This document shows positions 1 through 64,000 of a DNA stretch of 64,000 nt, in pieces. The notes beneath the pieces are model-generated. The model was not told where the DNA came from, made no database searches, and saw nothing but the letters and a program-made list of their open reading frames with translations. The position numbers and the translations under genes are program-made. Within the stretch, counting starts at the first letter, position 1; each line of letters opens with the position of its first letter. Source of the stretch: Flavobacteriales bacterium. GTDB taxonomy: Bacteria > Bacteroidota > Bacteroidia > Flavobacteriales > Flavobacteriaceae. The stretch covers positions 1 through 64,000 of the forward strand of contig SGZF01000005.1 in assembly GCA_004213645.1 (NCBI GenBank), written 5' to 3'.

Positions 1-90
1 TTAACTAAAAGGGCTAGATTAATCTTTCATACAGCATGGGAAATTGCTAATATGGATGAAAGAATTGAAGTTGACCAAAATAAAAGCTAA
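1..90 (+). CDS. C-terminal fragment of a CDS truncated by the window edge (…LTKRARLIFHTAWEIANMDERIEVDQNKS*)
   Basis: Open frame from base 1 to TAA at 88-90; family not recognised. Confidence 0.5.
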   Translation, partial: LTKRARLIFHTAWEIANMDERIEVDQNKS

Positions 91-132
91 AATTTAAAAA
101 TTAGATTTATTAAAATCATATGTTGTAAATTT

Positions 133-639
133 ATGAAAATCTTAAAGTTGAAAAAGACATCTATTTATTTATTATGCTTTGTTTTATTTTTGGGCTGTAA
201 TACTGGTATTACCAATGATAAAAATGTTTCTGACTTAGAATCTTTACAACTTAAAAGTTCATTTATAGATTTAAATGAGAAGAATTTAGACTTGTCAGTC
301 TATAAAGGAAAAAAAATCGTAATTAATTACTGGGCTACTTGGTGTGGACCATGCATAAAAGAAATGCCAAGCATAAAAAGAGCTGAGGAAATATTGGAAA
401 ACTATGATTTTACTTTTTTATTAGTGTCTGATGAAACAATTTCTAAAATATCTAAGTTTAAAAATGATAGAAATTTTGAATTCAATTTTTTAAAATCTAT
501 TAAATCTTATGAATCACTTGGAATTTATTCTATGCCAACATCATATATTTTTGATGAAAATGGAAAAAAAATTGAAACTATTGTTGGTGCAATTGAATGG
601 GATTCTGAAGAAATGATATCTAAACTAAAGATGCTCTAA
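133..639 (+). CDS. TlpA-like thioredoxin-fold lipoprotein
   Basis: Lipobox-like LFLGC near the N-terminus; WATWCGPCIKEMP active site. Confidence 0.85.
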   Translation: MKILKLKKTSIYLLCFVLFLGCNTGITNDKNVSDLESLQLKSSFIDLNEKNLDLSVYKGKKIVINYWATWCGPCIKEMPSIKRAEEILENYDFTFLLVSDETISKISKFKNDRNFEFNFLKSIKSYESLGIYSMPTSYIFDENGKKIETIVGAIEWDSEEMISKLKML

Positions 640-640
640 T

Positions 641-1840
641 ATGAAAAGGTTTATAATAATTATATCCTTCTTAAGTATTTTATCTTGTTCCCCTAAAGAT
701 GTCACTATAGAAGAAATCTCTTTTCTTCACGATAATAGTAATGCTCAGCCCAGTCTAGTTTCTAATGATGGTTTCTTGTCATTAACATGGATTTCATCTA
801 ATAAGGACGAGAAAGCTACGTTAAATTTTACTCAATTAAAAAATGGTGAATGGACTAATCCCCAAGAAGTAGCAACTGGTTCAGACTGGTTTGTAAATTG
901 GGCTGATTTTCCAACTCATGCAATTAGTGGGAACTTAATTCTAACTAGCTACTTAGAGAAATCTGCTTCAGGAACTTATACTTATGATGTTATTTTAAGT
1001 TTACAAAAATTATCTGGAGAAAAAATAAAAGAAGATTTTATATTAAACACTGATGGTATCAAAGCAGAGCATGGTTTTGTGAGCATAGTTGCAAAAGATA
1101 ACGAAGGATTCTATGTTACCTGGTTAGATGGAAGAAATACAGTAGAGAATGACCTAGACGGAAATCATAAACCAATGACCATTCGCTTTGCAGAAATAAC
1201 TACTTCTGGAGATGTTATAAATGAAATTGAGCTTGATTCATCTGCTTGTGATTGTTGTCAGACATCAATAACATATTCTGACAAAGGACCTTTAGTTGTT
1301 TATAGAGACAGAAGCGAGAAAGAAGTCAGAGATATTTATATAACCCGTAATGTAAATGATGTTTGGGAAACTCCAATTCCTGTTCATAATGATGGATGGG
1401 TGATATATGGATGTCCTGTAAATGGCCCTAAAGTTGTCTCTAATTCAAATAATATAGCTGTAAGTTGGTTTACGGTGATCGACGGAAAGCCAAGGGTAAA
1501 TTTATCATTTTCAGAATCCTATGGAGATTCTTTTAGTGACCCAATAAAAATTAACGACTATGATGCGATTGGCCGAGTAGATGTTGCTTTCTTGAACGAT
1601 CAGGAAGTATTAGTTAGTTACATGGAAGGTGATTATGATAACACATATTTAAGAATAAAAAAAGTTTCAATAGACGGAAAAGTTTCAGAGCCAATTACTA
1701 TATCTAAAATTGATGGTGGAAGAAGCACAGGGGTTCCACAATTAGAAATACTCAACAACGAGATATTTATTGTTTGGACTGTTTTTAAAAATGAATCAAA
1801 TCAACTAAAGACAGTCAAACTAAGTTCTAAAGATATTTAA
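641..1840 (+). CDS. Sialidase/BNR-like secreted lipoprotein with CDCC motif
   Basis: Signal/lipobox SILSCS; repeated beta-propeller-like segments; ACDCCQTS motif. Confidence 0.6.
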   Translation: MKRFIIIISFLSILSCSPKDVTIEEISFLHDNSNAQPSLVSNDGFLSLTWISSNKDEKATLNFTQLKNGEWTNPQEVATGSDWFVNWADFPTHAISGNLILTSYLEKSASGTYTYDVILSLQKLSGEKIKEDFILNTDGIKAEHGFVSIVAKDNEGFYVTWLDGRNTVENDLDGNHKPMTIRFAEITTSGDVINEIELDSSACDCCQTSITYSDKGPLVVYRDRSEKEVRDIYITRNVNDVWETPIPVHNDGWVIYGCPVNGPKVVSNSNNIAVSWFTVIDGKPRVNLSFSESYGDSFSDPIKINDYDAIGRVDVAFLNDQEVLVSYMEGDYDNTYLRIKKVSIDGKVSEPITISKIDGGRSTGVPQLEILNNEIFIVWTVFKNESNQLKTVKLSSKDI

Positions 1841-1850
1841 ACTACTAAAG

Positions 1851-1882
1851 AAAAAACCCCTCATTAGCTGAAGGGTTTATTT
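1851..1882. terminator. Putative bidirectional terminator
   Basis: AAAAAACCCCTCA-TTAGC-TGAAGGGTTTATTTT hairpin (one C-A mismatch) between a + strand gene and a - strand tRNA. Confidence 0.6.
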
Positions 1883-1910
1883 TAAACGTGTAATGTAACG
1901 GTTAACTTGG

Positions 1911-1983
1911 GTGGAAGACCGGATTCGAACCGGCGACCTCCTGAACCACAATCAGGCGTTCTAACCAACTGAACTACAACCAC
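1911..1983 (-). tRNA. tRNA-His (GTG)
   Basis: Cloverleaf on the reverse strand, anticodon loop TTGTGGT, T-loop TTCGAAT; extra G-1/C73. Confidence 0.9.
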
Positions 1984-2040
1984 CATTTAGGTGGCAAAAA
2001 TAGACTTTTTGGAAATTATATTAAAGGAATTTTAAAAAAA

Positions 2041-2754
2041 TTAAAGTAAATCAAAGAGATTGTTCACTGCAATATTTTTTCTGGATTGAAACGCTTCAGC
2101 ATATTCTCTATCAATTAGCCTTCCATAATTTTTAGCTCTGTAATTAATACTATCTAGGAAATTTTCTGAGTTAATTTTTGTTGATTTAGTATTGGACTCT
2201 TTTTTAACCTGGCTTTTGAAAGCTAGGATTGCTTCTTTTTTTATTTCAATAAAGTCTGATATATCAATTAATATATCAGGCTCAAAATCATTCCATTGTT
2301 GATAGTTTAAATTAATTCTAGGTCTCCATGGTTTCTGATCTATATTATCAAATTTAGTTTTAAGCTTACTTAAACCACTTGTAAAAGAGGCATCATAAAC
2401 TAAATCAGAAGCTTTGCCATGATCTGAATGACGATCTAATTGAGTAGGAGAAAGAATAATATCAGGCATGTAATGTCTAATTACCTTTACTATTTCAATT
2501 TGATTTTCCTTATTATTAAATATAAAACCATCATCAAAAGAAAGATTAACTCTAAATTTTGCACCTAAAATTGAAGCAGCAGTTTTTGCTTCTTGATCCC
2601 TTAATTCAACATTTCCGTTGGTTCCAAGCTCACCTTTTGTAAGATCAATTATACCCACAGTCTTACCTGCAGCAATTGACTTAGCTACAGTTCCACCACA
2701 CCCCATTTCAACGTCATCTGGGTGAGCACCAAATGCTAGGATGTCTACTTTCAT
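2041..2754 (-). CDS. bshB1: Bacillithiol biosynthesis deacetylase BshB1 (LmbE-like)
   Basis: AFGAHPDDVEMGCGGT; TKGELGTNG; HSDHGKASDL. Confidence 0.9.
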   Translation of the reverse strand: MKVDILAFGAHPDDVEMGCGGTVAKSIAAGKTVGIIDLTKGELGTNGNVELRDQEAKTAASILGAKFRVNLSFDDGFIFNNKENQIEIVKVIRHYMPDIILSPTQLDRHSDHGKASDLVYDASFTSGLSKLKTKFDNIDQKPWRPRINLNYQQWNDFEPDILIDISDFIEIKKEAILAFKSQVKKESNTKSTKINSENFLDSINYRAKNYGRLIDREYAEAFQSRKNIAVNNLFDLL

Positions 2755-3908
2755 TTTATTGAAGATTTAATTGCTTGGTTAAGATCTTCATAAAGATCTT
2801 CATAAGATTCAATTCCTACAGATAGACGAATAAGCTTATCCCCTATCCCTTGAATATCTCTTTCTTTTTGTGACATTAATCCATGAGATGTTTTCATGGG
2901 AAAGTTTACTGTTGTTTCAACTCCAGCTAGACTCATACCAGGTTTAATTATTTTAAGTGATTTAAGAAAATCATTCACATCTACATCTTGGTTTAAATCA
3001 AAAGACATCATTGCACCAAAATCATTCATTTGAGATTTGGCAATTTCATGAGAGGGATGAGATACTAAGCCTGGATAATAAACTCTGGAGATATTATTGT
3101 TTTCATCAAGCATTTTTGCAAGAATTTTTGCATTATTTGTCTGTTCTCTTACTCTTATAAAGAGTGTCTTCATACTTCTTTCTAATAACCAAACTGTATA
3201 ATCACTGAGATTTCCTCCAAAATTTTTAGCTGAATTTAGAATGTTTTCTATTCTTAGCTTTGAACTAATAACAGCTCCTGCGGAAATATCACTATGACCT
3301 CCTAAATATTTAGTAGCACTATGGATAACTATGTCTATACCATGGTCGATTGGATTTTGATTAACAGGACTAGCAAATGTATTATCAATCATTGTCCAGA
3401 TATTTTTTTCTCTAGCAATTGATGAAACTGATTTTAAATCTACAATTTTTAAAAGAGGGTTACTTGGTGTCTCAATATAAATACCAACGGTATTATCTTT
3501 AATTTCATCTAAAAAATATTTAGAGTCTATACCTTTAGTAAAGGAATATTCAATTCCAAATTTATCAAATTCAGTTTGTATAAAGTTTCTTGTGCCTCCA
3601 TATAAATCATTTTGAAAAACAACATGATCACCAGTCTTTACATTTGACATTATTGATGTGCTAATTGCTGCCATCCCGGAAGTAAAAATTAAAGCTTTCT
3701 CTCCATTCTCTAGAGAAGCAATTTTTTTTGATAAAAATTCTTGATTTGGAGTATTAAAATATCTTGGATAAGGTTTCTTTTCGGCATCTCCACCAAACCA
3801 GGGATATGTTGTTGACATAAATAGAGGAGAAACAATTCCTTGATACATAGTATCTTTAATTTCACCCTCGTGAACACAACGTGTAGAGAATTTTTCTTTA
3901 GTCGACAT
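2751..3908 (-). CDS. Trans-sulfuration PLP enzyme (cystathionine gamma-synthase/beta-lyase family)
   Basis: SATKYLGGHSD PLP-lysine motif; start reassigned to MSTKEKFSTRCVHEG. Confidence 0.88.
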   Translation of the reverse strand: MSTKEKFSTRCVHEGEIKDTMYQGIVSPLFMSTTYPWFGGDAEKKPYPRYFNTPNQEFLSKKIASLENGEKALIFTSGMAAISTSIMSNVKTGDHVVFQNDLYGGTRNFIQTEFDKFGIEYSFTKGIDSKYFLDEIKDNTVGIYIETPSNPLLKIVDLKSVSSIAREKNIWTMIDNTFASPVNQNPIDHGIDIVIHSATKYLGGHSDISAGAVISSKLRIENILNSAKNFGGNLSDYTVWLLERSMKTLFIRVREQTNNAKILAKMLDENNNISRVYYPGLVSHPSHEIAKSQMNDFGAMMSFDLNQDVDVNDFLKSLKIIKPGMSLAGVETTVNFPMKTSHGLMSQKERDIQGIGDKLIRLSVGIESYEDLYEDLNQAIKSSIK

Positions 3909-4452
3909 CAGTAATCCAAGATACAACTTCCTCGGAATCTGGTCTAGTCCTTGGAGAAATAATTTTTTCAATTACACCATTCTTATTTATGAGGTATTTT
4001 TGAAAATTCCAAGTAACTCTTGAATCTTTGTAGTTATTCTTTTCTTTCTGAGTTAAGAATTGGTAAATAGGGTGTTTTTTTGAGCCTTTTACAGTTATCT
4101 TGCTCATCATAGGAAAAGTTACACCATAGTTTTCTTCACAAAAGTCAATAATATCTTCATTTTTACCAGGCTCTTGCCATAAGAAATCGTTGGATGGGAA
4201 TCCCACAATCATAAAATTAAAATCCTTGTATTGAGAGTATAGCTTTTGCAAAGCTTCGTATTGATAAGTTAAGCCACACTTTGAAGCTGTATTTACAATC
4301 ATAATTTTCTTTCCCTTTAATTCAGAAAAGTCAAATATATTACCATAAATGTCTGCAACCTTAAATTGATGTATTGTCTTATCTACAGATGTCTGAGAAC
4401 TCATAGTTAGAGTCATAAATATTAAAGTTGAAGTTAATAAGTTTTTTAACAT
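3898..4452 (-). CDS. Glutathione peroxidase family protein
   Basis: NTASKCGLTYQY, FPSNDF, WNFQKYLI motifs; N-terminal signal-like segment. Confidence 0.9.
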   Translation of the reverse strand: MLKNLLTSTLIFMTLTMSSQTSVDKTIHQFKVADIYGNIFDFSELKGKKIMIVNTASKCGLTYQYEALQKLYSQYKDFNFMIVGFPSNDFLWQEPGKNEDIIDFCEENYGVTFPMMSKITVKGSKKHPIYQFLTQKEKNNYKDSRVTWNFQKYLINKNGVIEKIISPRTRPDSEEVVSWITDVD

Positions 4453-4501
4453 AACAACACAAATATACTTTTATAACACAGAGAATCTTCATAAAGAATT
4501 G

Positions 4502-5203
4502 TTAAATAGAATTAACAATTCCTGTAAGTTGATCAAATTTGGTGGACGCTCCACCTACAAGAACACCATCTACATTATTTGTATTAAGAATTTCATTTGA
4601 ATTTGTTGGATTTACACTTCCTCCATAAAGTATAGGAATATTTTCTAGCATAATTTCTTTGAGATTGGATTTAACCTTGGTATGAATTTCTTCTATATGT
4701 TCAATTGATGCTGTCTTTCCTGTTCCAATTGCCCAAGTAGGTTCATAAGCAATGGTTAATTTTAAATCCGAGTTATCATTGAGATTATTCTTAATAAGTT
4801 CAAATGGAATTTGTTCAGGAGAATCAAAACAATAAACTACATCAAAATCAGAATTTAAGATAGTTTTTAACTTGTTATTAATTTGCTCATCAGATTCATT
4901 AAACTTTGATCTTCTCTCAGAATGACCTAATATAGTTTTGTTAACTCCAAGTTCTTTCATTTGATCTAGGCATATTCCTCCTGTGAAAGAACCTAATGAT
5001 TCAAAATCAAAATTTTGACTTATAACATTTACATTAGAATCCTTTAATATGTTGATGATTTCTGAAATATATAAACTAGTTGGAGCAACCTCTAGATTCA
5101 GATGGTCATTAAAATTGATAGAACAAATATTTTTAGCTAGGCTGAGAGAGTCTTTTCTGTTCAAACTCATTTTCCAATTTCCTATTATATGTAATTTTTT
5201 CAT
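4502..5203 (-). CDS. tpiA: Triosephosphate isomerase
   Basis: GNWKMS, LGHSERR, AYEPTWAIGTGKTA, LYGGSVNPTN. Confidence 0.97.
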   Translation of the reverse strand: MKKLHIIGNWKMSLNRKDSLSLAKNICSINFNDHLNLEVAPTSLYISEIINILKDSNVNVISQNFDFESLGSFTGGICLDQMKELGVNKTILGHSERRSKFNESDEQINNKLKTILNSDFDVVYCFDSPEQIPFELIKNNLNDNSDLKLTIAYEPTWAIGTGKTASIEHIEEIHTKVKSNLKEIMLENIPILYGGSVNPTNSNEILNTNNVDGVLVGGASTKFDQLTGIVNSI

Positions 5204-5204
5204 G

Positions 5205-5756
5205 TTATTCTTTTAATAGTATTTGGGCAAAAACAGAATAATTTAAAATATCTTGAAAATTAGCATCTACCCCCTCACTAACATTAGTTTTTCCATTATT
5301 TTTTAAAATACTTTTCATTCTGAAAATTTTTTGAATAATTAAATCCGTTAAACTTACAACTTCCATCTCCCTCCAAGCCTCACCATAATCATGATTTTTT
5401 TTTAACATCAACTCAAAAGTATCGTTTACATTTTTATCATAAAGTTTAATTATTTGATCAAGATTAAGATCAGGTTCATCAACAATTCCTTTTTCAAGTT
5501 GAATTAAGCCCATTATGGAATAATTAATAACCCCATAAAATTCCTGTATTTGATCTTCATCAATTTTGTTAGATATATTACTCTGTAAGTTTCTAATTCT
5601 TTGAGCCTTAATGTTAATTTGGTCAACCAATGAGATTATTCTTAAAACTCTCCATGAAGCACCATAATCTGAATTTTTATCAATGAATATTTTCCTAGAT
5701 TTTGATATAATATTATGATATTGTGACTTTGTATCTTCCATATTAGATTTTAGCAT
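5205..5756 (-). CDS. DUF1599 domain-containing protein
   Basis: Two internal copies of a K(N/S)xDYGxxWR motif, typical of DUF1599. Confidence 0.75.
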   Translation of the reverse strand: MLKSNMEDTKSQYHNIISKSRKIFIDKNSDYGASWRVLRIISLVDQINIKAQRIRNLQSNISNKIDEDQIQEFYGVINYSIMGLIQLEKGIVDEPDLNLDQIIKLYDKNVNDTFELMLKKNHDYGEAWREMEVVSLTDLIIQKIFRMKSILKNNGKTNVSEGVDANFQDILNYSVFAQILLKE

Positions 5757-5763
5757 AAATTTG
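5756..5763 (+). promoter_or_regulatory. Bacteroidetes-type -7 element (TAAATTTG) for folP
   Basis: TAnnTTTG 17 nt upstream of folP ATG; overlaps the start codon of the divergent DUF1599 gene by one base. Confidence 0.45.
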
Positions 5764-5780
5764 GAAAAGAACTTAAAAGT

Positions 5781-6602
5781 ATGACTTTAAATTGTAATGG
5801 AAAAATATTAGATTTCTCATCAAAAAAAATAATGGGAATTTTAAATATTTCTAAAGACTCTTTTTTTGATGGTGGAAAATATGATACTATAGATAAAGGA
5901 ATTAGTCAGGCTTCAAAATTAATCTCTAATGGTGCTGAAATTATTGACTTAGGTGCTGCAAGCTCTAAACCTGGATCAAAATTGATCAATCCTGATGAAG
6001 AATTAAATCTGACTCATGATATCATTATTGAATTGACCCGAAACTTCAAAAATGTAATGTTTTCAATTGATACATATAACTCATCAGTTGCAGATTTTGC
6101 TCTTTCTAAGGGATTTTCAATAGTAAATGACATAAGTTCGGGAAGATATGATAAAAACATGTATAATGTTGTGAAAAATTATAATGCTGGATATATTTTA
6201 ATGCATATGTTAGGTGATCCATATAATATGCAACTAAACCCTAAATATGATAATGTAACAGAGACAATTATAAAATTTTTTAAGATAAAAATTAATGAAC
6301 TCGAAAACTTAGGTTTAACAAATATTATAATTGACCCAGGATTTGGATTTGGTAAAACTTTAGAAGATAATTATACAATACTAAGAGAATTAAATACTTT
6401 AAAATATTTAAAAAAACCAATAATGGTTGGATTATCTAGAAAGTCTATGATTTATAAAGCTTTAAATATTAGCCCAAATGAAGCTCTTAATGGAACTACA
6501 ATACTCAATACACTAGCATTTGATAAAGGAGCAAATATTTTAAGAGTTCATGATGTAAAGGAGGCGTTAGAGTGTAAAAATCTAATTGATAGGTTGAGCT
6601 AA
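5781..6602 (+). CDS. folP: Dihydropteroate synthase
   Basis: GILNISKDSFFDGG, GAEIIDLGAASSKPG, DPGFGFGKT. Confidence 0.95.
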   Translation: MTLNCNGKILDFSSKKIMGILNISKDSFFDGGKYDTIDKGISQASKLISNGAEIIDLGAASSKPGSKLINPDEELNLTHDIIIELTRNFKNVMFSIDTYNSSVADFALSKGFSIVNDISSGRYDKNMYNVVKNYNAGYILMHMLGDPYNMQLNPKYDNVTETIIKFFKIKINELENLGLTNIIIDPGFGFGKTLEDNYTILRELNTLKYLKKPIMVGLSRKSMIYKALNISPNEALNGTTILNTLAFDKGANILRVHDVKEALECKNLIDRLS

Positions 6603-8360
6603 TTGATTTTCAAGAGATTGTTCTTCATATAATTTTTTAAATTTACCATCATTTATATTCAATAATTCTTTATGGTTCCCATACTCTAGAATTTTTCCGT
6701 TTTCCATGTAAATAATTTTATCTGCAGACTCTACAGTTGATAATCTATGTGCTATAATAATTGAAGTTTTACCTTTTGTAATTTTATTACTAGCCTTTTT
6801 AATTAGATCTTCCGAATATGAATCAATTGAAGACGTAGCTTCATCCAGAATTAGAATGTCAGGATTATTTACAAGAACTCTTAAAAAAGCAATAAGTTGT
6901 TTTTGACCAGATGAAAGCGTAGTTCCTCTTTCACTAACATTAAAATTATAACCATTTGGAAGTGATGTTATGAAATCGTGAATTTCAAGTTCTTTAGCTG
7001 CTTTTTCAACATCTTGAATTGAAATCTTTTCGTTAAACAATGTAATATTATTAAAAATAGTATCTGCAAACAAGAATACATCTTGAAGAATTATACCTAT
7101 TTTATTTCTAATATTTTCGAGATTATAACTATCTATATCATTACCATCCAACAAAATGTTTCCGGAGTCAAGCTCATAAAACTTGGTAATTAAATTTGTA
7201 ATTGTTGTTTTTCCACTACCTGTTGGACCGACAATCGCAAATGTTTCACTTGGATTAATTTTAAATGATATATTTTCTAATACTTTTTGATTTTTAATAT
7301 ATGAGAAATTGACATTTTTAAACTCTATCTGTCCACTAAATGAATTCTGTTCAATCTTTCCTTTATCATTAATTTCTAGATTATCTTCAAGTATTTTAAA
7401 TATTCTCTCTGTTGAGACCATTCCCATTTGAAGAGTATTAAATCTATCTGCAATTTGTCTCAAAGGTCTAAACAACAAGCCTGACATGGAAATAAACAGA
7501 AATAATGTACCTAAAGATATAGTTTCGCCACTAATATTTTTAAAACCACCGTACCAAACTAATAATCCAATACAAATAGATGTTGATATTTCAGCAATAG
7601 GAAAGAAAATTGAATTTATCCATACTGTTCTTAACCAGGCATCTCTATGTTTTAGATTTATTTCATTAAAATTATCTTTCTCTATTTTTTCTCTATTAAA
7701 TATTTGAACAATTTTAACACCACTTATTCTTTCTTGGACAAATGAATTTAAGTTTGCCACTTCAATTCTAACTTTTTCAAAGGCAGTTTTCATCGATTTC
7801 TGAAATACTCTTGTAGCATATATAAGTAAAGGAAATATCGATATTACAACAATCGTTAGTTCAACACTTATTATTGTCATCACAGTTATAACTGTAGCCA
7901 TTTTTAAAAAATCTGCTATAATCGTAAATAAGCCTTGAGAAAAAATACTTGCAATTGTTTCAATATCATTAACTGTCCTGGTAACTAGTCTTCCAACTGC
8001 ATTTTTGTCAAAAAAAGACATTTTAAATTTGATAATTTTTTGAAAAACATTAACTCTTAAATCCTTTATAACTTTTTGACCAAGCCAATTTGCATTATAG
8101 GTAAATATATACATGAAAACTACTTCACTAAAAAGAACAACAATCATTATTAATATTATTACCAACATTCCCTCATAGTTTTTAGTTAGTAAATAATCAT
8201 CTACAACAACTTTAAGAAGATAAGGTGTAAGTGTTGAAAGAAGTGAAATAATAATTGCCGAAAGCATCACACCGAAGAAGGTAATGTTATATGGTTTCAC
8301 AAAAGCTAATAGTTTTCCGAAAAGCTTTGTATCAAAAATTTTACCTTTTACTTTTTCCAA
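6582..8360 (-). CDS. ABC transporter permease/ATP-binding protein (MsbA/MDR-like)
   Basis: Walker A GPTGSGKTT, LSSGQKQ signature, ILDEATSSID. Confidence 0.93.
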   Translation of the reverse strand: MEKVKGKIFDTKLFGKLLAFVKPYNITFFGVMLSAIIISLLSTLTPYLLKVVVDDYLLTKNYEGMLVIILIMIVVLFSEVVFMYIFTYNANWLGQKVIKDLRVNVFQKIIKFKMSFFDKNAVGRLVTRTVNDIETIASIFSQGLFTIIADFLKMATVITVMTIISVELTIVVISIFPLLIYATRVFQKSMKTAFEKVRIEVANLNSFVQERISGVKIVQIFNREKIEKDNFNEINLKHRDAWLRTVWINSIFFPIAEISTSICIGLLVWYGGFKNISGETISLGTLFLFISMSGLLFRPLRQIADRFNTLQMGMVSTERIFKILEDNLEINDKGKIEQNSFSGQIEFKNVNFSYIKNQKVLENISFKINPSETFAIVGPTGSGKTTITNLITKFYELDSGNILLDGNDIDSYNLENIRNKIGIILQDVFLFADTIFNNITLFNEKISIQDVEKAAKELEIHDFITSLPNGYNFNVSERGTTLSSGQKQLIAFLRVLVNNPDILILDEATSSIDSYSEDLIKKASNKITKGKTSIIIAHRLSTVESADKIIYMENGKILEYGNHKELLNINDGKFKKLYEEQSLENQLAQPIN

Positions 8361-9106
8361 TTTTTCTTAAATATTTCATTGTAACTAATATTTTTAAGGA
8401 ATAAACCTGAAGAAGGGACAGAGAAGCCTGCTTTACCTCTATCTCGAGAATTTAAAATATCTTGAAAATCTTTTTCTGTTATTTTTAACCTTCCTATCTC
8501 AATCATAGTTCCAACAATAGACCTTACCATATTCCTTAGAAATCTATTTGCCGTTATTTTAAATTGATATCCTTCTGAAATAATATCCCATTTAGCATAA
8601 GTAATATCACAATTGTAAGTCTTTACATCTGTATTAGATTTTGAAAAACATTTGAAATCTTTATGTTTAGTTAGCAATTCGCAACTCTTATTCATTTCAT
8701 TTATATCTAATTTATCTTTTAAGTAATAAGAAAATTTATAATTAAAAGGATTTTTTTTTGAATTTATAAAATATATATAGGTTCTATTATTGGCATCAAA
8801 CCTAGCATGCGATTCATCATTTACTAAAGATAAAGATTCTATACAAATATCTTTAGGAAGCATCATATTTAAAGAATTACAAAAATTATTTTGATTAAAA
8901 TCTTTTTGAATATCAAAATGGGCGAACATTTGCTTAGCATGGACACCAGTATCTGTTCTTCCAGCTAAAGTAAGATTACATTCCAAACCTAGATATTTAG
9001 ATATATTACTTTCAATACATTCTTGAATTGTAAATGAATTAGACTGTTTCTGTAGACCGTGATAACTTGAACCATCATATGAGAATTCAATAAAAAATCT
9101 AGACAT
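8348..9106 (-). CDS. truA: tRNA pseudouridine synthase A
   Basis: FSYDGSSYHGLQ, AGRTDTGVHAKQ, NRFLRNMVRSIVG. Confidence 0.95.
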   Translation of the reverse strand: MSRFFIEFSYDGSSYHGLQKQSNSFTIQECIESNISKYLGLECNLTLAGRTDTGVHAKQMFAHFDIQKDFNQNNFCNSLNMMLPKDICIESLSLVNDESHARFDANNRTYIYFINSKKNPFNYKFSYYLKDKLDINEMNKSCELLTKHKDFKCFSKSNTDVKTYNCDITYAKWDIISEGYQFKITANRFLRNMVRSIVGTMIEIGRLKITEKDFQDILNSRDRGKAGFSVPSSGLFLKNISYNEIFKKNWKK

Positions 9107-9149
9107 ATTAGCTTAAATGAGATATTTGCTCAAATTAAAAATAAATTCG

Positions 9150-9157
9150 TAAATTTG
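9150..9157 (+). promoter_or_regulatory. Bacteroidetes-type -7 element (TAAATTTG) for rho
   Basis: TAnnTTTG motif upstream of rho. Confidence 0.4.
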
Positions 9158-9220
9158 ACTAATTATTTCTTCTAAGAAGTACTTTTCTATTAACATCTCA
9201 AATCAAAAATTTATTAAAAT

Positions 9221-10672
9221 ATGTATGACATTAAAATGCTTAAGGCTAAAAAAATAGCTGAGCTTGTTGAAATTGCTGAAAAAATTGGTCTTAAAGACAT
9301 TAAAGGCATGAAAAAAACAGACATTGTTGACTCTATTATTGGAAATAACCCAAAAGAAGAGTCCAATGATAGTGCTTCAGTTGAAAGTAAAAAGGAAAAT
9401 AATACTGAAATAGGAGAGCCAAAAAAACCCTTTAAAGTTGATCGAAAATTAAGAAACGGTTCAAATAAAAATCATCATAACAAAAATTTCTCTAACAGAA
9501 AAGATGATAACTTTAATAAGGATACAAGAAGAAGATATAAAGAGCCAGATTTTGAATTTGATGGGATAATTGATACTGAAGGAGTCCTTGAAATTATGCA
9601 AGATGGTTATGGTTTTCTTAGATCATCAGATTATAACTATCTGTCTTCACCAGATGATGTCTATGTATCACAATCTCAAATAAAACTTTTTGGTTTGAAA
9701 ACAGGAGATACTGTTCATGGAACAGTTAGACCTCCAAAAGATGGTGAAAAATATTTTCCTCTAATTAAGGTAAATAAAATTAATGGTCTAAATCCAGAGG
9801 TAGTTAGAGATAGAGTCTCTTTTGAACATTTAACTCCACTATTTCCAGAAGAAAAGTTTAATATCTCTTCTAAAGAGAGTACTATTTCAACCAGAATTAT
9901 TGATCTTTTTTCACCAATAGGAAAAGGACAAAGAGGCATGATTGTTTCTCAACCTAAAACTGGAAAAACAATGCTTTTAAAAGATGTGGCTAATGCAATT
10001 GCTGCAAACCATCCTGAAGTTTTCCAAATAATTCTATTAATTGATGAAAGGCCTGAGGAAGTAACTGACATGCAAAGAAATGTTAAGGGTGAAGTTGTTG
10101 CATCTACTTTCGATGAACCAGCTGATAGGCATGTAAAAGTTGCTAATATTGTTCTTGAAAAAGCAAAAAGACTAGTGGAATGTGGACATGATGTAGTAAT
10201 ATTATTAGATTCAATTACTAGGCTTGCTAGAGCATATAACACTGTCCAGCCTGCATCAGGAAAAATATTAAGTGGTGGTGTTGATGCTAATGCACTCCAT
10301 AAACCAAAACGTTTCTTCGGTGCTGCAAGAAATATTGAAAATGGAGGCTCATTATCTATTATTTCTACCGCACTTACAGAAACCGGATCGAAGATGGATG
10401 AAGTTATTTTTGAAGAATTTAAAGGGACCGGTAATATGGAACTTCAGTTAGATAGAAGGATTTCTAACAGAAGAATTTTTCCAGCAATTGATCTTGTATC
10501 CTCAAGCACGAGAAGGGATGATCTACTTTTAGATGAAAATACTATTCAAAGAATGTGGATTATGAGAAAATATTTAGCTGATATGAATCCTGTTGAAGCC
10601 ATGGAATTCATAAATGATAGATTTAGAAAAACAAAAAGTAATGAAGAGTTCTTAATATCAATGAATTCTTAA
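9221..10672 (+). CDS. rho: Transcription termination factor Rho
   Basis: [17 protein letters not shown]-binding domain, [13 protein letters not shown] Walker [14 protein letters not shown]; low-complexity N-terminal insert. Confidence 0.97.
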
Positions 10673-10915
10673 CTAAGTTAACTTACTTAGTTTAGACTTT
10701 AAGTTTGATGCTTTGTTTTTATGAATAATATTCTTTTTAGCTAACTTATCTATTTTTGATACCACTTCAGGGAAAAGCTTACTAGCTTCTTTCTTAGTTT
10801 TTGCTTCCTTTAGTTTTTTGATAGCATTTCTAGTTGTTTTATGCTGAAGTTTATTCAAAGTTTTTTTTGTTTCGTTAGAACGAATTCTTTTTAAAGCGGA
10901 TTTATGATTTGCCAT
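10673..10915 (-). CDS. rpsT: 30S ribosomal protein S20
   Basis: MANHKSALKRIRSNE start; the longer ORF in the track runs into a tRNA and was trimmed. Confidence 0.93.
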   Translation of the reverse strand: MANHKSALKRIRSNETKKTLNKLQHKTTRNAIKKLKEAKTKKEASKLFPEVVSKIDKLAKKNIIHKNKASNLKSKLSKLT

Positions 10916-10930
10916 AATATATTTTTTTTG

Positions 10931-11002
10931 TAGCCCGTAGGGGAATCGAACCCCTCTTTCCAGGATGAAAACCTGAGGTCCTAACCGATAGACGAACGGG
11001 CC
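10931..11002 (-). tRNA. tRNA-Glu (TTC)
   Basis: Reverse-strand cloverleaf, anticodon loop TTTTCAT, T-loop TTCGATT. Confidence 0.93.
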
Positions 11003-11036
11003 ATCAGGGTGCAAATTTAATTTAAATTTTAATATT

Positions 11037-12515
11037 TCAATAAGATTTTGAAAATATTACTTTATAACGTGCTGGCTTACCTGAATATATACAATTAATA
11101 CCCTGAGGATCAGTCAATTCAGGTATACATCGAATTGTTGCTTTTGTTTCTTTTTTAATTGCCTCTTCAGTTTCATTTGTTCCATCCCACCCAGCAATTA
11201 TAAATCCACTTTGTGAGGAAATTAATTCTTTGAACTTGTCATAAGAATCTACTTCATGAGTATTTTTTTTTAATCTTAATTTTGATTGAGAGATCATTTC
11301 ATTTTGAATAGAATTAATAGATGAACTAAAAAGCTCAAAAAGACTATTAAAATCAGATGATTTCTTTTTAAGACTATGTCTAAAAAAAACATCAAACTTA
11401 TCATCATCAATTTCCTTTTGTCCAATTATAATTCTCATTGGAATACCTTTAATCTCTGAATCATTTAGCTTAAAACCAAGACTCACATTCTCTCTATCAT
11501 CAATTTTGGCTCTTATACCACTACTTTTTAATAACTGAAAGATTTCAGTTGTTTTACCCTCAATTTCATCTACATTTTCTTTAGGTTTAAATAGCGGAAT
11601 TATAATTACTTGAATTGGTGCAAGAAGTGGAGGTAAAACAAGACCTGTATCATCACTATGAGACATTATTAAAGCACCCATAAGCCTTGTTGAAACTCCC
11701 CACGAGGTTGCCCAAACATAATCTAATTTCCCAGTCTTATCAGCATATTTAACATCAAATGCTTTAGCAAAATTTTGCCCAAGAAAATGAGATGTTCCGG
11801 CTTGAAGTGCTTTACCGTCTTGCATCAATGCTTCTATACATAATGTTTCTTCTGCACCTGCAAATCTTTCTGATTCAGATTTATAACCTTTTATCACTGG
11901 CATAGCCATAAAATTTTCAGCAAAATCAGAATATATATCATTTATTAGTTTTGTTTCATCAACAGCTTCTTCTTTTGAAGCATGAGCTGTATGCCCCTCT
12001 TGCCACAAAAATTCAGAAGTTCTTAAGAATAATCTAGTCCTCATTTCCCATCTTACTACATTAGCCCATTGATTAATTAGAATTGGTAAATCTCTATATG
12101 ATTGAATCCACTTTTTATATGTTTTCCATATAATAGCTTCACTTGTAGGTCTTACTATTAATTCTTCCTCAAGTTTAGATTCTGGATCAACAATAAGTTT
12201 TCCTTTTTTGTTAGGGTCATTTTTTAATCTGTAATGAGTTACTACTGCACATTCCTTTGCAAAACCTTCAGCATTTTTTTCTTCTGCTTCAAACAGAGAC
12301 TTAGGAACAAAAAGTGGAAAATAAGCATTTTCATGACCAGTCTCTTTAAATTTTTTATCAAGCTCTGCTTTCATCAATTCCCATATTGAAAAACCATATG
12401 GTTTAATAACCATACAACCTCTAACATCAGATGATTCAGCTAACCCTGCCTCTGAGACAATATCATTGTACCATTTTGAATAGTCCTCTGACCTAGAAGT
12501 TATTTTATTTTTCAT
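11037..12515 (-). CDS. proS: Prolyl-tRNA synthetase (short, eukaryote/archaeal-like type)
   Basis: RGCMVIKPYGFSIWE, RPTSEAIIWKTYKKW, FLWQEGHTAHA. Confidence 0.96.
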   Translation of the reverse strand: MKNKITSRSEDYSKWYNDIVSEAGLAESSDVRGCMVIKPYGFSIWELMKAELDKKFKETGHENAYFPLFVPKSLFEAEEKNAEGFAKECAVVTHYRLKNDPNKKGKLIVDPESKLEEELIVRPTSEAIIWKTYKKWIQSYRDLPILINQWANVVRWEMRTRLFLRTSEFLWQEGHTAHASKEEAVDETKLINDIYSDFAENFMAMPVIKGYKSESERFAGAEETLCIEALMQDGKALQAGTSHFLGQNFAKAFDVKYADKTGKLDYVWATSWGVSTRLMGALIMSHSDDTGLVLPPLLAPIQVIIIPLFKPKENVDEIEGKTTEIFQLLKSSGIRAKIDDRENVSLGFKLNDSEIKGIPMRIIIGQKEIDDDKFDVFFRHSLKKKSSDFNSLFELFSSSINSIQNEMISQSKLRLKKNTHEVDSYDKFKELISSQSGFIIAGWDGTNETEEAIKKETKATIRCIPELTDPQGINCIYSGKPARYKVIFSKSY

Positions 12516-12599
12516 CTAATTTGGCATAATTATTGAATTATAAATATTGAACATAAAAGTAATATTTTTATAATTAACTTTTATTATCTAAATTTAAAT

Positions 12600-13661
12600 A
12601 TGAGGAGCATTTATGGTTTTTTTACGTTTGTTTTAATTGCATTATTTCTAAATAGTTGTAACTCATATCAACTTGCATCATATTATAATAATTCTGATGG
12701 TATATATTTATCTGATTCAAATTCATCTAATTATCAGAAAATTTTTGATGATATAGCTTACAATGTTCCTGAAGAAGATCTAACAAATCAAAGTCCAAAC
12801 CTACCGTGGGGTGAAAACCCAGATTCTACTGAAGTTGTTTTTAATATTTTTCCAAACTACAGCTTCAATCCTTTGTATCAAAGTTTTTACAGTCCTTACA
12901 ATAATTTTAGATTAAACCCATACTTTAATAACTATTACATGTATGGATTTAATAGTCCATATTATTATCCATTTGGATATTACTTTAATCCATATAATTC
13001 ACTTGAAAATCAATACTGGTATTATTTTAGATTTTCAAGATATTACCCATATTATAACTATAGAGGATATGAAAATTATCAATCAGATTACTATTTAGAC
13101 AGATCAACATTATCATATTCAAAGGTTAATTCAAGAAGAGGAGAAAAAAGAAATTCAGTAACAGAAAAAGATAGGAGTAATCCTTCAAGAATTACAAATA
13201 TTTACAGTCGTGGCTCTAATATAAGCCGTTCCTATTCTAATTTTGATAAGATTGAGAATGATAGGATTATCAATAATCCTAAAACAAATGAAGTTAGAAC
13301 TTATCAGTCAGACAGGGTATACATGAGAAACAGAAATGAAAGTAGAGAATTATCCAGGGTTTCCAACTATGTTCCAAATTTAAATTCAATCAAAAAGGAA
13401 CAAATAAAAAATACATATAGAGAAGCCAGATCATTTAGGAATCCTATTAGACCTGTTGATTATAATAATTCAAGAACAAATAATTATAATAGGAGTAATA
13501 ATTATAGATCAAATTCATATAACTCAACACCCAATAATTCAAATAACAGCAGAGTAAGATCTAGTGGAACTTCAATTTCTAGGTCAAGTTCTGGAGGAAG
13601 CTCAAGAAGCAGTAGTAGTTCAAGAGGAACAAGTTCAAGGGGGTCAGGAAAGATTAATTAA
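12600..13661 (+). CDS. Low-complexity Tyr/Asn-rich lipoprotein with Ser/Arg/Gly-rich tail
   Basis: Lipobox-like FLNSC; strong compositional bias. Confidence 0.7.
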   Translation: MRSIYGFFTFVLIALFLNSCNSYQLASYYNNSDGIYLSDSNSSNYQKIFDDIAYNVPEEDLTNQSPNLPWGENPDSTEVVFNIFPNYSFNPLYQSFYSPYNNFRLNPYFNNYYMYGFNSPYYYPFGYYFNPYNSLENQYWYYFRFSRYYPYYNYRGYENYQSDYYLDRSTLSYSKVNSRRGEKRNSVTEKDRSNPSRITNIYSRGSNISRSYSNFDKIENDRIINNPKTNEVRTYQSDRVYMRNRNESRELSRVSNYVPNLNSIKKEQIKNTYREARSFRNPIRPVDYNNSRTNNYNRSNNYRSNSYNSTPNNSNNSRVRSSGTSISRSSSGGSSRSSSSSRGTSSRGSGKIN

Positions 13662-15158
13662 ATGAATAAAACAATCTTTCTAACATTTATTCTTATTTAC
13701 TCTTACCAATCTTCTTTTTCACAAAGCATTGATGATGCCTTTAGATTGAATTCTTTTTTTCACAACGGATCCGCTAGATTTAACTCCATGGGTGGTGCAT
13801 TTGGTGCTTTAGGTGGAGATATATCAGCCATTTCAATTAATCCATCTGGATCATCTGTATTTTTAAATTCAGAGATTGGATTTAATATTGATTTTTCAAA
13901 TACATTGTCTACAAACAATTTTAATAATAGTTTATCAGAATCTAAGTCTAACTTCTTTTCTATTAATAATATTGGAGCAGTTCTTGTTTACGGTAATCAA
14001 AAATCTAAAATATCTATAGGATATAATATGCATAATTTAAGCAACTTTGATAATAACTTTTCTTTTAATGGAAATACTTATTCAGGTCTTGACAATTATT
14101 TTCTTTATTATGCTCAAGACATTCCATATGAAGATCTTATAATTTATGATAATGAGACTGTAAAAAGTGTCTATGAATTACTCGGAAAAGAGTATGGTTA
14201 TGCTGACCAACAAGCTTTTTTAGGATTTCAAAGCTTTATTATAAATCCTAATGATGATGGTGGTTACAACTCAAATGCACTGTATGAATCTGTTAATCAA
14301 CAAGTTGATATCAAAAGGAAAGGATCGCATAATATGCATACAGTAAATATTAGCAAATCAATTAATGATAATTTGATATTTGGATTAAATGTAAATTTTC
14401 ATGAACTTTTTTTTAAAGAATTAAAAACTGTTAATGATAATGATTTTGATTATCAATCCCTAGTTAGCAGTATTTCATTTAATGATGATCTTTACACATC
14501 GGGTATAGGTACTTCTGTTCAATTAGGATCATTACTAATATTTGATAGGTTAAGGCTTGGTTTCTCATATCAAAGTCCTACCTGGTTTAGTTTAGAAGAT
14601 GAAAATATTCAAAGCATAAGTTCAGACATTTTTGAAGATGATACAATAATAAGTTATGATGTAAATCCAAACACAATAAATTACTTTGATGAATATAATT
14701 TTAAAATTCCTTCAAAGTCAACAGCTTCGATAGCATATGTTTTTGGTTCTAAAGGGTTGATAAGTTTGGACTATGAATTTTCAAATCCTTCAAATTCTAA
14801 TTTTGAAGATGATAATGGAGATGATCTGTACCTTAAATCTTTGAATGATCTAATAAACCAAAGATTCTCATCTTCTTCAAAGTCAATTAGAATAGGTGGT
14901 GAGTATAGAATTAAGAACTATAGTATAAGAGCTGGAGGTTTTACCTATGATGGAGTTCTAAACGAAAAAGATAATTTAATTACCGGGATTTCTTTAGGTG
15001 TAGGATATAACTTTGGGTATTTCCATATAGATATTGGGTATACCAAATTTAACAACACATATTCCAATAACTTATTTAGTAGTAATGATATTAATTCTAA
15101 ATATTCAATTGAAAATCTAAGTAATAGGATTTACAGCTCTATAAGTATTAAACTTTAA
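13662..15158 (+). CDS. Outer-membrane transport protein, OmpP1/FadL-like
   Basis: Signal peptide then DDAFRLNSFFHNGSARFNSMGGAFGALGGDISAISINPSG; beta-barrel-like C-terminus. Confidence 0.8.
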   Translation: MNKTIFLTFILIYSYQSSFSQSIDDAFRLNSFFHNGSARFNSMGGAFGALGGDISAISINPSGSSVFLNSEIGFNIDFSNTLSTNNFNNSLSESKSNFFSINNIGAVLVYGNQKSKISIGYNMHNLSNFDNNFSFNGNTYSGLDNYFLYYAQDIPYEDLIIYDNETVKSVYELLGKEYGYADQQAFLGFQSFIINPNDDGGYNSNALYESVNQQVDIKRKGSHNMHTVNISKSINDNLIFGLNVNFHELFFKELKTVNDNDFDYQSLVSSISFNDDLYTSGIGTSVQLGSLLIFDRLRLGFSYQSPTWFSLEDENIQSISSDIFEDDTIISYDVNPNTINYFDEYNFKIPSKSTASIAYVFGSKGLISLDYEFSNPSNSNFEDDNGDDLYLKSLNDLINQRFSSSSKSIRIGGEYRIKNYSIRAGGFTYDGVLNEKDNLITGISLGVGYNFGYFHIDIGYTKFNNTYSNNLFSSNDINSKYSIENLSNRIYSSISIKL

Positions 15159-15181
15159 CTTCGTTTTAACTACATATTAAC

Positions 15182-15189
15182 TATCTTTG
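15182..15189 (+). promoter_or_regulatory. -7 element TATCTTTG for folE
   Basis: TAnnTTTG 19 nt before the folE ATG. Confidence 0.5.
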
Positions 15190-15208
15190 CATAACTCAAA
15201 TATTATTT

Positions 15209-15889
15209 ATGAAATTTCAAGATTTACTTAAAGATGAGATTGATTCTCTAGGAGACGATCACCTTGGCTCAAGTATTAATAACCCAATAAAAAAAGATGC
15301 TTTTAAAATTTCTAATTCAGAAAAGATTAAACTCATTCAAGAAAAAGTTTACGATATACTAGACATTCTGGGAATGGATCTTAATGATGATAGTCTTAAA
15401 GGTACACCATTGCGAGTAGCAAAAATGTTTGTCAATGAGATTTTTGGTGGTATTAATCCCGAAAATAAACCTGCTGCATCTACTTTTGACAACAAGTTTA
15501 AATATGGAGAGATGTTGGTTGAAAAAAACATAACTCTTTACTCAACTTGTGAGCATCATCTTCTGCCAATTGTTGGTCTTGCTCATGTTGCATATATATC
15601 AAGTGGAACTGTTGTAGGTCTTTCAAAAATGAATAGAATAGTAAAATACTATGCTGACAGACCTCAAGTTCAGGAAAGACTAAATATTCAAATTGTCAAA
15701 GAGCTTAAGGAAGTTTTAAATACAGAGGATGTTGCATGTGTAATTGATGCAAAACACCTTTGTGTAAATTCAAGAGGAATTAGAGACTACAATTCAAGCA
15801 CTGTAACAGCTGAGTTTGGAGGTAAATTTAAGAAGGTTAAATATAGAAGAGAGTTCTTAGACTATATTAAATTAGAAACTGATGTTTAA
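15209..15889 (+). CDS. folE: GTP cyclohydrolase I
   Basis: STCEHHLLPIVGLAHVAYI, GLSKMNRIV. Confidence 0.96.
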   Translation: MKFQDLLKDEIDSLGDDHLGSSINNPIKKDAFKISNSEKIKLIQEKVYDILDILGMDLNDDSLKGTPLRVAKMFVNEIFGGINPENKPAASTFDNKFKYGEMLVEKNITLYSTCEHHLLPIVGLAHVAYISSGTVVGLSKMNRIVKYYADRPQVQERLNIQIVKELKEVLNTEDVACVIDAKHLCVNSRGIRDYNSSTVTAEFGGKFKKVKYRREFLDYIKLETDV

Positions 15890-17325
15890 TGGTCCTGGAA
15901 AGATTACATATATATAACTCACTTTCAAATTCTAAGGAAAAATTTAAATCACTGAGAAAAGGTTATGTTGGAATGTATGTTTGTGGTCCTACGGTATATA
16001 GTGATGTACACCTTGGAAATTGTAGAACATTTATTTCTTTTGATGTTATATACAGGTATCTAAAGTATATAGGTAATAACGTTAGGTATGTAAGAAACAT
16101 CACAGACGTTGGACATCTTGAAGATACTGGCGAAGATAAAATCTCTAAAAAAGCAAAAGTTGAAAAGCTTGAGCCAATGGAAATTGCCCAAAAATACACT
16201 AATAGTTTTAAAGAAACACTAAAAAAATTTAATGTACTGGATCCAAGCATTGAACCAATTGCTTCAGGTCACATAACTGAGCAAATTTTGATAATTGAAG
16301 ATTTACTAAAAAAAGATCTCGCATATGAGTCAAATGGCTCTGTATATTTTGACATAAGAAAATATAATATGACAAACAGTTACGGAGTTCTTTCAGGTAG
16401 AGATCTAAAAAAAATTAAATCAAATTCAAGAAAATTAGATAGTCAAGATGATAAAAAGAATGAATACGATTTTGCACTTTGGAAAAAAGCTGATAAAAAA
16501 CATTTAATGAAATGGACTTCACCATGGGGTATAGGTTTTCCAGGGTGGCATCTAGAATGTACTGCTATGAGTAATAAATATTTAGGTGATGAATTTGATA
16601 TTCATGGAGGAGGTATTGATCTTAAATTCCCTCATCATGATTGTGAAATAGCTCAAGCTGTTGGATATACAGGAAAACAACCTGCGAAATTTTGGATTCA
16701 TACAAATATGTTGACTCTTAACAATAAGAAAATGTCCAAGTCAACTGACAATAATTTACTACCGAATGAATTATTTTCTGGAGAGAATGATTTCTTTTCA
16801 AAATCTTTTAGTCCTAATGTTATAAGGTTTTTCTTTTTACAAGCACATTACAGAAATGAACTTGATATAAGTGAAGCAGCACTAATTGCATCTGAGAAAG
16901 GATTTGTTAGATTAATGGACATGATAGAAAGGATAGAAAACATTAAATCGATTAAAAATAATAATGATAAATTATTAGGCCTTATTAAAGATTGGGAGAA
17001 TAAATGTTTTGAATGTCTTAATGATGACTTTAACACTCCTATGCTTATTGCAGAAATCTTTAATTCTTCTAAGTTAATTAACGATATTGAGAATAAAGGA
17101 GAAATTGGTGAAAGAGAAAAAAATTATTTCCTTAATATATTTGATACTTTTTTAAATAAATTACTTGGTTTAACTTTTAAGAAAACAAATTCACAAAATG
17201 ATTTAATTCTTAGTATTCTAATTAAAGTTAGAAATCAAGCTAGAAAGGATAAGAATTTTGAAATTTCTGATAAAATTAGAGATGAACTTAATCAAATAGG
17301 TATTAAACTTAATGACAACGATTAG
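15889..17325 (+). CDS. cysS: Cysteinyl-tRNA synthetase
   Basis: [38 protein letters not shown]. Confidence 0.97.
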
Positions 17326-17542
17326 TAGAATTCTTGCAATACCTTTTATTTATTTAATAAAATTTTATAGATTTTTTATATCACCCTTGATAGGAAGTAA
17401 CTGCAGATATTCACCAACATGCTCGCAATATGGTATTATTGCCCTAAAAAAACACGGAGTTTTTAAAGGATTATTTTTAACATCAATAAGGATATTAAAA
17501 TGTAATTCATTATATAAAGGAGGCCACGATCCTGTGCCATAA
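17312..17542 (+). CDS. yidD: Membrane protein insertion efficiency factor YidD
   Basis: [31 protein letters not shown] … GGHDPVP. Confidence 0.92.
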
Positions 17543-17561
17543 ATTATACTTATATTTAACA

Positions 17562-18413
17562 ATGATAATATCCCAAATTAATTGGTCTCCAAGTGAAACA
17601 CTTTTTGAAATTGGAGGTTTTTCTATATACATATATAGTTTAATGTTTATACTAGCATTTATTATTGGCCTCAACCTAATGAAGTCTTTCTTTATAAAAG
17701 AAAATATTGATCAAAAGTACCTTGATCCAATGCTTATATATATGGTTCTATCAATTTTTCTTGGAGCAAGACTTGGAGAAGTATTTTTTTATCAATGGGG
17801 GTACTATCAAAATCATTTAATTGAAATATTATTACCTATACAAGAGTCACCTAACTCTTCTTTCCTTGGACTAATTGACGGTTATAAATTTATTGGTTTT
17901 AGAGGTCTTGCAAGCCACGGGGCTGCAATTGGAGTTTTTATAGGCTTGTATTTATTTGTAAAGAAATATAATTTCAAGAATCTTTTATGGATTTTTGATA
18001 GACTTACTATTCCAATTTCTATTGGTGGCGCATTTGTAAGAATTGGTAACTTTTTTAATTCAGAAATATTAGGGAAATATACAGGTACCGATTGGGGAGT
18101 AATTTTTCAGAATAGAGGAGAAACTCTTCCAAGACATCCAGCTCAACTTTATGAATCTCTTGGTTATATTGTTCTTTTTGTAATTCTTTACAGACTCTAT
18201 CAATCATCTTATATTAGAGATAAAGAGGGTACTCTATCTGGATATTTTTTAATTGGACTTTGTTTTATTAGGTTTATGGTTGAGTTTGTTAAAGAAAGTC
18301 AAGGGGGTATAGAAACATTTTTACCTACTTTGTCAACAGGTCAATGGTTGAGTATTCCATTTATAATATTAGGTTTTATATTACTATTTAAAAAAAGAAA
18401 AAAACTTAGTTAG
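17562..18413 (+). CDS. lgt: Prolipoprotein diacylglyceryl transferase
   Basis: GFRGLASHGAAIG, RIGNFFNSEILGKYT, RHPAQLYES. Confidence 0.95.
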   Translation: MIISQINWSPSETLFEIGGFSIYIYSLMFILAFIIGLNLMKSFFIKENIDQKYLDPMLIYMVLSIFLGARLGEVFFYQWGYYQNHLIEILLPIQESPNSSFLGLIDGYKFIGFRGLASHGAAIGVFIGLYLFVKKYNFKNLLWIFDRLTIPISIGGAFVRIGNFFNSEILGKYTGTDWGVIFQNRGETLPRHPAQLYESLGYIVLFVILYRLYQSSYIRDKEGTLSGYFLIGLCFIRFMVEFVKESQGGIETFLPTLSTGQWLSIPFIILGFILLFKKRKKLS

Positions 18414-21333
18414 TAACTTTGTTTTTAAATGAGTCAAACATTATTGGAGTTGCAATAAAAACAGAAGAATATGTTCCAACCATAACTCCTATTATTAGTG
18501 CAAACATAAATCCTCTAATTGATTCACCACCAAAAATAAAAATTGCTGTAAGTACTATTAAAGTTGTTAGCGAAGTGTTAAGAGTTCTACTTAAAGTGCT
18601 ATTAAGAGCAGTATTTACAGTTACTTCATTATCCCAGGATTTATGAATCCTGAAGAACTCTCTAATTCTATCGAAAACAACAACAGTGTCATTTAAAGAA
18701 TAACCTATTACAGTTAATAGAGCTGCAATAAAAGCTTGATTAATTTCCATATTAAATGGCATTATCTTGTATGTCAAAGAGAAAATACCTAGAACTATTA
18801 AGACATCATGAAAAACAGCAGAAACAGCCCCTAAAGAAAATTGCCATCTTTGGAATCTTATTAATATATAGAAAAAAACAATTATAAGAGAACCAAAGAT
18901 TGCCCATACAGAATTTTGTTTAATATCATCGGCAATTGTAGGACCAACTTTAATACTTGACATTATCCCAACATTCTCGCCTGACCTGAATTCTTCAAGA
19001 GATAAAGGAGTATTATATTGGTCCTTTAGATTATCAAAGAGAATATTTTTTATCTCATTGTCAACAACAAGACCCTCCTCATCAACTTTATATTTTGTAG
19101 TAATTTTTAGCTGATTAGATGCGCCAAAAGTTTTAACCTCAGCACTTCCAAAAGCATCATTTAAAGTAGATTCAATATCAGAGGACTTAACCTCCTTGTC
19201 GAATCTAACTATGTATGATCTTCCACCTAAAAAATCAACACCTTGATTTAAACCTTGAATAAATAAAGAGCTTATACTTATTAAAACTAGAGTAGCAGAA
19301 ACCAAATAAGTAGCTTTTCTTTTTCCTAAAAATTTAATCTTTAAATTACTGAATAGATCCTTTGTTGTTTTAGTTGAAAATGAAAGCTTTCCAGATTTGA
19401 ATACTTTGTTATCAATTAAGAGTCTTGTAATAAATATTGCAGTAAACAAGGAGGTTGCTATACCTATAAGCAATGTTGTAGCAAAACCTTTTATTGGACC
19501 TGTACCAAAAATATATAAAACCAAAGCTGTAAGACCTGTAGTGATATTAGCATCTAAAATTGATGATAAAGCATTATTGAAGCCATCATTTATAGATTGT
19601 TTTAATCCTTTTTCCTTCCTAAGCTCCTCTCTAACTCTTTCAAAAATAAGAACATTTGCATCTACGGAAATACCTATTGTAAGGACTATACCTGCAATAC
19701 CAGGAAGAGTTAAAACTGCACCTAAACCTGCTAGTATTCCGAAAATTAAAACAATATTCAGAATTAATGCTATATCAGCAAAAACCCCTGATGGGCCATA
19801 ATAGAATATCATCCATAACAAAACAAATACTAAAGCGATTAAGAAAGAATATACTCCACTATCAATTGCTTCCTGACCTAAGGATGGTCCAACTACTTCT
19901 GACTGGATAATAGAGGCTGAAGCTGGAAGTTTTCCTGCTCTTAAAACATTTGCTAAATCAATAGCTTCATTAAGATCAAAATCGCCTGTAATTTCTGATC
20001 TTCCACCACTTATTGCACCTCTTGTAACTCCAGGAGCTGAATAAACTATATCATCTAAAACTATTGCAATATTCGAGTTTTGTGTGTAGGCTACTCCTGT
20101 TAAATTTTCCCATACTCTTGCACCTTGAGCATTCATTTGCATTGATACAGCAGCATTACCGACAGCATCATAGCTCTGAGAAGCGTCAACTACAACACCA
20201 CCACTTAACGGAGATTGGTCCTCTCTATTTGATTTAATAGCGTAAAGACTAGTTAAACCGTCTTGATCCTCTTTACCCCACAAGAATTTTGCATACCTGT
20301 AATCTCTTGGTAAAAGCTTTCTTACTTCAGGTTTAGTCAAATATGAATTAACTAAATCTTGATCTCTTGGTAAAAACCTTGCAATTATTGGTCCACCTTG
20401 ATAACTATATGCTCTTACAAGACTAATAAGAGGATTAGATCTTTTTTGAATTGAGTCTGCAGATTGCTCAACTTCAGATAAAAGATCATCAATATCTGAT
20501 TCAGTTGATTCAGTTGATGTGTTTTCAATTTCAATAGAAGCTAGATATTGATCTGCACTAACTATAAAATTTAATAAATCATCATTTTTAAAGGTTTCCC
20601 AGAACTCTAACTGAGCAGTACTCTGTAATAAATTTTGAATCCTATCTACATCTTTAGCACCTGGTAATTCAATTAATATCCTTCCAGATGTTCCAAGTCT
20701 TTGGATATTTGGTTGAGTTACACCAAATTTATCAATACGTTTTCTTAGTACTTCAAAAGCTGAAACAATTGATTCATCAACTTTAGTTCTAATAATAGAT
20801 TTCATATCATCATCTGAAGTATCAAATGAAACATCAGAGCTTAGAGTTCTATTTCCAAAAATTTCAGGAGAAATTAATCTTGTTGGATCAGAGTTCGAAT
20901 CAAATGCATCAAAGAAGGACTCTAAATAAGTCTGGTCAGATTGCTTTTGTAATTCATCAGCATCATCAAGAGATTGATTAAATTTTTCGTTTACAGAGCT
21001 TTCTGATAGACCCTTCAATAAGTCCTTTATTGAAATTTGAAGAATTACATTAATTCCACCCTTTAGGTCTAAACCTTGATTTAATTCTTTTTGTTTAGCA
21101 TCATTGTAAGATGAATACATTAAAACGGGGAGATCTCCAATAGAATCGAGAAATCTTACCTCTTCACTCTCTCTTTTTTCAGCAAAAGAAATCTCATCTT
21201 CAGATATTTTATCAATTGCTGCATTTTTAGCTTTATTCTCAAGTGTTGAAGAGATAAAAGTAAAAGATAATTGGTAGACACTAACAATACCAAATAAAAT
21301 TGCAAAAGTTTTAATTAGAGAGTTTCCTTGCAT
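18406..21333 (-). CDS. secDF: Fused protein translocase subunit SecDF
   Basis: GLDLKGGINVILQ; SecD and SecF domains in one frame; GISVDANVLIFERVREE, GYSLNDTVVVFDRIRE. Confidence 0.96.
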   Translation of the reverse strand: MQGNSLIKTFAILFGIVSVYQLSFTFISSTLENKAKNAAIDKISEDEISFAEKRESEEVRFLDSIGDLPVLMYSSYNDAKQKELNQGLDLKGGINVILQISIKDLLKGLSESSVNEKFNQSLDDADELQKQSDQTYLESFFDAFDSNSDPTRLISPEIFGNRTLSSDVSFDTSDDDMKSIIRTKVDESIVSAFEVLRKRIDKFGVTQPNIQRLGTSGRILIELPGAKDVDRIQNLLQSTAQLEFWETFKNDDLLNFIVSADQYLASIEIENTSTESTESDIDDLLSEVEQSADSIQKRSNPLISLVRAYSYQGGPIIARFLPRDQDLVNSYLTKPEVRKLLPRDYRYAKFLWGKEDQDGLTSLYAIKSNREDQSPLSGGVVVDASQSYDAVGNAAVSMQMNAQGARVWENLTGVAYTQNSNIAIVLDDIVYSAPGVTRGAISGGRSEITGDFDLNEAIDLANVLRAGKLPASASIIQSEVVGPSLGQEAIDSGVYSFLIALVFVLLWMIFYYGPSGVFADIALILNIVLIFGILAGLGAVLTLPGIAGIVLTIGISVDANVLIFERVREELRKEKGLKQSINDGFNNALSSILDANITTGLTALVLYIFGTGPIKGFATTLLIGIATSLFTAIFITRLLIDNKVFKSGKLSFSTKTTKDLFSNLKIKFLGKRKATYLVSATLVLISISSLFIQGLNQGVDFLGGRSYIVRFDKEVKSSDIESTLNDAFGSAEVKTFGASNQLKITTKYKVDEEGLVVDNEIKNILFDNLKDQYNTPLSLEEFRSGENVGIMSSIKVGPTIADDIKQNSVWAIFGSLIIVFFYILIRFQRWQFSLGAVSAVFHDVLIVLGIFSLTYKIMPFNMEINQAFIAALLTVIGYSLNDTVVVFDRIREFFRIHKSWDNEVTVNTALNSTLSRTLNTSLTTLIVLTAIFIFGGESIRGFMFALIIGVMVGTYSSVFIATPIMFDSFKNKVTN

Positions 21334-21389
21334 GATATTTTTTTAACGGTAGCAAATATAGCATTTGAATATTGAACAGACAACTTTAT

Positions 21390-22322
21390 CTATATTAAAC
21401 CATTAAGAGCTGAATTCGTTTGTTTTACAGCCTTTACACTATTCTTAAACATTTCTAACTCCTTTTTATTTAAATCTAAATTTACAACACCTTCAAAACC
21501 ATTATTACCAATAATTGCTGGGACTCCTATACATATATCATTACTATCATATTCGCCATCTAAATAAACTGAACAAGGCAATATCTCTTTAGTATCGTTT
21601 ACAATTGCATCAACCAAGTATGAAACTGATGCGCCTGGAGCATACCAAGCAGATGTTCCTAAAAGCTTAGTTAAAGTAGCTCCACCAACCATTGTATCTG
21701 AGGCAATTTTTAATAATTCCTCTTTTGACAGAATATCTGATAAAAGCTCATTTTTATATTTTGCAAGAGAAGTTAATGGGATCATTGTAGTATCACCATG
21801 ACCTCCAATAACCATTGCATCAATATCATGTTGATTATAATTTGTTAATCTTGAAATATAAGTCTTAAAACGTGAACTATCAAGGATACCACCCATTCCT
21901 ATTATTTGATTCTTAGGAATATCAAAAGATTTGTTTACTAAGTAAGTCATCGTATCCATAGGATTAGAAACGACAATAATAACAGCATTTGGAGAATATT
22001 TTAGAAGGTTTTCAGAAACTGATTTAACAATACCAGCATTTATACCTATTAATTCTTCTCTTGTCATCCCAGGTTTTCTTGGAATACCTGAAGTTATAAT
22101 AACAACACTACTGTTAGCGGTCTTAGAATAGTCATTAGTAACTCCTAATACTTTGGAACTAAAACCAAGAGTACTCATGGTCTGAGTGAGATCAAGTGCC
22201 TTTCCTTCAGCGAAACCTTCTTTAATATCGAGAAGAACAATCTCTTCAACTATTTCTTTTATTAGAATATATTCTGCACAAGATGAACCTACGTTACCTG
22301 CACCTACAATAGTTACTTTCAT
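21390..22322 (-). CDS. mdh: Malate dehydrogenase
   Basis: TIVGAGNVGSSCAEY, SGIPRKPGMTREEL, VIGGHGDTTMIPL. Confidence 0.95.
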   Translation of the reverse strand: MKVTIVGAGNVGSSCAEYILIKEIVEEIVLLDIKEGFAEGKALDLTQTMSTLGFSSKVLGVTNDYSKTANSSVVIITSGIPRKPGMTREELIGINAGIVKSVSENLLKYSPNAVIIVVSNPMDTMTYLVNKSFDIPKNQIIGMGGILDSSRFKTYISRLTNYNQHDIDAMVIGGHGDTTMIPLTSLAKYKNELLSDILSKEELLKIASDTMVGGATLTKLLGTSAWYAPGASVSYLVDAIVNDTKEILPCSVYLDGEYDSNDICIGVPAIIGNNGFEGVVNLDLNKKELEMFKNSVKAVKQTNSALNGLI

Positions 22323-22324
22323 AA

Positions 22325-24274
<1,950 letters not shown>

Positions 24275-24365
24275 TTAAGTATAAATATGTTGTAATAAAT
24301 ATACTAAAAATCGTAGGGTTAAATGTGCTGAAACAGTCAGTATTTAAAGTAAACTTATCAACATA

Positions 24366-26033
24366 TTATTCATAAGATTCATTATGAATATTTGATATGG
24401 ATCTACCGCTTGGATCATTCATATTTTTGAAAGTTTCATCCCATTCTAAAGCAGCTGGAGTACTACATGCAACAGATGGTACAGATGGAACAGATTTAGC
24501 AGCTGTATCACTTGGGAAATGATCATTAAATATTGATCTGTAATAATATTCTTCTTTATTTCGAGGGGTGTTAACTGGAAAAATTTTTGATGCATTTTTA
24601 AGGTCTGAATCACTGACTTCGCCATTAACTAATTCTTTTAAACTATCAATCCATGAATAACCCACACCATCTGAAAATTGTTCTTTTTGTCTCCAAAGAA
24701 CACTCTCTGGAAGATAGTCTTTAAAGGCTTCTCTTAAAACCCATTTTTCAATTCTCCCATTTTTAATCATCTTGTCTTCTGGGTTTATACCCATTGCAAC
24801 ATCGATAAATTCTTTATCTAAAAATGGGACTCTTCCTTCTATTCCCCATGCAGCAAGCGATTTATTTGCTCTTAAGCAATCATATTGATGAAGTTTGTCT
24901 AATTTCCTAACTGTTTCATCATGAAACTCTTTTGAGTTAGGTGCTTTGTGAAAGTATAGGTATCCACCAAAGAGTTCATCAGCTCCTTCTCCAGATAGGA
25001 CCATCTTAATTCCTAAAGATTTAATAGCTCTAGCCATCAAGTACATTGGAGTTGAAGCTCTTACAGTGGTAATATCATAAGTCTCAAGATGATAGATAAC
25101 ATCTCTAATTGCATCAACACCTTCTTGAATAGTAAAATTAATTTCATGATGAATAGTTCCAATATGATCAGCTACAATTTTTGCAGCTTTCAGATCAGGA
25201 GCATCCTTCAAACCAACTGAAAATGAGTGCAATTGAGGCCACCATGCATCTTGGTTATCATTAGATTCAATCCTTTTTGATGCAAACTTTTTAGCTAATG
25301 CAGAGGTTATTGATGAATCTAAGCCACCAGACAATAAAACTCCATATGGAACATCACTCATAAGTTGTCTTTTAACAGCTGAGGATAATGAATCATGTAT
25401 TGCCTTTATTGAGGTTTTTGCATTTTTAACAGCGTCATAAGAAGTCCATTCAGGGTTGTACCATTTATTTAATAATCTTGAATCACTTTCAAAAAAATGA
25501 CCAGGAGGAAAAAGTTCTATTTTTGAGCAAACACCTTCAAGAGATTTAAGTTCGGAAGAGACATAAAAAACATCATTTTGATCCCACCCCATGTATAAAG
25601 GAATAATACCCATATGATCTCTAGCGATTATATATTTATTTGTAGAGGAGTCATAAAGAGCAAAAGCAAAAATTCCATTTAAATCATTTAGAAAATCAAT
25701 ACCTTTTTTTTCATAAAGAGCTAGTATAACCTCACAATCTGATTTTGTTTTATAGTTATATTCAGGTACTTGAGAATCTCTAAGTGATATATGGTTGTAT
25801 ATTTCACCATTTACTGCAATTACTTTTTTACCATCATCAGAAATAATAGGCTGCTTTCCAGATGTAGGGTCAACAATTGCTAATCTTTCATGAGCTAGGA
25901 TTGCATTTTCTGATGAGTATATACCACTCCAGTCTGGACCTCTGTGTCTTAGCTTTTGAGACATCTTAAGTACATTAGATCTAATCTCGTTTTTATCACC
26001 TTTTATGTCAAAGGCACAAACAATTCCACACAT
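24366..26033 (-). CDS. asnB: Asparagine synthetase B (glutamine-hydrolysing)
   Basis: N-terminal MCGIVCAFD; LSGGLDSSI; LSGEGADELFGGY. Confidence 0.95.
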   Translation of the reverse strand: MCGIVCAFDIKGDKNEIRSNVLKMSQKLRHRGPDWSGIYSSENAILAHERLAIVDPTSGKQPIISDDGKKVIAVNGEIYNHISLRDSQVPEYNYKTKSDCEVILALYEKKGIDFLNDLNGIFAFALYDSSTNKYIIARDHMGIIPLYMGWDQNDVFYVSSELKSLEGVCSKIELFPPGHFFESDSRLLNKWYNPEWTSYDAVKNAKTSIKAIHDSLSSAVKRQLMSDVPYGVLLSGGLDSSITSALAKKFASKRIESNDNQDAWWPQLHSFSVGLKDAPDLKAAKIVADHIGTIHHEINFTIQEGVDAIRDVIYHLETYDITTVRASTPMYLMARAIKSLGIKMVLSGEGADELFGGYLYFHKAPNSKEFHDETVRKLDKLHQYDCLRANKSLAAWGIEGRVPFLDKEFIDVAMGINPEDKMIKNGRIEKWVLREAFKDYLPESVLWRQKEQFSDGVGYSWIDSLKELVNGEVSDSDLKNASKIFPVNTPRNKEEYYYRSIFNDHFPSDTAAKSVPSVPSVACSTPAALEWDETFKNMNDPSGRSISNIHNESYE

Positions 26034-26038
26034 ATTGA

Positions 26039-27664
26039 TTAATTATATCTTCTGTTAAATACTAACTCGCCATTTACAAAAGTTGCGACTACATTAGTTT
26101 GAGGTATTCTTAACTCTGCAGATCTAATTATATCATTGTCCAAAATAATAAAATCAGCATCTTTACCGATTTCGATACTTCCTTTTTCGTTTTCTTCAAA
26201 ATTTGCAAAAGCACCATGAATTGTCATTGCTAAAATAGCATCTCCCCTAGAAATACTATTATCCATCTGAAAGCCATCATCAGGATAACCATCTATATCT
26301 TTTCTAACCACTGCTGAATAAAATGTCATAATTGGGTTTATGTCTTCAACAGGAAAATCAGTTCCAAAGGCAATTACTGAGGACTGATCTAAAAGCTTTT
26401 TATATGCGTATGCATTCTGAGCCCTATTCTTTCCAATTCTATCATACAGCCAATACATATCACTTGTAGCATGAGTTGGTTGAACAGATGGAATTATTTT
26501 TTGATTGAATAATTCAATATCATCTTCAGTTATTACTTGAGCATGTTCTATTCTCCATCTAGGGTCTCTATAATTAAACAATGCATCACCATAAGCTTCC
26601 AAAACAATTCTATTAGCATTATCTCCGATTGCATGAGTATTCATTTGAAATGGAGTTCCAGATAATTTAAATGCTAAACTTTTGATTGAATCAATTGGAG
26701 TTCTAATTATCCCAAAGTATCCCTTTTTATCTGAATATTCATCAATCATACTTGCACCTCTTGAGCCTAAAGCTCCGTCTGCATAAACTTTAACAGATCT
26801 CACATTTAGTCTTTCAGTTTTATATGGGCCTTTTTCTATAAAGTAATTCACATCTTTATAGTTGTTCTCTATCATTGCATAGATTTTTATTTTTAAAATA
26901 CCAGCCTTTTGAAGACTATCAATTAATTCAATTTGATCTCTTGAAATACCAGCCTCTGAAATAGTAGTTAATCCATTTTCAAATGCAATATCTTGTGCAG
27001 ACAATAAAGCTTTGATTGATTCATCTTTTGTTGGATCAGGAATTACATTATCTACTAACCTCATCGCGTTATCTATGAGAACTCCTGTTAATTTTCCATT
27101 TACTTTAATAAATTCTCCACCGTCAATCTCAGAATTTTCATCAATTCCTGCTACAGATAAAGCATAATCATTAACCAGGTATGCATGACCATCAATTCTT
27201 CTTAAAATAACCGCTTTATCTGGAAACTCTTTATTTAACAACTCATTGGTAGGGAAAGATTTAACAGCCCAATCATTTTGATCCCATCCTCTTCCAATAA
27301 TAAACTTCTTGTCTTTTAGTTTATCATAATCAATAACTCTATTAATGATGTCTCTTAAGCTTGTTGTATTATTTAAATTTACTTGATCAGTAAAAAAACC
27401 AAGATTATAAAAATGAGCATGAGAATCAATAAAACCAGGAAAAACTGGAAGACCTTCGGCGTTTACAATATTAGATGAGGAGTATTTTGTTGTGACTGAG
27501 TCGTCACCAATATATATAAACTTACCATCTTTAACTGCAAAAGAAGTAGCTTTTGTATTACTAACATCAGATGTGTAAATTTCTGCATTGTAAACAATGA
27601 GATCTACATTTTCAGAACAAGATGTTAATGTTAGGACAAAAAGAAATATAATTTTTTTACTCAT
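26039..27664 (-). CDS. Amidohydrolase lipoprotein (YtcJ-like)
   Basis: Lipobox LTSCS; PGFIDSHAHF; GSIEIGKDADFIILD; start moved to MSKKIIFLF. Confidence 0.85.
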   Translation of the reverse strand: MSKKIIFLFVLTLTSCSENVDLIVYNAEIYTSDVSNTKATSFAVKDGKFIYIGDDSVTTKYSSSNIVNAEGLPVFPGFIDSHAHFYNLGFFTDQVNLNNTTSLRDIINRVIDYDKLKDKKFIIGRGWDQNDWAVKSFPTNELLNKEFPDKAVILRRIDGHAYLVNDYALSVAGIDENSEIDGGEFIKVNGKLTGVLIDNAMRLVDNVIPDPTKDESIKALLSAQDIAFENGLTTISEAGISRDQIELIDSLQKAGILKIKIYAMIENNYKDVNYFIEKGPYKTERLNVRSVKVYADGALGSRGASMIDEYSDKKGYFGIIRTPIDSIKSLAFKLSGTPFQMNTHAIGDNANRIVLEAYGDALFNYRDPRWRIEHAQVITEDDIELFNQKIIPSVQPTHATSDMYWLYDRIGKNRAQNAYAYKKLLDQSSVIAFGTDFPVEDINPIMTFYSAVVRKDIDGYPDDGFQMDNSISRGDAILAMTIHGAFANFEENEKGSIEIGKDADFIILDNDIIRSAELRIPQTNVVATFVNGELVFNRRYN

Positions 27665-27773
27665 AAAAATAAAATACAAATTAAATCAAATGATACATAT
27701 CAAACAAAAAAAAACTAAATAATATTTAACAATTTAATATTACAATTATTTATTAATTTGGCATTGATAAAAT

Positions 27774-28448
27774 ATGTTAGTTGTTGAAATAAAAAATACA
27801 TCAATTTCAATTAATTCAATTAATGTTCTGACAGATATTAATTTTGAATTAAAAAAAGGTGATATGAAGTTTTTAATAGGTAAAACTGGAAGTGGGAAAA
27901 CAACCTTTATTAACTCTATTTTTGGAAACCTTACTCCTTCTAAATCTGATTTATTTAACGTTTTAGATTTCAATATAAATAATATTACTAATAATGACAT
28001 ACCCTTTTTGAGAAGAAAAATTGGATTTGTATTTCAAGACTTTAAACTCCTTAATGATAGAAGCATATATGAAAATTTAAAGTTTGTGCTTGAAGCTACT
28101 GGATGGACAAATTTAGACGAAATTAACAATCAAATTGATAAAGTACTTAAACTTGTGGGTTTTAATAATCCACTTGATAAATTTCCTGATGAATTATCAG
28201 GAGGTGAACAACAAAGAGTTGCAATTGCGAGATCAATGTTAAATGAGCCTGAACTTATAATCGCTGATGAACCAACAGGTAATTTAGATCCTGAAACTAG
28301 TTCTGAAATAATATCTTTATTCAAAAAACTTAATTCAATGGGAACATCAATGATAATTGCTACGCACGATTATAATTTAATTCTAAAATTAGAAGGTCAG
28401 GTATATAAATGTGAAGATGGTAGTATATTTGAAGTAAAACGAAAATAA
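27774..28448 (+). CDS. ftsE: Cell-division-type ABC ATP-binding protein (FtsE-like)
   Basis: GKTGSGKTTFIN, LSGGEQQRVAIARSM, IADEPTGNLDPETS; no FtsX adjacent. Confidence 0.8.
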   Translation: MLVVEIKNTSISINSINVLTDINFELKKGDMKFLIGKTGSGKTTFINSIFGNLTPSKSDLFNVLDFNINNITNNDIPFLRRKIGFVFQDFKLLNDRSIYENLKFVLEATGWTNLDEINNQIDKVLKLVGFNNPLDKFPDELSGGEQQRVAIARSMLNEPELIIADEPTGNLDPETSSEIISLFKKLNSMGTSMIIATHDYNLILKLEGQVYKCEDGSIFEVKRK

Positions 28449-28455
28449 TTTTAAT

Positions 28456-29256
28456 ATGTTTTTAAACAATATACCAAAAGATAAGTTTTTGCTGATTGCA
28501 GGACCATGTGCTATTGAAGGAGAAAAAATAGCTTTTGAAATTGCAGAAAAACTGGTTTCGATTACTTCAAAACTATCAATACCAATTGTCTTTAAAGGTA
28601 GTTACAAAAAGGCCAATCGAACTAGAATTGATAGCTTTACCGGAATTGGTGATAAAAAAGCATTGAAAATCTTAAAGGGTATTAACTCAAGATTTAGTAT
28701 CCCCGTTATAACAGACATTCACAGTAGTATTGAAGCAGATATTGCTGCTGAATATGTTGATATTATTCAAATACCTGCATTTCTTTCAAGACAAACAGAA
28801 CTACTTGTATGTGCATCAAAAACTGGAAAAATAATAAATATTAAAAAAGGTCAATTTATGAGTCCCGATAGTATGAAATTTGCTGTAGATAAAGTTATTC
28901 AATCAGGTAACAAAAATGTGATTTTAACTGAAAGAGGAACTCAATTTGGATACAATGATTTAATCGTAGATTATAGAGGTATCTCTGAATTAAAAAAAAT
29001 AGCTCCTACAATATTGGATGTGACTCATTCAGTTCAAAGGCCTAATCAAATTTCAGGAGTTACGGGTGGTAATCCAGAGTATATCGAATCTCTTGCTAGA
29101 GCAGGTATTGTTAATAATATTGATGGTATATTTATTGAGACTCATGTTGATCCATCTAATGCTAAAAGTGATGGAGCAAATATGCTTGATATTAGAAATC
29201 TCAAAAATCTTTTATCAAATCTTCTTGAGCTTAGGAAAGCCTCATCTAAATTATAA
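28456..29256 (+). CDS. kdsA: 3-deoxy-8-phosphooctulonate synthase
   Basis: AGPCAIEG, FKGSYKKANRTRIDSFTGIG, DVTHSVQRP. Confidence 0.95.
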   Translation: MFLNNIPKDKFLLIAGPCAIEGEKIAFEIAEKLVSITSKLSIPIVFKGSYKKANRTRIDSFTGIGDKKALKILKGINSRFSIPVITDIHSSIEADIAAEYVDIIQIPAFLSRQTELLVCASKTGKIINIKKGQFMSPDSMKFAVDKVIQSGNKNVILTERGTQFGYNDLIVDYRGISELKKIAPTILDVTHSVQRPNQISGVTGGNPEYIESLARAGIVNNIDGIFIETHVDPSNAKSDGANMLDIRNLKNLLSNLLELRKASSKL

Positions 29257-29268
29257 GCTTAATTATCA

Positions 29269-29276
29269 TATCTTTG
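29269..29276 (+). promoter_or_regulatory. -7 element TATCTTTG for tmRNA
   Basis: TAnnTTTG about 26 nt before the mature tmRNA 5' end. Confidence 0.45.
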
Positions 29277-29301
29277 CAAAACTTTTGTACTTTGAAATTT
29301 T

Positions 29302-29697
29302 GGGGTCGACAGGTATTGACAGCATGACTAATTTTTTTATTAGCAAGTCGAGTTTTGAAAATACACTCGTAAAACTAATTTTCAGCTTTTAAATGGCGAA
29401 AACAACTACGCTCTAGCTGCATAATTGACTGAACTATAGTAAGTCATTGCGAATCTCAACTAGGTTGAGAAGCTGGATGTCTCATAAAAACTCTGATTAA
29501 CAGTTTTTATATAAGAGATACCATTAAGTTAATCTAGAGTTTTGCAATCACTGGGCATAACTCAAAAATAAAAGTGATAAGGAAAATATTTTGGTTGTTA
29601 TCTACCAAGTGTTTTTTCGAAAAATTAAAGATAAATAAGCTTGTAGAATGTAATCTAATTACTTGTTTGGACGCGGGTTCGAATCCCGCCGACTCCA
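29302..29697 (+). ncRNA. ssrA: Transfer-messenger RNA; tag reading frame GGCGAAAACAACTACGCTCTAGCTGCATAA = GENNYALAA* (29395-29424)
   Basis: GGGGTCGACAGG 5' end, TTCGAATCCCGCCGACTCCA 3' end pairing with it, internal tag ORF. Confidence 0.96.
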
Positions 29698-29843
29698 CAT
29701 TTTTTTTTAAATAATTCGTGATTATTTGGTCAAATTTTTGATAATACAATCACATTATTCAAAAAATTCACTTATTTCCTTAAAAAAAAACGGTAAATGT
29801 TAAATAATTATTGATTTCAATTTTTAAAATTCATTTTCTTTTT

Positions 29844-29851
29844 TAAATTTG
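29844..29851 (+). promoter_or_regulatory. -7 element TAAATTTG upstream of the paralog pair
   Basis: TAnnTTTG 29 nt before ATG. Confidence 0.4.
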
Positions 29852-29879
29852 GCACTTCTAACAAACCAATTTAATTAAA

Positions 29880-30632
29880 ATGAAAAACTTATTATTATTA
29901 TTAACCCTTTTTCTATTCTTATCTGTTAATTCTCAAATTGTTGTAATGACAGCTGTTGATTTAAACGAAGGAGAAGAAGAGGACTACATTAAACTTGAGA
30001 GTTTTTATTCTGAAATTCATAAAGAAGCAATAGCTCAAGGACTAAGAACTGGTCAATCTGTTTGGAAGAGAACTCCAAAAGATACTGATGAAGATTCTGC
30101 TGCTGAATATTTTATTTTCGATATTCACAGTTCTCTAGAACAGCTCCAAGCTGGTATTAACTATGAAGAACTTGCACAAAAGGTTTACAAAGGTAAAATG
30201 TCAAGAAGGGCTATCCAAAGAATGCTGAATTCAACTCAGCCATGGAAAGAGAGGAGAAGCTACACTATTCAGGTTGTCGATGCTACTATCACAGCAGGAG
30301 GTAGTGTTAAGCCTGGAGATAAGGCTTCAATTAATCTTATGAATAAAAAAACAGATGACTTTGAAAACTATGAAACTCAAGTTTGGAAACCCGTTGCTGA
30401 AAAAAATATATTATCTGGGAATTTAAGACAATGGGTACTAGCTGAATTGATAAATAAAACCGATAATGCCTATGATGGTTGGACTCACTTTGCATGGAAT
30501 CTTAGAGGTGATAATTCTGTGGAAGGATACTCTCCAAGTGGTTTCAAATGGGATAAACTCTGGGAAGGAATCGAGTCCTCAAGAGATATGGCCGATGGAA
30601 CTGAATTGACTTGTGTAATGGTCGTTCAATAA
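29880..30632 (+). CDS. Secreted protein of unknown function, paralog 1
   Basis: Signal peptide; clear similarity to the next ORF. Confidence 0.75.
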   Translation: MKNLLLLLTLFLFLSVNSQIVVMTAVDLNEGEEEDYIKLESFYSEIHKEAIAQGLRTGQSVWKRTPKDTDEDSAAEYFIFDIHSSLEQLQAGINYEELAQKVYKGKMSRRAIQRMLNSTQPWKERRSYTIQVVDATITAGGSVKPGDKASINLMNKKTDDFENYETQVWKPVAEKNILSGNLRQWVLAELINKTDNAYDGWTHFAWNLRGDNSVEGYSPSGFKWDKLWEGIESSRDMADGTELTCVMVVQ

Positions 30633-30665
30633 TTTAAATTTTAACAAACTAAAACTAAAACTATT

Positions 30666-31433
30666 ATGAAAAATTTATTAATAACACTAAGCTTATTTTT
30701 AACACTAAGCTTATCTGCGCAGTATTCAATTATAAGTGCTGTTGCATTAAATGAGGGTGCTGAGGAACAGTATCTTAATTTAGAAGAATTTTATGGGCCT
30801 GCACACGATCTAGCAGTTGAAAAAGGTTTTCAAACTTTCCAAGCTGTTTTTAAGGTTACATCTGAAACAGATGCTGAAAATGGTCCTCATTTTGTAATTG
30901 TTACTGGATTTAATTCTAAAGAACAATTGGATAATTACACAAGTGGAGGTGTAAATTATGGTGAGCTTTTACAGGAGGCATATAAGGGAAAAATGTCATC
31001 AAGACGTATAACTAGAATGGCAAATTCAACTGGGTCAGAAAGTAAAGAGAGAAGAAATTATACTTTGCAAGGAGTAGATCAAACAATTTGGGCAGGTGGT
31101 GATTTACAACCCGGAGATGCTATGAACTTGACTCCTACTCAAGCCTTAAATGATGATTTTGAAAATTATGAAACTATGTTTTGGATGCCATATATTGAAA
31201 AAGCTATTCTCAATGGACAACACAGGTACTGGGGTCTAACTAAAGTAATAGACAAAACTGAAAATGCATACGATGGTATTTCACATTTCTTCTGGAATAT
31301 AAGTGTTGAGGGCTCTAATTGGTTCAATGAAATTGATCAAGACTTTAAATTTCAAAAACTTCAGGAAGGATTAAATGCTGCCAGCAATCATGCAGACTCA
31401 ATATCTCTTGAATTAGTATCCATACATAACTAA
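30666..31433 (+). CDS. Secreted protein of unknown function, paralog 2
   Basis: Shares V(D/A)LNEG(E/A)EE, FENYET, (N/D)KTXNAYDG…HF.WN with paralog 1. Confidence 0.75.
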   Translation: MKNLLITLSLFLTLSLSAQYSIISAVALNEGAEEQYLNLEEFYGPAHDLAVEKGFQTFQAVFKVTSETDAENGPHFVIVTGFNSKEQLDNYTSGGVNYGELLQEAYKGKMSSRRITRMANSTGSESKERRNYTLQGVDQTIWAGGDLQPGDAMNLTPTQALNDDFENYETMFWMPYIEKAILNGQHRYWGLTKVIDKTENAYDGISHFFWNISVEGSNWFNEIDQDFKFQKLQEGLNAASNHADSISLELVSIHN

Positions 31434-31451
31434 TATTTAATTTTTATCGAT

Positions 31452-31486
31452 AAAACACCCACCTTTATGGTGGGTTTTTTATTTTT
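31452..31486 (+). terminator. Rho-independent terminator
   Basis: CCCACC-TTTAT-GGTGGG-TTTTTTATTTTT. Confidence 0.85.
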
Positions 31487-31487
31487 G
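31480..31487 (+). promoter_or_regulatory. -7 element TATTTTTG overlapping the terminator T-tract, for the mscS-like gene
   Basis: TAnnTTTG ending 4 nt before ATG. Confidence 0.35.
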
Positions 31488-31491
31488 TAAA

Positions 31492-32703
31492 ATGTATCGA
31501 GAAGAAATAATTAAATTTTTATCTGATTATGGGCTAAGCTTATATGTTTCAGAAATAATTACAATAGGCCTTATATCACTTTCAATAGGTGTAATAGTTA
31601 TAATTATAAACTTTGTAACAAGAAAATTGATTTTATCATTTTTCAAGAGAATTGCAAAATCAACATCTTCAACATTTGATGATTTGTTGATTAAAAATAA
31701 GGTGCCTAGATTACTGTCTTTTATTCCATCATTATTCTTTCTTTATATTGTAATACCTTCATATACCAGCAATCTTATAATTATTATAGAATCATTAACT
31801 ATAGTTTTATTTATAGTTACTGTTAAATCAGTACTAAATACTGTAAAGGACTATTTTAAGTTAAGTTCATCTTTAAAGCATATACCGATAGATAGTTATA
31901 TACAAGTAGTAATGATTTTCTTATGGTTTATTGGAATTATTCTTATACTTTCTGTTCTAACTGGAAGAGAGATTGGGACTTTTTTAGCGTCTCTTGGAGC
32001 TTTATCTGCAATAATTATTTTAGTATTTAGAGATACAATTCTTGGTTTTGTTTCTAGTATTCAAATTACAGTTAATGATACAGTTAGAATTGGGGATTGG
32101 ATAACAATGAATGGATCGGATGCTGATGGAACTGTTATTGAGGTAAATTTATCAACAGTTAAAATTCAAAACTTTGATAATACAATCACAACCATACCAA
32201 CCTATAAACTAGTTTCTGACTCGTTTATAAATTGGAGGGGTATGGAAGAATCAAAGGGAAGAAGAATTAAAAGATCTTTATTAATTAAACCTAGCTCGGT
32301 TAAGTTTCTTGAGCAAAATGAGATAAATAAGCTTACAGATATTAAACTAATTTCAAATTATTTAAAAACAAAAATAGAAGAAATTGGTTTGTATAATAAA
32401 AATAATAATGCTGACAAGTCGATGTTATTAAATGGAAGAAACTTGACCAATCTTGGAGTATTTAGAGTTTATATTGAAGAATATCTTAAAGCTCACCCTC
32501 TAACGAATGACGATTTAACTTTAATGTGTAGACAACTAGAACCTACATCTCAAGGTATTCCAATTCAGATTTATACATTTTCAAAAGATAAAGAGTGGAC
32601 AAAATACGAAGCATTAACCTCGGACATTTTTGACCACCTATTATCTTCTGTTAAATATTTTGATTTAGAGTGTTTTGAACTAAACCAATATATTTCTAAT
32701 TAA
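31492..32703 (+). CDS. MscS-family mechanosensitive ion channel
   Basis: N-terminal TM helices; VNDTVRIGDWITMNGSDADGTVIEVNLSTVKIQNFDNTITTIPTYKL. Confidence 0.9.
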   Translation: MYREEIIKFLSDYGLSLYVSEIITIGLISLSIGVIVIIINFVTRKLILSFFKRIAKSTSSTFDDLLIKNKVPRLLSFIPSLFFLYIVIPSYTSNLIIIIESLTIVLFIVTVKSVLNTVKDYFKLSSSLKHIPIDSYIQVVMIFLWFIGIILILSVLTGREIGTFLASLGALSAIIILVFRDTILGFVSSIQITVNDTVRIGDWITMNGSDADGTVIEVNLSTVKIQNFDNTITTIPTYKLVSDSFINWRGMEESKGRRIKRSLLIKPSSVKFLEQNEINKLTDIKLISNYLKTKIEEIGLYNKNNNADKSMLLNGRNLTNLGVFRVYIEEYLKAHPLTNDDLTLMCRQLEPTSQGIPIQIYTFSKDKEWTKYEALTSDIFDHLLSSVKYFDLECFELNQYISN

Positions 32704-35700
32704 TTCCACTTCCAATTAGATGAGGTGGGTTTAAATCTTTTAATTCTTCTTCTAAAGCTTCTACCTCAGATTTTAAACTCTCTACTTCTCCTTTTGAATC
32801 TCTAAACAATTTTTCTGCAATTTCAAGATTTGAAGAATTTAATTCAGTAGGACCGTAAGATGTAGACAAACCTTGCATAGCTATTCTAATTCTTGTAGAC
32901 AAAGTTACCTTATCCCACTCACCAATTTCATCTCTAGCTGGGTTTGAATCATATTCTAATTCAAGGGTGTTATATTTATTTTTAATATCAGCTATCTTTT
33001 TTAATATTTCCGGAGAAAAAGTTTCTAATTGCATAGATGCTTTATCCAATAATTGAATTTTATTTCCAATCATGTTAAATTCATCTTCATATTTTGACAT
33101 GTTTATGTATAAGGATGATAATCTATTCCTAAAAGCATTGTACTCATCATATGAAGATCCTTGAAGTGTACCTTTTCTTAATGGCTTAACACTAAATGAA
33201 ACTGGTCCATCTAGCTTTTCAACAGATCCATCTTTTTCCATGAATAATTCTGCTTGATAATCACCTGGAGTGACATATGGGCCTGATGGGTTATAGTACC
33301 AACTTGATTGGGATCTACCAGCTCTAACGGGATAGTAACTTTTATGTCTAAGATTCCATGCAATTTTTCCAGAACCTTTTGAAGCATTTTGCTTTATATT
33401 CCTAATATGGTTACCGTTTGAATCTTTAATAGTCAAGATTATACTTGCAGATTTTTCTTCCATCTCTGAAGCAAGTACTTCATAACCTGGAAAAGGAATA
33501 TCCTTCATATCTTTATTTAACATTCTCTCAGATCTTATTCTTCTAGATTTTGATGTTGTAGGAATATCATTTAAATGATATGTAAACACTGCACCATAAG
33601 TAGGGTTTTTTGCAACATAAAACTGACCTCCAGTATTACCTAAAGAATTCCTTGGCTTGAATAGTTTAGCGTCTCTTGGCTTAAACAGTTTTCCTTTTTT
33701 AGATAAATTTTCTTTTGTCATTTCCCTAAGTGCACTGTAATCATCAAGAACAAAAAACCCTCTTCCAAAAGAAGCCCCAACTAGATCATTTTCTCTCTCC
33801 TGTATTACGATATCCCTGAAAGATATTGTTGGAGTACCAGGAAGTTTTTGCCAGTTTTGTCCAGCATCAAGTGAAGTATAGATACCAAACTCTGTTGCTA
33901 AAAAGAATAAGTTTTTATTTATGTGATCTTGAACAAATCTCCATACTAATGTTTTATCTGGAATATTATTTGAAATGGATTCCCATGATTCACCTAAATC
34001 ATCACTTTTAAATAAATATGGAGAAAAATCTCCCTCTTTATGATTATCTAAAGACACATAAACTGTATTTGGATCGTATAAGTCAGCTTTTATATCATTT
34101 ACAAATGTTCTATCTGCTAACCCTAATTTTGTGACAGGTATTGATTTCCATGATTCACCTCCATTACTTGTCACTTGAATAAAGCCGTCATCAGTTCCAG
34201 CCCAAATAATTCCTTCTTGAACTGGAGACTCTGAAAGTGAAGTAATAGTGTTATATTGAGACATAGCTTTAACATCCCATGCATTATCCCAGCTTTGTTT
34301 TCTACCCATAATAGGAAGCTCAATTCTATTTTCGTTTCTAGTTAAATCTTCTGATATTGGGTTCCAACTATCACCTCTGTCTGCTGATTCCCAAACTCTA
34401 TATGAGCCTATGTATATTTTTGCAGGGTTATGAGGACTAACTAGTATTGGTGTATCCCAATTATACCTTTCATGTGGATCACCGTCTAATGCCTGAGGTT
34501 GAACAAAAACTTGTTCACCAGTTTCTAAGTCAACTCTGTGGAACCTTCCCTCTTGAGTTGTGGCATATATAATATTATTATATTCAGGATCAGTAGCAGA
34601 TTGGTGTCCATCAGCAAATAAGGTTTTATACCAGTCTCGATTAGTAATACCTGTACCTTCGTCTGTTGCAGAAGGTCCACCAGCAGATCCGTTATCTTGA
34701 GTTCCACCAAATATATGATAGAAAGGTTCTGCATTATTCACAGCAACTTTATAAAACTGAGTTAATGGTAAGTTTAAAAAATAATGCCAATTTTGAGCTA
34801 AGTCAAAACTCTCATAAATACCTGCATCAGTTCCAACCATTATATAGTCTGGGTCACTTTCCTTAAATACTATAGCATGATGGTCACTGTGTTTTTGCCT
34901 TCTTCCTTCCAATTCACGAAAATTTTTCCCTCCATCTTCAGAAGTTAATATTTGTACATTCATTAAATATAGTCTATCAAATTTATGAGGACTTGTGTAT
35001 AACTCTTGATAATAGTGAGGACCAGTACCTCCAGATACAGTATTTGACATTTTAGTCCAAGATTCTCCTCGATTTGTTGACTTGAAAACGCCCCCTTTTG
35101 TTCTATTTAATTCTACTGCAGCATATATAACATCTTGATCTTGATATGACATAGCTATACCTATTTTACCAAGATTAGATCCAGGAATTCCATTACTCAA
35201 TTTTTTCCATGTCTTACCATCGTCATCAGACCTGTGAATACCTGATCCAGGTCCACCACCCATATACATTGCTACTGTTCTATGTCTATCCCAAGTTGCA
35301 GCATATATTATGTTTGGATATCTTGAGTCCATCATTATGTCTGTAACACCAGTCCACTCAGATCCACCAAGAATTTTATTCCATGTTTTCCCTCCATCTG
35401 ATGTTTTAAACAACCCCCTATCTCCTCCACTAGACCACAATGGACCCTGAGCAGCAACATAAACAATATTTGAATTACTTGGGTGAACAATTATCTCTGA
35501 AATATGTTCTGATTCTTTCAATCCCATATTATTCCATGTTTTCCCTCCATCTAGACTCCTATATATTCCATCACCATAACCAACATGCCTTCCACCTACA
35601 TTCTCACCTGTTCCTACCCATATAATACTGGGGTTAGATGGGTCTATAGTTATTGAACCAGTTGAGTAAACAGGTTGACTATCAAATAATGGTTTCCATG

Positions 35701-35956
35701 TTGTACCAGCATTATCAGTCATCCAAACCCCACCAGATCCAACAGCAACATACCATACATTCTCATTATTTGGGTGTATTGCAATATCTGCAATTCTTCC
35801 TGATAAAAAAGCAGGACCTACATTTCTAAATTTAAAAGCATTTAAAGATACATTTTCAGATTTAGCATTTTCTTTTTGATTTCTTTTACGCTGAGAGTTT
35901 AAATCAGCAGGAAAGAAAAGTAAAAAAGCGAAAGTAATTATTAGTATTTTTTTCAT
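32696..35956 (-). CDS. Secreted VPS10/sortilin-like BNR-repeat protein
   Basis: Many S.DGGKTW-type repeats; signal peptide at MKKILIITFAFLLFF. Confidence 0.85.
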   Translation of the reverse strand: MKKILIITFAFLLFFPADLNSQRKRNQKENAKSENVSLNAFKFRNVGPAFLSGRIADIAIHPNNENVWYVAVGSGGVWMTDNAGTTWKPLFDSQPVYSTGSITIDPSNPSIIWVGTGENVGGRHVGYGDGIYRSLDGGKTWNNMGLKESEHISEIIVHPSNSNIVYVAAQGPLWSSGGDRGLFKTSDGGKTWNKILGGSEWTGVTDIMMDSRYPNIIYAATWDRHRTVAMYMGGGPGSGIHRSDDDGKTWKKLSNGIPGSNLGKIGIAMSYQDQDVIYAAVELNRTKGGVFKSTNRGESWTKMSNTVSGGTGPHYYQELYTSPHKFDRLYLMNVQILTSEDGGKNFRELEGRRQKHSDHHAIVFKESDPDYIMVGTDAGIYESFDLAQNWHYFLNLPLTQFYKVAVNNAEPFYHIFGGTQDNGSAGGPSATDEGTGITNRDWYKTLFADGHQSATDPEYNNIIYATTQEGRFHRVDLETGEQVFVQPQALDGDPHERYNWDTPILVSPHNPAKIYIGSYRVWESADRGDSWNPISEDLTRNENRIELPIMGRKQSWDNAWDVKAMSQYNTITSLSESPVQEGIIWAGTDDGFIQVTSNGGESWKSIPVTKLGLADRTFVNDIKADLYDPNTVYVSLDNHKEGDFSPYLFKSDDLGESWESISNNIPDKTLVWRFVQDHINKNLFFLATEFGIYTSLDAGQNWQKLPGTPTISFRDIVIQERENDLVGASFGRGFFVLDDYSALREMTKENLSKKGKLFKPRDAKLFKPRNSLGNTGGQFYVAKNPTYGAVFTYHLNDIPTTSKSRRIRSERMLNKDMKDIPFPGYEVLASEMEEKSASIILTIKDSNGNHIRNIKQNASKGSGKIAWNLRHKSYYPVRAGRSQSSWYYNPSGPYVTPGDYQAELFMEKDGSVEKLDGPVSFSVKPLRKGTLQGSSYDEYNAFRNRLSSLYINMSKYEDEFNMIGNKIQLLDKASMQLETFSPEILKKIADIKNKYNTLELEYDSNPARDEIGEWDKVTLSTRIRIAMQGLSTSYGPTELNSSNLEIAEKLFRDSKGEVESLKSEVEALEEELKDLNPPHLIGSGIN

Positions 35957-36002
35957 ATTAGGTTTTTTAAAATTGGGACAATTATTTTTAAATATAGTAA
36001 TA

Positions 36003-36911
36003 TTAAAATATTTCTGCAATCATACACCTCGCACTACCTCCTCCATTATTTTCGATAACTTTTAAATCTGAATGAATAATATCAGTATAATTAATAATTC
36101 TTGAAAGCTGATCTTTTTTAATTGACCTAAAAGCTGAAGTACTCATAACTAGATAAGGATTTAAATCTGAATTGATTAATTGAATACAATTACCTAAATA
36201 TAAGTTCATTTGATCTAATGTAATATCTATTATATCCAGATTTGAATTTTCTAATGACTTAATTACGTTTTGTTTTTCATTATTATCTGAGATTGATTCC
36301 AAACAAATTATAGAAAAATTATTACATATTGACATTAACACATTTGTATGATATATTGGTTTAGATTTATAAGCTGCATTAAACATAAGAGGTCTATAAT
36401 TCATATCAGTACAAAATTTATTAAACAGTTCTTCATTTGATCTCATCGACAATGAACAATAGGCAATTTTTAATTTACGATCTAAAACTAAACTCCCTGT
36501 TCCTTCCAAAAATTTATTATCTTTTTCATAAGAAGAGTAATCATGTATTACATTTAAATCAATTCCTTTATCTGATAATTTTAATAGAGTATTTGACATC
36601 TTTTCAAATCTTCTGTTATTTGCAAACATTGAGTGAATAATCACATTATTCTTTTTGTGAAAAGATATCCAGTTGTTAGGAAAGACTGCATCTGGTGTAT
36701 CATATTTACTATCATCTATAAAAGAGTATATGTTTATACCTTTTTTTTCTATTTTATTTTTCAATTCTTCGAATTCTAAAAGTGCATTTTTTGTAATATT
36801 ATTATTATTATTTAATTCATTTGACTGAAAAACATTATCATCTAGAGTTAGTTCATTACTTCTAAATTTGTCTGGGCTAATCATTAAGATATTTGAAGAA
36901 AAATGTTTCAT
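36003..36911 (-). CDS. ctlX: Amidinotransferase-fold hydrolase, CtlX-like (citrulline utilisation)
   Basis: DAVFPNNWISFH, EGTGSLVLDR, NGGGSARCMIAEIF. Confidence 0.75.
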   Translation of the reverse strand: MKHFSSNILMISPDKFRSNELTLDDNVFQSNELNNNNNITKNALLEFEELKNKIEKKGINIYSFIDDSKYDTPDAVFPNNWISFHKKNNVIIHSMFANNRRFEKMSNTLLKLSDKGIDLNVIHDYSSYEKDNKFLEGTGSLVLDRKLKIAYCSLSMRSNEELFNKFCTDMNYRPLMFNAAYKSKPIYHTNVLMSICNNFSIICLESISDNNEKQNVIKSLENSNLDIIDITLDQMNLYLGNCIQLINSDLNPYLVMSTSAFRSIKKDQLSRIINYTDIIHSDLKVIENNGGGSARCMIAEIF

Positions 36912-37822
36912 GATTCTCTATAAAGCGGCAATGTAGAACATCTGAATAGACCTGACATTTTAGATACATTAGAATAATCAACCTTTTCGACTAAAATACC
37001 TTTTTCCTCTAACCAAAGATTTAATCTTTTGAATTTATGGTCAGATACGATAACATTTGGAGAGATAACAAAAACATTAGATGACAACATATAAGATTCC
37101 TGAGCATTTGCAAAAAAAATATTTTTTCTTCCAAAAAGTTTAATTAAAAAATCAACATCTTCACTATTTTTAAACCCATCTGAACATATAATCGCCTTGT
37201 CATGACCTATAGTCTGAAAACAGCAGTCTAAATGAAGTGTATTTTCAAAAATATTTGTATTAGATTTTTTTATATTAATAGGTATGATTTCAATATTTGG
37301 AATCAATTTTTGTAAATAACTTATAGATTCTATATTAGTTCTTGCAGTAATAATGGATGAATAATCAGGGTTAGTGTATGTACCTATAAATAACTTATCA
37401 TTGTGAAGTATTATATCCCCACCTTCTACATGCATAAACTCGGGAAGTTTAACATACCCAACATCAAAACTTTTTACAATTTCTTCAATTGCATTTAGCT
37501 CTTCATGTCGGTTAGGCACAATATTAGACATAAAAAATATGTTAGATATTACAAAGCCAAGATCCCTAGTAAAAATCTGGTTACATTTTTGAATGTTTTT
37601 AGGTCTTATAATTTCAACGTTGTGTTTTAATAATTTCTTATAAAAATCATCGATATTTTTAATTAAACCTTTTTCACTTGGGTAAGAATTATTCTTTACA
37701 TGATATAATGACCTTGGATCATATGTTTCCATTTGGTTAGGGGGGTCACCTATATCTTTGGCTATTCCAAGTAATACGGTTTTTAAAGGCGAATACTCAT
37801 TCGAAATTTTAATGTTAATCAT
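36908..37822 (-). CDS. Arginine deiminase/DDAH-type amidinotransferase-family protein
   Basis: FTRDLGFV, HVEGGDI, TLHLDCCF, C-terminal GLFRCSTLPL. Confidence 0.8.
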   Translation of the reverse strand: MINIKISNEYSPLKTVLLGIAKDIGDPPNQMETYDPRSLYHVKNNSYPSEKGLIKNIDDFYKKLLKHNVEIIRPKNIQKCNQIFTRDLGFVISNIFFMSNIVPNRHEELNAIEEIVKSFDVGYVKLPEFMHVEGGDIILHNDKLFIGTYTNPDYSSIITARTNIESISYLQKLIPNIEIIPINIKKSNTNIFENTLHLDCCFQTIGHDKAIICSDGFKNSEDVDFLIKLFGRKNIFFANAQESYMLSSNVFVISPNVIVSDHKFKRLNLWLEEKGILVEKVDYSNVSKMSGLFRCSTLPLYRES

Positions 37823-40800
37823 TAAAGAACTTGGTTTTTCTTATTTGCAAAATAAGAAATTAAGCCTAAAATAATTATAAAAGCAATCGAATAATATACA
37901 AAACTAGGAGTTATTACTTTGTCTCCGGAAGCATATGAGTGAAGTCCGACTAAATAGAAATTGACACCAAAGTAAGTCATTAGAATGGCGCCAAAAGATA
38001 TAATGCTCATTAAATTAAAAAGCCACTTATTGTTAAGTTTTGGGACAATTCTTAAATGTAGTATTGCAGTGTATATTATAATGCTAATTAGTGCCCATGT
38101 TTCCTTTGGGTCCCAACCCCAGTATCTTCCCCAGCTTTCGTTTGCCCACATTCCTCCTAAAAAATTACCAATCGTCAACATAACCAGACCTATAGTTAAA
38201 GATAATTCATTAACTATTGTTAATTCCTCAAGCTTCCTAGTGAATGACTCCTTGTTCCTTTTGTTAGCAATTGTAGTTAACAAAAGAACTACTATACCTA
38301 AGATCATTCCTATTGCAAATGGACCATAGCTTCCTACTATAACAGCAACATGAATCATTAGCCAATAGCTATCAAGAACTGGCTGAAGATTTGCTATTGA
38401 TGGATCTAACCAATTCATGCTAGCAACATACAAAATTATTGAAGAAACAAAAGTTGCAGATGCTAGTGAAAAATATGATTTTCTTCCAAATATTATTCCA
38501 AAAATCACAGTTGCCCATGCTACAAAAATTATAGATTCATAAGCATCACTCCAAGGCGCATGTCCTGCTATATACCATCTAGCTGCAAGACCTATAGTAT
38601 TTAATAAAAACAAAAAGTATATTATATATTTTACAACCTTAATTAGGAGATTATAAAACTTATTGTCATTAAAAATTTGAAGAATTAGAATTAATAAAAG
38701 AAATAAACCTGACATTAAATACCATCTATATAGTCTGTTAAAAATATCTACTTTATTGTAAATTATTTCTGATGATATTTTTGCATCACTTGGCATTACA
38801 TCTTTACCATATTTTATTTGGTATCCCTTTAAACTCTCAAGTAATTCCTCTGATTGAGAGTAATCATTACTCTCTCTTGATACTCTCAATGTTTGAAAAT
38901 ATAGTTGAAGTACGTTATTTACATACAATGAATCAGCACTCTCAAATCCTTTATCATTTATCTCAGGATATGAAACCCATTTATTATTAAGATCATCTGG
39001 AACAGGGAATATTCTCATTATTTTACCCTCTAGAGCAGAATAAAGTAGATTAACCCTTCTATCTAATTCAATAACATCTTTTTCAATTTGGGTTGGAACA
39101 GATGCTAAATAAGCTTTTTCAAGATTTGTAGCTAACTTATAATTTCCAAGAGAATCAAAAAATGAAACCAATGGAGCTTTTTTAATATTCTTGTCTATCC
39201 CAATAATTTTTTTAATTGTGTCACCTTTTTGACCTGATTTAATATATATGAGTGGAGCATTAAACCATACGCCAGGGTTATCCATAATGGATAATAATAC
39301 TTGGTCAGAGTTAAGTCCCTTATATGAATTAGACCTACTCACCTTTCTAAGTAATTCAGAGGAGAAAGTATTAGCAGGCTTCATCCTTCCTCCGCTGTCT
39401 TGAATAACAATTTCTCCAAATTTACTAGCATGATCCTTACTGTATGTGTTTGAAGTAATAATTGAGTCAATATATTCACTTTTTGGATGTGATATTGTAT
39501 TCTGACTCCACAAACCAGAACTAAAAAAGAAAAAAACTAAAACAGCAGTCTTCTTATTTAATTGTTTTGATAAAAATTTAAATCGAGAGTTTCCAAGAAA
39601 GAAGATACCCATCATACTCAAATAAAGAAGAAAATAGCCAGCGTATGTTATAAATGTACCCCAAAAGTCATTATTAACAGATAATACTGTTCCTTTTTCA
39701 TCAGGGTCAAAAGACGCTTGAAAGAATCTGTAGCCTTTATAATTTAGGATATTATTCATAAAAATATCATAGTCAAAGATTTTATCACCCTGAACAGTTA
39801 CCTTGCTCATAAATGATGAATAACTGTTTTCAGTACCTGGATATTTTTCAGCAATAAAATCATTTAATTTAATGCTAAAAGGGAGTCTAACTTCGTCAGA
39901 TCCATACGATAAGTGAAAATCAAGATCATCAATTGAAATTGTTTTAGGGCTATTAACATAACCTCTACCTCCAAGTAATGCAACCTTTTCAGTTATACCA
40001 TTATAGCTTACATTAATGTAAAGAGCATCCTCAATTTCTCTGTCTGTAACTTCTGCATCAACAATTTCAAACACACCTCTTAAAGCAGGCTCTGGAAATA
40101 CAAACTGAAATCCAGGTATTTGATATAAGGACCTCAATTCTAGAAGCTGTTTGTTATCCTTAGAAAGATTACCATTCTGTTGAGTTGACATTATAGTATA
40201 TTGAGCATCAAATGGTGATTCAATAAAATATTCTCCTGCCTCAGATGTAATATTAATTGCTCCCTTTTGATATGAATTAAATGAAAATAAAATATTTTGA
40301 ATACTAGAAATTTGACCTTCTTTAATGTAGTGCTCACGCCTGTTTCCATCAACTGCTTCTACCAATTTTATATATCTTTCACCAGATGGATCAAGGACTA
40401 AACCTTCAGTAACATTCTCTCTAAAATCGTCATATGAAATTGTAAAATCCTTAGAATAAAAGTTATCCTTAATTGTAAAATTATTCTTAACATGCTTAGA
40501 AAGAAGAAGCTGTGATTTTAAGGTTTTTCTTTCTGGAATGGAGTTATTTTCACCGTCAACGAAAATAGTTAAATATGTTTTTTCTGATAAATAAGTGCTA
40601 GAAACATTATTCTCTCTAATTGGCATGACTCCCTCATCACCTATATATCTTGTAACCAAAGCACCAAGCAAAATAAAAATAAAAGACAAATGAAGTATAA
40701 GAACCGATAGTTTCTCTCTACTAAGAAGGTTATACTTCTTTATGTTTCCCATAAAGTTAACCATTAATAAAAGCATAAGAGCTTCAAACCACCATGCATT

Positions 40801-40938
40801 GTATACCCAAATTCTTGCCGCATCAGTGGAATACCAACTTTCTAAAAATGTTCCGATACCCATAGCAATTGGAAAAAGTATAAGCAACACAAGCATTAGC
40901 TGAGTAGAAAAAAGAAAATTTAGTATTTTAGATCCCAT
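37822..40938 (-). CDS. Fused cytochrome c biogenesis protein (CcsB/ResB plus CcsA/ResC domains)
   Basis: N-terminal ResB-like region; C-terminal WGRYWGWDPKETWALISIIIYTAILHLR motif. Confidence 0.92.
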   Translation of the reverse strand: MGSKILNFLFSTQLMLVLLILFPIAMGIGTFLESWYSTDAARIWVYNAWWFEALMLLLMVNFMGNIKKYNLLSREKLSVLILHLSFIFILLGALVTRYIGDEGVMPIRENNVSSTYLSEKTYLTIFVDGENNSIPERKTLKSQLLLSKHVKNNFTIKDNFYSKDFTISYDDFRENVTEGLVLDPSGERYIKLVEAVDGNRREHYIKEGQISSIQNILFSFNSYQKGAINITSEAGEYFIESPFDAQYTIMSTQQNGNLSKDNKQLLELRSLYQIPGFQFVFPEPALRGVFEIVDAEVTDREIEDALYINVSYNGITEKVALLGGRGYVNSPKTISIDDLDFHLSYGSDEVRLPFSIKLNDFIAEKYPGTENSYSSFMSKVTVQGDKIFDYDIFMNNILNYKGYRFFQASFDPDEKGTVLSVNNDFWGTFITYAGYFLLYLSMMGIFFLGNSRFKFLSKQLNKKTAVLVFFFFSSGLWSQNTISHPKSEYIDSIITSNTYSKDHASKFGEIVIQDSGGRMKPANTFSSELLRKVSRSNSYKGLNSDQVLLSIMDNPGVWFNAPLIYIKSGQKGDTIKKIIGIDKNIKKAPLVSFFDSLGNYKLATNLEKAYLASVPTQIEKDVIELDRRVNLLYSALEGKIMRIFPVPDDLNNKWVSYPEINDKGFESADSLYVNNVLQLYFQTLRVSRESNDYSQSEELLESLKGYQIKYGKDVMPSDAKISSEIIYNKVDIFNRLYRWYLMSGLFLLLILILQIFNDNKFYNLLIKVVKYIIYFLFLLNTIGLAARWYIAGHAPWSDAYESIIFVAWATVIFGIIFGRKSYFSLASATFVSSIILYVASMNWLDPSIANLQPVLDSYWLMIHVAVIVGSYGPFAIGMILGIVVLLLTTIANKRNKESFTRKLEELTIVNELSLTIGLVMLTIGNFLGGMWANESWGRYWGWDPKETWALISIIIYTAILHLRIVPKLNNKWLFNLMSIISFGAILMTYFGVNFYLVGLHSYASGDKVITPSFVYYSIAFIIILGLISYFANKKNQVL

Positions 40939-41033
40939 TTTAAAGCCTTCAAAGATAAATATGAAATTTTAATATTTAATCATTTAGGTAACAATATCAT
41001 GTTAAAGTTTATTTAAATTTGAATCAAAATATT

Positions 41034-41534
41034 ATGGATACTTACAAGACAAGATTAAAAAATATAACAACCTTCATTTTTGATGTAGACGGAGTAATGA
41101 CAAATGGTAAAATTATATACACTCATGATGGAAAGATAGATAGACAATTCAATGCAAAAGATGGCTATGCAATAAAACATGCCATTTCAAAGGGATATAG
41201 AATTGCTATTATATCTGGAGGCATGCAAGAAAATGTAAGGACTAGACTGAATTCATTGGGTGTTGAAGATGTTTTTCTAAAGGCTTTCAATAAAATTGAA
41301 ATATTAGAAAATTTTATGAAGGAAAAAGGTCTAGAAAAAAAGAATATTCTTTATATGGGTGATGATAACCCAGATATCGGACCACTAAAAGTTGTCGGGA
41401 TCTCGTCATGCCCTAAAGATGCATCAGTAGATGTAAAGTCAATATGTGATTATATATCTCATAAAGATGGAGGTTTTGGATGTGTTAGAGATGTAATTGA
41501 ACAAGTAATGAGAATTCATAATAAATGGATTTAG
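41034..41534 (+). CDS. kdsC: 3-deoxy-D-manno-octulosonate 8-phosphate phosphatase (HAD family)
   Basis: FIFDVDGVMTNGKI, KDGYAIKHAISKG, MGDDNPDIGPLKVVG; start taken as MDTYKTRL. Confidence 0.88.
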   Translation: MDTYKTRLKNITTFIFDVDGVMTNGKIIYTHDGKIDRQFNAKDGYAIKHAISKGYRIAIISGGMQENVRTRLNSLGVEDVFLKAFNKIEILENFMKEKGLEKKNILYMGDDNPDIGPLKVVGISSCPKDASVDVKSICDYISHKDGGFGCVRDVIEQVMRIHNKWI

Positions 41535-42121
41535 TTAATAGATCAAAGTATAAAATTATTTTGGGCTCAGGATCAGCAAGAAGGAGTGAGTTATTGAGTA
41601 TGACAGGCATCAATTTTATAGTGAACTCCATTCCAGTAGATGAAAGTTTTCCTGATTCTCTTGAAGGTGCAGAAATTTCAGAATATATAGTTAAAAATAA
41701 ATCTGATGCTTTTAATAACTTAATAAAAGAAAATGAAATTATAATTACTGCTGATACTCTTGTGTGGTTTGAAAACAAATGTTTAGGCAAGCCTAAGGAT
41801 AAAAAAGAAGCAAGATATATGCTTAAATTATTTGCTGGTAAATCTCATGATGTAATTACTTCAGTTGGATTCTTGACTTCCAGTAAGTTTAAATTATTGA
41901 CTGAAAGCACAACTGTTAGATATAAAAATCTTTCTGATAAAGAGATTGAATATTATGTTGAAAAAGAAAATCCAATTGATAAAGCTGGAAGTTACGGCAT
42001 TCAGGATTGGATAGGCATGGTTGGAGTTGAAAACGTAAACGGTAGTTATACAAGTGTTCTTGGTTTACCTGTACCTCAAGTAACTAACGAAATAATTAAC
42101 ATTATTAATGAAAATCTTTAA
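41525..42121 (+). CDS. maf: Maf-like nucleotide pyrophosphatase
   Basis: ILGSGSARRSELLSM, ADTLVWF, DKAGSYGIQ. Confidence 0.94.
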   Translation: MDLVNRSKYKIILGSGSARRSELLSMTGINFIVNSIPVDESFPDSLEGAEISEYIVKNKSDAFNNLIKENEIIITADTLVWFENKCLGKPKDKKEARYMLKLFAGKSHDVITSVGFLTSSKFKLLTESTTVRYKNLSDKEIEYYVEKENPIDKAGSYGIQDWIGMVGVENVNGSYTSVLGLPVPQVTNEIINIINENL

Positions 42122-42572
42122 GTTAAAATATTCACAAAAGCTACCTATTAATTTGAATGAAGCATGGGATTTTTTATCATCGCCACAGAATTTAGAATTA
42201 ATAACTCCAAAGTCTATGGGCTTTAATATAACTGATTGGGATAAAAAAAAGGCCTACCCTGGTCAAATCATTCAGTATACTGTTAAACCTCTGCTTGGAA
42301 TAAAGATTAACTGGGTTACAGAAATTACTCAAGTTAGGTACCAAGAGTTTTTCATTGATGAACAAAGGTTTGGTCCCTACAGTTTCTGGCATCACAAGCA
42401 TTTCATCAAAGAAATTGAAGGTGGTGTGTTAATGGAAGATGTAATTCATTACAAAATACCCTTGGGTCCAATTGGCGTCCTTCTTAATTTCTTTTTTATT
42501 AATTCTAAACTAAAAAGTATTTTCAAATACAGAAAACATGAATTAATAAAAACTTTTGGAGACTATAAATAA
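42108..42572 (+). CDS. SRPBCC-family ligand-binding protein
   Basis: LPINLNEAWDFLSSPQNLELITP…, helix-grip-type sequence. Confidence 0.75.
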   Translation: MKIFKLKYSQKLPINLNEAWDFLSSPQNLELITPKSMGFNITDWDKKKAYPGQIIQYTVKPLLGIKINWVTEITQVRYQEFFIDEQRFGPYSFWHHKHFIKEIEGGVLMEDVIHYKIPLGPIGVLLNFFFINSKLKSIFKYRKHELIKTFGDYK

Positions 42573-43265
42573 ATGAAAAATATACTTCTAATAGGAGGTT
42601 CAACAGGAATTGGCTATGAACTTTCAAAAAAACTCGTTGACAACAATAATGTCTTTGTATCTTCTAGAAATACAGAAATTTTTAATGGTACTGAAATCAA
42701 AACTCATGAACTAAATTTAGATGATGATTTTGAATTAGATTGGTTACCCGATCAAATAGATGGCTTTGTTTACTTACCTGGTACAATAAATCTTAGACCA
42801 TTTAAGGGCATTAAGCCTTCAACTTTTATGGATGACTTTAATATTAATGTAATGGGTTGTGTCAAAATACTTCAAAAGATTTTACCTAGACTTCAATCTG
42901 CAGATTATCCTAGCATTGTTATGTTTAGTACAGTTGCAGTCAAACTAGGGATGCCTTTTCATAGCTCAGTTTCTGCATCTAAGGGAGCAATCGAAGGTTT
43001 GACTAGATCTCTTGCTGCAGAATTTGCTCCAAAAATAAGAGTAAATGCTATCGCCCCATCTATACTTAATACACCAATGGCAGAAAAGTTTCTTAATTCA
43101 GAGTCAAAGATGGATAATGCTAGGAATAGACATCCAATGAAAGAGATTGGATCTGCCCAGGATATATCTGAAATGGTTAATTTTTTATTAAGTGAAAAAA
43201 GTAAATGGATGACTGGTCAAATAATTCCATTCGACGGAGGAATGAGTTCACTTAAGACTAATTAA
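42573..43265 (+). CDS. SDR-family protein with non-canonical active site (VSASK in place of YxxxK)
   Basis: GGSTGIGYELS nucleotide-binding motif; FDGGMSS tail; Tyr replaced by Val (GTT at 42969-42971). Confidence 0.88.
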   Translation: MKNILLIGGSTGIGYELSKKLVDNNNVFVSSRNTEIFNGTEIKTHELNLDDDFELDWLPDQIDGFVYLPGTINLRPFKGIKPSTFMDDFNINVMGCVKILQKILPRLQSADYPSIVMFSTVAVKLGMPFHSSVSASKGAIEGLTRSLAAEFAPKIRVNAIAPSILNTPMAEKFLNSESKMDNARNRHPMKEIGSAQDISEMVNFLLSEKSKWMTGQIIPFDGGMSSLKTN

Positions 43266-43411
43266 TGAGAGGAGTTAAAAAACAAAACCTTCCAACAAAA
43301 ATATGTATCATATGCAGCCTAGAATTTTCATGGAGAAAAAAATGGGAAAAAAATTGGGATGAGGTAAAATACTGTAGCAAATTATGCAGACGCAAAAGAC
43401 AAATAGTATAG
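43265..43411 (+). CDS. DUF2256 small zinc-ribbon-like protein, 48 aa (MRGVKKQNLPTKICIICSLEFSWRKKWEKNWDEVKYCSKLCRRKRQIV)
   Basis: Own translation; absent from ORF track; TAATG coupling with SDR stop; CxxC…CxxxC and WRKKWEKNWDEVKYCS signature. Confidence 0.9.
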   Translation: MRGVKKQNLPTKICIICSLEFSWRKKWEKNWDEVKYCSKLCRRKRQIV

Positions 43412-44676
43412 TTTGGTTTAGAAATAACATGAGGGTTGAAGATAATAGTTCCTTAACAAATGCAATCAGTAACTCAGATAGTGTTATCGGTTATATTAAT
43501 ATTGATCCTAAAAACTTCATTTTCACAAATTATGGATTTAAAAAAACGGAAAAGTATAGAGCAAAATTTTTACTAGAGACAATATCTGACTTAAAAAGAC
43601 AACTTGACTCATTAAATATATCATTAATTATAACTCATGATGACTTTGAAAAATCATTAAAGAAAATAATTAATCAGTATGAAATAACAAACATCTATTT
43701 ACAAACAGAATGGACAAGAGATGAATTAACAGAAGAGTCTTTTATACCAGAAAAAATTAATTTAATTAAAGATTTTGATCAGTTTCTTTACTCACCCACT
43801 GATGTAAAAGGTTTGTACGATAATATACCCATAGGATTCTCTAACTTCAGAAAAAAATGTGAGAAATATTTATCCGTCAATAACATTTTATCAATACCCA
43901 AATCACTAAATTCTAATAATAAAATTTTAGAAGACTACCCAATTCCATCATTATCTGATCTTGGATTTAAAGACTTCGAAATACACAAAGACTCAGTTTT
44001 TAGGTTTAGAGGTGGAGAAACAAGTGCTAAGGATAGGATCAAAAACTATTTCTACGAAACTAGAAACATATCAAAATATAAATTAACTCGTAATGGACTA
44101 ATTGGTGAAAATTACAGTTCGAAATTTTCACCCTGGTTATCAAATGGTTCAGTATCGGTTAAATATATATACAAATTATTAAAAGAATACGAGACAGAAG
44201 TTGAAAAGAATGACTCTACATATTGGTTATACTTTGAGCTAATCTGGAGAGATTTTTTTAAGTATGTCTCAATGCAACACAAAGACAAGTTTTTTAGCAA
44301 AGATGGTATTTATGGAAAAGATAAAGAATGGTCCAATGATCAAGATGTATTATCAAATTGGATAAATGGTAAAACAGATGAGCCCTTTGTAAACGCAAAT
44401 ATGATAGAACTTTCACAGACAGGTTTTATGTCAAATAGAGGAAGACAGAATGTTGCAAATTATTTAACAAAAGAATTAAAGATTGATTGGAGGATTGGTG
44501 CTGAATATTTTGAATCTATGCTAATAGATTATGATGTTCATAGTAATTATGGAAATTGGCTATACAATGCTGGCATAGGGAACGATTCAATGCCATTCAG
44601 GAAGTTTAACCCAAAACTACAATCTGAAAGATATGATCCAGATAAATCTTATGAAAAAATTTGGTTGAATGATTAA
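43384..44676 (+). CDS. Cryptochrome/photolyase, DASH-type
   Basis: SIVWFRNNMRVEDN; ELSQTGFMSNRGRQNVANYL…DWRIGAEYFESMLIDYDVHSNYGNW. Confidence 0.9.
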   Translation: MQTQKTNSIVWFRNNMRVEDNSSLTNAISNSDSVIGYINIDPKNFIFTNYGFKKTEKYRAKFLLETISDLKRQLDSLNISLIITHDDFEKSLKKIINQYEITNIYLQTEWTRDELTEESFIPEKINLIKDFDQFLYSPTDVKGLYDNIPIGFSNFRKKCEKYLSVNNILSIPKSLNSNNKILEDYPIPSLSDLGFKDFEIHKDSVFRFRGGETSAKDRIKNYFYETRNISKYKLTRNGLIGENYSSKFSPWLSNGSVSVKYIYKLLKEYETEVEKNDSTYWLYFELIWRDFFKYVSMQHKDKFFSKDGIYGKDKEWSNDQDVLSNWINGKTDEPFVNANMIELSQTGFMSNRGRQNVANYLTKELKIDWRIGAEYFESMLIDYDVHSNYGNWLYNAGIGNDSMPFRKFNPKLQSERYDPDKSYEKIWLND

Positions 44677-46159
44677 TAAATGTTGCATAGCTTTTCCAAA
44701 TCAGCTTTTCAAGGAAAGTAGTTTAATTAAAAAAAATAATCATCTCTTTTTAGTAGAGGAATATTTATTTTTTAAACAATATAAATTTCACAAACAAAAA
44801 ATCTCATTCCATAGAGCAACTATGAAATTCTATGAGGATTATTTGGAAAATAAAGGCCTAAGAGTTTCCTACATTAATTCACATGATGATCAATCTAACA
44901 TTTTAGTACTTTTAGATACAATTAAATCTCAAGGTTTCAATCTTATTGAAATGTACGACCCTGTTGATTATCTTTTGAATAAAAGGATTAAAAGAAAATG
45001 TGAGGAACATAAAATAGACTTATTAATTCATGAATCTCCACATTTTTTAAATACAAACGAGGATCTTAAAGATTTTTTTAAGGAATCTAAAAAAAAGTTT
45101 TTTCAAACTACTTTTTATAAAAACGAGAGAAAAAAAAGAAATATCCTTATAGATCCAAATGGAAGACCAGAAGGCGGGGAGTGGACATATGATATGCTAA
45201 ATAGAAAGAAGTATCCAAAAGGAGAAATTCCTCCTAAAATTGATATACCTCAAAAAAATGATTATATCATTGATTCTAAATTATATACAGAAAAAAATTT
45301 TAAAGATAACTATGGTGAAATGGGTATATTTAATTACCCGATTTCTTTTGATGAATCTGAAAAATGGTTTGATGATTTTTTAGAAAATAGATTCAAGATG
45401 TTTGGTGACTATGAAGATGCTATAGTTAAAGATGAGATTACATTAAATCATAGTGTATTAAGTCCATTGATGAATGTTGGACTTCTTAGTCCAAAACATA
45501 TTATATCTAAATCAATAGATTTTTCTAAAAATAATAATATTCCAATTAACTCAACTGAAGGTTTTATAAGACAAATAACAGGTTGGAGAGAATTTATTAG
45601 AGGTATTTATGTGGTTAAAGGAAGCTATGAAAGAACACTAAATTATTGGGGATTCAAAAGAAAAATTCCAAGATCATTCTACACTGGTGAAACAGGAATA
45701 GAACCGATTGATAATTCAATTCAAAAAGTTCTTAAAACTGGTTATTTACATCATATTGAAAGATTAATGATACTTGGAAACTTTATGTTATTATGTGAAT
45801 TTGATCCAGATGAAGTTTACAAGTGGTTCATGGAATTATTTATTGACTCATATGACTGGGTTATGGTACCCAATATATATGGTATGAGTCAATTTGCTGA
45901 TGGTGGACTGATGTCCACAAAACCTTATATAAGCAGTAGTAATTATGTATATAAAATGAGTGATTATAAAAAAGGTGAATGGGATATTGTTTGGGACGGT
46001 CTATTTTGGAGATTTATGGATAGACAAAGAGATTTTTTTATCAAAAATCCAAGACTAAGAATGCTTGTTAGTACATTTGATAAAATGAGCCCTGAAAAAA
46101 GAGAAAAGCATATCCTTAATGCAGAAAAATATTTATGTAAAATTGACAATGAAAATTAA
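44669..46159 (+). CDS. Cryptochrome/photolyase-related protein (DPRP, PF04244-type)
   Basis: HRATMKFYEDYL; RQITGWREFIRGIY; MSQFADGGLMSTKPYISSSNYVYKMSDY. Confidence 0.88.
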   Translation: MINKCCIAFPNQLFKESSLIKKNNHLFLVEEYLFFKQYKFHKQKISFHRATMKFYEDYLENKGLRVSYINSHDDQSNILVLLDTIKSQGFNLIEMYDPVDYLLNKRIKRKCEEHKIDLLIHESPHFLNTNEDLKDFFKESKKKFFQTTFYKNERKKRNILIDPNGRPEGGEWTYDMLNRKKYPKGEIPPKIDIPQKNDYIIDSKLYTEKNFKDNYGEMGIFNYPISFDESEKWFDDFLENRFKMFGDYEDAIVKDEITLNHSVLSPLMNVGLLSPKHIISKSIDFSKNNNIPINSTEGFIRQITGWREFIRGIYVVKGSYERTLNYWGFKRKIPRSFYTGETGIEPIDNSIQKVLKTGYLHHIERLMILGNFMLLCEFDPDEVYKWFMELFIDSYDWVMVPNIYGMSQFADGGLMSTKPYISSSNYVYKMSDYKKGEWDIVWDGLFWRFMDRQRDFFIKNPRLRMLVSTFDKMSPEKREKHILNAEKYLCKIDNEN

Positions 46160-46424
46160 AAATACACAAGAAATAGATAGAATAATTGAAATGGCATGGG
46201 AGGACAGGACTCCATTTGAAGCCATTTTTCTTCAGTTTGACATAAATGAAAAGGAATTAAAAAGTATTATGAGGAATAATCTTAAAGAAAGTAGTTTTAA
46301 ATTATGGAGAAAAAGAGTCAGCGGTAGAAAAACAAAACACACAAAACTTAGAGAAACGAATGTTGATAGATTTAAATGTAAAATGCAGAAAAATATATCA
46401 AATAATAAAATATCAAAGAGATAA
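46149..46424 (+). CDS. TIGR03643/DUF2805 family small protein
   Basis: IDRIIEMAWEDRTPFEAIFLQFDINEKELKSIMR…SFKLWRKRVSGRKTKH; start reset to MKIKNTQE. Confidence 0.82.
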   Translation: MKIKNTQEIDRIIEMAWEDRTPFEAIFLQFDINEKELKSIMRNNLKESSFKLWRKRVSGRKTKHTKLRETNVDRFKCKMQKNISNNKISKR

Positions 46425-46426
46425 TG

Positions 46427-47737
46427 CTAAAATCTCTCAATATCAGCTCCTATAGATTTTAATCTTTCCACAATATTTTCATATCCTCTGTCTATTTGTT
46501 CAACATTTTGAATTATACTCTCACCTGAAGCAGAAAGTGCCGCAATTAGCAAGGCAATTCCAGCTCTAATATCAGGAGAAGACATTATTGTTGGTTTTAA
46601 TGAGGATTTAAAATTATGACCAATTACTGAAGCTCGGTGAGGGTCACATAGAATTATTTTTGCACCCATATCTATGAGTTTATCAACAAAAAATAGTCTA
46701 CTTTCAAACATTTTTTGATGTATTAAGGTGCTTCCCTCTGCTTGAGTTGCAACAACAAGTACAATAGAAATTAAGTCAGGGCTAAACCCAGGCCATGGTG
46801 CATCAGAAATCGTTAGTATAGAACCATCTATATAGTTTGAAATCTTATAACCATTAATGTGAGCAGGAATTACTATATCATCATCTTCTCTATTTACTGA
46901 AATACCAACTTTTCTAAATACTTCAGGAATTTGACCTAAATTTTGCCAAGAAACATTTTTTATTCTAAGATTACTTTTTGTCATAGCTGCCAAACCAATC
47001 CAGCTTCCAATTTCAATCATATCTGGAAGAACTTTATGTTTCGCACCACCCAAAATATTAACGCCTTCAATTTCTAACATATTTGAACCAACACCAGAAA
47101 TCTTTGCACCCATATTATTTAAAAGCAAACATAATTGTTGTATATATGGTTCACAAGCAGCATTATAAATTGATGTAAAACCTTCTGCTAAAACTGAAGC
47201 CATTAGAATATTTGCAGTTCCAGTAACAGAGGCTTCATCCAGAAGTATACTTGATCCTTTAAGACCATCTTTAGAATAGACAGAATATGTTTTATTTATT
47301 GAGTTATAATCAAGCTTAGCACCAAGCTTTTCTAAATTAATAAAGTGTGTATCTAACCTCCTTCTTCCAATTTTATCTCCACCGGGTCGAGGAATTGATG
47401 CAAATCCGAACCTGGAAAGTAATGGACCCACTAACATTATTGAACCTCTTAGTGATTTAGCATCCTCTAAAAACTTACCTTTTTTTAGATAATCAAGATC
47501 AATGTTTTTGGAATTAAAAGTAAATTTTCCTTTTTCTAATTTTGTGACATTAACTCCAAGTTTCACCAATATGTCAATTAGCTTATTAACATCAATTATA
47601 TCAGGTATATTTGAGATTGTAACATCAATCTCTGAAAGTAACGTTGCACATATTACTTGAAGAGCTTCATTTTTAGCACCTTGGGGTGTGATTTCACCCG
47701 ACAATTTAATACCTCCCCTTACTCTTAGACTGGACAT
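46427..47737 (-). CDS. murA: UDP-N-acetylglucosamine 1-carboxyvinyltransferase
   Basis: GGIKLSGEITPQGAKNEALQ; RRLDTHFINLEKLGA; DIRAGIALLIAAL. Confidence 0.94.
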   Translation of the reverse strand: MSSLRVRGGIKLSGEITPQGAKNEALQVICATLLSEIDVTISNIPDIIDVNKLIDILVKLGVNVTKLEKGKFTFNSKNIDLDYLKKGKFLEDAKSLRGSIMLVGPLLSRFGFASIPRPGGDKIGRRRLDTHFINLEKLGAKLDYNSINKTYSVYSKDGLKGSSILLDEASVTGTANILMASVLAEGFTSIYNAACEPYIQQLCLLLNNMGAKISGVGSNMLEIEGVNILGGAKHKVLPDMIEIGSWIGLAAMTKSNLRIKNVSWQNLGQIPEVFRKVGISVNREDDDIVIPAHINGYKISNYIDGSILTISDAPWPGFSPDLISIVLVVATQAEGSTLIHQKMFESRLFFVDKLIDMGAKIILCDPHRASVIGHNFKSSLKPTIMSSPDIRAGIALLIAALSASGESIIQNVEQIDRGYENIVERLKSIGADIERF

Positions 47738-48384
47738 TAATATCTTCTTTTAGGCTTTTTTCTGTTTTTATTATTTGACTTATAATTATTATTTGTCTTA
47801 ACTCTATTTTTAAGGAATTCACTCGAGTCAGTCAATGGCAATTTTGAATCTGGAACTTTAAGGGTACCATTTGATAAGTCAGATAAATGATTAAAGATCA
47901 CTTTATCATCTACAGAATCCTTGTTCCAGTTTAGGAAGCATTTCTTCATATGATTAGCAATATTAGCTATAAGCTTATCTTTCAGTTCACCCTCCTCCCA
48001 CTCCATTGCTATGTCAATCATTTTTTTTATGTTATTTCCGTAGAATCTGTATCTAGGATAATTCTGAGGATATTCTAGTTTATTTGGTTTACTATTAACA
48101 TAGATTTCTTTTGAAGGTTTTTCAAAAGGAGAATCTACATCTAATTCAAAGTCTGACATAATAAATAATTGAGCCCAAAGTTTATGCTGAAAGTCTGGAA
48201 CATCTCTTAAATGTGGATTAAGATTTCCCATTACACCAATTATAGCTTTAGCCATATTATTCCTTTTATCTTTATCTTTTAACGCAACTGCCTGATCAAT
48301 CATCTGATGAATATGCCTTCCATATTCTGGAATTATCAGTTTGGTTCTTTCTGTATTGTATTCTAATGAATTCATATTTCGCAA
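47737..48384 (-). CDS. DUF4290 domain-containing protein
   Basis: Sequence pattern and position next to murA as in Bacteroidetes; basic C-terminal tail. Confidence 0.75.
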   Translation of the reverse strand: MRNMNSLEYNTERTKLIIPEYGRHIHQMIDQAVALKDKDKRNNMAKAIIGVMGNLNPHLRDVPDFQHKLWAQLFIMSDFELDVDSPFEKPSKEIYVNSKPNKLEYPQNYPRYRFYGNNIKKMIDIAMEWEEGELKDKLIANIANHMKKCFLNWNKDSVDDKVIFNHLSDLSNGTLKVPDSKLPLTDSSEFLKNRVKTNNNYKSNNKNRKKPKRRY

Positions 48385-48405
48385 TTTAATAAATTAATTA
48401 CCAAT

Positions 48406-48699
48406 TTAAAGGCTAATTATACTATCAATGGAACTCACTTCTTTATAAATCTTAATGATTTTTGATGGATTTGAAGCAAAGTATTTAAAAGATAGACTTA
48501 TAAATTTATTATTTGAAGATGATTTTTGACTAATATCTCCATCATAATTTTTTAGAATTTTTTTTAATTTACTAACCTCCCCTTCAACATCTTTAACTAT
48601 AAATTTAAACAAGTAAGATCCAGGCCAATCTTGAGATTCTTTCAATTGTTTTTCAAATCTTGAATAAAATTCTTCAGATTTAGTGCTTTTATTTGTCAA
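48406..48699 (-). CDS. DUF493-family protein, probable TTG start
   Basis: Conserved region LTNKSTKSEEFYSRFEKQLKESQDWPGSYLFKFIV; an alternative ATG lies at 48741. Confidence 0.65.
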   Translation of the reverse strand: MTNKSTKSEEFYSRFEKQLKESQDWPGSYLFKFIVKDVEGEVSKLKKILKNYDGDISQKSSSNNKFISLSFKYFASNPSKIIKIYKEVSSIDSIISL

Positions 48700-48751
48700 G
48701 GAAATTAATTTTGTAAATATTAAACAAATATAATCAATCATTTTTTTAGAA

Positions 48752-49291
48752 ATGTTAGATAAAATAAATAAAAGAGTTGTGTTAGCTGGGGGACCTAGTA
48801 CAGGAAAAACTAGTATTATAAATAAATTAAAAAGTAAAAACTTTTGTTGCTTTGATGAAGCTGCTAGAGAAATACTAGACAAATTTAAACTTAAAGGTTT
48901 GGAATTTAAAAATGATCCATATGAGATAAGTAATGAAATTTTTATAAAAAGAGATATTGATTACAATAAAGCTAATTTACTTAAATGCAAAAAAAATGTT
49001 GTTTTCTATGACAGGGGAATTCATGAAATAACGGCATATCTAAATTCTATAAATATGTCATCAGATTATTGGAATAACTTGCCAAAAAAATATATATATG
49101 ATTTAATTTTTATTTTTAATCCCTGGGAAGAAATATATACAAAAGACGAAAATAGAATTGAAAATTTCAGTGATGCAAAAAAAATTAGCCCTTTTATTCA
49201 TAGAGTTTATGAAGAATCTGGAATTAATTTAATCGAAGTACCTAACATAGGTATAAATGAAAGAATCAATTTTATATTAAAAAATACATAA
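48752..49291 (+). CDS. P-loop ATPase (AAA_28/NadR-like)
   Basis: GGPSTGKTSIINKL Walker A; FDEAAREIL; FYDRGIHEI. Confidence 0.82.
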   Translation: MLDKINKRVVLAGGPSTGKTSIINKLKSKNFCCFDEAAREILDKFKLKGLEFKNDPYEISNEIFIKRDIDYNKANLLKCKKNVVFYDRGIHEITAYLNSINMSSDYWNNLPKKYIYDLIFIFNPWEEIYTKDENRIENFSDAKKISPFIHRVYEESGINLIEVPNIGINERINFILKNT

Positions 49292-50238
49292 TGGGAGAAT
49301 TTAAAATAATTTTTTTTGGAACACCCGATTTTGCTGTTAATTCTCTAAATGCAATAAATTCAAAGTTTACAGTAGATTATGTCGTTACAACTCCAGATAA
49401 AAGATCAGGAAGAGGTCAAAAAATTCATGAAAGTGAAATAAAAAAATATGCTATTAATAATAACATTAGTTTTCTTCAACCTGATGATTTAAAAGATTCA
49501 ATATTCATAGAAAAAATTAAAGATATAAAACCTGATTTAATGATTGTTGTTGCATTTAAAAAACTTCCATCAGAATTAATTTCAATACCAAAGTTTGGAA
49601 CTATAAATCTTCATGCCTCTTTACTGCCTGAATATAGAGGTGCTGCTCCAATAAACTGGTGCATAATAAATGGTGAAACTAAAACAGGTGTCACTACTTT
49701 TTTTATAAATGAGGATATAGATCAAGGGGATATATTACTTCAAAAAGACATTAAAATAAATGATGATGATGACTTTGAGTCTCTTTACTTAAAATTATCA
49801 AACCTGGGTGCTGAACTACTTGTTAATACTATTAAAGGAGTTACAACCAAAAAAATAAAGTCTTTCAAACAAGAGAAAAATAATGAATATAATCTTGCAC
49901 CAAAACTAACTTCTGAAAACACTAGAATCGACTGGAATCTTTCAGTACAAAAAATAATTTCTAAAATCAAAGGGTTATCACCCAGACCAGGAGCATGGAC
50001 AATGATAAAAAATGGAGATGATGAAATAAGAATGAAAATTCTAAAAGCAAAAGAAAAGATGGATTATAATTCAAATAAAAAAAATGGAAATATCGTTACA
50101 GAAAATGGAGAATTATTAATTATTAATTCTAGTGGAATAACTAATTGTGTGATAATCCAGCTAGAAAATAAGAGAAAAATGCATGCAAAGGAGTTAATCA
50201 ATGGATTCAAATTTCATAAAAATTCCTATGTTTATTGA
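49291..50238 (+). CDS. fmt: Methionyl-tRNA formyltransferase
   Basis: FFGTPDFAVNSL; NLHASLLPEYRGAAPINW; LSPRPGAWT. Confidence 0.96.
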   Translation: MGEFKIIFFGTPDFAVNSLNAINSKFTVDYVVTTPDKRSGRGQKIHESEIKKYAINNNISFLQPDDLKDSIFIEKIKDIKPDLMIVVAFKKLPSELISIPKFGTINLHASLLPEYRGAAPINWCIINGETKTGVTTFFINEDIDQGDILLQKDIKINDDDDFESLYLKLSNLGAELLVNTIKGVTTKKIKSFKQEKNNEYNLAPKLTSENTRIDWNLSVQKIISKIKGLSPRPGAWTMIKNGDDEIRMKILKAKEKMDYNSNKKNGNIVTENGELLIINSSGITNCVIIQLENKRKMHAKELINGFKFHKNSYVY

Positions 50239-50361
50239 GAAAATAAGCGACATTATCAACAAAATCGCGTATTTATTAACAAAAATTCACCTTTTAGGAC
50301 TATATATTACTTGACTTTCATAATATCCCGTATTTTGGTACAAACATTAAAATTAAGTGAT

Positions 50362-50634
50362 ATGAACAAATCAGAATTAATTGATGCAATGGCAGCTAGC
50401 TCTGGCATTTCTAAAGCATCAGCGAAAATGGCTCTAGAATCATTTCTAGGGAGTGTTAGTTCAACTTTAAAAGGTGGTGGAAGAGTTTCACTAGTTGGAT
50501 TTGGATCTTGGTCAGTTTCTCAAAGAGCTGCTCGAGATGGAAGAAATCCTCAAACTGGAGCAACTATTAAAATACCTGCAAAAAAAGTTGTAAAATTTAA
50601 AGCTGGATCTGAACTTTCGAGTACAGTAAACTAG
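50362..50634 (+). CDS. HU-family DNA-binding protein
   Basis: MNKSELIDAMA start; GFGSWSVSQRAARDGRNPQTGATIKIPAKKVVKFKAG. Confidence 0.95.
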   Translation: MNKSELIDAMAASSGISKASAKMALESFLGSVSSTLKGGGRVSLVGFGSWSVSQRAARDGRNPQTGATIKIPAKKVVKFKAGSELSSTVN

Positions 50635-50664
50635 TTTTAAATTCATTTAAAAAATGTGTTAAAG

Positions 50665-50693
50665 GAGCTTCTATTTAGAAGCTCTTTTTTTTT
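50665..50693 (+). terminator. Rho-independent terminator after HU
   Basis: GAGCTTC-TATTTA-GAAGCTC-T9. Confidence 0.9.
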
Positions 50694-50696
50694 ATT

Positions 50697-51233
50697 ATGA
50701 AAGGAAAAATTCTCTTAGCAACTCCAAAGCTTTTAACTGATTTTGTTTTCTGTAAATCAATTATATTAATTGTTGACGAGACTGAGGATGGACTTACTGG
50801 TTTTATACTTAACAGAATTACATCTTTACATATAGCTAAAGAAGGTACTTCCAATAATAGTAAGATAGACTTATACTTTGGTGGTCCTGTATCTAATAAT
50901 CATTTTTATATATTAAGAAGTGAGAAAAAACATTCTCATAGTATAAAAATTAATAAAAATACTTATTGGGGGAATAATGTGGAATTAATTATCCAAGAAA
51001 TTGAAGATGGTAGATTTAATAAAGATGATGTAAGTTTTTTTCAAGGATATTCAGGTTGGGATATAAATCAGTTAAATAACGAGATTGATAAAAATTACTG
51101 GATAATTTTAGATAGTGAAAATGAAGAAGTTTTAAATTTGAATAAAAAAAATAGCTGGCAAAAATTATTAAAAAAATTAGATAATAGTTATTTAATATGG
51201 TCTAATTCTCCTGATGACATAACATTAAATTAG
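50697..51233 (+). CDS. YqgE/AlgH (UPF0301) family protein
   Basis: GKILLATPKLLTDFVFCKSIILIVDETEDGLTGFILNR. Confidence 0.9.
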   Translation: MKGKILLATPKLLTDFVFCKSIILIVDETEDGLTGFILNRITSLHIAKEGTSNNSKIDLYFGGPVSNNHFYILRSEKKHSHSIKINKNTYWGNNVELIIQEIEDGRFNKDDVSFFQGYSGWDINQLNNEIDKNYWIILDSENEEVLNLNKKNSWQKLLKKLDNSYLIWSNSPDDITLN

Positions 51234-51622
51234 GATGATCCAAGGACTTGTTTAAGATCTGCAATAAGACTATTCCATAAAAGTTTAGCTTCTTCTATCT
51301 CATCTTCTTCTGAAAAATCTGTTATTATAAGTGATACATCTTTTGTAATTTCATCCATCTGAATCAAAAACTCAAAAAAATAATCTTTTTCATCAGGTTC
51401 TCCATTAATCCATTGATACTTAATTTTTTCATTAATCTTCTTAGATAAAACTCTTGCATATTCTTCTGTATCACCCCAAAAAAAAGTATACTTTTCACCT
51501 CGGTAATTTACATCATCTGAAAACCATTCTGATAAACCAGATGGTGTAGAAAGATATTGAAACAAAAGTTGAGGAGAGGATTGAAAATCATACTCAATTA
51601 CAAATTCTTTTTTCTTACTCAT
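51230..51622 (-). CDS. START-like/SRPBCC domain protein
   Basis: EYDFQSSPQLLFQYLSTPSGLSEWFSDDV. Confidence 0.8.
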   Translation of the reverse strand: MSKKKEFVIEYDFQSSPQLLFQYLSTPSGLSEWFSDDVNYRGEKYTFFWGDTEEYARVLSKKINEKIKYQWINGEPDEKDYFFEFLIQMDEITKDVSLIITDFSEEDEIEEAKLLWNSLIADLKQVLGSS

Positions 51623-51703
51623 AATTATTCCAATATATTAAAAAAAGTTAGTAATTACATTAATAAAGAGATTTTTAGCATTAATTTCCTGAGATTTGTT
51701 TTA

Positions 51704-51711
51704 TATATTTG
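51704..51711 (+). promoter_or_regulatory. -7 element TATATTTG for tRNA-Met
   Basis: TAnnTTTG 13 nt upstream of the tRNA. Confidence 0.5.
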
Positions 51712-51724
51712 CATTTCTTAAATT

Positions 51725-51798
51725 GGCGAGGTAGCTCAGTTGGTGAGAGCGTCGGATTCATAACCCGGAGGTCGGGAGTTCAAATCTCCCTCTCGCTA
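51725..51798 (+). tRNA. tRNA-Met (CAT), elongator-like
   Basis: GGCGAGGTAGCTCAG…TTCATAA…TTCAAAT…TCTCGCTA cloverleaf. Confidence 0.92.
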
Positions 51799-51811
51799 CA
51801 ATTTTTGTTTT

Positions 51812-52414
51812 ATGAAAAAAAAATACCTTATACTTTGCGTCTTTTTTCTTCTAGTGTTATCATGTGCAAAATCTGATAATTCTTTTCAATCGGAGGAAAT
51901 AGTTGAAGAAGAATTTATTCAAGATTACAGTTGCGTAAACTATGATGATCTTATGAATCCTCAAACAACTGATAGAGATGACTTATTGCAATATTGGAAT
52001 AAATTTGTCGATGATGTTAAATGTACGTCCGGAGGACCAGATTTTGCTGAAAGAACAAAGTTTTTAAAAATTTTCTTTGAATATACTGATATTACACAAA
52101 CCATATCTGGAATAACTCCAAATCACTTAGCTTATTCTTCTTTTGTAGGTTATTGTAATGATGAAAGAGTAAATATTGGAGTTTTATATGATGGATGGTC
52201 AGATTTAAACCTAATTCAGAGGTTATGGGTAATGTACCACGAGTTTGGTCATGATGTTTTTAAATATGAACATAGCACTGATCCTGCAGATATAATGTAT
52301 CCATCAAGTACAAGATCTGATATTGATCTAAATGATTTTATAAGAGCAAAGGATAGAATGTTTAAACGATCTTTTCCTGGGATTAGATATATTTCCTGTC
52401 CACAGACAGATTAA
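51812..52414 (+). CDS. Putative zinc-metalloprotease-like lipoprotein
   Basis: Lipobox VLSCA; MYHEFGHDVFKYEH (HExxH…H) followed by DIMYP Met-turn. Confidence 0.7.
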   Translation: MKKKYLILCVFFLLVLSCAKSDNSFQSEEIVEEEFIQDYSCVNYDDLMNPQTTDRDDLLQYWNKFVDDVKCTSGGPDFAERTKFLKIFFEYTDITQTISGITPNHLAYSSFVGYCNDERVNIGVLYDGWSDLNLIQRLWVMYHEFGHDVFKYEHSTDPADIMYPSSTRSDIDLNDFIRAKDRMFKRSFPGIRYISCPQTD

Positions 52415-53454
52415 TCATTATATTCCATATGATCTCTGACAAGTGGATTCATGATTTTAAACCACAAAGGAGGGAAAAATGAAATTAAAATTGATGTTGG
52501 GTATCCATAAGGTAATTGTGGACTATTCTCTAAAGATTCAAGGACCTGATATTTTTTTGAAGCTTTAAAATGGTGATCGCTATGCCTAGTAAGTTCGTAT
52601 AACACTATTCTACCAACTGTGTGATTAGAATTCCATGAATGATGAGGTTTTACTCTTTCATATTTACCGTTTGGTTTAATCTTTCTTAGTAACCCATAAT
52701 GCTCTACATAATTAATTGTTTCAAGAAATAGAAAAGAAATTATTGACATGATTATAGAATATATAGTAATTATCAACCCATAATTCAAGTATATAAAAAT
52801 TAGAAATAAAAATTGAAATAGTGTGTAAAATATCATATCATTTTTGTATGATAAGAAACTTTGCTTTGAAACTTTTAAAAGTTTTAGCTGAATCTTCCAA
52901 GCACTTATATAAGTTTTAGTTACAGAACTAATCCAAAAGCTATACAAGTTTTGCTTATACTTTGCTGTTGCTGGGTCATTTGGAGTTGCTACATTAACAT
53001 GATGTCCATAATTATGTTCTATAAAAAAATGCATGTACTGACATGGTAAATAAAGTAATTTGGAAACTATTCTACTTAGCAAGGACTTTCTATGTCCAAG
53101 CTCGTGACCAACATTGATACCATTTGTAGCCATAACAATACTAGCGGATAGTATTATACCAATAATTTCACTAGTTGAATCTGTATTAATTAAAGTATTT
53201 AATGACAGGAAAAAAATCCCGTATACTAGTGGTAAATTTAGATAAAGAAGTATGTCAAAAAATGGATCAAGATTTCTGTTCATTTTATCATCTTCAGAAT
53301 AAATTTCATTATTCTGTTTTAAATTTAGTTCCAAGATTGGGATAAAAATAAAAGTATAAATTACAGTTAAGTAAACAAAATGACCACCAATTAAAATACC
53401 TAATAATGCAGTGAATGCAATAGAATATGACATTAAGTATTTAAGGTCTTTCAT
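52411..53454 (-). CDS. alkB: Alkane 1-monooxygenase (AlkB-like)
   Basis: His boxes [37 protein letters not shown]. Confidence 0.85.
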
Positions 53455-55718
53455 ATCAAATTATTTGATTTAATAAGATTTAGCGCAGAGCCATTTATAT
53501 ACCAATCAATTTGCTGTGAATTAAAAGTATGATTCAATTTAATAACTTTTTTTGATCCATCAAAGTGAATTATTTCAAGTGAAAGAGTTTTACCCGGTGA
53601 GAATGATTTTAAATTAATAAAATTAAATGTATCATTTTCCTGTATTTCATCATAGTCACTCTCTTGATCAAATGTTAACGCTAACATACCTTGTTTTTTT
53701 AAGTTTGTTTCGTGTATTCTTGCAAAGGATTTAACAATAACAGCTTTAATGCCTAAATGTCTAGGCTCCATTGCAGCGTGTTCTCTTGATGACCCTTCAC
53801 CATAATTATGATCACCAACAACTATTGTATCAATTTGGTTCTTTTTATAAAATCTTTGGGTTTCTGGAACTGGTCCGTAATCGCCAGTAATTTGATTCTT
53901 AACTAAATTAGTTTTCATATTGAAATGATTTACAGCTCCAATTAAACAATTATCAGAAATATTATCTAAATGGCCTCTATATCTTAACCAAGGGCCAGCC
54001 ATAGATATATGATCAGTTGTACACTTTCCGTGTGCTTTTATCAAAAGTTTTGCATCATAAATATTTTCTCCATCCCATGGTTTAAATGGTTCAAGAATTT
54101 GCAGTCTCTTTGAGTCAGGATTAATATTAATTTCAATTTTTGAACCATCTAGAGGTGGCTCTACATATCCATTATCTTCACAATCAAAACCATTCGAAGG
54201 TAATTCATCTCCTACTGGAGGATCTAAAAATACCTCTTGCCCATCTTCAGAAATTAAATTATCTGTAATTGGATTAAAATCAAGATTACCAGAAAGAGCA
54301 ACAGCCATAACCATTTCGGGTGATGTTACAAAGGCATGTGTGTTTGGATTTCCATCTGCTCTTTTTGCAAAGTTCCTATTGAATGAATGAATTATTGAGT
54401 TTTTTTCAGTAATATCCTCCCCTTCTCTTTTCCACTGGCCTATACATGGACCACAGGCATTTGTAAAAATCTTAGATTCTAATCTTTCAAATAGATCAAT
54501 TATTCCGTCTCTTTCTGCAGTATATCTAACTTGCTCAGAACCTGGGTTAATACCAAGTTGTGATTTAATTTTTATTTTTTTATCAAGTGCTTGTTTAGCT
54601 ATGGATGCTGCTCTTGATAAATCTTCATAGGAAGAATTTGTACACGAACCTATTAACCCCCATTTTATATCTGTAGGCCAACCCTCAGCTTTAGCTTTAT
54701 TTTTCATTTGATTTACAGGTGTAGCAAGATCTGGAGTAAATGGACCATTAATATGTGGTGTTAAAGTATTTAAATCTATTTCAATCACTTCATCGAAATA
54801 TTCCTCTGGTGAGTCATAAACTTCTTGATCAGCTCTTAAATCATTTTTAACCAAAGAAGCTGCACTTGCTATGTCTTTTCTTTCAGTAGAATTAAGATAT
54901 CTCTCCATTGACTCATCATAAGGAAAAATTGAGGTAGTAGCTCCAACTTCAGCACCCATATTACATATAGTACCTTTACCTGTACATGACAAAGATTCTG
55001 CTCCATCTCCAAAATATTCTAGTATATATCCTGTCCCACCCTTGACAGTTAGAATTCCTGCAACTTTCAATATTACATCTTTAGCCGAGGCCCAACCATT
55101 AAGTTTGCCAGATAATTTTATACCAATTAATTTTGGAAATTTTAATTCCCAAGGCATACCAGCCATTACATCAACAGCATCAGCACCACCTACTCCAATT
55201 GCAATCATACCAAGCCCACCGGCATTAACAGTATGAGAGTCAGTGCCAATCATCATACCCCCAGGAAAAGCATAATTTTCTAATATTACCTGATGTATGA
55301 TTCCTGCTCCAGGCTTCCAGAATCCAATACCATATTTTCTAGATACTGATTCTAGAAAGTTAAATACTTCAGAACTTACTTTATTAGCATTTCTAAGATC
55401 TTTTTGAGCACCAGATTGAGCCAAAATCAAATGATCACAATGAACTGTTGTAGGGACAGCAACTTTGTCTTTTCCAGCTTGCATAAATTGAAGTAAAGCC
55501 ATTTGAGCAGTTGCGTCTTGACAAGTTACTCTATCTGGACCGAAGTCTACATAATCTAAACCTCTTTCATAAACTGTATTCGATGATTCATCCCATAAAT
55601 GGGAATACAATATTTTCTCAGCAAGAGTAAGTGGTCTACCAATAGATTTTCTAGTATTATTAATCCTAGAAGACATTTTTGAATAAACTCTCTTTATAAC
55701 ATCAATATCAAATGCCAT
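53451..55718 (-). CDS. Aconitate hydratase
   Basis: [47 protein letters not shown]. Confidence 0.95.
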
Positions 55719-55742
55719 GTTTTTTTTTTCAAAAATAATATT

Positions 55743-56411
55743 TTATTGCTTACTCATCTCTACAATTTCTTTAATAATATTATAATTTGAGTCTAAAGAG
55801 ATTTTTTTTTCTATTGCAGATAAATGAATTTCAGAGAAATTAGAGCTTTTAAATAAATTAAAATTTTTGACATTAATGCCTCCACCTGGCATAATTGAAA
55901 TTTTATTTTTTGATAACACTTTAAGATATATTAACCTTTTAATACCTTCAACTGAGTTAGAGATACTTCCTGAGCATAAGATTCTATCAAATTTATTATG
56001 AATTAACATTTCTAAAGACTTCTCTTGGTTTTTAAGATAATCAAAGGCCCTATGAAAAACTAGCTCATAACCTTTTGTAATTTTTCTAAATTCTTTTAAA
56101 AGCTGGTCATCTAAATTTTTATTTTGGTCATGAAATCCAATAACAAATCCATTTATGTTATATTCTTTAAACTTATAAATTGAATTTATCATTAAATTAA
56201 ATTCATCATCACTAAAAATAAATTTACCACCTCTAGGCCTAATTAATACATTAATTGGAATATTAGAGGTCTTTATGCAACTTCTTAGAAAATCTAATTT
56301 TGGTGTAACACCACCTATTAAATAATTTTCACATAACTCAATTCTATCAGCTCCTGCGTTTTGAGCATTTATTACAGACTGTAATGATGTAGCACAAATT
56401 TCTATTTTCAT
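55743..56411 (-). CDS. cutC: CutC-family protein
   Basis: NAGADRIELCENYLIGGVTPKL; NVLIRPRGGKFIF; IMPGGGIN. Confidence 0.9.
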   Translation of the reverse strand: MKIEICATSLQSVINAQNAGADRIELCENYLIGGVTPKLDFLRSCIKTSNIPINVLIRPRGGKFIFSDDEFNLMINSIYKFKEYNINGFVIGFHDQNKNLDDQLLKEFRKITKGYELVFHRAFDYLKNQEKSLEMLIHNKFDRILCSGSISNSVEGIKRLIYLKVLSKNKISIMPGGGINVKNFNLFKSSNFSEIHLSAIEKKISLDSNYNIIKEIVEMSKQ

Positions 56412-56426
56412 AATTTAAAGTAGCAG

Positions 56427-56434
56427 TATCTTTG
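56427..56434 (+). promoter_or_regulatory. -7 element TATCTTTG upstream of the GMC operon
   Basis: TAnnTTTG; implies a leader of roughly 110 nt if used. Confidence 0.35.
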
Positions 56435-56550
56435 CAGTATATAATATTTTTATTACTTAAAATTTTTATAGATCTTTAATTATAATATAAGAAAACTTTA
56501 TTGGTAAGTGTAACTTAATCTGATAGTTTTTTATAAATTGAAATTGGTTT

Positions 56551-58266
56551 ATGGAAATAATTAAAAGCAAAGAAGAGTATGATGTAATTGTAGTTGGCTC
56601 AGGTGCAGGAGGCGGTATGGCTACAAAAACCTTAAGTGATGCGGGTATTAAAGTTGCCTTAGTTGAATCGGGCCCGTATTTTGATCCTGCAGATCCAGAG
56701 ACACAAACTCAATTAAAATGGCCATGGGAGTCCCCAAGAAGAGGGGCTGGAACAAATAGAGCATTTGGTGACTTTCATATGTCATATGGTGATTGGTCTC
56801 TAGATGGAGAGCCTTATTCTTCTGTTGAAGGAACTGATTTTAAATGGTGGAGATCAAGAATGCTTGGTGGTAGAACAAATCATTGGGGACGTATTTCATT
56901 GAGGTTCGGTCCTAAAGATTTTAAAAGTAAAGATTACGATGGTCTTGGTGAGAACTGGCCTATTTCATATGAAGATATTAAACCTTATTATGATAAGTTA
57001 GATAAGTTAGTTGGAGTTTATGGGACAAAAGAAAACATGTTTAATGAACCTGATGGCTTTTTCTTACCCCCACCTAAACCAAGACTTCATGAACTATTTT
57101 ACATTAAAGGTGCTAGAAAATCTAATGTGAAAGTGATGCCTTCCAGACTATCTATTCTTACTAAGAGAATTAATAATGAAAGGGGTATTTGTTTTTATTG
57201 TGGTCATTGTGATAGATCTTGTTCTGTTTATGGAGATTTTTCATCAAGCTCATGCTTAGTTATACCGTCACTTAAAGGTGGTAAGGTAGATTTATATGTA
57301 AATTCAATGGTTAATGAAGTAATTACTGATAAAAATGGAAGGGCTACTGGAGTTTCTTTTATTAATAAAGAAAACGGTAAAGATTATAAATTGAAAGGTA
57401 AAATTGTTGTTTTAGCAGCCTCTGCGTGTGCGACTGCTAGGATACTTTTAAATTCAAAGAGTAAAGCTCATCCAAATGGTCTTGGTAATAGTAGCAATCT
57501 GATTGGAAAATATCTTCATGATACTACTGGTGCTGGAAGAGGTGTATTCATTCCAGAGCTTATGAATAGAAAAATATATAATGAAGATGGTGTGGGAGGA
57601 ATGCATGTTTACTCACCTTGGTGGTTAGATAATAAAAAACTTGATTTTCCAAGAGGTTATCATATTGAAATTGGTGGTGGAATGCCAATGCCTCAATATG
57701 GTATTGGATGGAATCCAAATGATTTTAATAAATTTTTTGGACTTAGAACTGGAGGGTATGGTGATTCTTTAAGAGATGATGTGAAAAAATATTATGGTTC
57801 AACAATATACCTTATGGGTCGTGGTGAAGCAATACCGTTAAAAGAAAATTATTGTGAAATTGATCCTAACTCAAAAGATAAGTATGGTGTCCCTGTTTTA
57901 AAATTTAGATATAAATGGACTGACAACGAGTATAAACAGGCCAAACATATGCACGATACCTTTGAAGAAATTGCATACAATTTAGGAGGTATTCCACTTG
58001 GGAATAAACCAACAAAAAAAGATAATTATGGAATTTCTGTACCTGGTGAAATTATCCATGAGGTAGGGACAACTAGGATGGGAAATGATCCTAATAAATC
58101 AGTAGTAAATAAATATGAGAGACTTCATGATGTTGATAATGTTTATGTAGTTGATGCTGCTCCTTTTGTATCTCAGGCAGACAAAAACCCAACTTGGACT
58201 ATTATGGCATTGTCAATGAGAACTTCTGAACACATAATTAGCGAATTTAAGAAACAGAATATCTAA
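56551..58266 (+). CDS. GMC-family oxidoreductase
   Basis: VIVVGSGAGGGMATKTLSDAG; GGRTNHWG; HEVGTTRMG; C-terminal NPTWTIMALSMR. Confidence 0.93.
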   Translation: MEIIKSKEEYDVIVVGSGAGGGMATKTLSDAGIKVALVESGPYFDPADPETQTQLKWPWESPRRGAGTNRAFGDFHMSYGDWSLDGEPYSSVEGTDFKWWRSRMLGGRTNHWGRISLRFGPKDFKSKDYDGLGENWPISYEDIKPYYDKLDKLVGVYGTKENMFNEPDGFFLPPPKPRLHELFYIKGARKSNVKVMPSRLSILTKRINNERGICFYCGHCDRSCSVYGDFSSSSCLVIPSLKGGKVDLYVNSMVNEVITDKNGRATGVSFINKENGKDYKLKGKIVVLAASACATARILLNSKSKAHPNGLGNSSNLIGKYLHDTTGAGRGVFIPELMNRKIYNEDGVGGMHVYSPWWLDNKKLDFPRGYHIEIGGGMPMPQYGIGWNPNDFNKFFGLRTGGYGDSLRDDVKKYYGSTIYLMGRGEAIPLKENYCEIDPNSKDKYGVPVLKFRYKWTDNEYKQAKHMHDTFEEIAYNLGGIPLGNKPTKKDNYGISVPGEIIHEVGTTRMGNDPNKSVVNKYERLHDVDNVYVVDAAPFVSQADKNPTWTIMALSMRTSEHIISEFKKQNI

Positions 58267-58982
58267 TGAAAAGAAGAGATAGTATAAAGACAATGTTTTT
58301 AGGCTCAATTGGTGCTTCATTAACACTAAATAGTTGTATAACCACAGAGGATAAGGTTATGCTTGATCAAGTCTGGAAGTATAATTATGGTAGAACATAT
58401 GAGGAATTAAAGTGGGATTACAAAGTCTTAACTAGTAAGTTTTTCTCTGATAGTGAATTAAAAACAATAGAAAAAATTGCAAATATTATTCTTCCACCCA
58501 ATGAAAAAGGTAACATTAAAGATGCCGGAGTAGTTGAATTGTTTGAAATTATAGCTAAAGATTTTAGTACTCCAGCTCATGATGAATATGGTGAGAAAGT
58601 TCTTAGGAGAGGACTAAATGTTTTTGATAAAATTTGTAATGAAAGATTTGGTGTTAACCTTATAGATTGTTCAGACGATCAAATTAAATCAGTTTTTGAT
58701 TCCATAGCATTTAATGATAATAAAGATGAAGGTTTACAAGAGGCAATTAGATTATTCGCTGTATACAGAGGCATGGTGCTAACTGGATATTTTACCTCAG
58801 AAGTTGGTATCAATGATTTAGGTTACAAGGGTAATACACCAAACGTATGGGATGGAGTACCTGATGATGTTCTGAAGGATTACTCTGTATCGTATGATGA
58901 AGAATGGATCTCAAGGTGTGTCGACCAGTCAAAGAGAAATGATTTAGCCGAGTGGGATGATGATGGAAACTTATTGACTTAA
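58266..58982 (+). CDS. Gluconate 2-dehydrogenase subunit 3 family protein, Tat-like lipoprotein signal
   Basis: MKRRDSIKTMFLGSIGASLTLNSC leader; coupled to the GMC gene. Confidence 0.85.
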   Translation: MKRRDSIKTMFLGSIGASLTLNSCITTEDKVMLDQVWKYNYGRTYEELKWDYKVLTSKFFSDSELKTIEKIANIILPPNEKGNIKDAGVVELFEIIAKDFSTPAHDEYGEKVLRRGLNVFDKICNERFGVNLIDCSDDQIKSVFDSIAFNDNKDEGLQEAIRLFAVYRGMVLTGYFTSEVGINDLGYKGNTPNVWDGVPDDVLKDYSVSYDEEWISRCVDQSKRNDLAEWDDDGNLLT

Positions 58983-58984
58983 AT

Positions 58985-59146
58985 AAAAAAAACCTGTATT
59001 AAAGTGAGTATTGCGTAAACTCCTAAAAACAGGATTAAGGCTAATTAAACATTCAAGGATCTATTCTAGATAGCTTGCTTTAGCATTTAAACTCACCTTT
59101 CTTAATTAATACTCGTTGAGTTTACCAAAAATCACTAATACAGGTT
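58985..59146 (-). ncRNA. ssrS: Probable 6S RNA (6S-Flavo-like)
   Basis: 11-bp perfect terminal stem AACCTGTATTA/TAATACAGGTT, inner 8-bp GTAAACTC/GAGTTTAC helix, U-tract 3' end on the - strand, located directly downstream of zapA. Confidence 0.8.
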
Positions 59147-59156
59147 CGTTATAAAT

Positions 59157-59453
59157 TTAAGAAGTTAAAATGGAATTATCAATATCATCAATGATTTTTA
59201 GAATAATTTTTTCAACTTCTACATCTGAATCATCTGCTTTGGACTTATTCTGAAGACTTTTTGCTGCAAATTGAATACAACTCATTGCAAGAACATCTTG
59301 CTTATCTCTAACAGAATAATTTTCTTCAAGATTTTTAATTGTTTTATCAATTATTTTTGATGCCTCTCTAAAATAGAATTCTTGTGATCTTTGAATTGTA
59401 AGAGGGTAAAGCCTATCTGCAATATTTAATTTTATTTTTATACTATCCCCCAT
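59157..59453 (-). CDS. zapA: Cell division protein ZapA
   Basis: IKLNIADRLYPLTIQRSQEFYFREASKIID. Confidence 0.85.
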   Translation of the reverse strand: MGDSIKIKLNIADRLYPLTIQRSQEFYFREASKIIDKTIKNLEENYSVRDKQDVLAMSCIQFAAKSLQNKSKADDSDVEVEKIILKIIDDIDNSILTS

Positions 59454-59458
59454 TATAT

Positions 59459-59743
59459 TTAAATTGATATTCTATCAATACAATAATCTATTTCCTTAAC
59501 TAAATAATCAATCTTATTTTTAAAGTATTGTTTATCAGTGTTATCTTCACTTAATGCAGAAACAATCTTTAATTGTTTTTCTTTAGCCTGTATTATTTTA
59601 ATTTTAGTCTCAAGTTCATTATTAATTTTCTTAAGATATTCATTATTTAATACCAACGAATCATTCATAACTTTTGTTTCATTTAATTTATCCAAAAGAA
59701 CTTCAATTTTTTCTTGTAAAGAGTTAACATGTTCTAAAAGCAT
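59459..59743 (-). CDS. Small coiled-coil protein upstream of zapA (ZapB-like by position)
   Basis: Heptad-rich 94-aa sequence in tandem with zapA. Confidence 0.6.
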   Translation of the reverse strand: MLLEHVNSLQEKIEVLLDKLNETKVMNDSLVLNNEYLKKINNELETKIKIIQAKEKQLKIVSALSEDNTDKQYFKNKIDYLVKEIDYCIDRISI

Positions 59744-59791
59744 AAAATTTAATTAATAATTTAAACATTTCAATTTATAAAAATCTTGAGT

Positions 59792-59799
59792 TAAATTTG
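59792..59799 (+). promoter_or_regulatory. -7 element TAAATTTG for the M23 peptidase
   Basis: TAnnTTTG ending 7 nt before ATG. Confidence 0.4.
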
Positions 59800-59806
59800 A
59801 CTCTAA

Positions 59807-61474
59807 ATGAAATTATTTCTAAAAATTCTTTACATATTATTTTTTTTATGTAATGTTAATATAGTTTTGTCACAAGATATTGACTTTCATACTCCGATCG
59901 ACTCACCTTTTGATCTATCTGGGACTTTTGGTGAATATAGATCAAGATTCCATACTGGTATTGATTTCAAAAGCAGAGGTGTCCTTAATCAAAAAATTTT
60001 TAGCATTGAGGAAGGTTATATTTCTAGAATAGAAGTAAATAATTATGGGTATGGTAAAGTAATATATATCGATCATCCTAATGGATATACATCAGTTTAT
60101 GCTCATTTAAATAACTTTAATACTGAGATAGATACTTATATAAAATCCGAACATTACAAACTTAAGTCTAGCACTCTTAAAAAATTTCCAAAAAAAGATG
60201 AGCTAAAAGTTAAAAAAGGAGAATTAATAGGTTACTCAGGTAACACAGGTGGATCATTTGGACCACACCTTCATTTTGAAATAAGAGATACTGATACTCA
60301 GGATGCACTTAATCCTCTGATATTTAATTATGAATATCTTGACACTGAAAGACCAATAATTAGAGGTTTATATCTAATTGATGAAGAGAATACATTGGTG
60401 AGTAGTTTGCCTGTAAAGAAAGAAATCAGAAAATTAAATGACTCAACTTACACAACTGATGACATTGAATATAGTAAGAAAACAGGACTTGGAATTGATA
60501 TTTATGATATACAGTACAAAGGTTTATTTAACCAAAATGGCGTCTACAAAGTAGATTTATTGATTGACTCCATATTGGTTTATTCATTTAAAATGGATAG
60601 AATTAAATTTAGTCAAAATCATTATAGAAAAATCATGTATGATTATATTTCTGCTATTAAGAATAAAATTAAAGTTTTAAAAGTTTTTACTCCTCGAAAT
60701 GCAGACTTATCTTTTCTTAGAAATAATGATTTCAATGGAATATTAGATCCAATAAAGTATTTAAATAGTGATATATCAATAAGAGTATCGGATTGGAACA
60801 ACAACTCATCTTATTTAAACTTTAGAATTAAAGCTACTGACTCAAAAGATAAAATTTCTACTTATGATGGAATAGAAATATTGACTAATCAGAATTATGA
60901 AATAAATAAAAATTTGTCACTAATAGAAATAAGAAAAAATTCGTTTTACAATGATCTTTTATTAAATATATCATACGAAAGAGATACTCTTGACCTAGGT
61001 GAGGATAAAAACCCTTTTAGATCATCTATAACTATTAAGATACCTCAAGCAATATCTGATACATTAGAGTTAAGACAATCATTTATTGGCAGAGTAAAAG
61101 ATGAAAAGATAACATATATAAACTCCAAAAGAGATGATTCATATATCTATGCTAAGACTTCATCTCTAGGTAAATATATTATATCTAGAGATACAGTTAA
61201 GCCAGATATAAGACCAATTAATTTTAAGCAAAATTCTAATATTTCTAACAGATCTTCAATAAGGCTTAGACTTAAAGATGATATCTCAGGTATTAAGAGT
61301 TATAATGCTTTTTTAAATGGAAAATGGGCACTGTTTGAATATGAGCCTAAATTAAATTTGATTTTTCATAATATTTCAGATAAAATTATAAATGAAGGCG
61401 AAAATACTCTAATTATAAATTATCAAGATGGAGTTGGAAATAAAGGAATTTATAAAGCTACTATATATTATTAA
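59807..61474 (+). CDS. M23-family peptidase
   Basis: FHTGIDFKS, VYAHL, GGSFGPHLHFEIRD. Confidence 0.92.
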   Translation: MKLFLKILYILFFLCNVNIVLSQDIDFHTPIDSPFDLSGTFGEYRSRFHTGIDFKSRGVLNQKIFSIEEGYISRIEVNNYGYGKVIYIDHPNGYTSVYAHLNNFNTEIDTYIKSEHYKLKSSTLKKFPKKDELKVKKGELIGYSGNTGGSFGPHLHFEIRDTDTQDALNPLIFNYEYLDTERPIIRGLYLIDEENTLVSSLPVKKEIRKLNDSTYTTDDIEYSKKTGLGIDIYDIQYKGLFNQNGVYKVDLLIDSILVYSFKMDRIKFSQNHYRKIMYDYISAIKNKIKVLKVFTPRNADLSFLRNNDFNGILDPIKYLNSDISIRVSDWNNNSSYLNFRIKATDSKDKISTYDGIEILTNQNYEINKNLSLIEIRKNSFYNDLLLNISYERDTLDLGEDKNPFRSSITIKIPQAISDTLELRQSFIGRVKDEKITYINSKRDDSYIYAKTSSLGKYIISRDTVKPDIRPINFKQNSNISNRSSIRLRLKDDISGIKSYNAFLNGKWALFEYEPKLNLIFHNISDKIINEGENTLIINYQDGVGNKGIYKATIYY

Positions 61475-62613
61475 GAACTAATAAATTCTTTGAGTGTTTC
61501 GATAAGATAGTCAACATCATCCATTTTGTTATTATGAGAAAATGAGAATCTAACCGATGGAAACTTTTTTTGGTCATTACTCTGAATTTCATTTAAAACA
61601 TGTGATCCCTGAGAACTACCTGACTGACAAGCACTTCCTTTTGAACACGCAATCCCTTTTAAATCTAGATGAAAATCAAGCATAGAAGCCTTCTCATTTA
61701 AGATTGGAAAGCAAACATTTAATACTGTATAAGTACTTTTATGCATGTCACCAGAATCACCATTAAAATGAATATCTGGAAATAAGCTTTTCAAACCATC
61801 AATCATTTTAATTTTGATTGACCTAACATATTCAGCTTCTTTTTCCATGTTTTGATCAGCAATAACAAGTGCTTTCGTCATGCCTACAATATTATGAACA
61901 GATTCTGTTCCTGCTCTCATACCTCTTTCCTGAGGACCTCCAGAAATAAATGATTTAATTTTTGTTGATTTATTTATATATGTAAACCCAACACCCTTTG
62001 GGCCATGGAATTTATGCGCAGCTGATGATAGAAAATCAATCTTTAAAGAACTTAAATCAATCTTATAATGTCCAACAGCTTGGACTGCATCTGAATGGAA
62101 ATATACATTATACTTTTGACACAAAATAGATACTCTATTTATATCTAGTATATTACCAATTTCATTATTTATATACATTAAGGTAACTAACTTTGGTTCA
62201 TTATCTACATTTAACAAGTTTTCTAAATTCTCAAAATCAATATTTCCATTTTCATTAAGCTTAACATAATGAATATTTATACCTTGCAATTCTAATTCAT
62301 CAAGAGTGTGAGTTACTGCATGATGTTCAATTCTTGATGAGATTATGTGTTTAACTCTAAGATCTTTGACAGCAGACTTTAAGATTGAATTATCAGATTC
62401 TGTTCCACCCGAGTTAAATATAATTTCTTTAGGTTCACAATTTAAAATATTTGCAATTGTTTTTCTGGAAGTTTCAATATAAGATTTAGCTGACCTTCCA
62501 AAGGAGTGACTAGACGAGGGATTTCCAAAACAGTTCTTTAATATGGAAGATATCTCGTGTACAACCTCTTCTCTTATTTTTGTGGTTGAAGCGTTATCAA
62601 AATATACATTCAT
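61471..62613 (-). CDS. Cysteine desulfurase (IscS/NifS-like)
   Basis: YFDNASTTKIREEV, SSAAHKFHGPKGVGF, CSKGSACQSGSSQGSHV. Confidence 0.92.
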   Translation of the reverse strand: MNVYFDNASTTKIREEVVHEISSILKNCFGNPSSSHSFGRSAKSYIETSRKTIANILNCEPKEIIFNSGGTESDNSILKSAVKDLRVKHIISSRIEHHAVTHTLDELELQGINIHYVKLNENGNIDFENLENLLNVDNEPKLVTLMYINNEIGNILDINRVSILCQKYNVYFHSDAVQAVGHYKIDLSSLKIDFLSSAAHKFHGPKGVGFTYINKSTKIKSFISGGPQERGMRAGTESVHNIVGMTKALVIADQNMEKEAEYVRSIKIKMIDGLKSLFPDIHFNGDSGDMHKSTYTVLNVCFPILNEKASMLDFHLDLKGIACSKGSACQSGSSQGSHVLNEIQSNDQKKFPSVRFSFSHNNKMDDVDYLIETLKEFISS

Positions 62614-63926
62614 TATTTAGGTTCAAATTCTTTTATGGTTAAAATAATAATATTTATGCAGTCAATAAGCTGATCTTTAGTAATAACTAATGGAGGGGCA
62701 AATCTAATAATATTTCCATGTGTTGGTTTTGCTAACAGGCCATTATCTTTTAGTCTAAGACAAATATTCCAAGCAGTTTCACTATCTGGTGAATCATTGA
62801 TAACTATAGCATTTAGTAGACCTTTACCTCGTATCTTAGTTATAATTTTACTGGTTTTAATATACTCACTCATAGAATACCTAAATATTTCACCAAGCTT
62901 TCTGGCATTTTGTGCAAGATTTTCTTCAATAATTATTTCAAGTGCTTTTTTTGCAATACTAGCAGCAAAAGGGTTACCCCCAAATGTACTTCCATGTTGA
63001 CCAGGTTGAATTACTTCCATAATTGCAGAATCACAAAGTACGGCTGAAATAGGGTATGTACCACCACTTAAGGCTTTTGCAAGAATAAGAATATCAGGCC
63101 TTACATACGAGTTTTGTTGTTCACAGTAAGAATTACAACTACAATTTCCGCAGGATGCCAACAAAGAGCCAGTTCTACCGAGACCAGTCTGAATCTCATC
63201 AGAAATCATCAAAACATTAAATTTAGTACACAATTCCCTTACTTTCTTTAAATAATCAGAATCCGGAACATTAACTCCAGCTTCGCCTTGAATTGGCTCT
63301 ACTAAAAAAGAAACTATATTTTTATCATTGTTAAATTCATTTTCTAATGCATCTATATCATTATGAGGGATATGAATAAAACCTGGAGTATGAGGACCAA
63401 AAAAATCTTTTGAACCAGAATCAGTAGAAAAGGAAATAACAGTTGTAGTCCTGCCATGAAAATTATTATTACAAACAACAATCTTTGCTTTGTTATGCTC
63501 AATTTTTTTCTTAAGATAACCCCACTTTCTTGACAATTTTATAGATGTCTCAACACCCTCTGCTCCAGTATTCATAGGTAGAAGTTGATCGAATCCAAAG
63601 AGTTTTGAGGCATATGCCATATACTCTCCAAGTTTATTATTATGAAAAGCTCTTGAAGTAAGAGTAAGTGTTTCAGCTTGATTTTTAATTAAATTAACTA
63701 ATTTAGGATGACAATGACCTTGATTTACAGCAGAGTAAGCTGACAAAAAATCATAATATTTTTTTTCATTAACATCCCACAGAAAAACACCTTCTCCTTT
63801 TTTAAGAACAACAGGTAATGGGTGATAATCATTTGCTCCAAACTTTTTTTCTAAGTTTAGATGATAATTATTAAGATTTTCAATTTCAAAGAGTTTTTCT
63901 ATGTCTCCATTTTTTTTGTTTAACAA
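62613..63926 (-). CDS. rocD: Ornithine aminotransferase
   Basis: [46 protein letters not shown] insert. Confidence 0.9.
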
Positions 63927-64000
63927 GATGTGTTTGGTTTTACATAAATATAGTAATTTTGAGAAAAGATAATCTACATATTATCACCAGAATTATAAAA

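Follow-up and report, generated by a model that had tools for sequence, protein, structure and literature searches.

In a tiny-genomed marine bacterium of the Flavobacteriaceae, two light-driven DNA-repair enzymes and two very small proteins share one compact gene block. The block lies at 42108–46424 of the window, by which we mean the whole 64,000-nucleotide stretch of DNA analysed, and consists of six abutting or overlapping open reading frames on the + strand, coding for an SRPBCC protein, an SDR, a DUF2256 protein, a cry-DASH protein, a PF04244 protein (DPRP) and a DUF2805/TIGR03643 protein. Upstream, the same run begins with kdsC and maf; both are housekeeping genes, and kdsC is outside the photo module. 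The features are:

40939..41033, + strand: ccs/kdsC divergent intergenic region, sole candidate promoter region of the run
41034..41534, + strand: kdsC (HAD phosphatase), with which the run opens (TIGR01670 122.6 bits, cut-off 107)
41525..42121, + strand: maf nucleotide pyrophosphatase (TIGR00172/PF02545)
42108..42572, + strand: SRPBCC/START-fold small-molecule binding protein, from its predicted structure
42573..43265, + strand: short-chain dehydrogenase/reductase, SDR (PF13561 127 bits)
43265..43411, + strand: DUF2256, 48 aa, four-Cys zinc-finger-like (PF10013 72 bits, E 4e-20)
43384..44676, + strand: cry-DASH cryptochrome/photolyase, 430 aa (TIGR02765 449.7 bits, cut-off 317)
44669..46159, + strand: DPRP, prokaryotic (6-4) photolyase homologue of the FeS-cluster-less subgroup, 496 aa (PF04244 172 bits, cut-off 22, E 2e-50)
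46119..46424, + strand: DUF2805/TIGR03643, small, basic and HTH-like (PF10985 117 bits, cut-off 22.5; TIGR03643 114 bits, cut-off 66.6)

The open reading frames and profile matches, together with the predicted fold of the SRPBCC protein, bear out the six same-strand genes and the families assigned to them in an earlier note on this DNA. That note also described the genes as abutting or overlapping in continuation of kdsC-maf, in agreement with the spacings from kdsC onward (-10, -14, 0, -1, -28, -8 and -41 bp); the largest intergenic gap in the run kdsC-maf-SRPBCC-SDR-DUF2256-cry-DPRP-DUF2805 is 0 bp. For DUF2805 the ATG at 46149, as in relatives, is the more likely start and would give an 11-bp overlap with the DPRP gene. 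Downstream, murA is convergent and 2 bp away. A Bacteroidetes -7-like element, TAAATTTG, is found at 41014 in the ccs/kdsC spacer, and a search for -33/-7 promoter matches inside the block gave none. Such packing is weak evidence of co-function, and it was not taken to prove it, because overlaps are found everywhere in this genome: the window is 95% coding, overlaps occur in 17 of its 38 same-strand pairs, and in 24 of the 38 the genes lie no more than 5 bp apart. The excess within the module (7/7, as against 17/31 elsewhere in the window) reaches no more than p = 0.03, and the program that called the genes was crude. The overlap count would fit passive packing, in which streamlining has juxtaposed unrelated short genes and any co-occurrence reflects only a shared aerobic, sun-exposed lifestyle, a proposal to which we return with the comparative data.

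The nearest solved structures to the cry-DASH protein are PDB 6kii (E 3e-106) and 1np7, both of them cry-DASH. The DPRP is homologous to PhrB over its full length (PDB 5kcm/4dja, E 5e-75, residues 21–493), and an alignment of all DPRPs shows that it keeps the catalytic histidines H365/H366 and the aspartates D179/D254, named as Mg2+-binding in PMC12082625. The four cysteines of the PhrB cluster (C350, C438, C441 and C454) are all missing from the window DPRP and from 18 same-genus copies; for this reason it is not classed as an FeS-BCP. Among the DPRPs examined the number of cluster cysteines is either four or zero, with nothing between, and in a tree of these proteins one branch with support of 100/100 separates 27 FeS-less from 44 FeS rows, the FeS-less clade, which includes the window DPRP, spanning eleven Bacteroidota families. 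Prokaryotic (6-4) photolyases without the cluster cysteines have already been described (subgroup M, Prochlorococcus PromaPL; PMC9178010, also PMC12082625). The window DPRP, lacking the cluster cysteines, thus falls within a variant that is already on record. Loss of the cluster as a recent, iron-sparing change in a streamlined marine lineage was considered and rejected, the FeS-less DPRPs forming a single old clade in which families with large genomes are also represented.

As judged from its sequence, then, the window DPRP is an intact homologue of the FeS-less (6-4) photolyases, and its repair chemistry would be that of its family. The earlier note had called it a pseudo-enzyme, a description that must be given up since the catalytic His-His pair and the Mg2+ aspartates are kept. 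The same residues bear on the suggestion that the block serves light sensing, with cry-DASH and DPRP as photoreceptors and the small proteins relaying the signal. Some bacterial relatives, such as RsCryB, do affect gene expression (PMC9178010), and the small proteins have the look of nucleic-acid binders. Against this, the DPRP retains catalytic residues, there is no C-terminal output domain, the block lacks a regulated promoter region of its own, and the published model for Vibrio cholerae, in which a cry1/cry2/phr triple mutant was built to test a receptor role, runs via ChrR/sigmaE and MerR (PMC5241685). No MerR/B12 or other light regulator adjoins the block, which is flanked by ccs/resB-kdsC-maf and murA only. 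Since the block contains neither a regulator nor a photosensory output domain and is appended to the housekeeping genes kdsC-maf, the sensing role proposed in the earlier note is not supported, and we regard it as most unlikely.

Of the accessory proteins, that of the SRPBCC type gave no Pfam or NCBIfam match in a profile search. Its AlphaFold2 model (pLDDT 86; alignment of 17 sequences) has 299 PDB matches at E <= 0.001 with Foldseek, and the fold is a START/Bet v1 helix-grip, the best match being 7wa9 (E 4e-7); the SRPBCC part of the epimerase 3oh8 is matched as well. No SDR equivalog model passes its cut-off with the SDR. DUF2256, listed in the TRASH clan (PMC4047054), ranks with the most frequent of the unexplained proteins that have no more than 50 aa (PMC11796252). 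Its four cysteines (C14, C17, C37 and C41) are invariant in 17 sequences, as are W23-R24-K25, W27 and W31. It was asked whether DUF2256 replaces the lost FeS cluster; the idea was rejected because DUF2256 is equally common with both kinds of DPRP, accompanying 38 of 42 FeS and 19 of 22 FeS-less proteins. DUF2805 has helices at 8–19, 25–32, 36–46 and 49–59 and a conserved basic tail, and from its sequence and helix pattern we read the core as helix-turn-helix-like; the best Foldseek match of its model to the PDB has E 2.9, which is not significant, and the weak matches are mostly to HTH regulators. Neither DUF2256 nor DUF2805 had a match in 50,697 phage records, and no paper was found in the literature that ties DUF2256, DUF2805 or TIGR03643 to photolyases.

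Within the genus the block lies between ccs/resB and murA in all 19 loci recovered. There is no internal loss in 18 of these (two of which end at contig ends), and one has a deletion; the arrangement is not a matter of chance. All genes are under purifying selection, with median dN/dS of 0.05–0.13 (accessory genes 0.07–0.13, the two flavoprotein genes 0.10–0.13, murA 0.09). The exceptional locus, in the relative G024 (contig JABGTW010000051.1, isolate SI034_bin14), has lost cry and DPRP through a single deletion of about 2.6 kb which leaves the first 16 codons of cry, while SRPBCC, SDR, DUF2256 and DUF2805 remain open, intact and conserved; a search for PF03441 genes across the G024 genome, which is 82% complete, found none. 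The deletion may be recent, the accessory proteins may do more than serve both enzymes, or a single metagenome-assembled genome may have been misassembled at the junction. As G024 retains the accessory genes after losing both photolyases, they may also act beyond photolyases. Five other same-genus genomes lacking DUF2805 were considered as cases of co-loss and set aside: murA is absent too (and maf in four), so that the entire region is missing from the assemblies and they say nothing on this point.

Beyond the genus, DUF2805, DUF2256, DPRP and cry-DASH were each searched in the same 197 good Bacteroidota genomes. DUF2256 is present in 61 and DPRP in 64, with both in 57, DUF2256 only in 4 and DPRP only in 7 (p 1e-36 by a Fisher test, which ignores kinship); each of the four DPRP-less genomes with DUF2256 still has cry-DASH or another photolyase-family gene. 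DUF2805 is present in 52 genomes, 47 of them with DUF2256 and 47 with DPRP; it occurs singly in 5 in either comparison, as against 17 for DPRP and 14 for DUF2256. Because Fisher tests ignore kinship, the co-occurrence was also stratified by family within class, and all three associations persist in the CMH test (DUF2256 with DPRP, p 7e-7; DUF2805 with DPRP, 2e-5; DUF2805 with DUF2256, 4e-5). One genus is itself divided: DPRP, DUF2256, DUF2805 and cry-DASH are all present in six of its genomes and all absent from three, a weaker DUF2805 paralogue excepted.

Linkage was assessed at about 150 loci, which were fetched, had their genes called and were then clustered. A photolyase-family gene lies within 3.5 kb of DUF2256 at 39 of 51 loci, on the same strand in all 39 and immediately adjacent in 32; the class of the partner varies, DPRP, cry-DASH and others being represented as well as a short photolyase-like protein that consists of the FAD domain, and in several families the genes overlap. 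Evidence from other phyla comes from plasmids and named control genomes: DPRP, DUF2256 and TIGR03643 stand side by side on an Acinetobacter plasmid, a photolyase gene and DUF2256 adjoin on a Rhizobium plasmid and overlap on a Salinivibrio plasmid. There are counter-examples, loci with DUF2256 or TIGR03643 and no photolyase close by, such as those of DUF2256 on Pantoea, Erwinia, Azospirillum and Spirosoma plasmids. The earlier note would have abandoned its proposal had the accessory genes failed to co-occur with cry/phr beyond close relatives; they do so far beyond them, in the 197 Bacteroidota genomes and on plasmids of other phyla, and the shared role in photodamage that it suggested is supported. 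Passive packing can appeal to the variation of gene order among families and to the rarity of SRPBCC linkage beyond close relatives. It is nevertheless largely contradicted, and we consider it very unlikely: the linkage of DUF2256 to photolyase genes recurs in many large-genome families and on proteobacterial plasmids, co-variation persists within families and within one genus, and a common lifestyle leaves unaccounted for the 32 cases in which the two genes are direct neighbours on one strand.

DUF2805 is more loosely linked, with a photolyase within 3.5 kb at 21 of 55 loci and none at 34 (in one family, none at any of 11). Its loci frequently have an SDR (16) or a flavin reductase (11) close by, and other recurrent neighbours in relatives are an SDR-DUF2867 protein, GTP cyclohydrolase I, carotenoid genes and an ABC1/UbiB kinase with a TetR regulator; in content these neighbourhoods are similar to light-inducible clusters known from Pseudomonas (PMC9758184). 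The main rival to a direct role in repair is that DUF2805, perhaps together with DUF2256, regulates a wider light or photo-oxidative-stress gene set (photolyases, flavin reductase, SDRs, folE and carotenoid genes) in the manner of a transcription or anti-sigma-like factor. Co-occurrence would then follow from control of this response or membership in it, with no need of contact with the photolyases. The HTH-like helix pattern and weak HTH matches of DUF2805 would suit such a regulator, as would its presence in the same genomes as photolyases from which it is often unlinked; known light-inducible clusters join PhrB, SDR, FolE and CryB (PMC9758184), and the G024 accessory genes outlast the photolyases. 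On the other hand, the HTH similarity is statistically non-significant, DUF2256 is too small for a sensing domain and in several families its gene overlaps that of a photolyase, and the window genes are attached to a housekeeping run with no promoter region of their own. We think regulation of this kind possible but rather unlikely.

On balance, we lean towards a photoreactivation operon, devoted to repair and not to light sensing, in which two photolyases are accompanied by four accessory genes and the small proteins help the photolyases on DNA. In this scheme cry-DASH and the FeS-less (6-4) photolyase would be co-expressed with the four accessory genes from the kdsC promoter region, with translational coupling in addition. 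Both flavoproteins would, as members of their families, split UV lesions with blue/UV-A light: cry-DASH most likely acts on CPDs in single-stranded or looped DNA, and DPRP would act on (6-4) photoproducts. DUF2256, as a tiny zinc finger of treble-clef-like type whose Trp/Lys/Arg face is invariant, and DUF2805, as a small basic HTH-like protein, are most likely nucleic-acid-binding auxiliaries, which would bring the photolyases to DNA or lesions or hold them there. The SDR and SRPBCC proteins most likely process a small molecule of the light-damage response, perhaps a pterin, a flavin or a photo-oxidised lipid. The small proteins may thus serve the flavoproteins, an idea that the comparisons among genomes favour, although their retention in G024 without the flavoproteins counts against it. 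We suggest more tentatively that DUF2256 and DUF2805 are a dedicated and widely conserved two-protein auxiliary of bacterial photoreactivation (zinc finger plus HTH) serving several photolyase classes, FeS and FeS-less (6-4) enzymes included; they might, for instance, recruit these enzymes to damaged sites where chromosomal DNA is compact. In textbooks a photolyase repairs DNA as a single protein; if the small and highly conserved DUF2256 and DUF2805 are constant photolyase partners across phyla, cellular photoreactivation has missing components. Since the two come and go with photolyases in many bacteria, they are good candidates for helpers of photorepair that have so far been overlooked, and the associations found give a direct test of DUF2256 function.

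It remains to compare the block with known systems. The window cry-DASH passes the TIGR02765 cut-off and has its best PDB matches among cry-DASH proteins, and in this it resembles 6kii, 1np7 and Vibrio Cry1/Cry2; it is shorter, at 430 aa as against about 490. The short form is also seen in other Flavobacteriaceae found here. For Vibrio CRY-DASH, repair of CPDs in single-stranded DNA is known (PMC5241685). The window DPRP shares with PhrB of Agrobacterium (4dja, 5kcm), an FeS-BCP, the conserved residues H365/H366, D179/D254 and W390, and differs from it in having no cluster cysteines, a shortened cluster loop, Tyr at W342 and Phe at Y391. With subgroup M and PromaPL (PMC9178010) it has in common the PF04244 domain, homology to PhrB over its length, the missing cluster cysteines and the His-His pair, the assignment resting on the absent cysteines and the FeS-less clade, with PromaPL itself outside the alignment; what sets the window DPRP apart is that cry-DASH and DUF2256/DUF2805 stand beside it in an operon-like block. 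DUF2256 is listed in the same clan as the TRASH zinc fingers DUF329/YacG and zf-FCS (PMC4047054) and has the CxxC...CxxxC arrangement, but carries an invariant W-R-K-K-W...W...V-x-Y-C-S face of its own. Finally, the LitR/CarH-type light-inducible clusters of Pseudomonas comprise phrB-SDR-FAD oxidoreductase-ufaM, cryB and folM-folE-folX (PMC9758184). The window block likewise has a photolyase and an SDR, and the loci of relatives add flavin reductase and folE; in contrast to those clusters, it is attached to kdsC-maf, and its constant partners are DUF2256 and DUF2805.

A separation of these genes from photolyases is seen in G024 (isolate SI034_bin14; L165:8757-9268), a genome of the same genus, in which cry and the DPRP gene have been deleted, with 16 codons of cry remaining, and SRPBCC, SDR, DUF2256 and DUF2805 are all intact despite this loss. 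No further genes with the photolyase-family domain PF03441 were found in this genome, which is 82% complete; its loci L165 and L189 are one and the same contig.

One Flavobacteriaceae genus has a second DUF2805 paralogue with a weaker profile match (69-84 bits; genomes G115, G126, G142, G199, G211, G231, G079, G083 and G227), which also occurs in the genus's three genomes without the photolyase-linked DUF2805, DUF2256, DPRP and cry-DASH. In Flavobacteriaceae, a 143-aa protein (L185:7912-8343; cluster c69), for which Pfam and NCBIfam gave no match, repeatedly adjoins DUF2805 (six genomes); a 74-aa protein and a 58-aa protein of the Lacal_2735 family are also recurrent near it.

Two other genes of the window should be mentioned, the first being the constant left neighbour of the block:
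37822-40938, cytochrome c biogenesis fusion protein of 1038 aa, read as ResB/Ccs-like, divergent from kdsC
48752-49291, small protein of 179 aa resembling an AAA_28/NadR kinase
Of the NadR model, the latter matches just the half that covers the kinase.

In six Bacteroidota families, DUF2256 or DUF2805 is recurrently and directly adjoined by short photolyase-like proteins:
L140:8911-10026, cluster 23, approximately 371 aa, FAD domain only
A photolyase-family gene, DUF2256 and TIGR03643 also lie together on the Acinetobacter baumannii plasmid NZ_CP053219 (L267:5474-7404), where nudC and a lipocalin gene adjoin the group.
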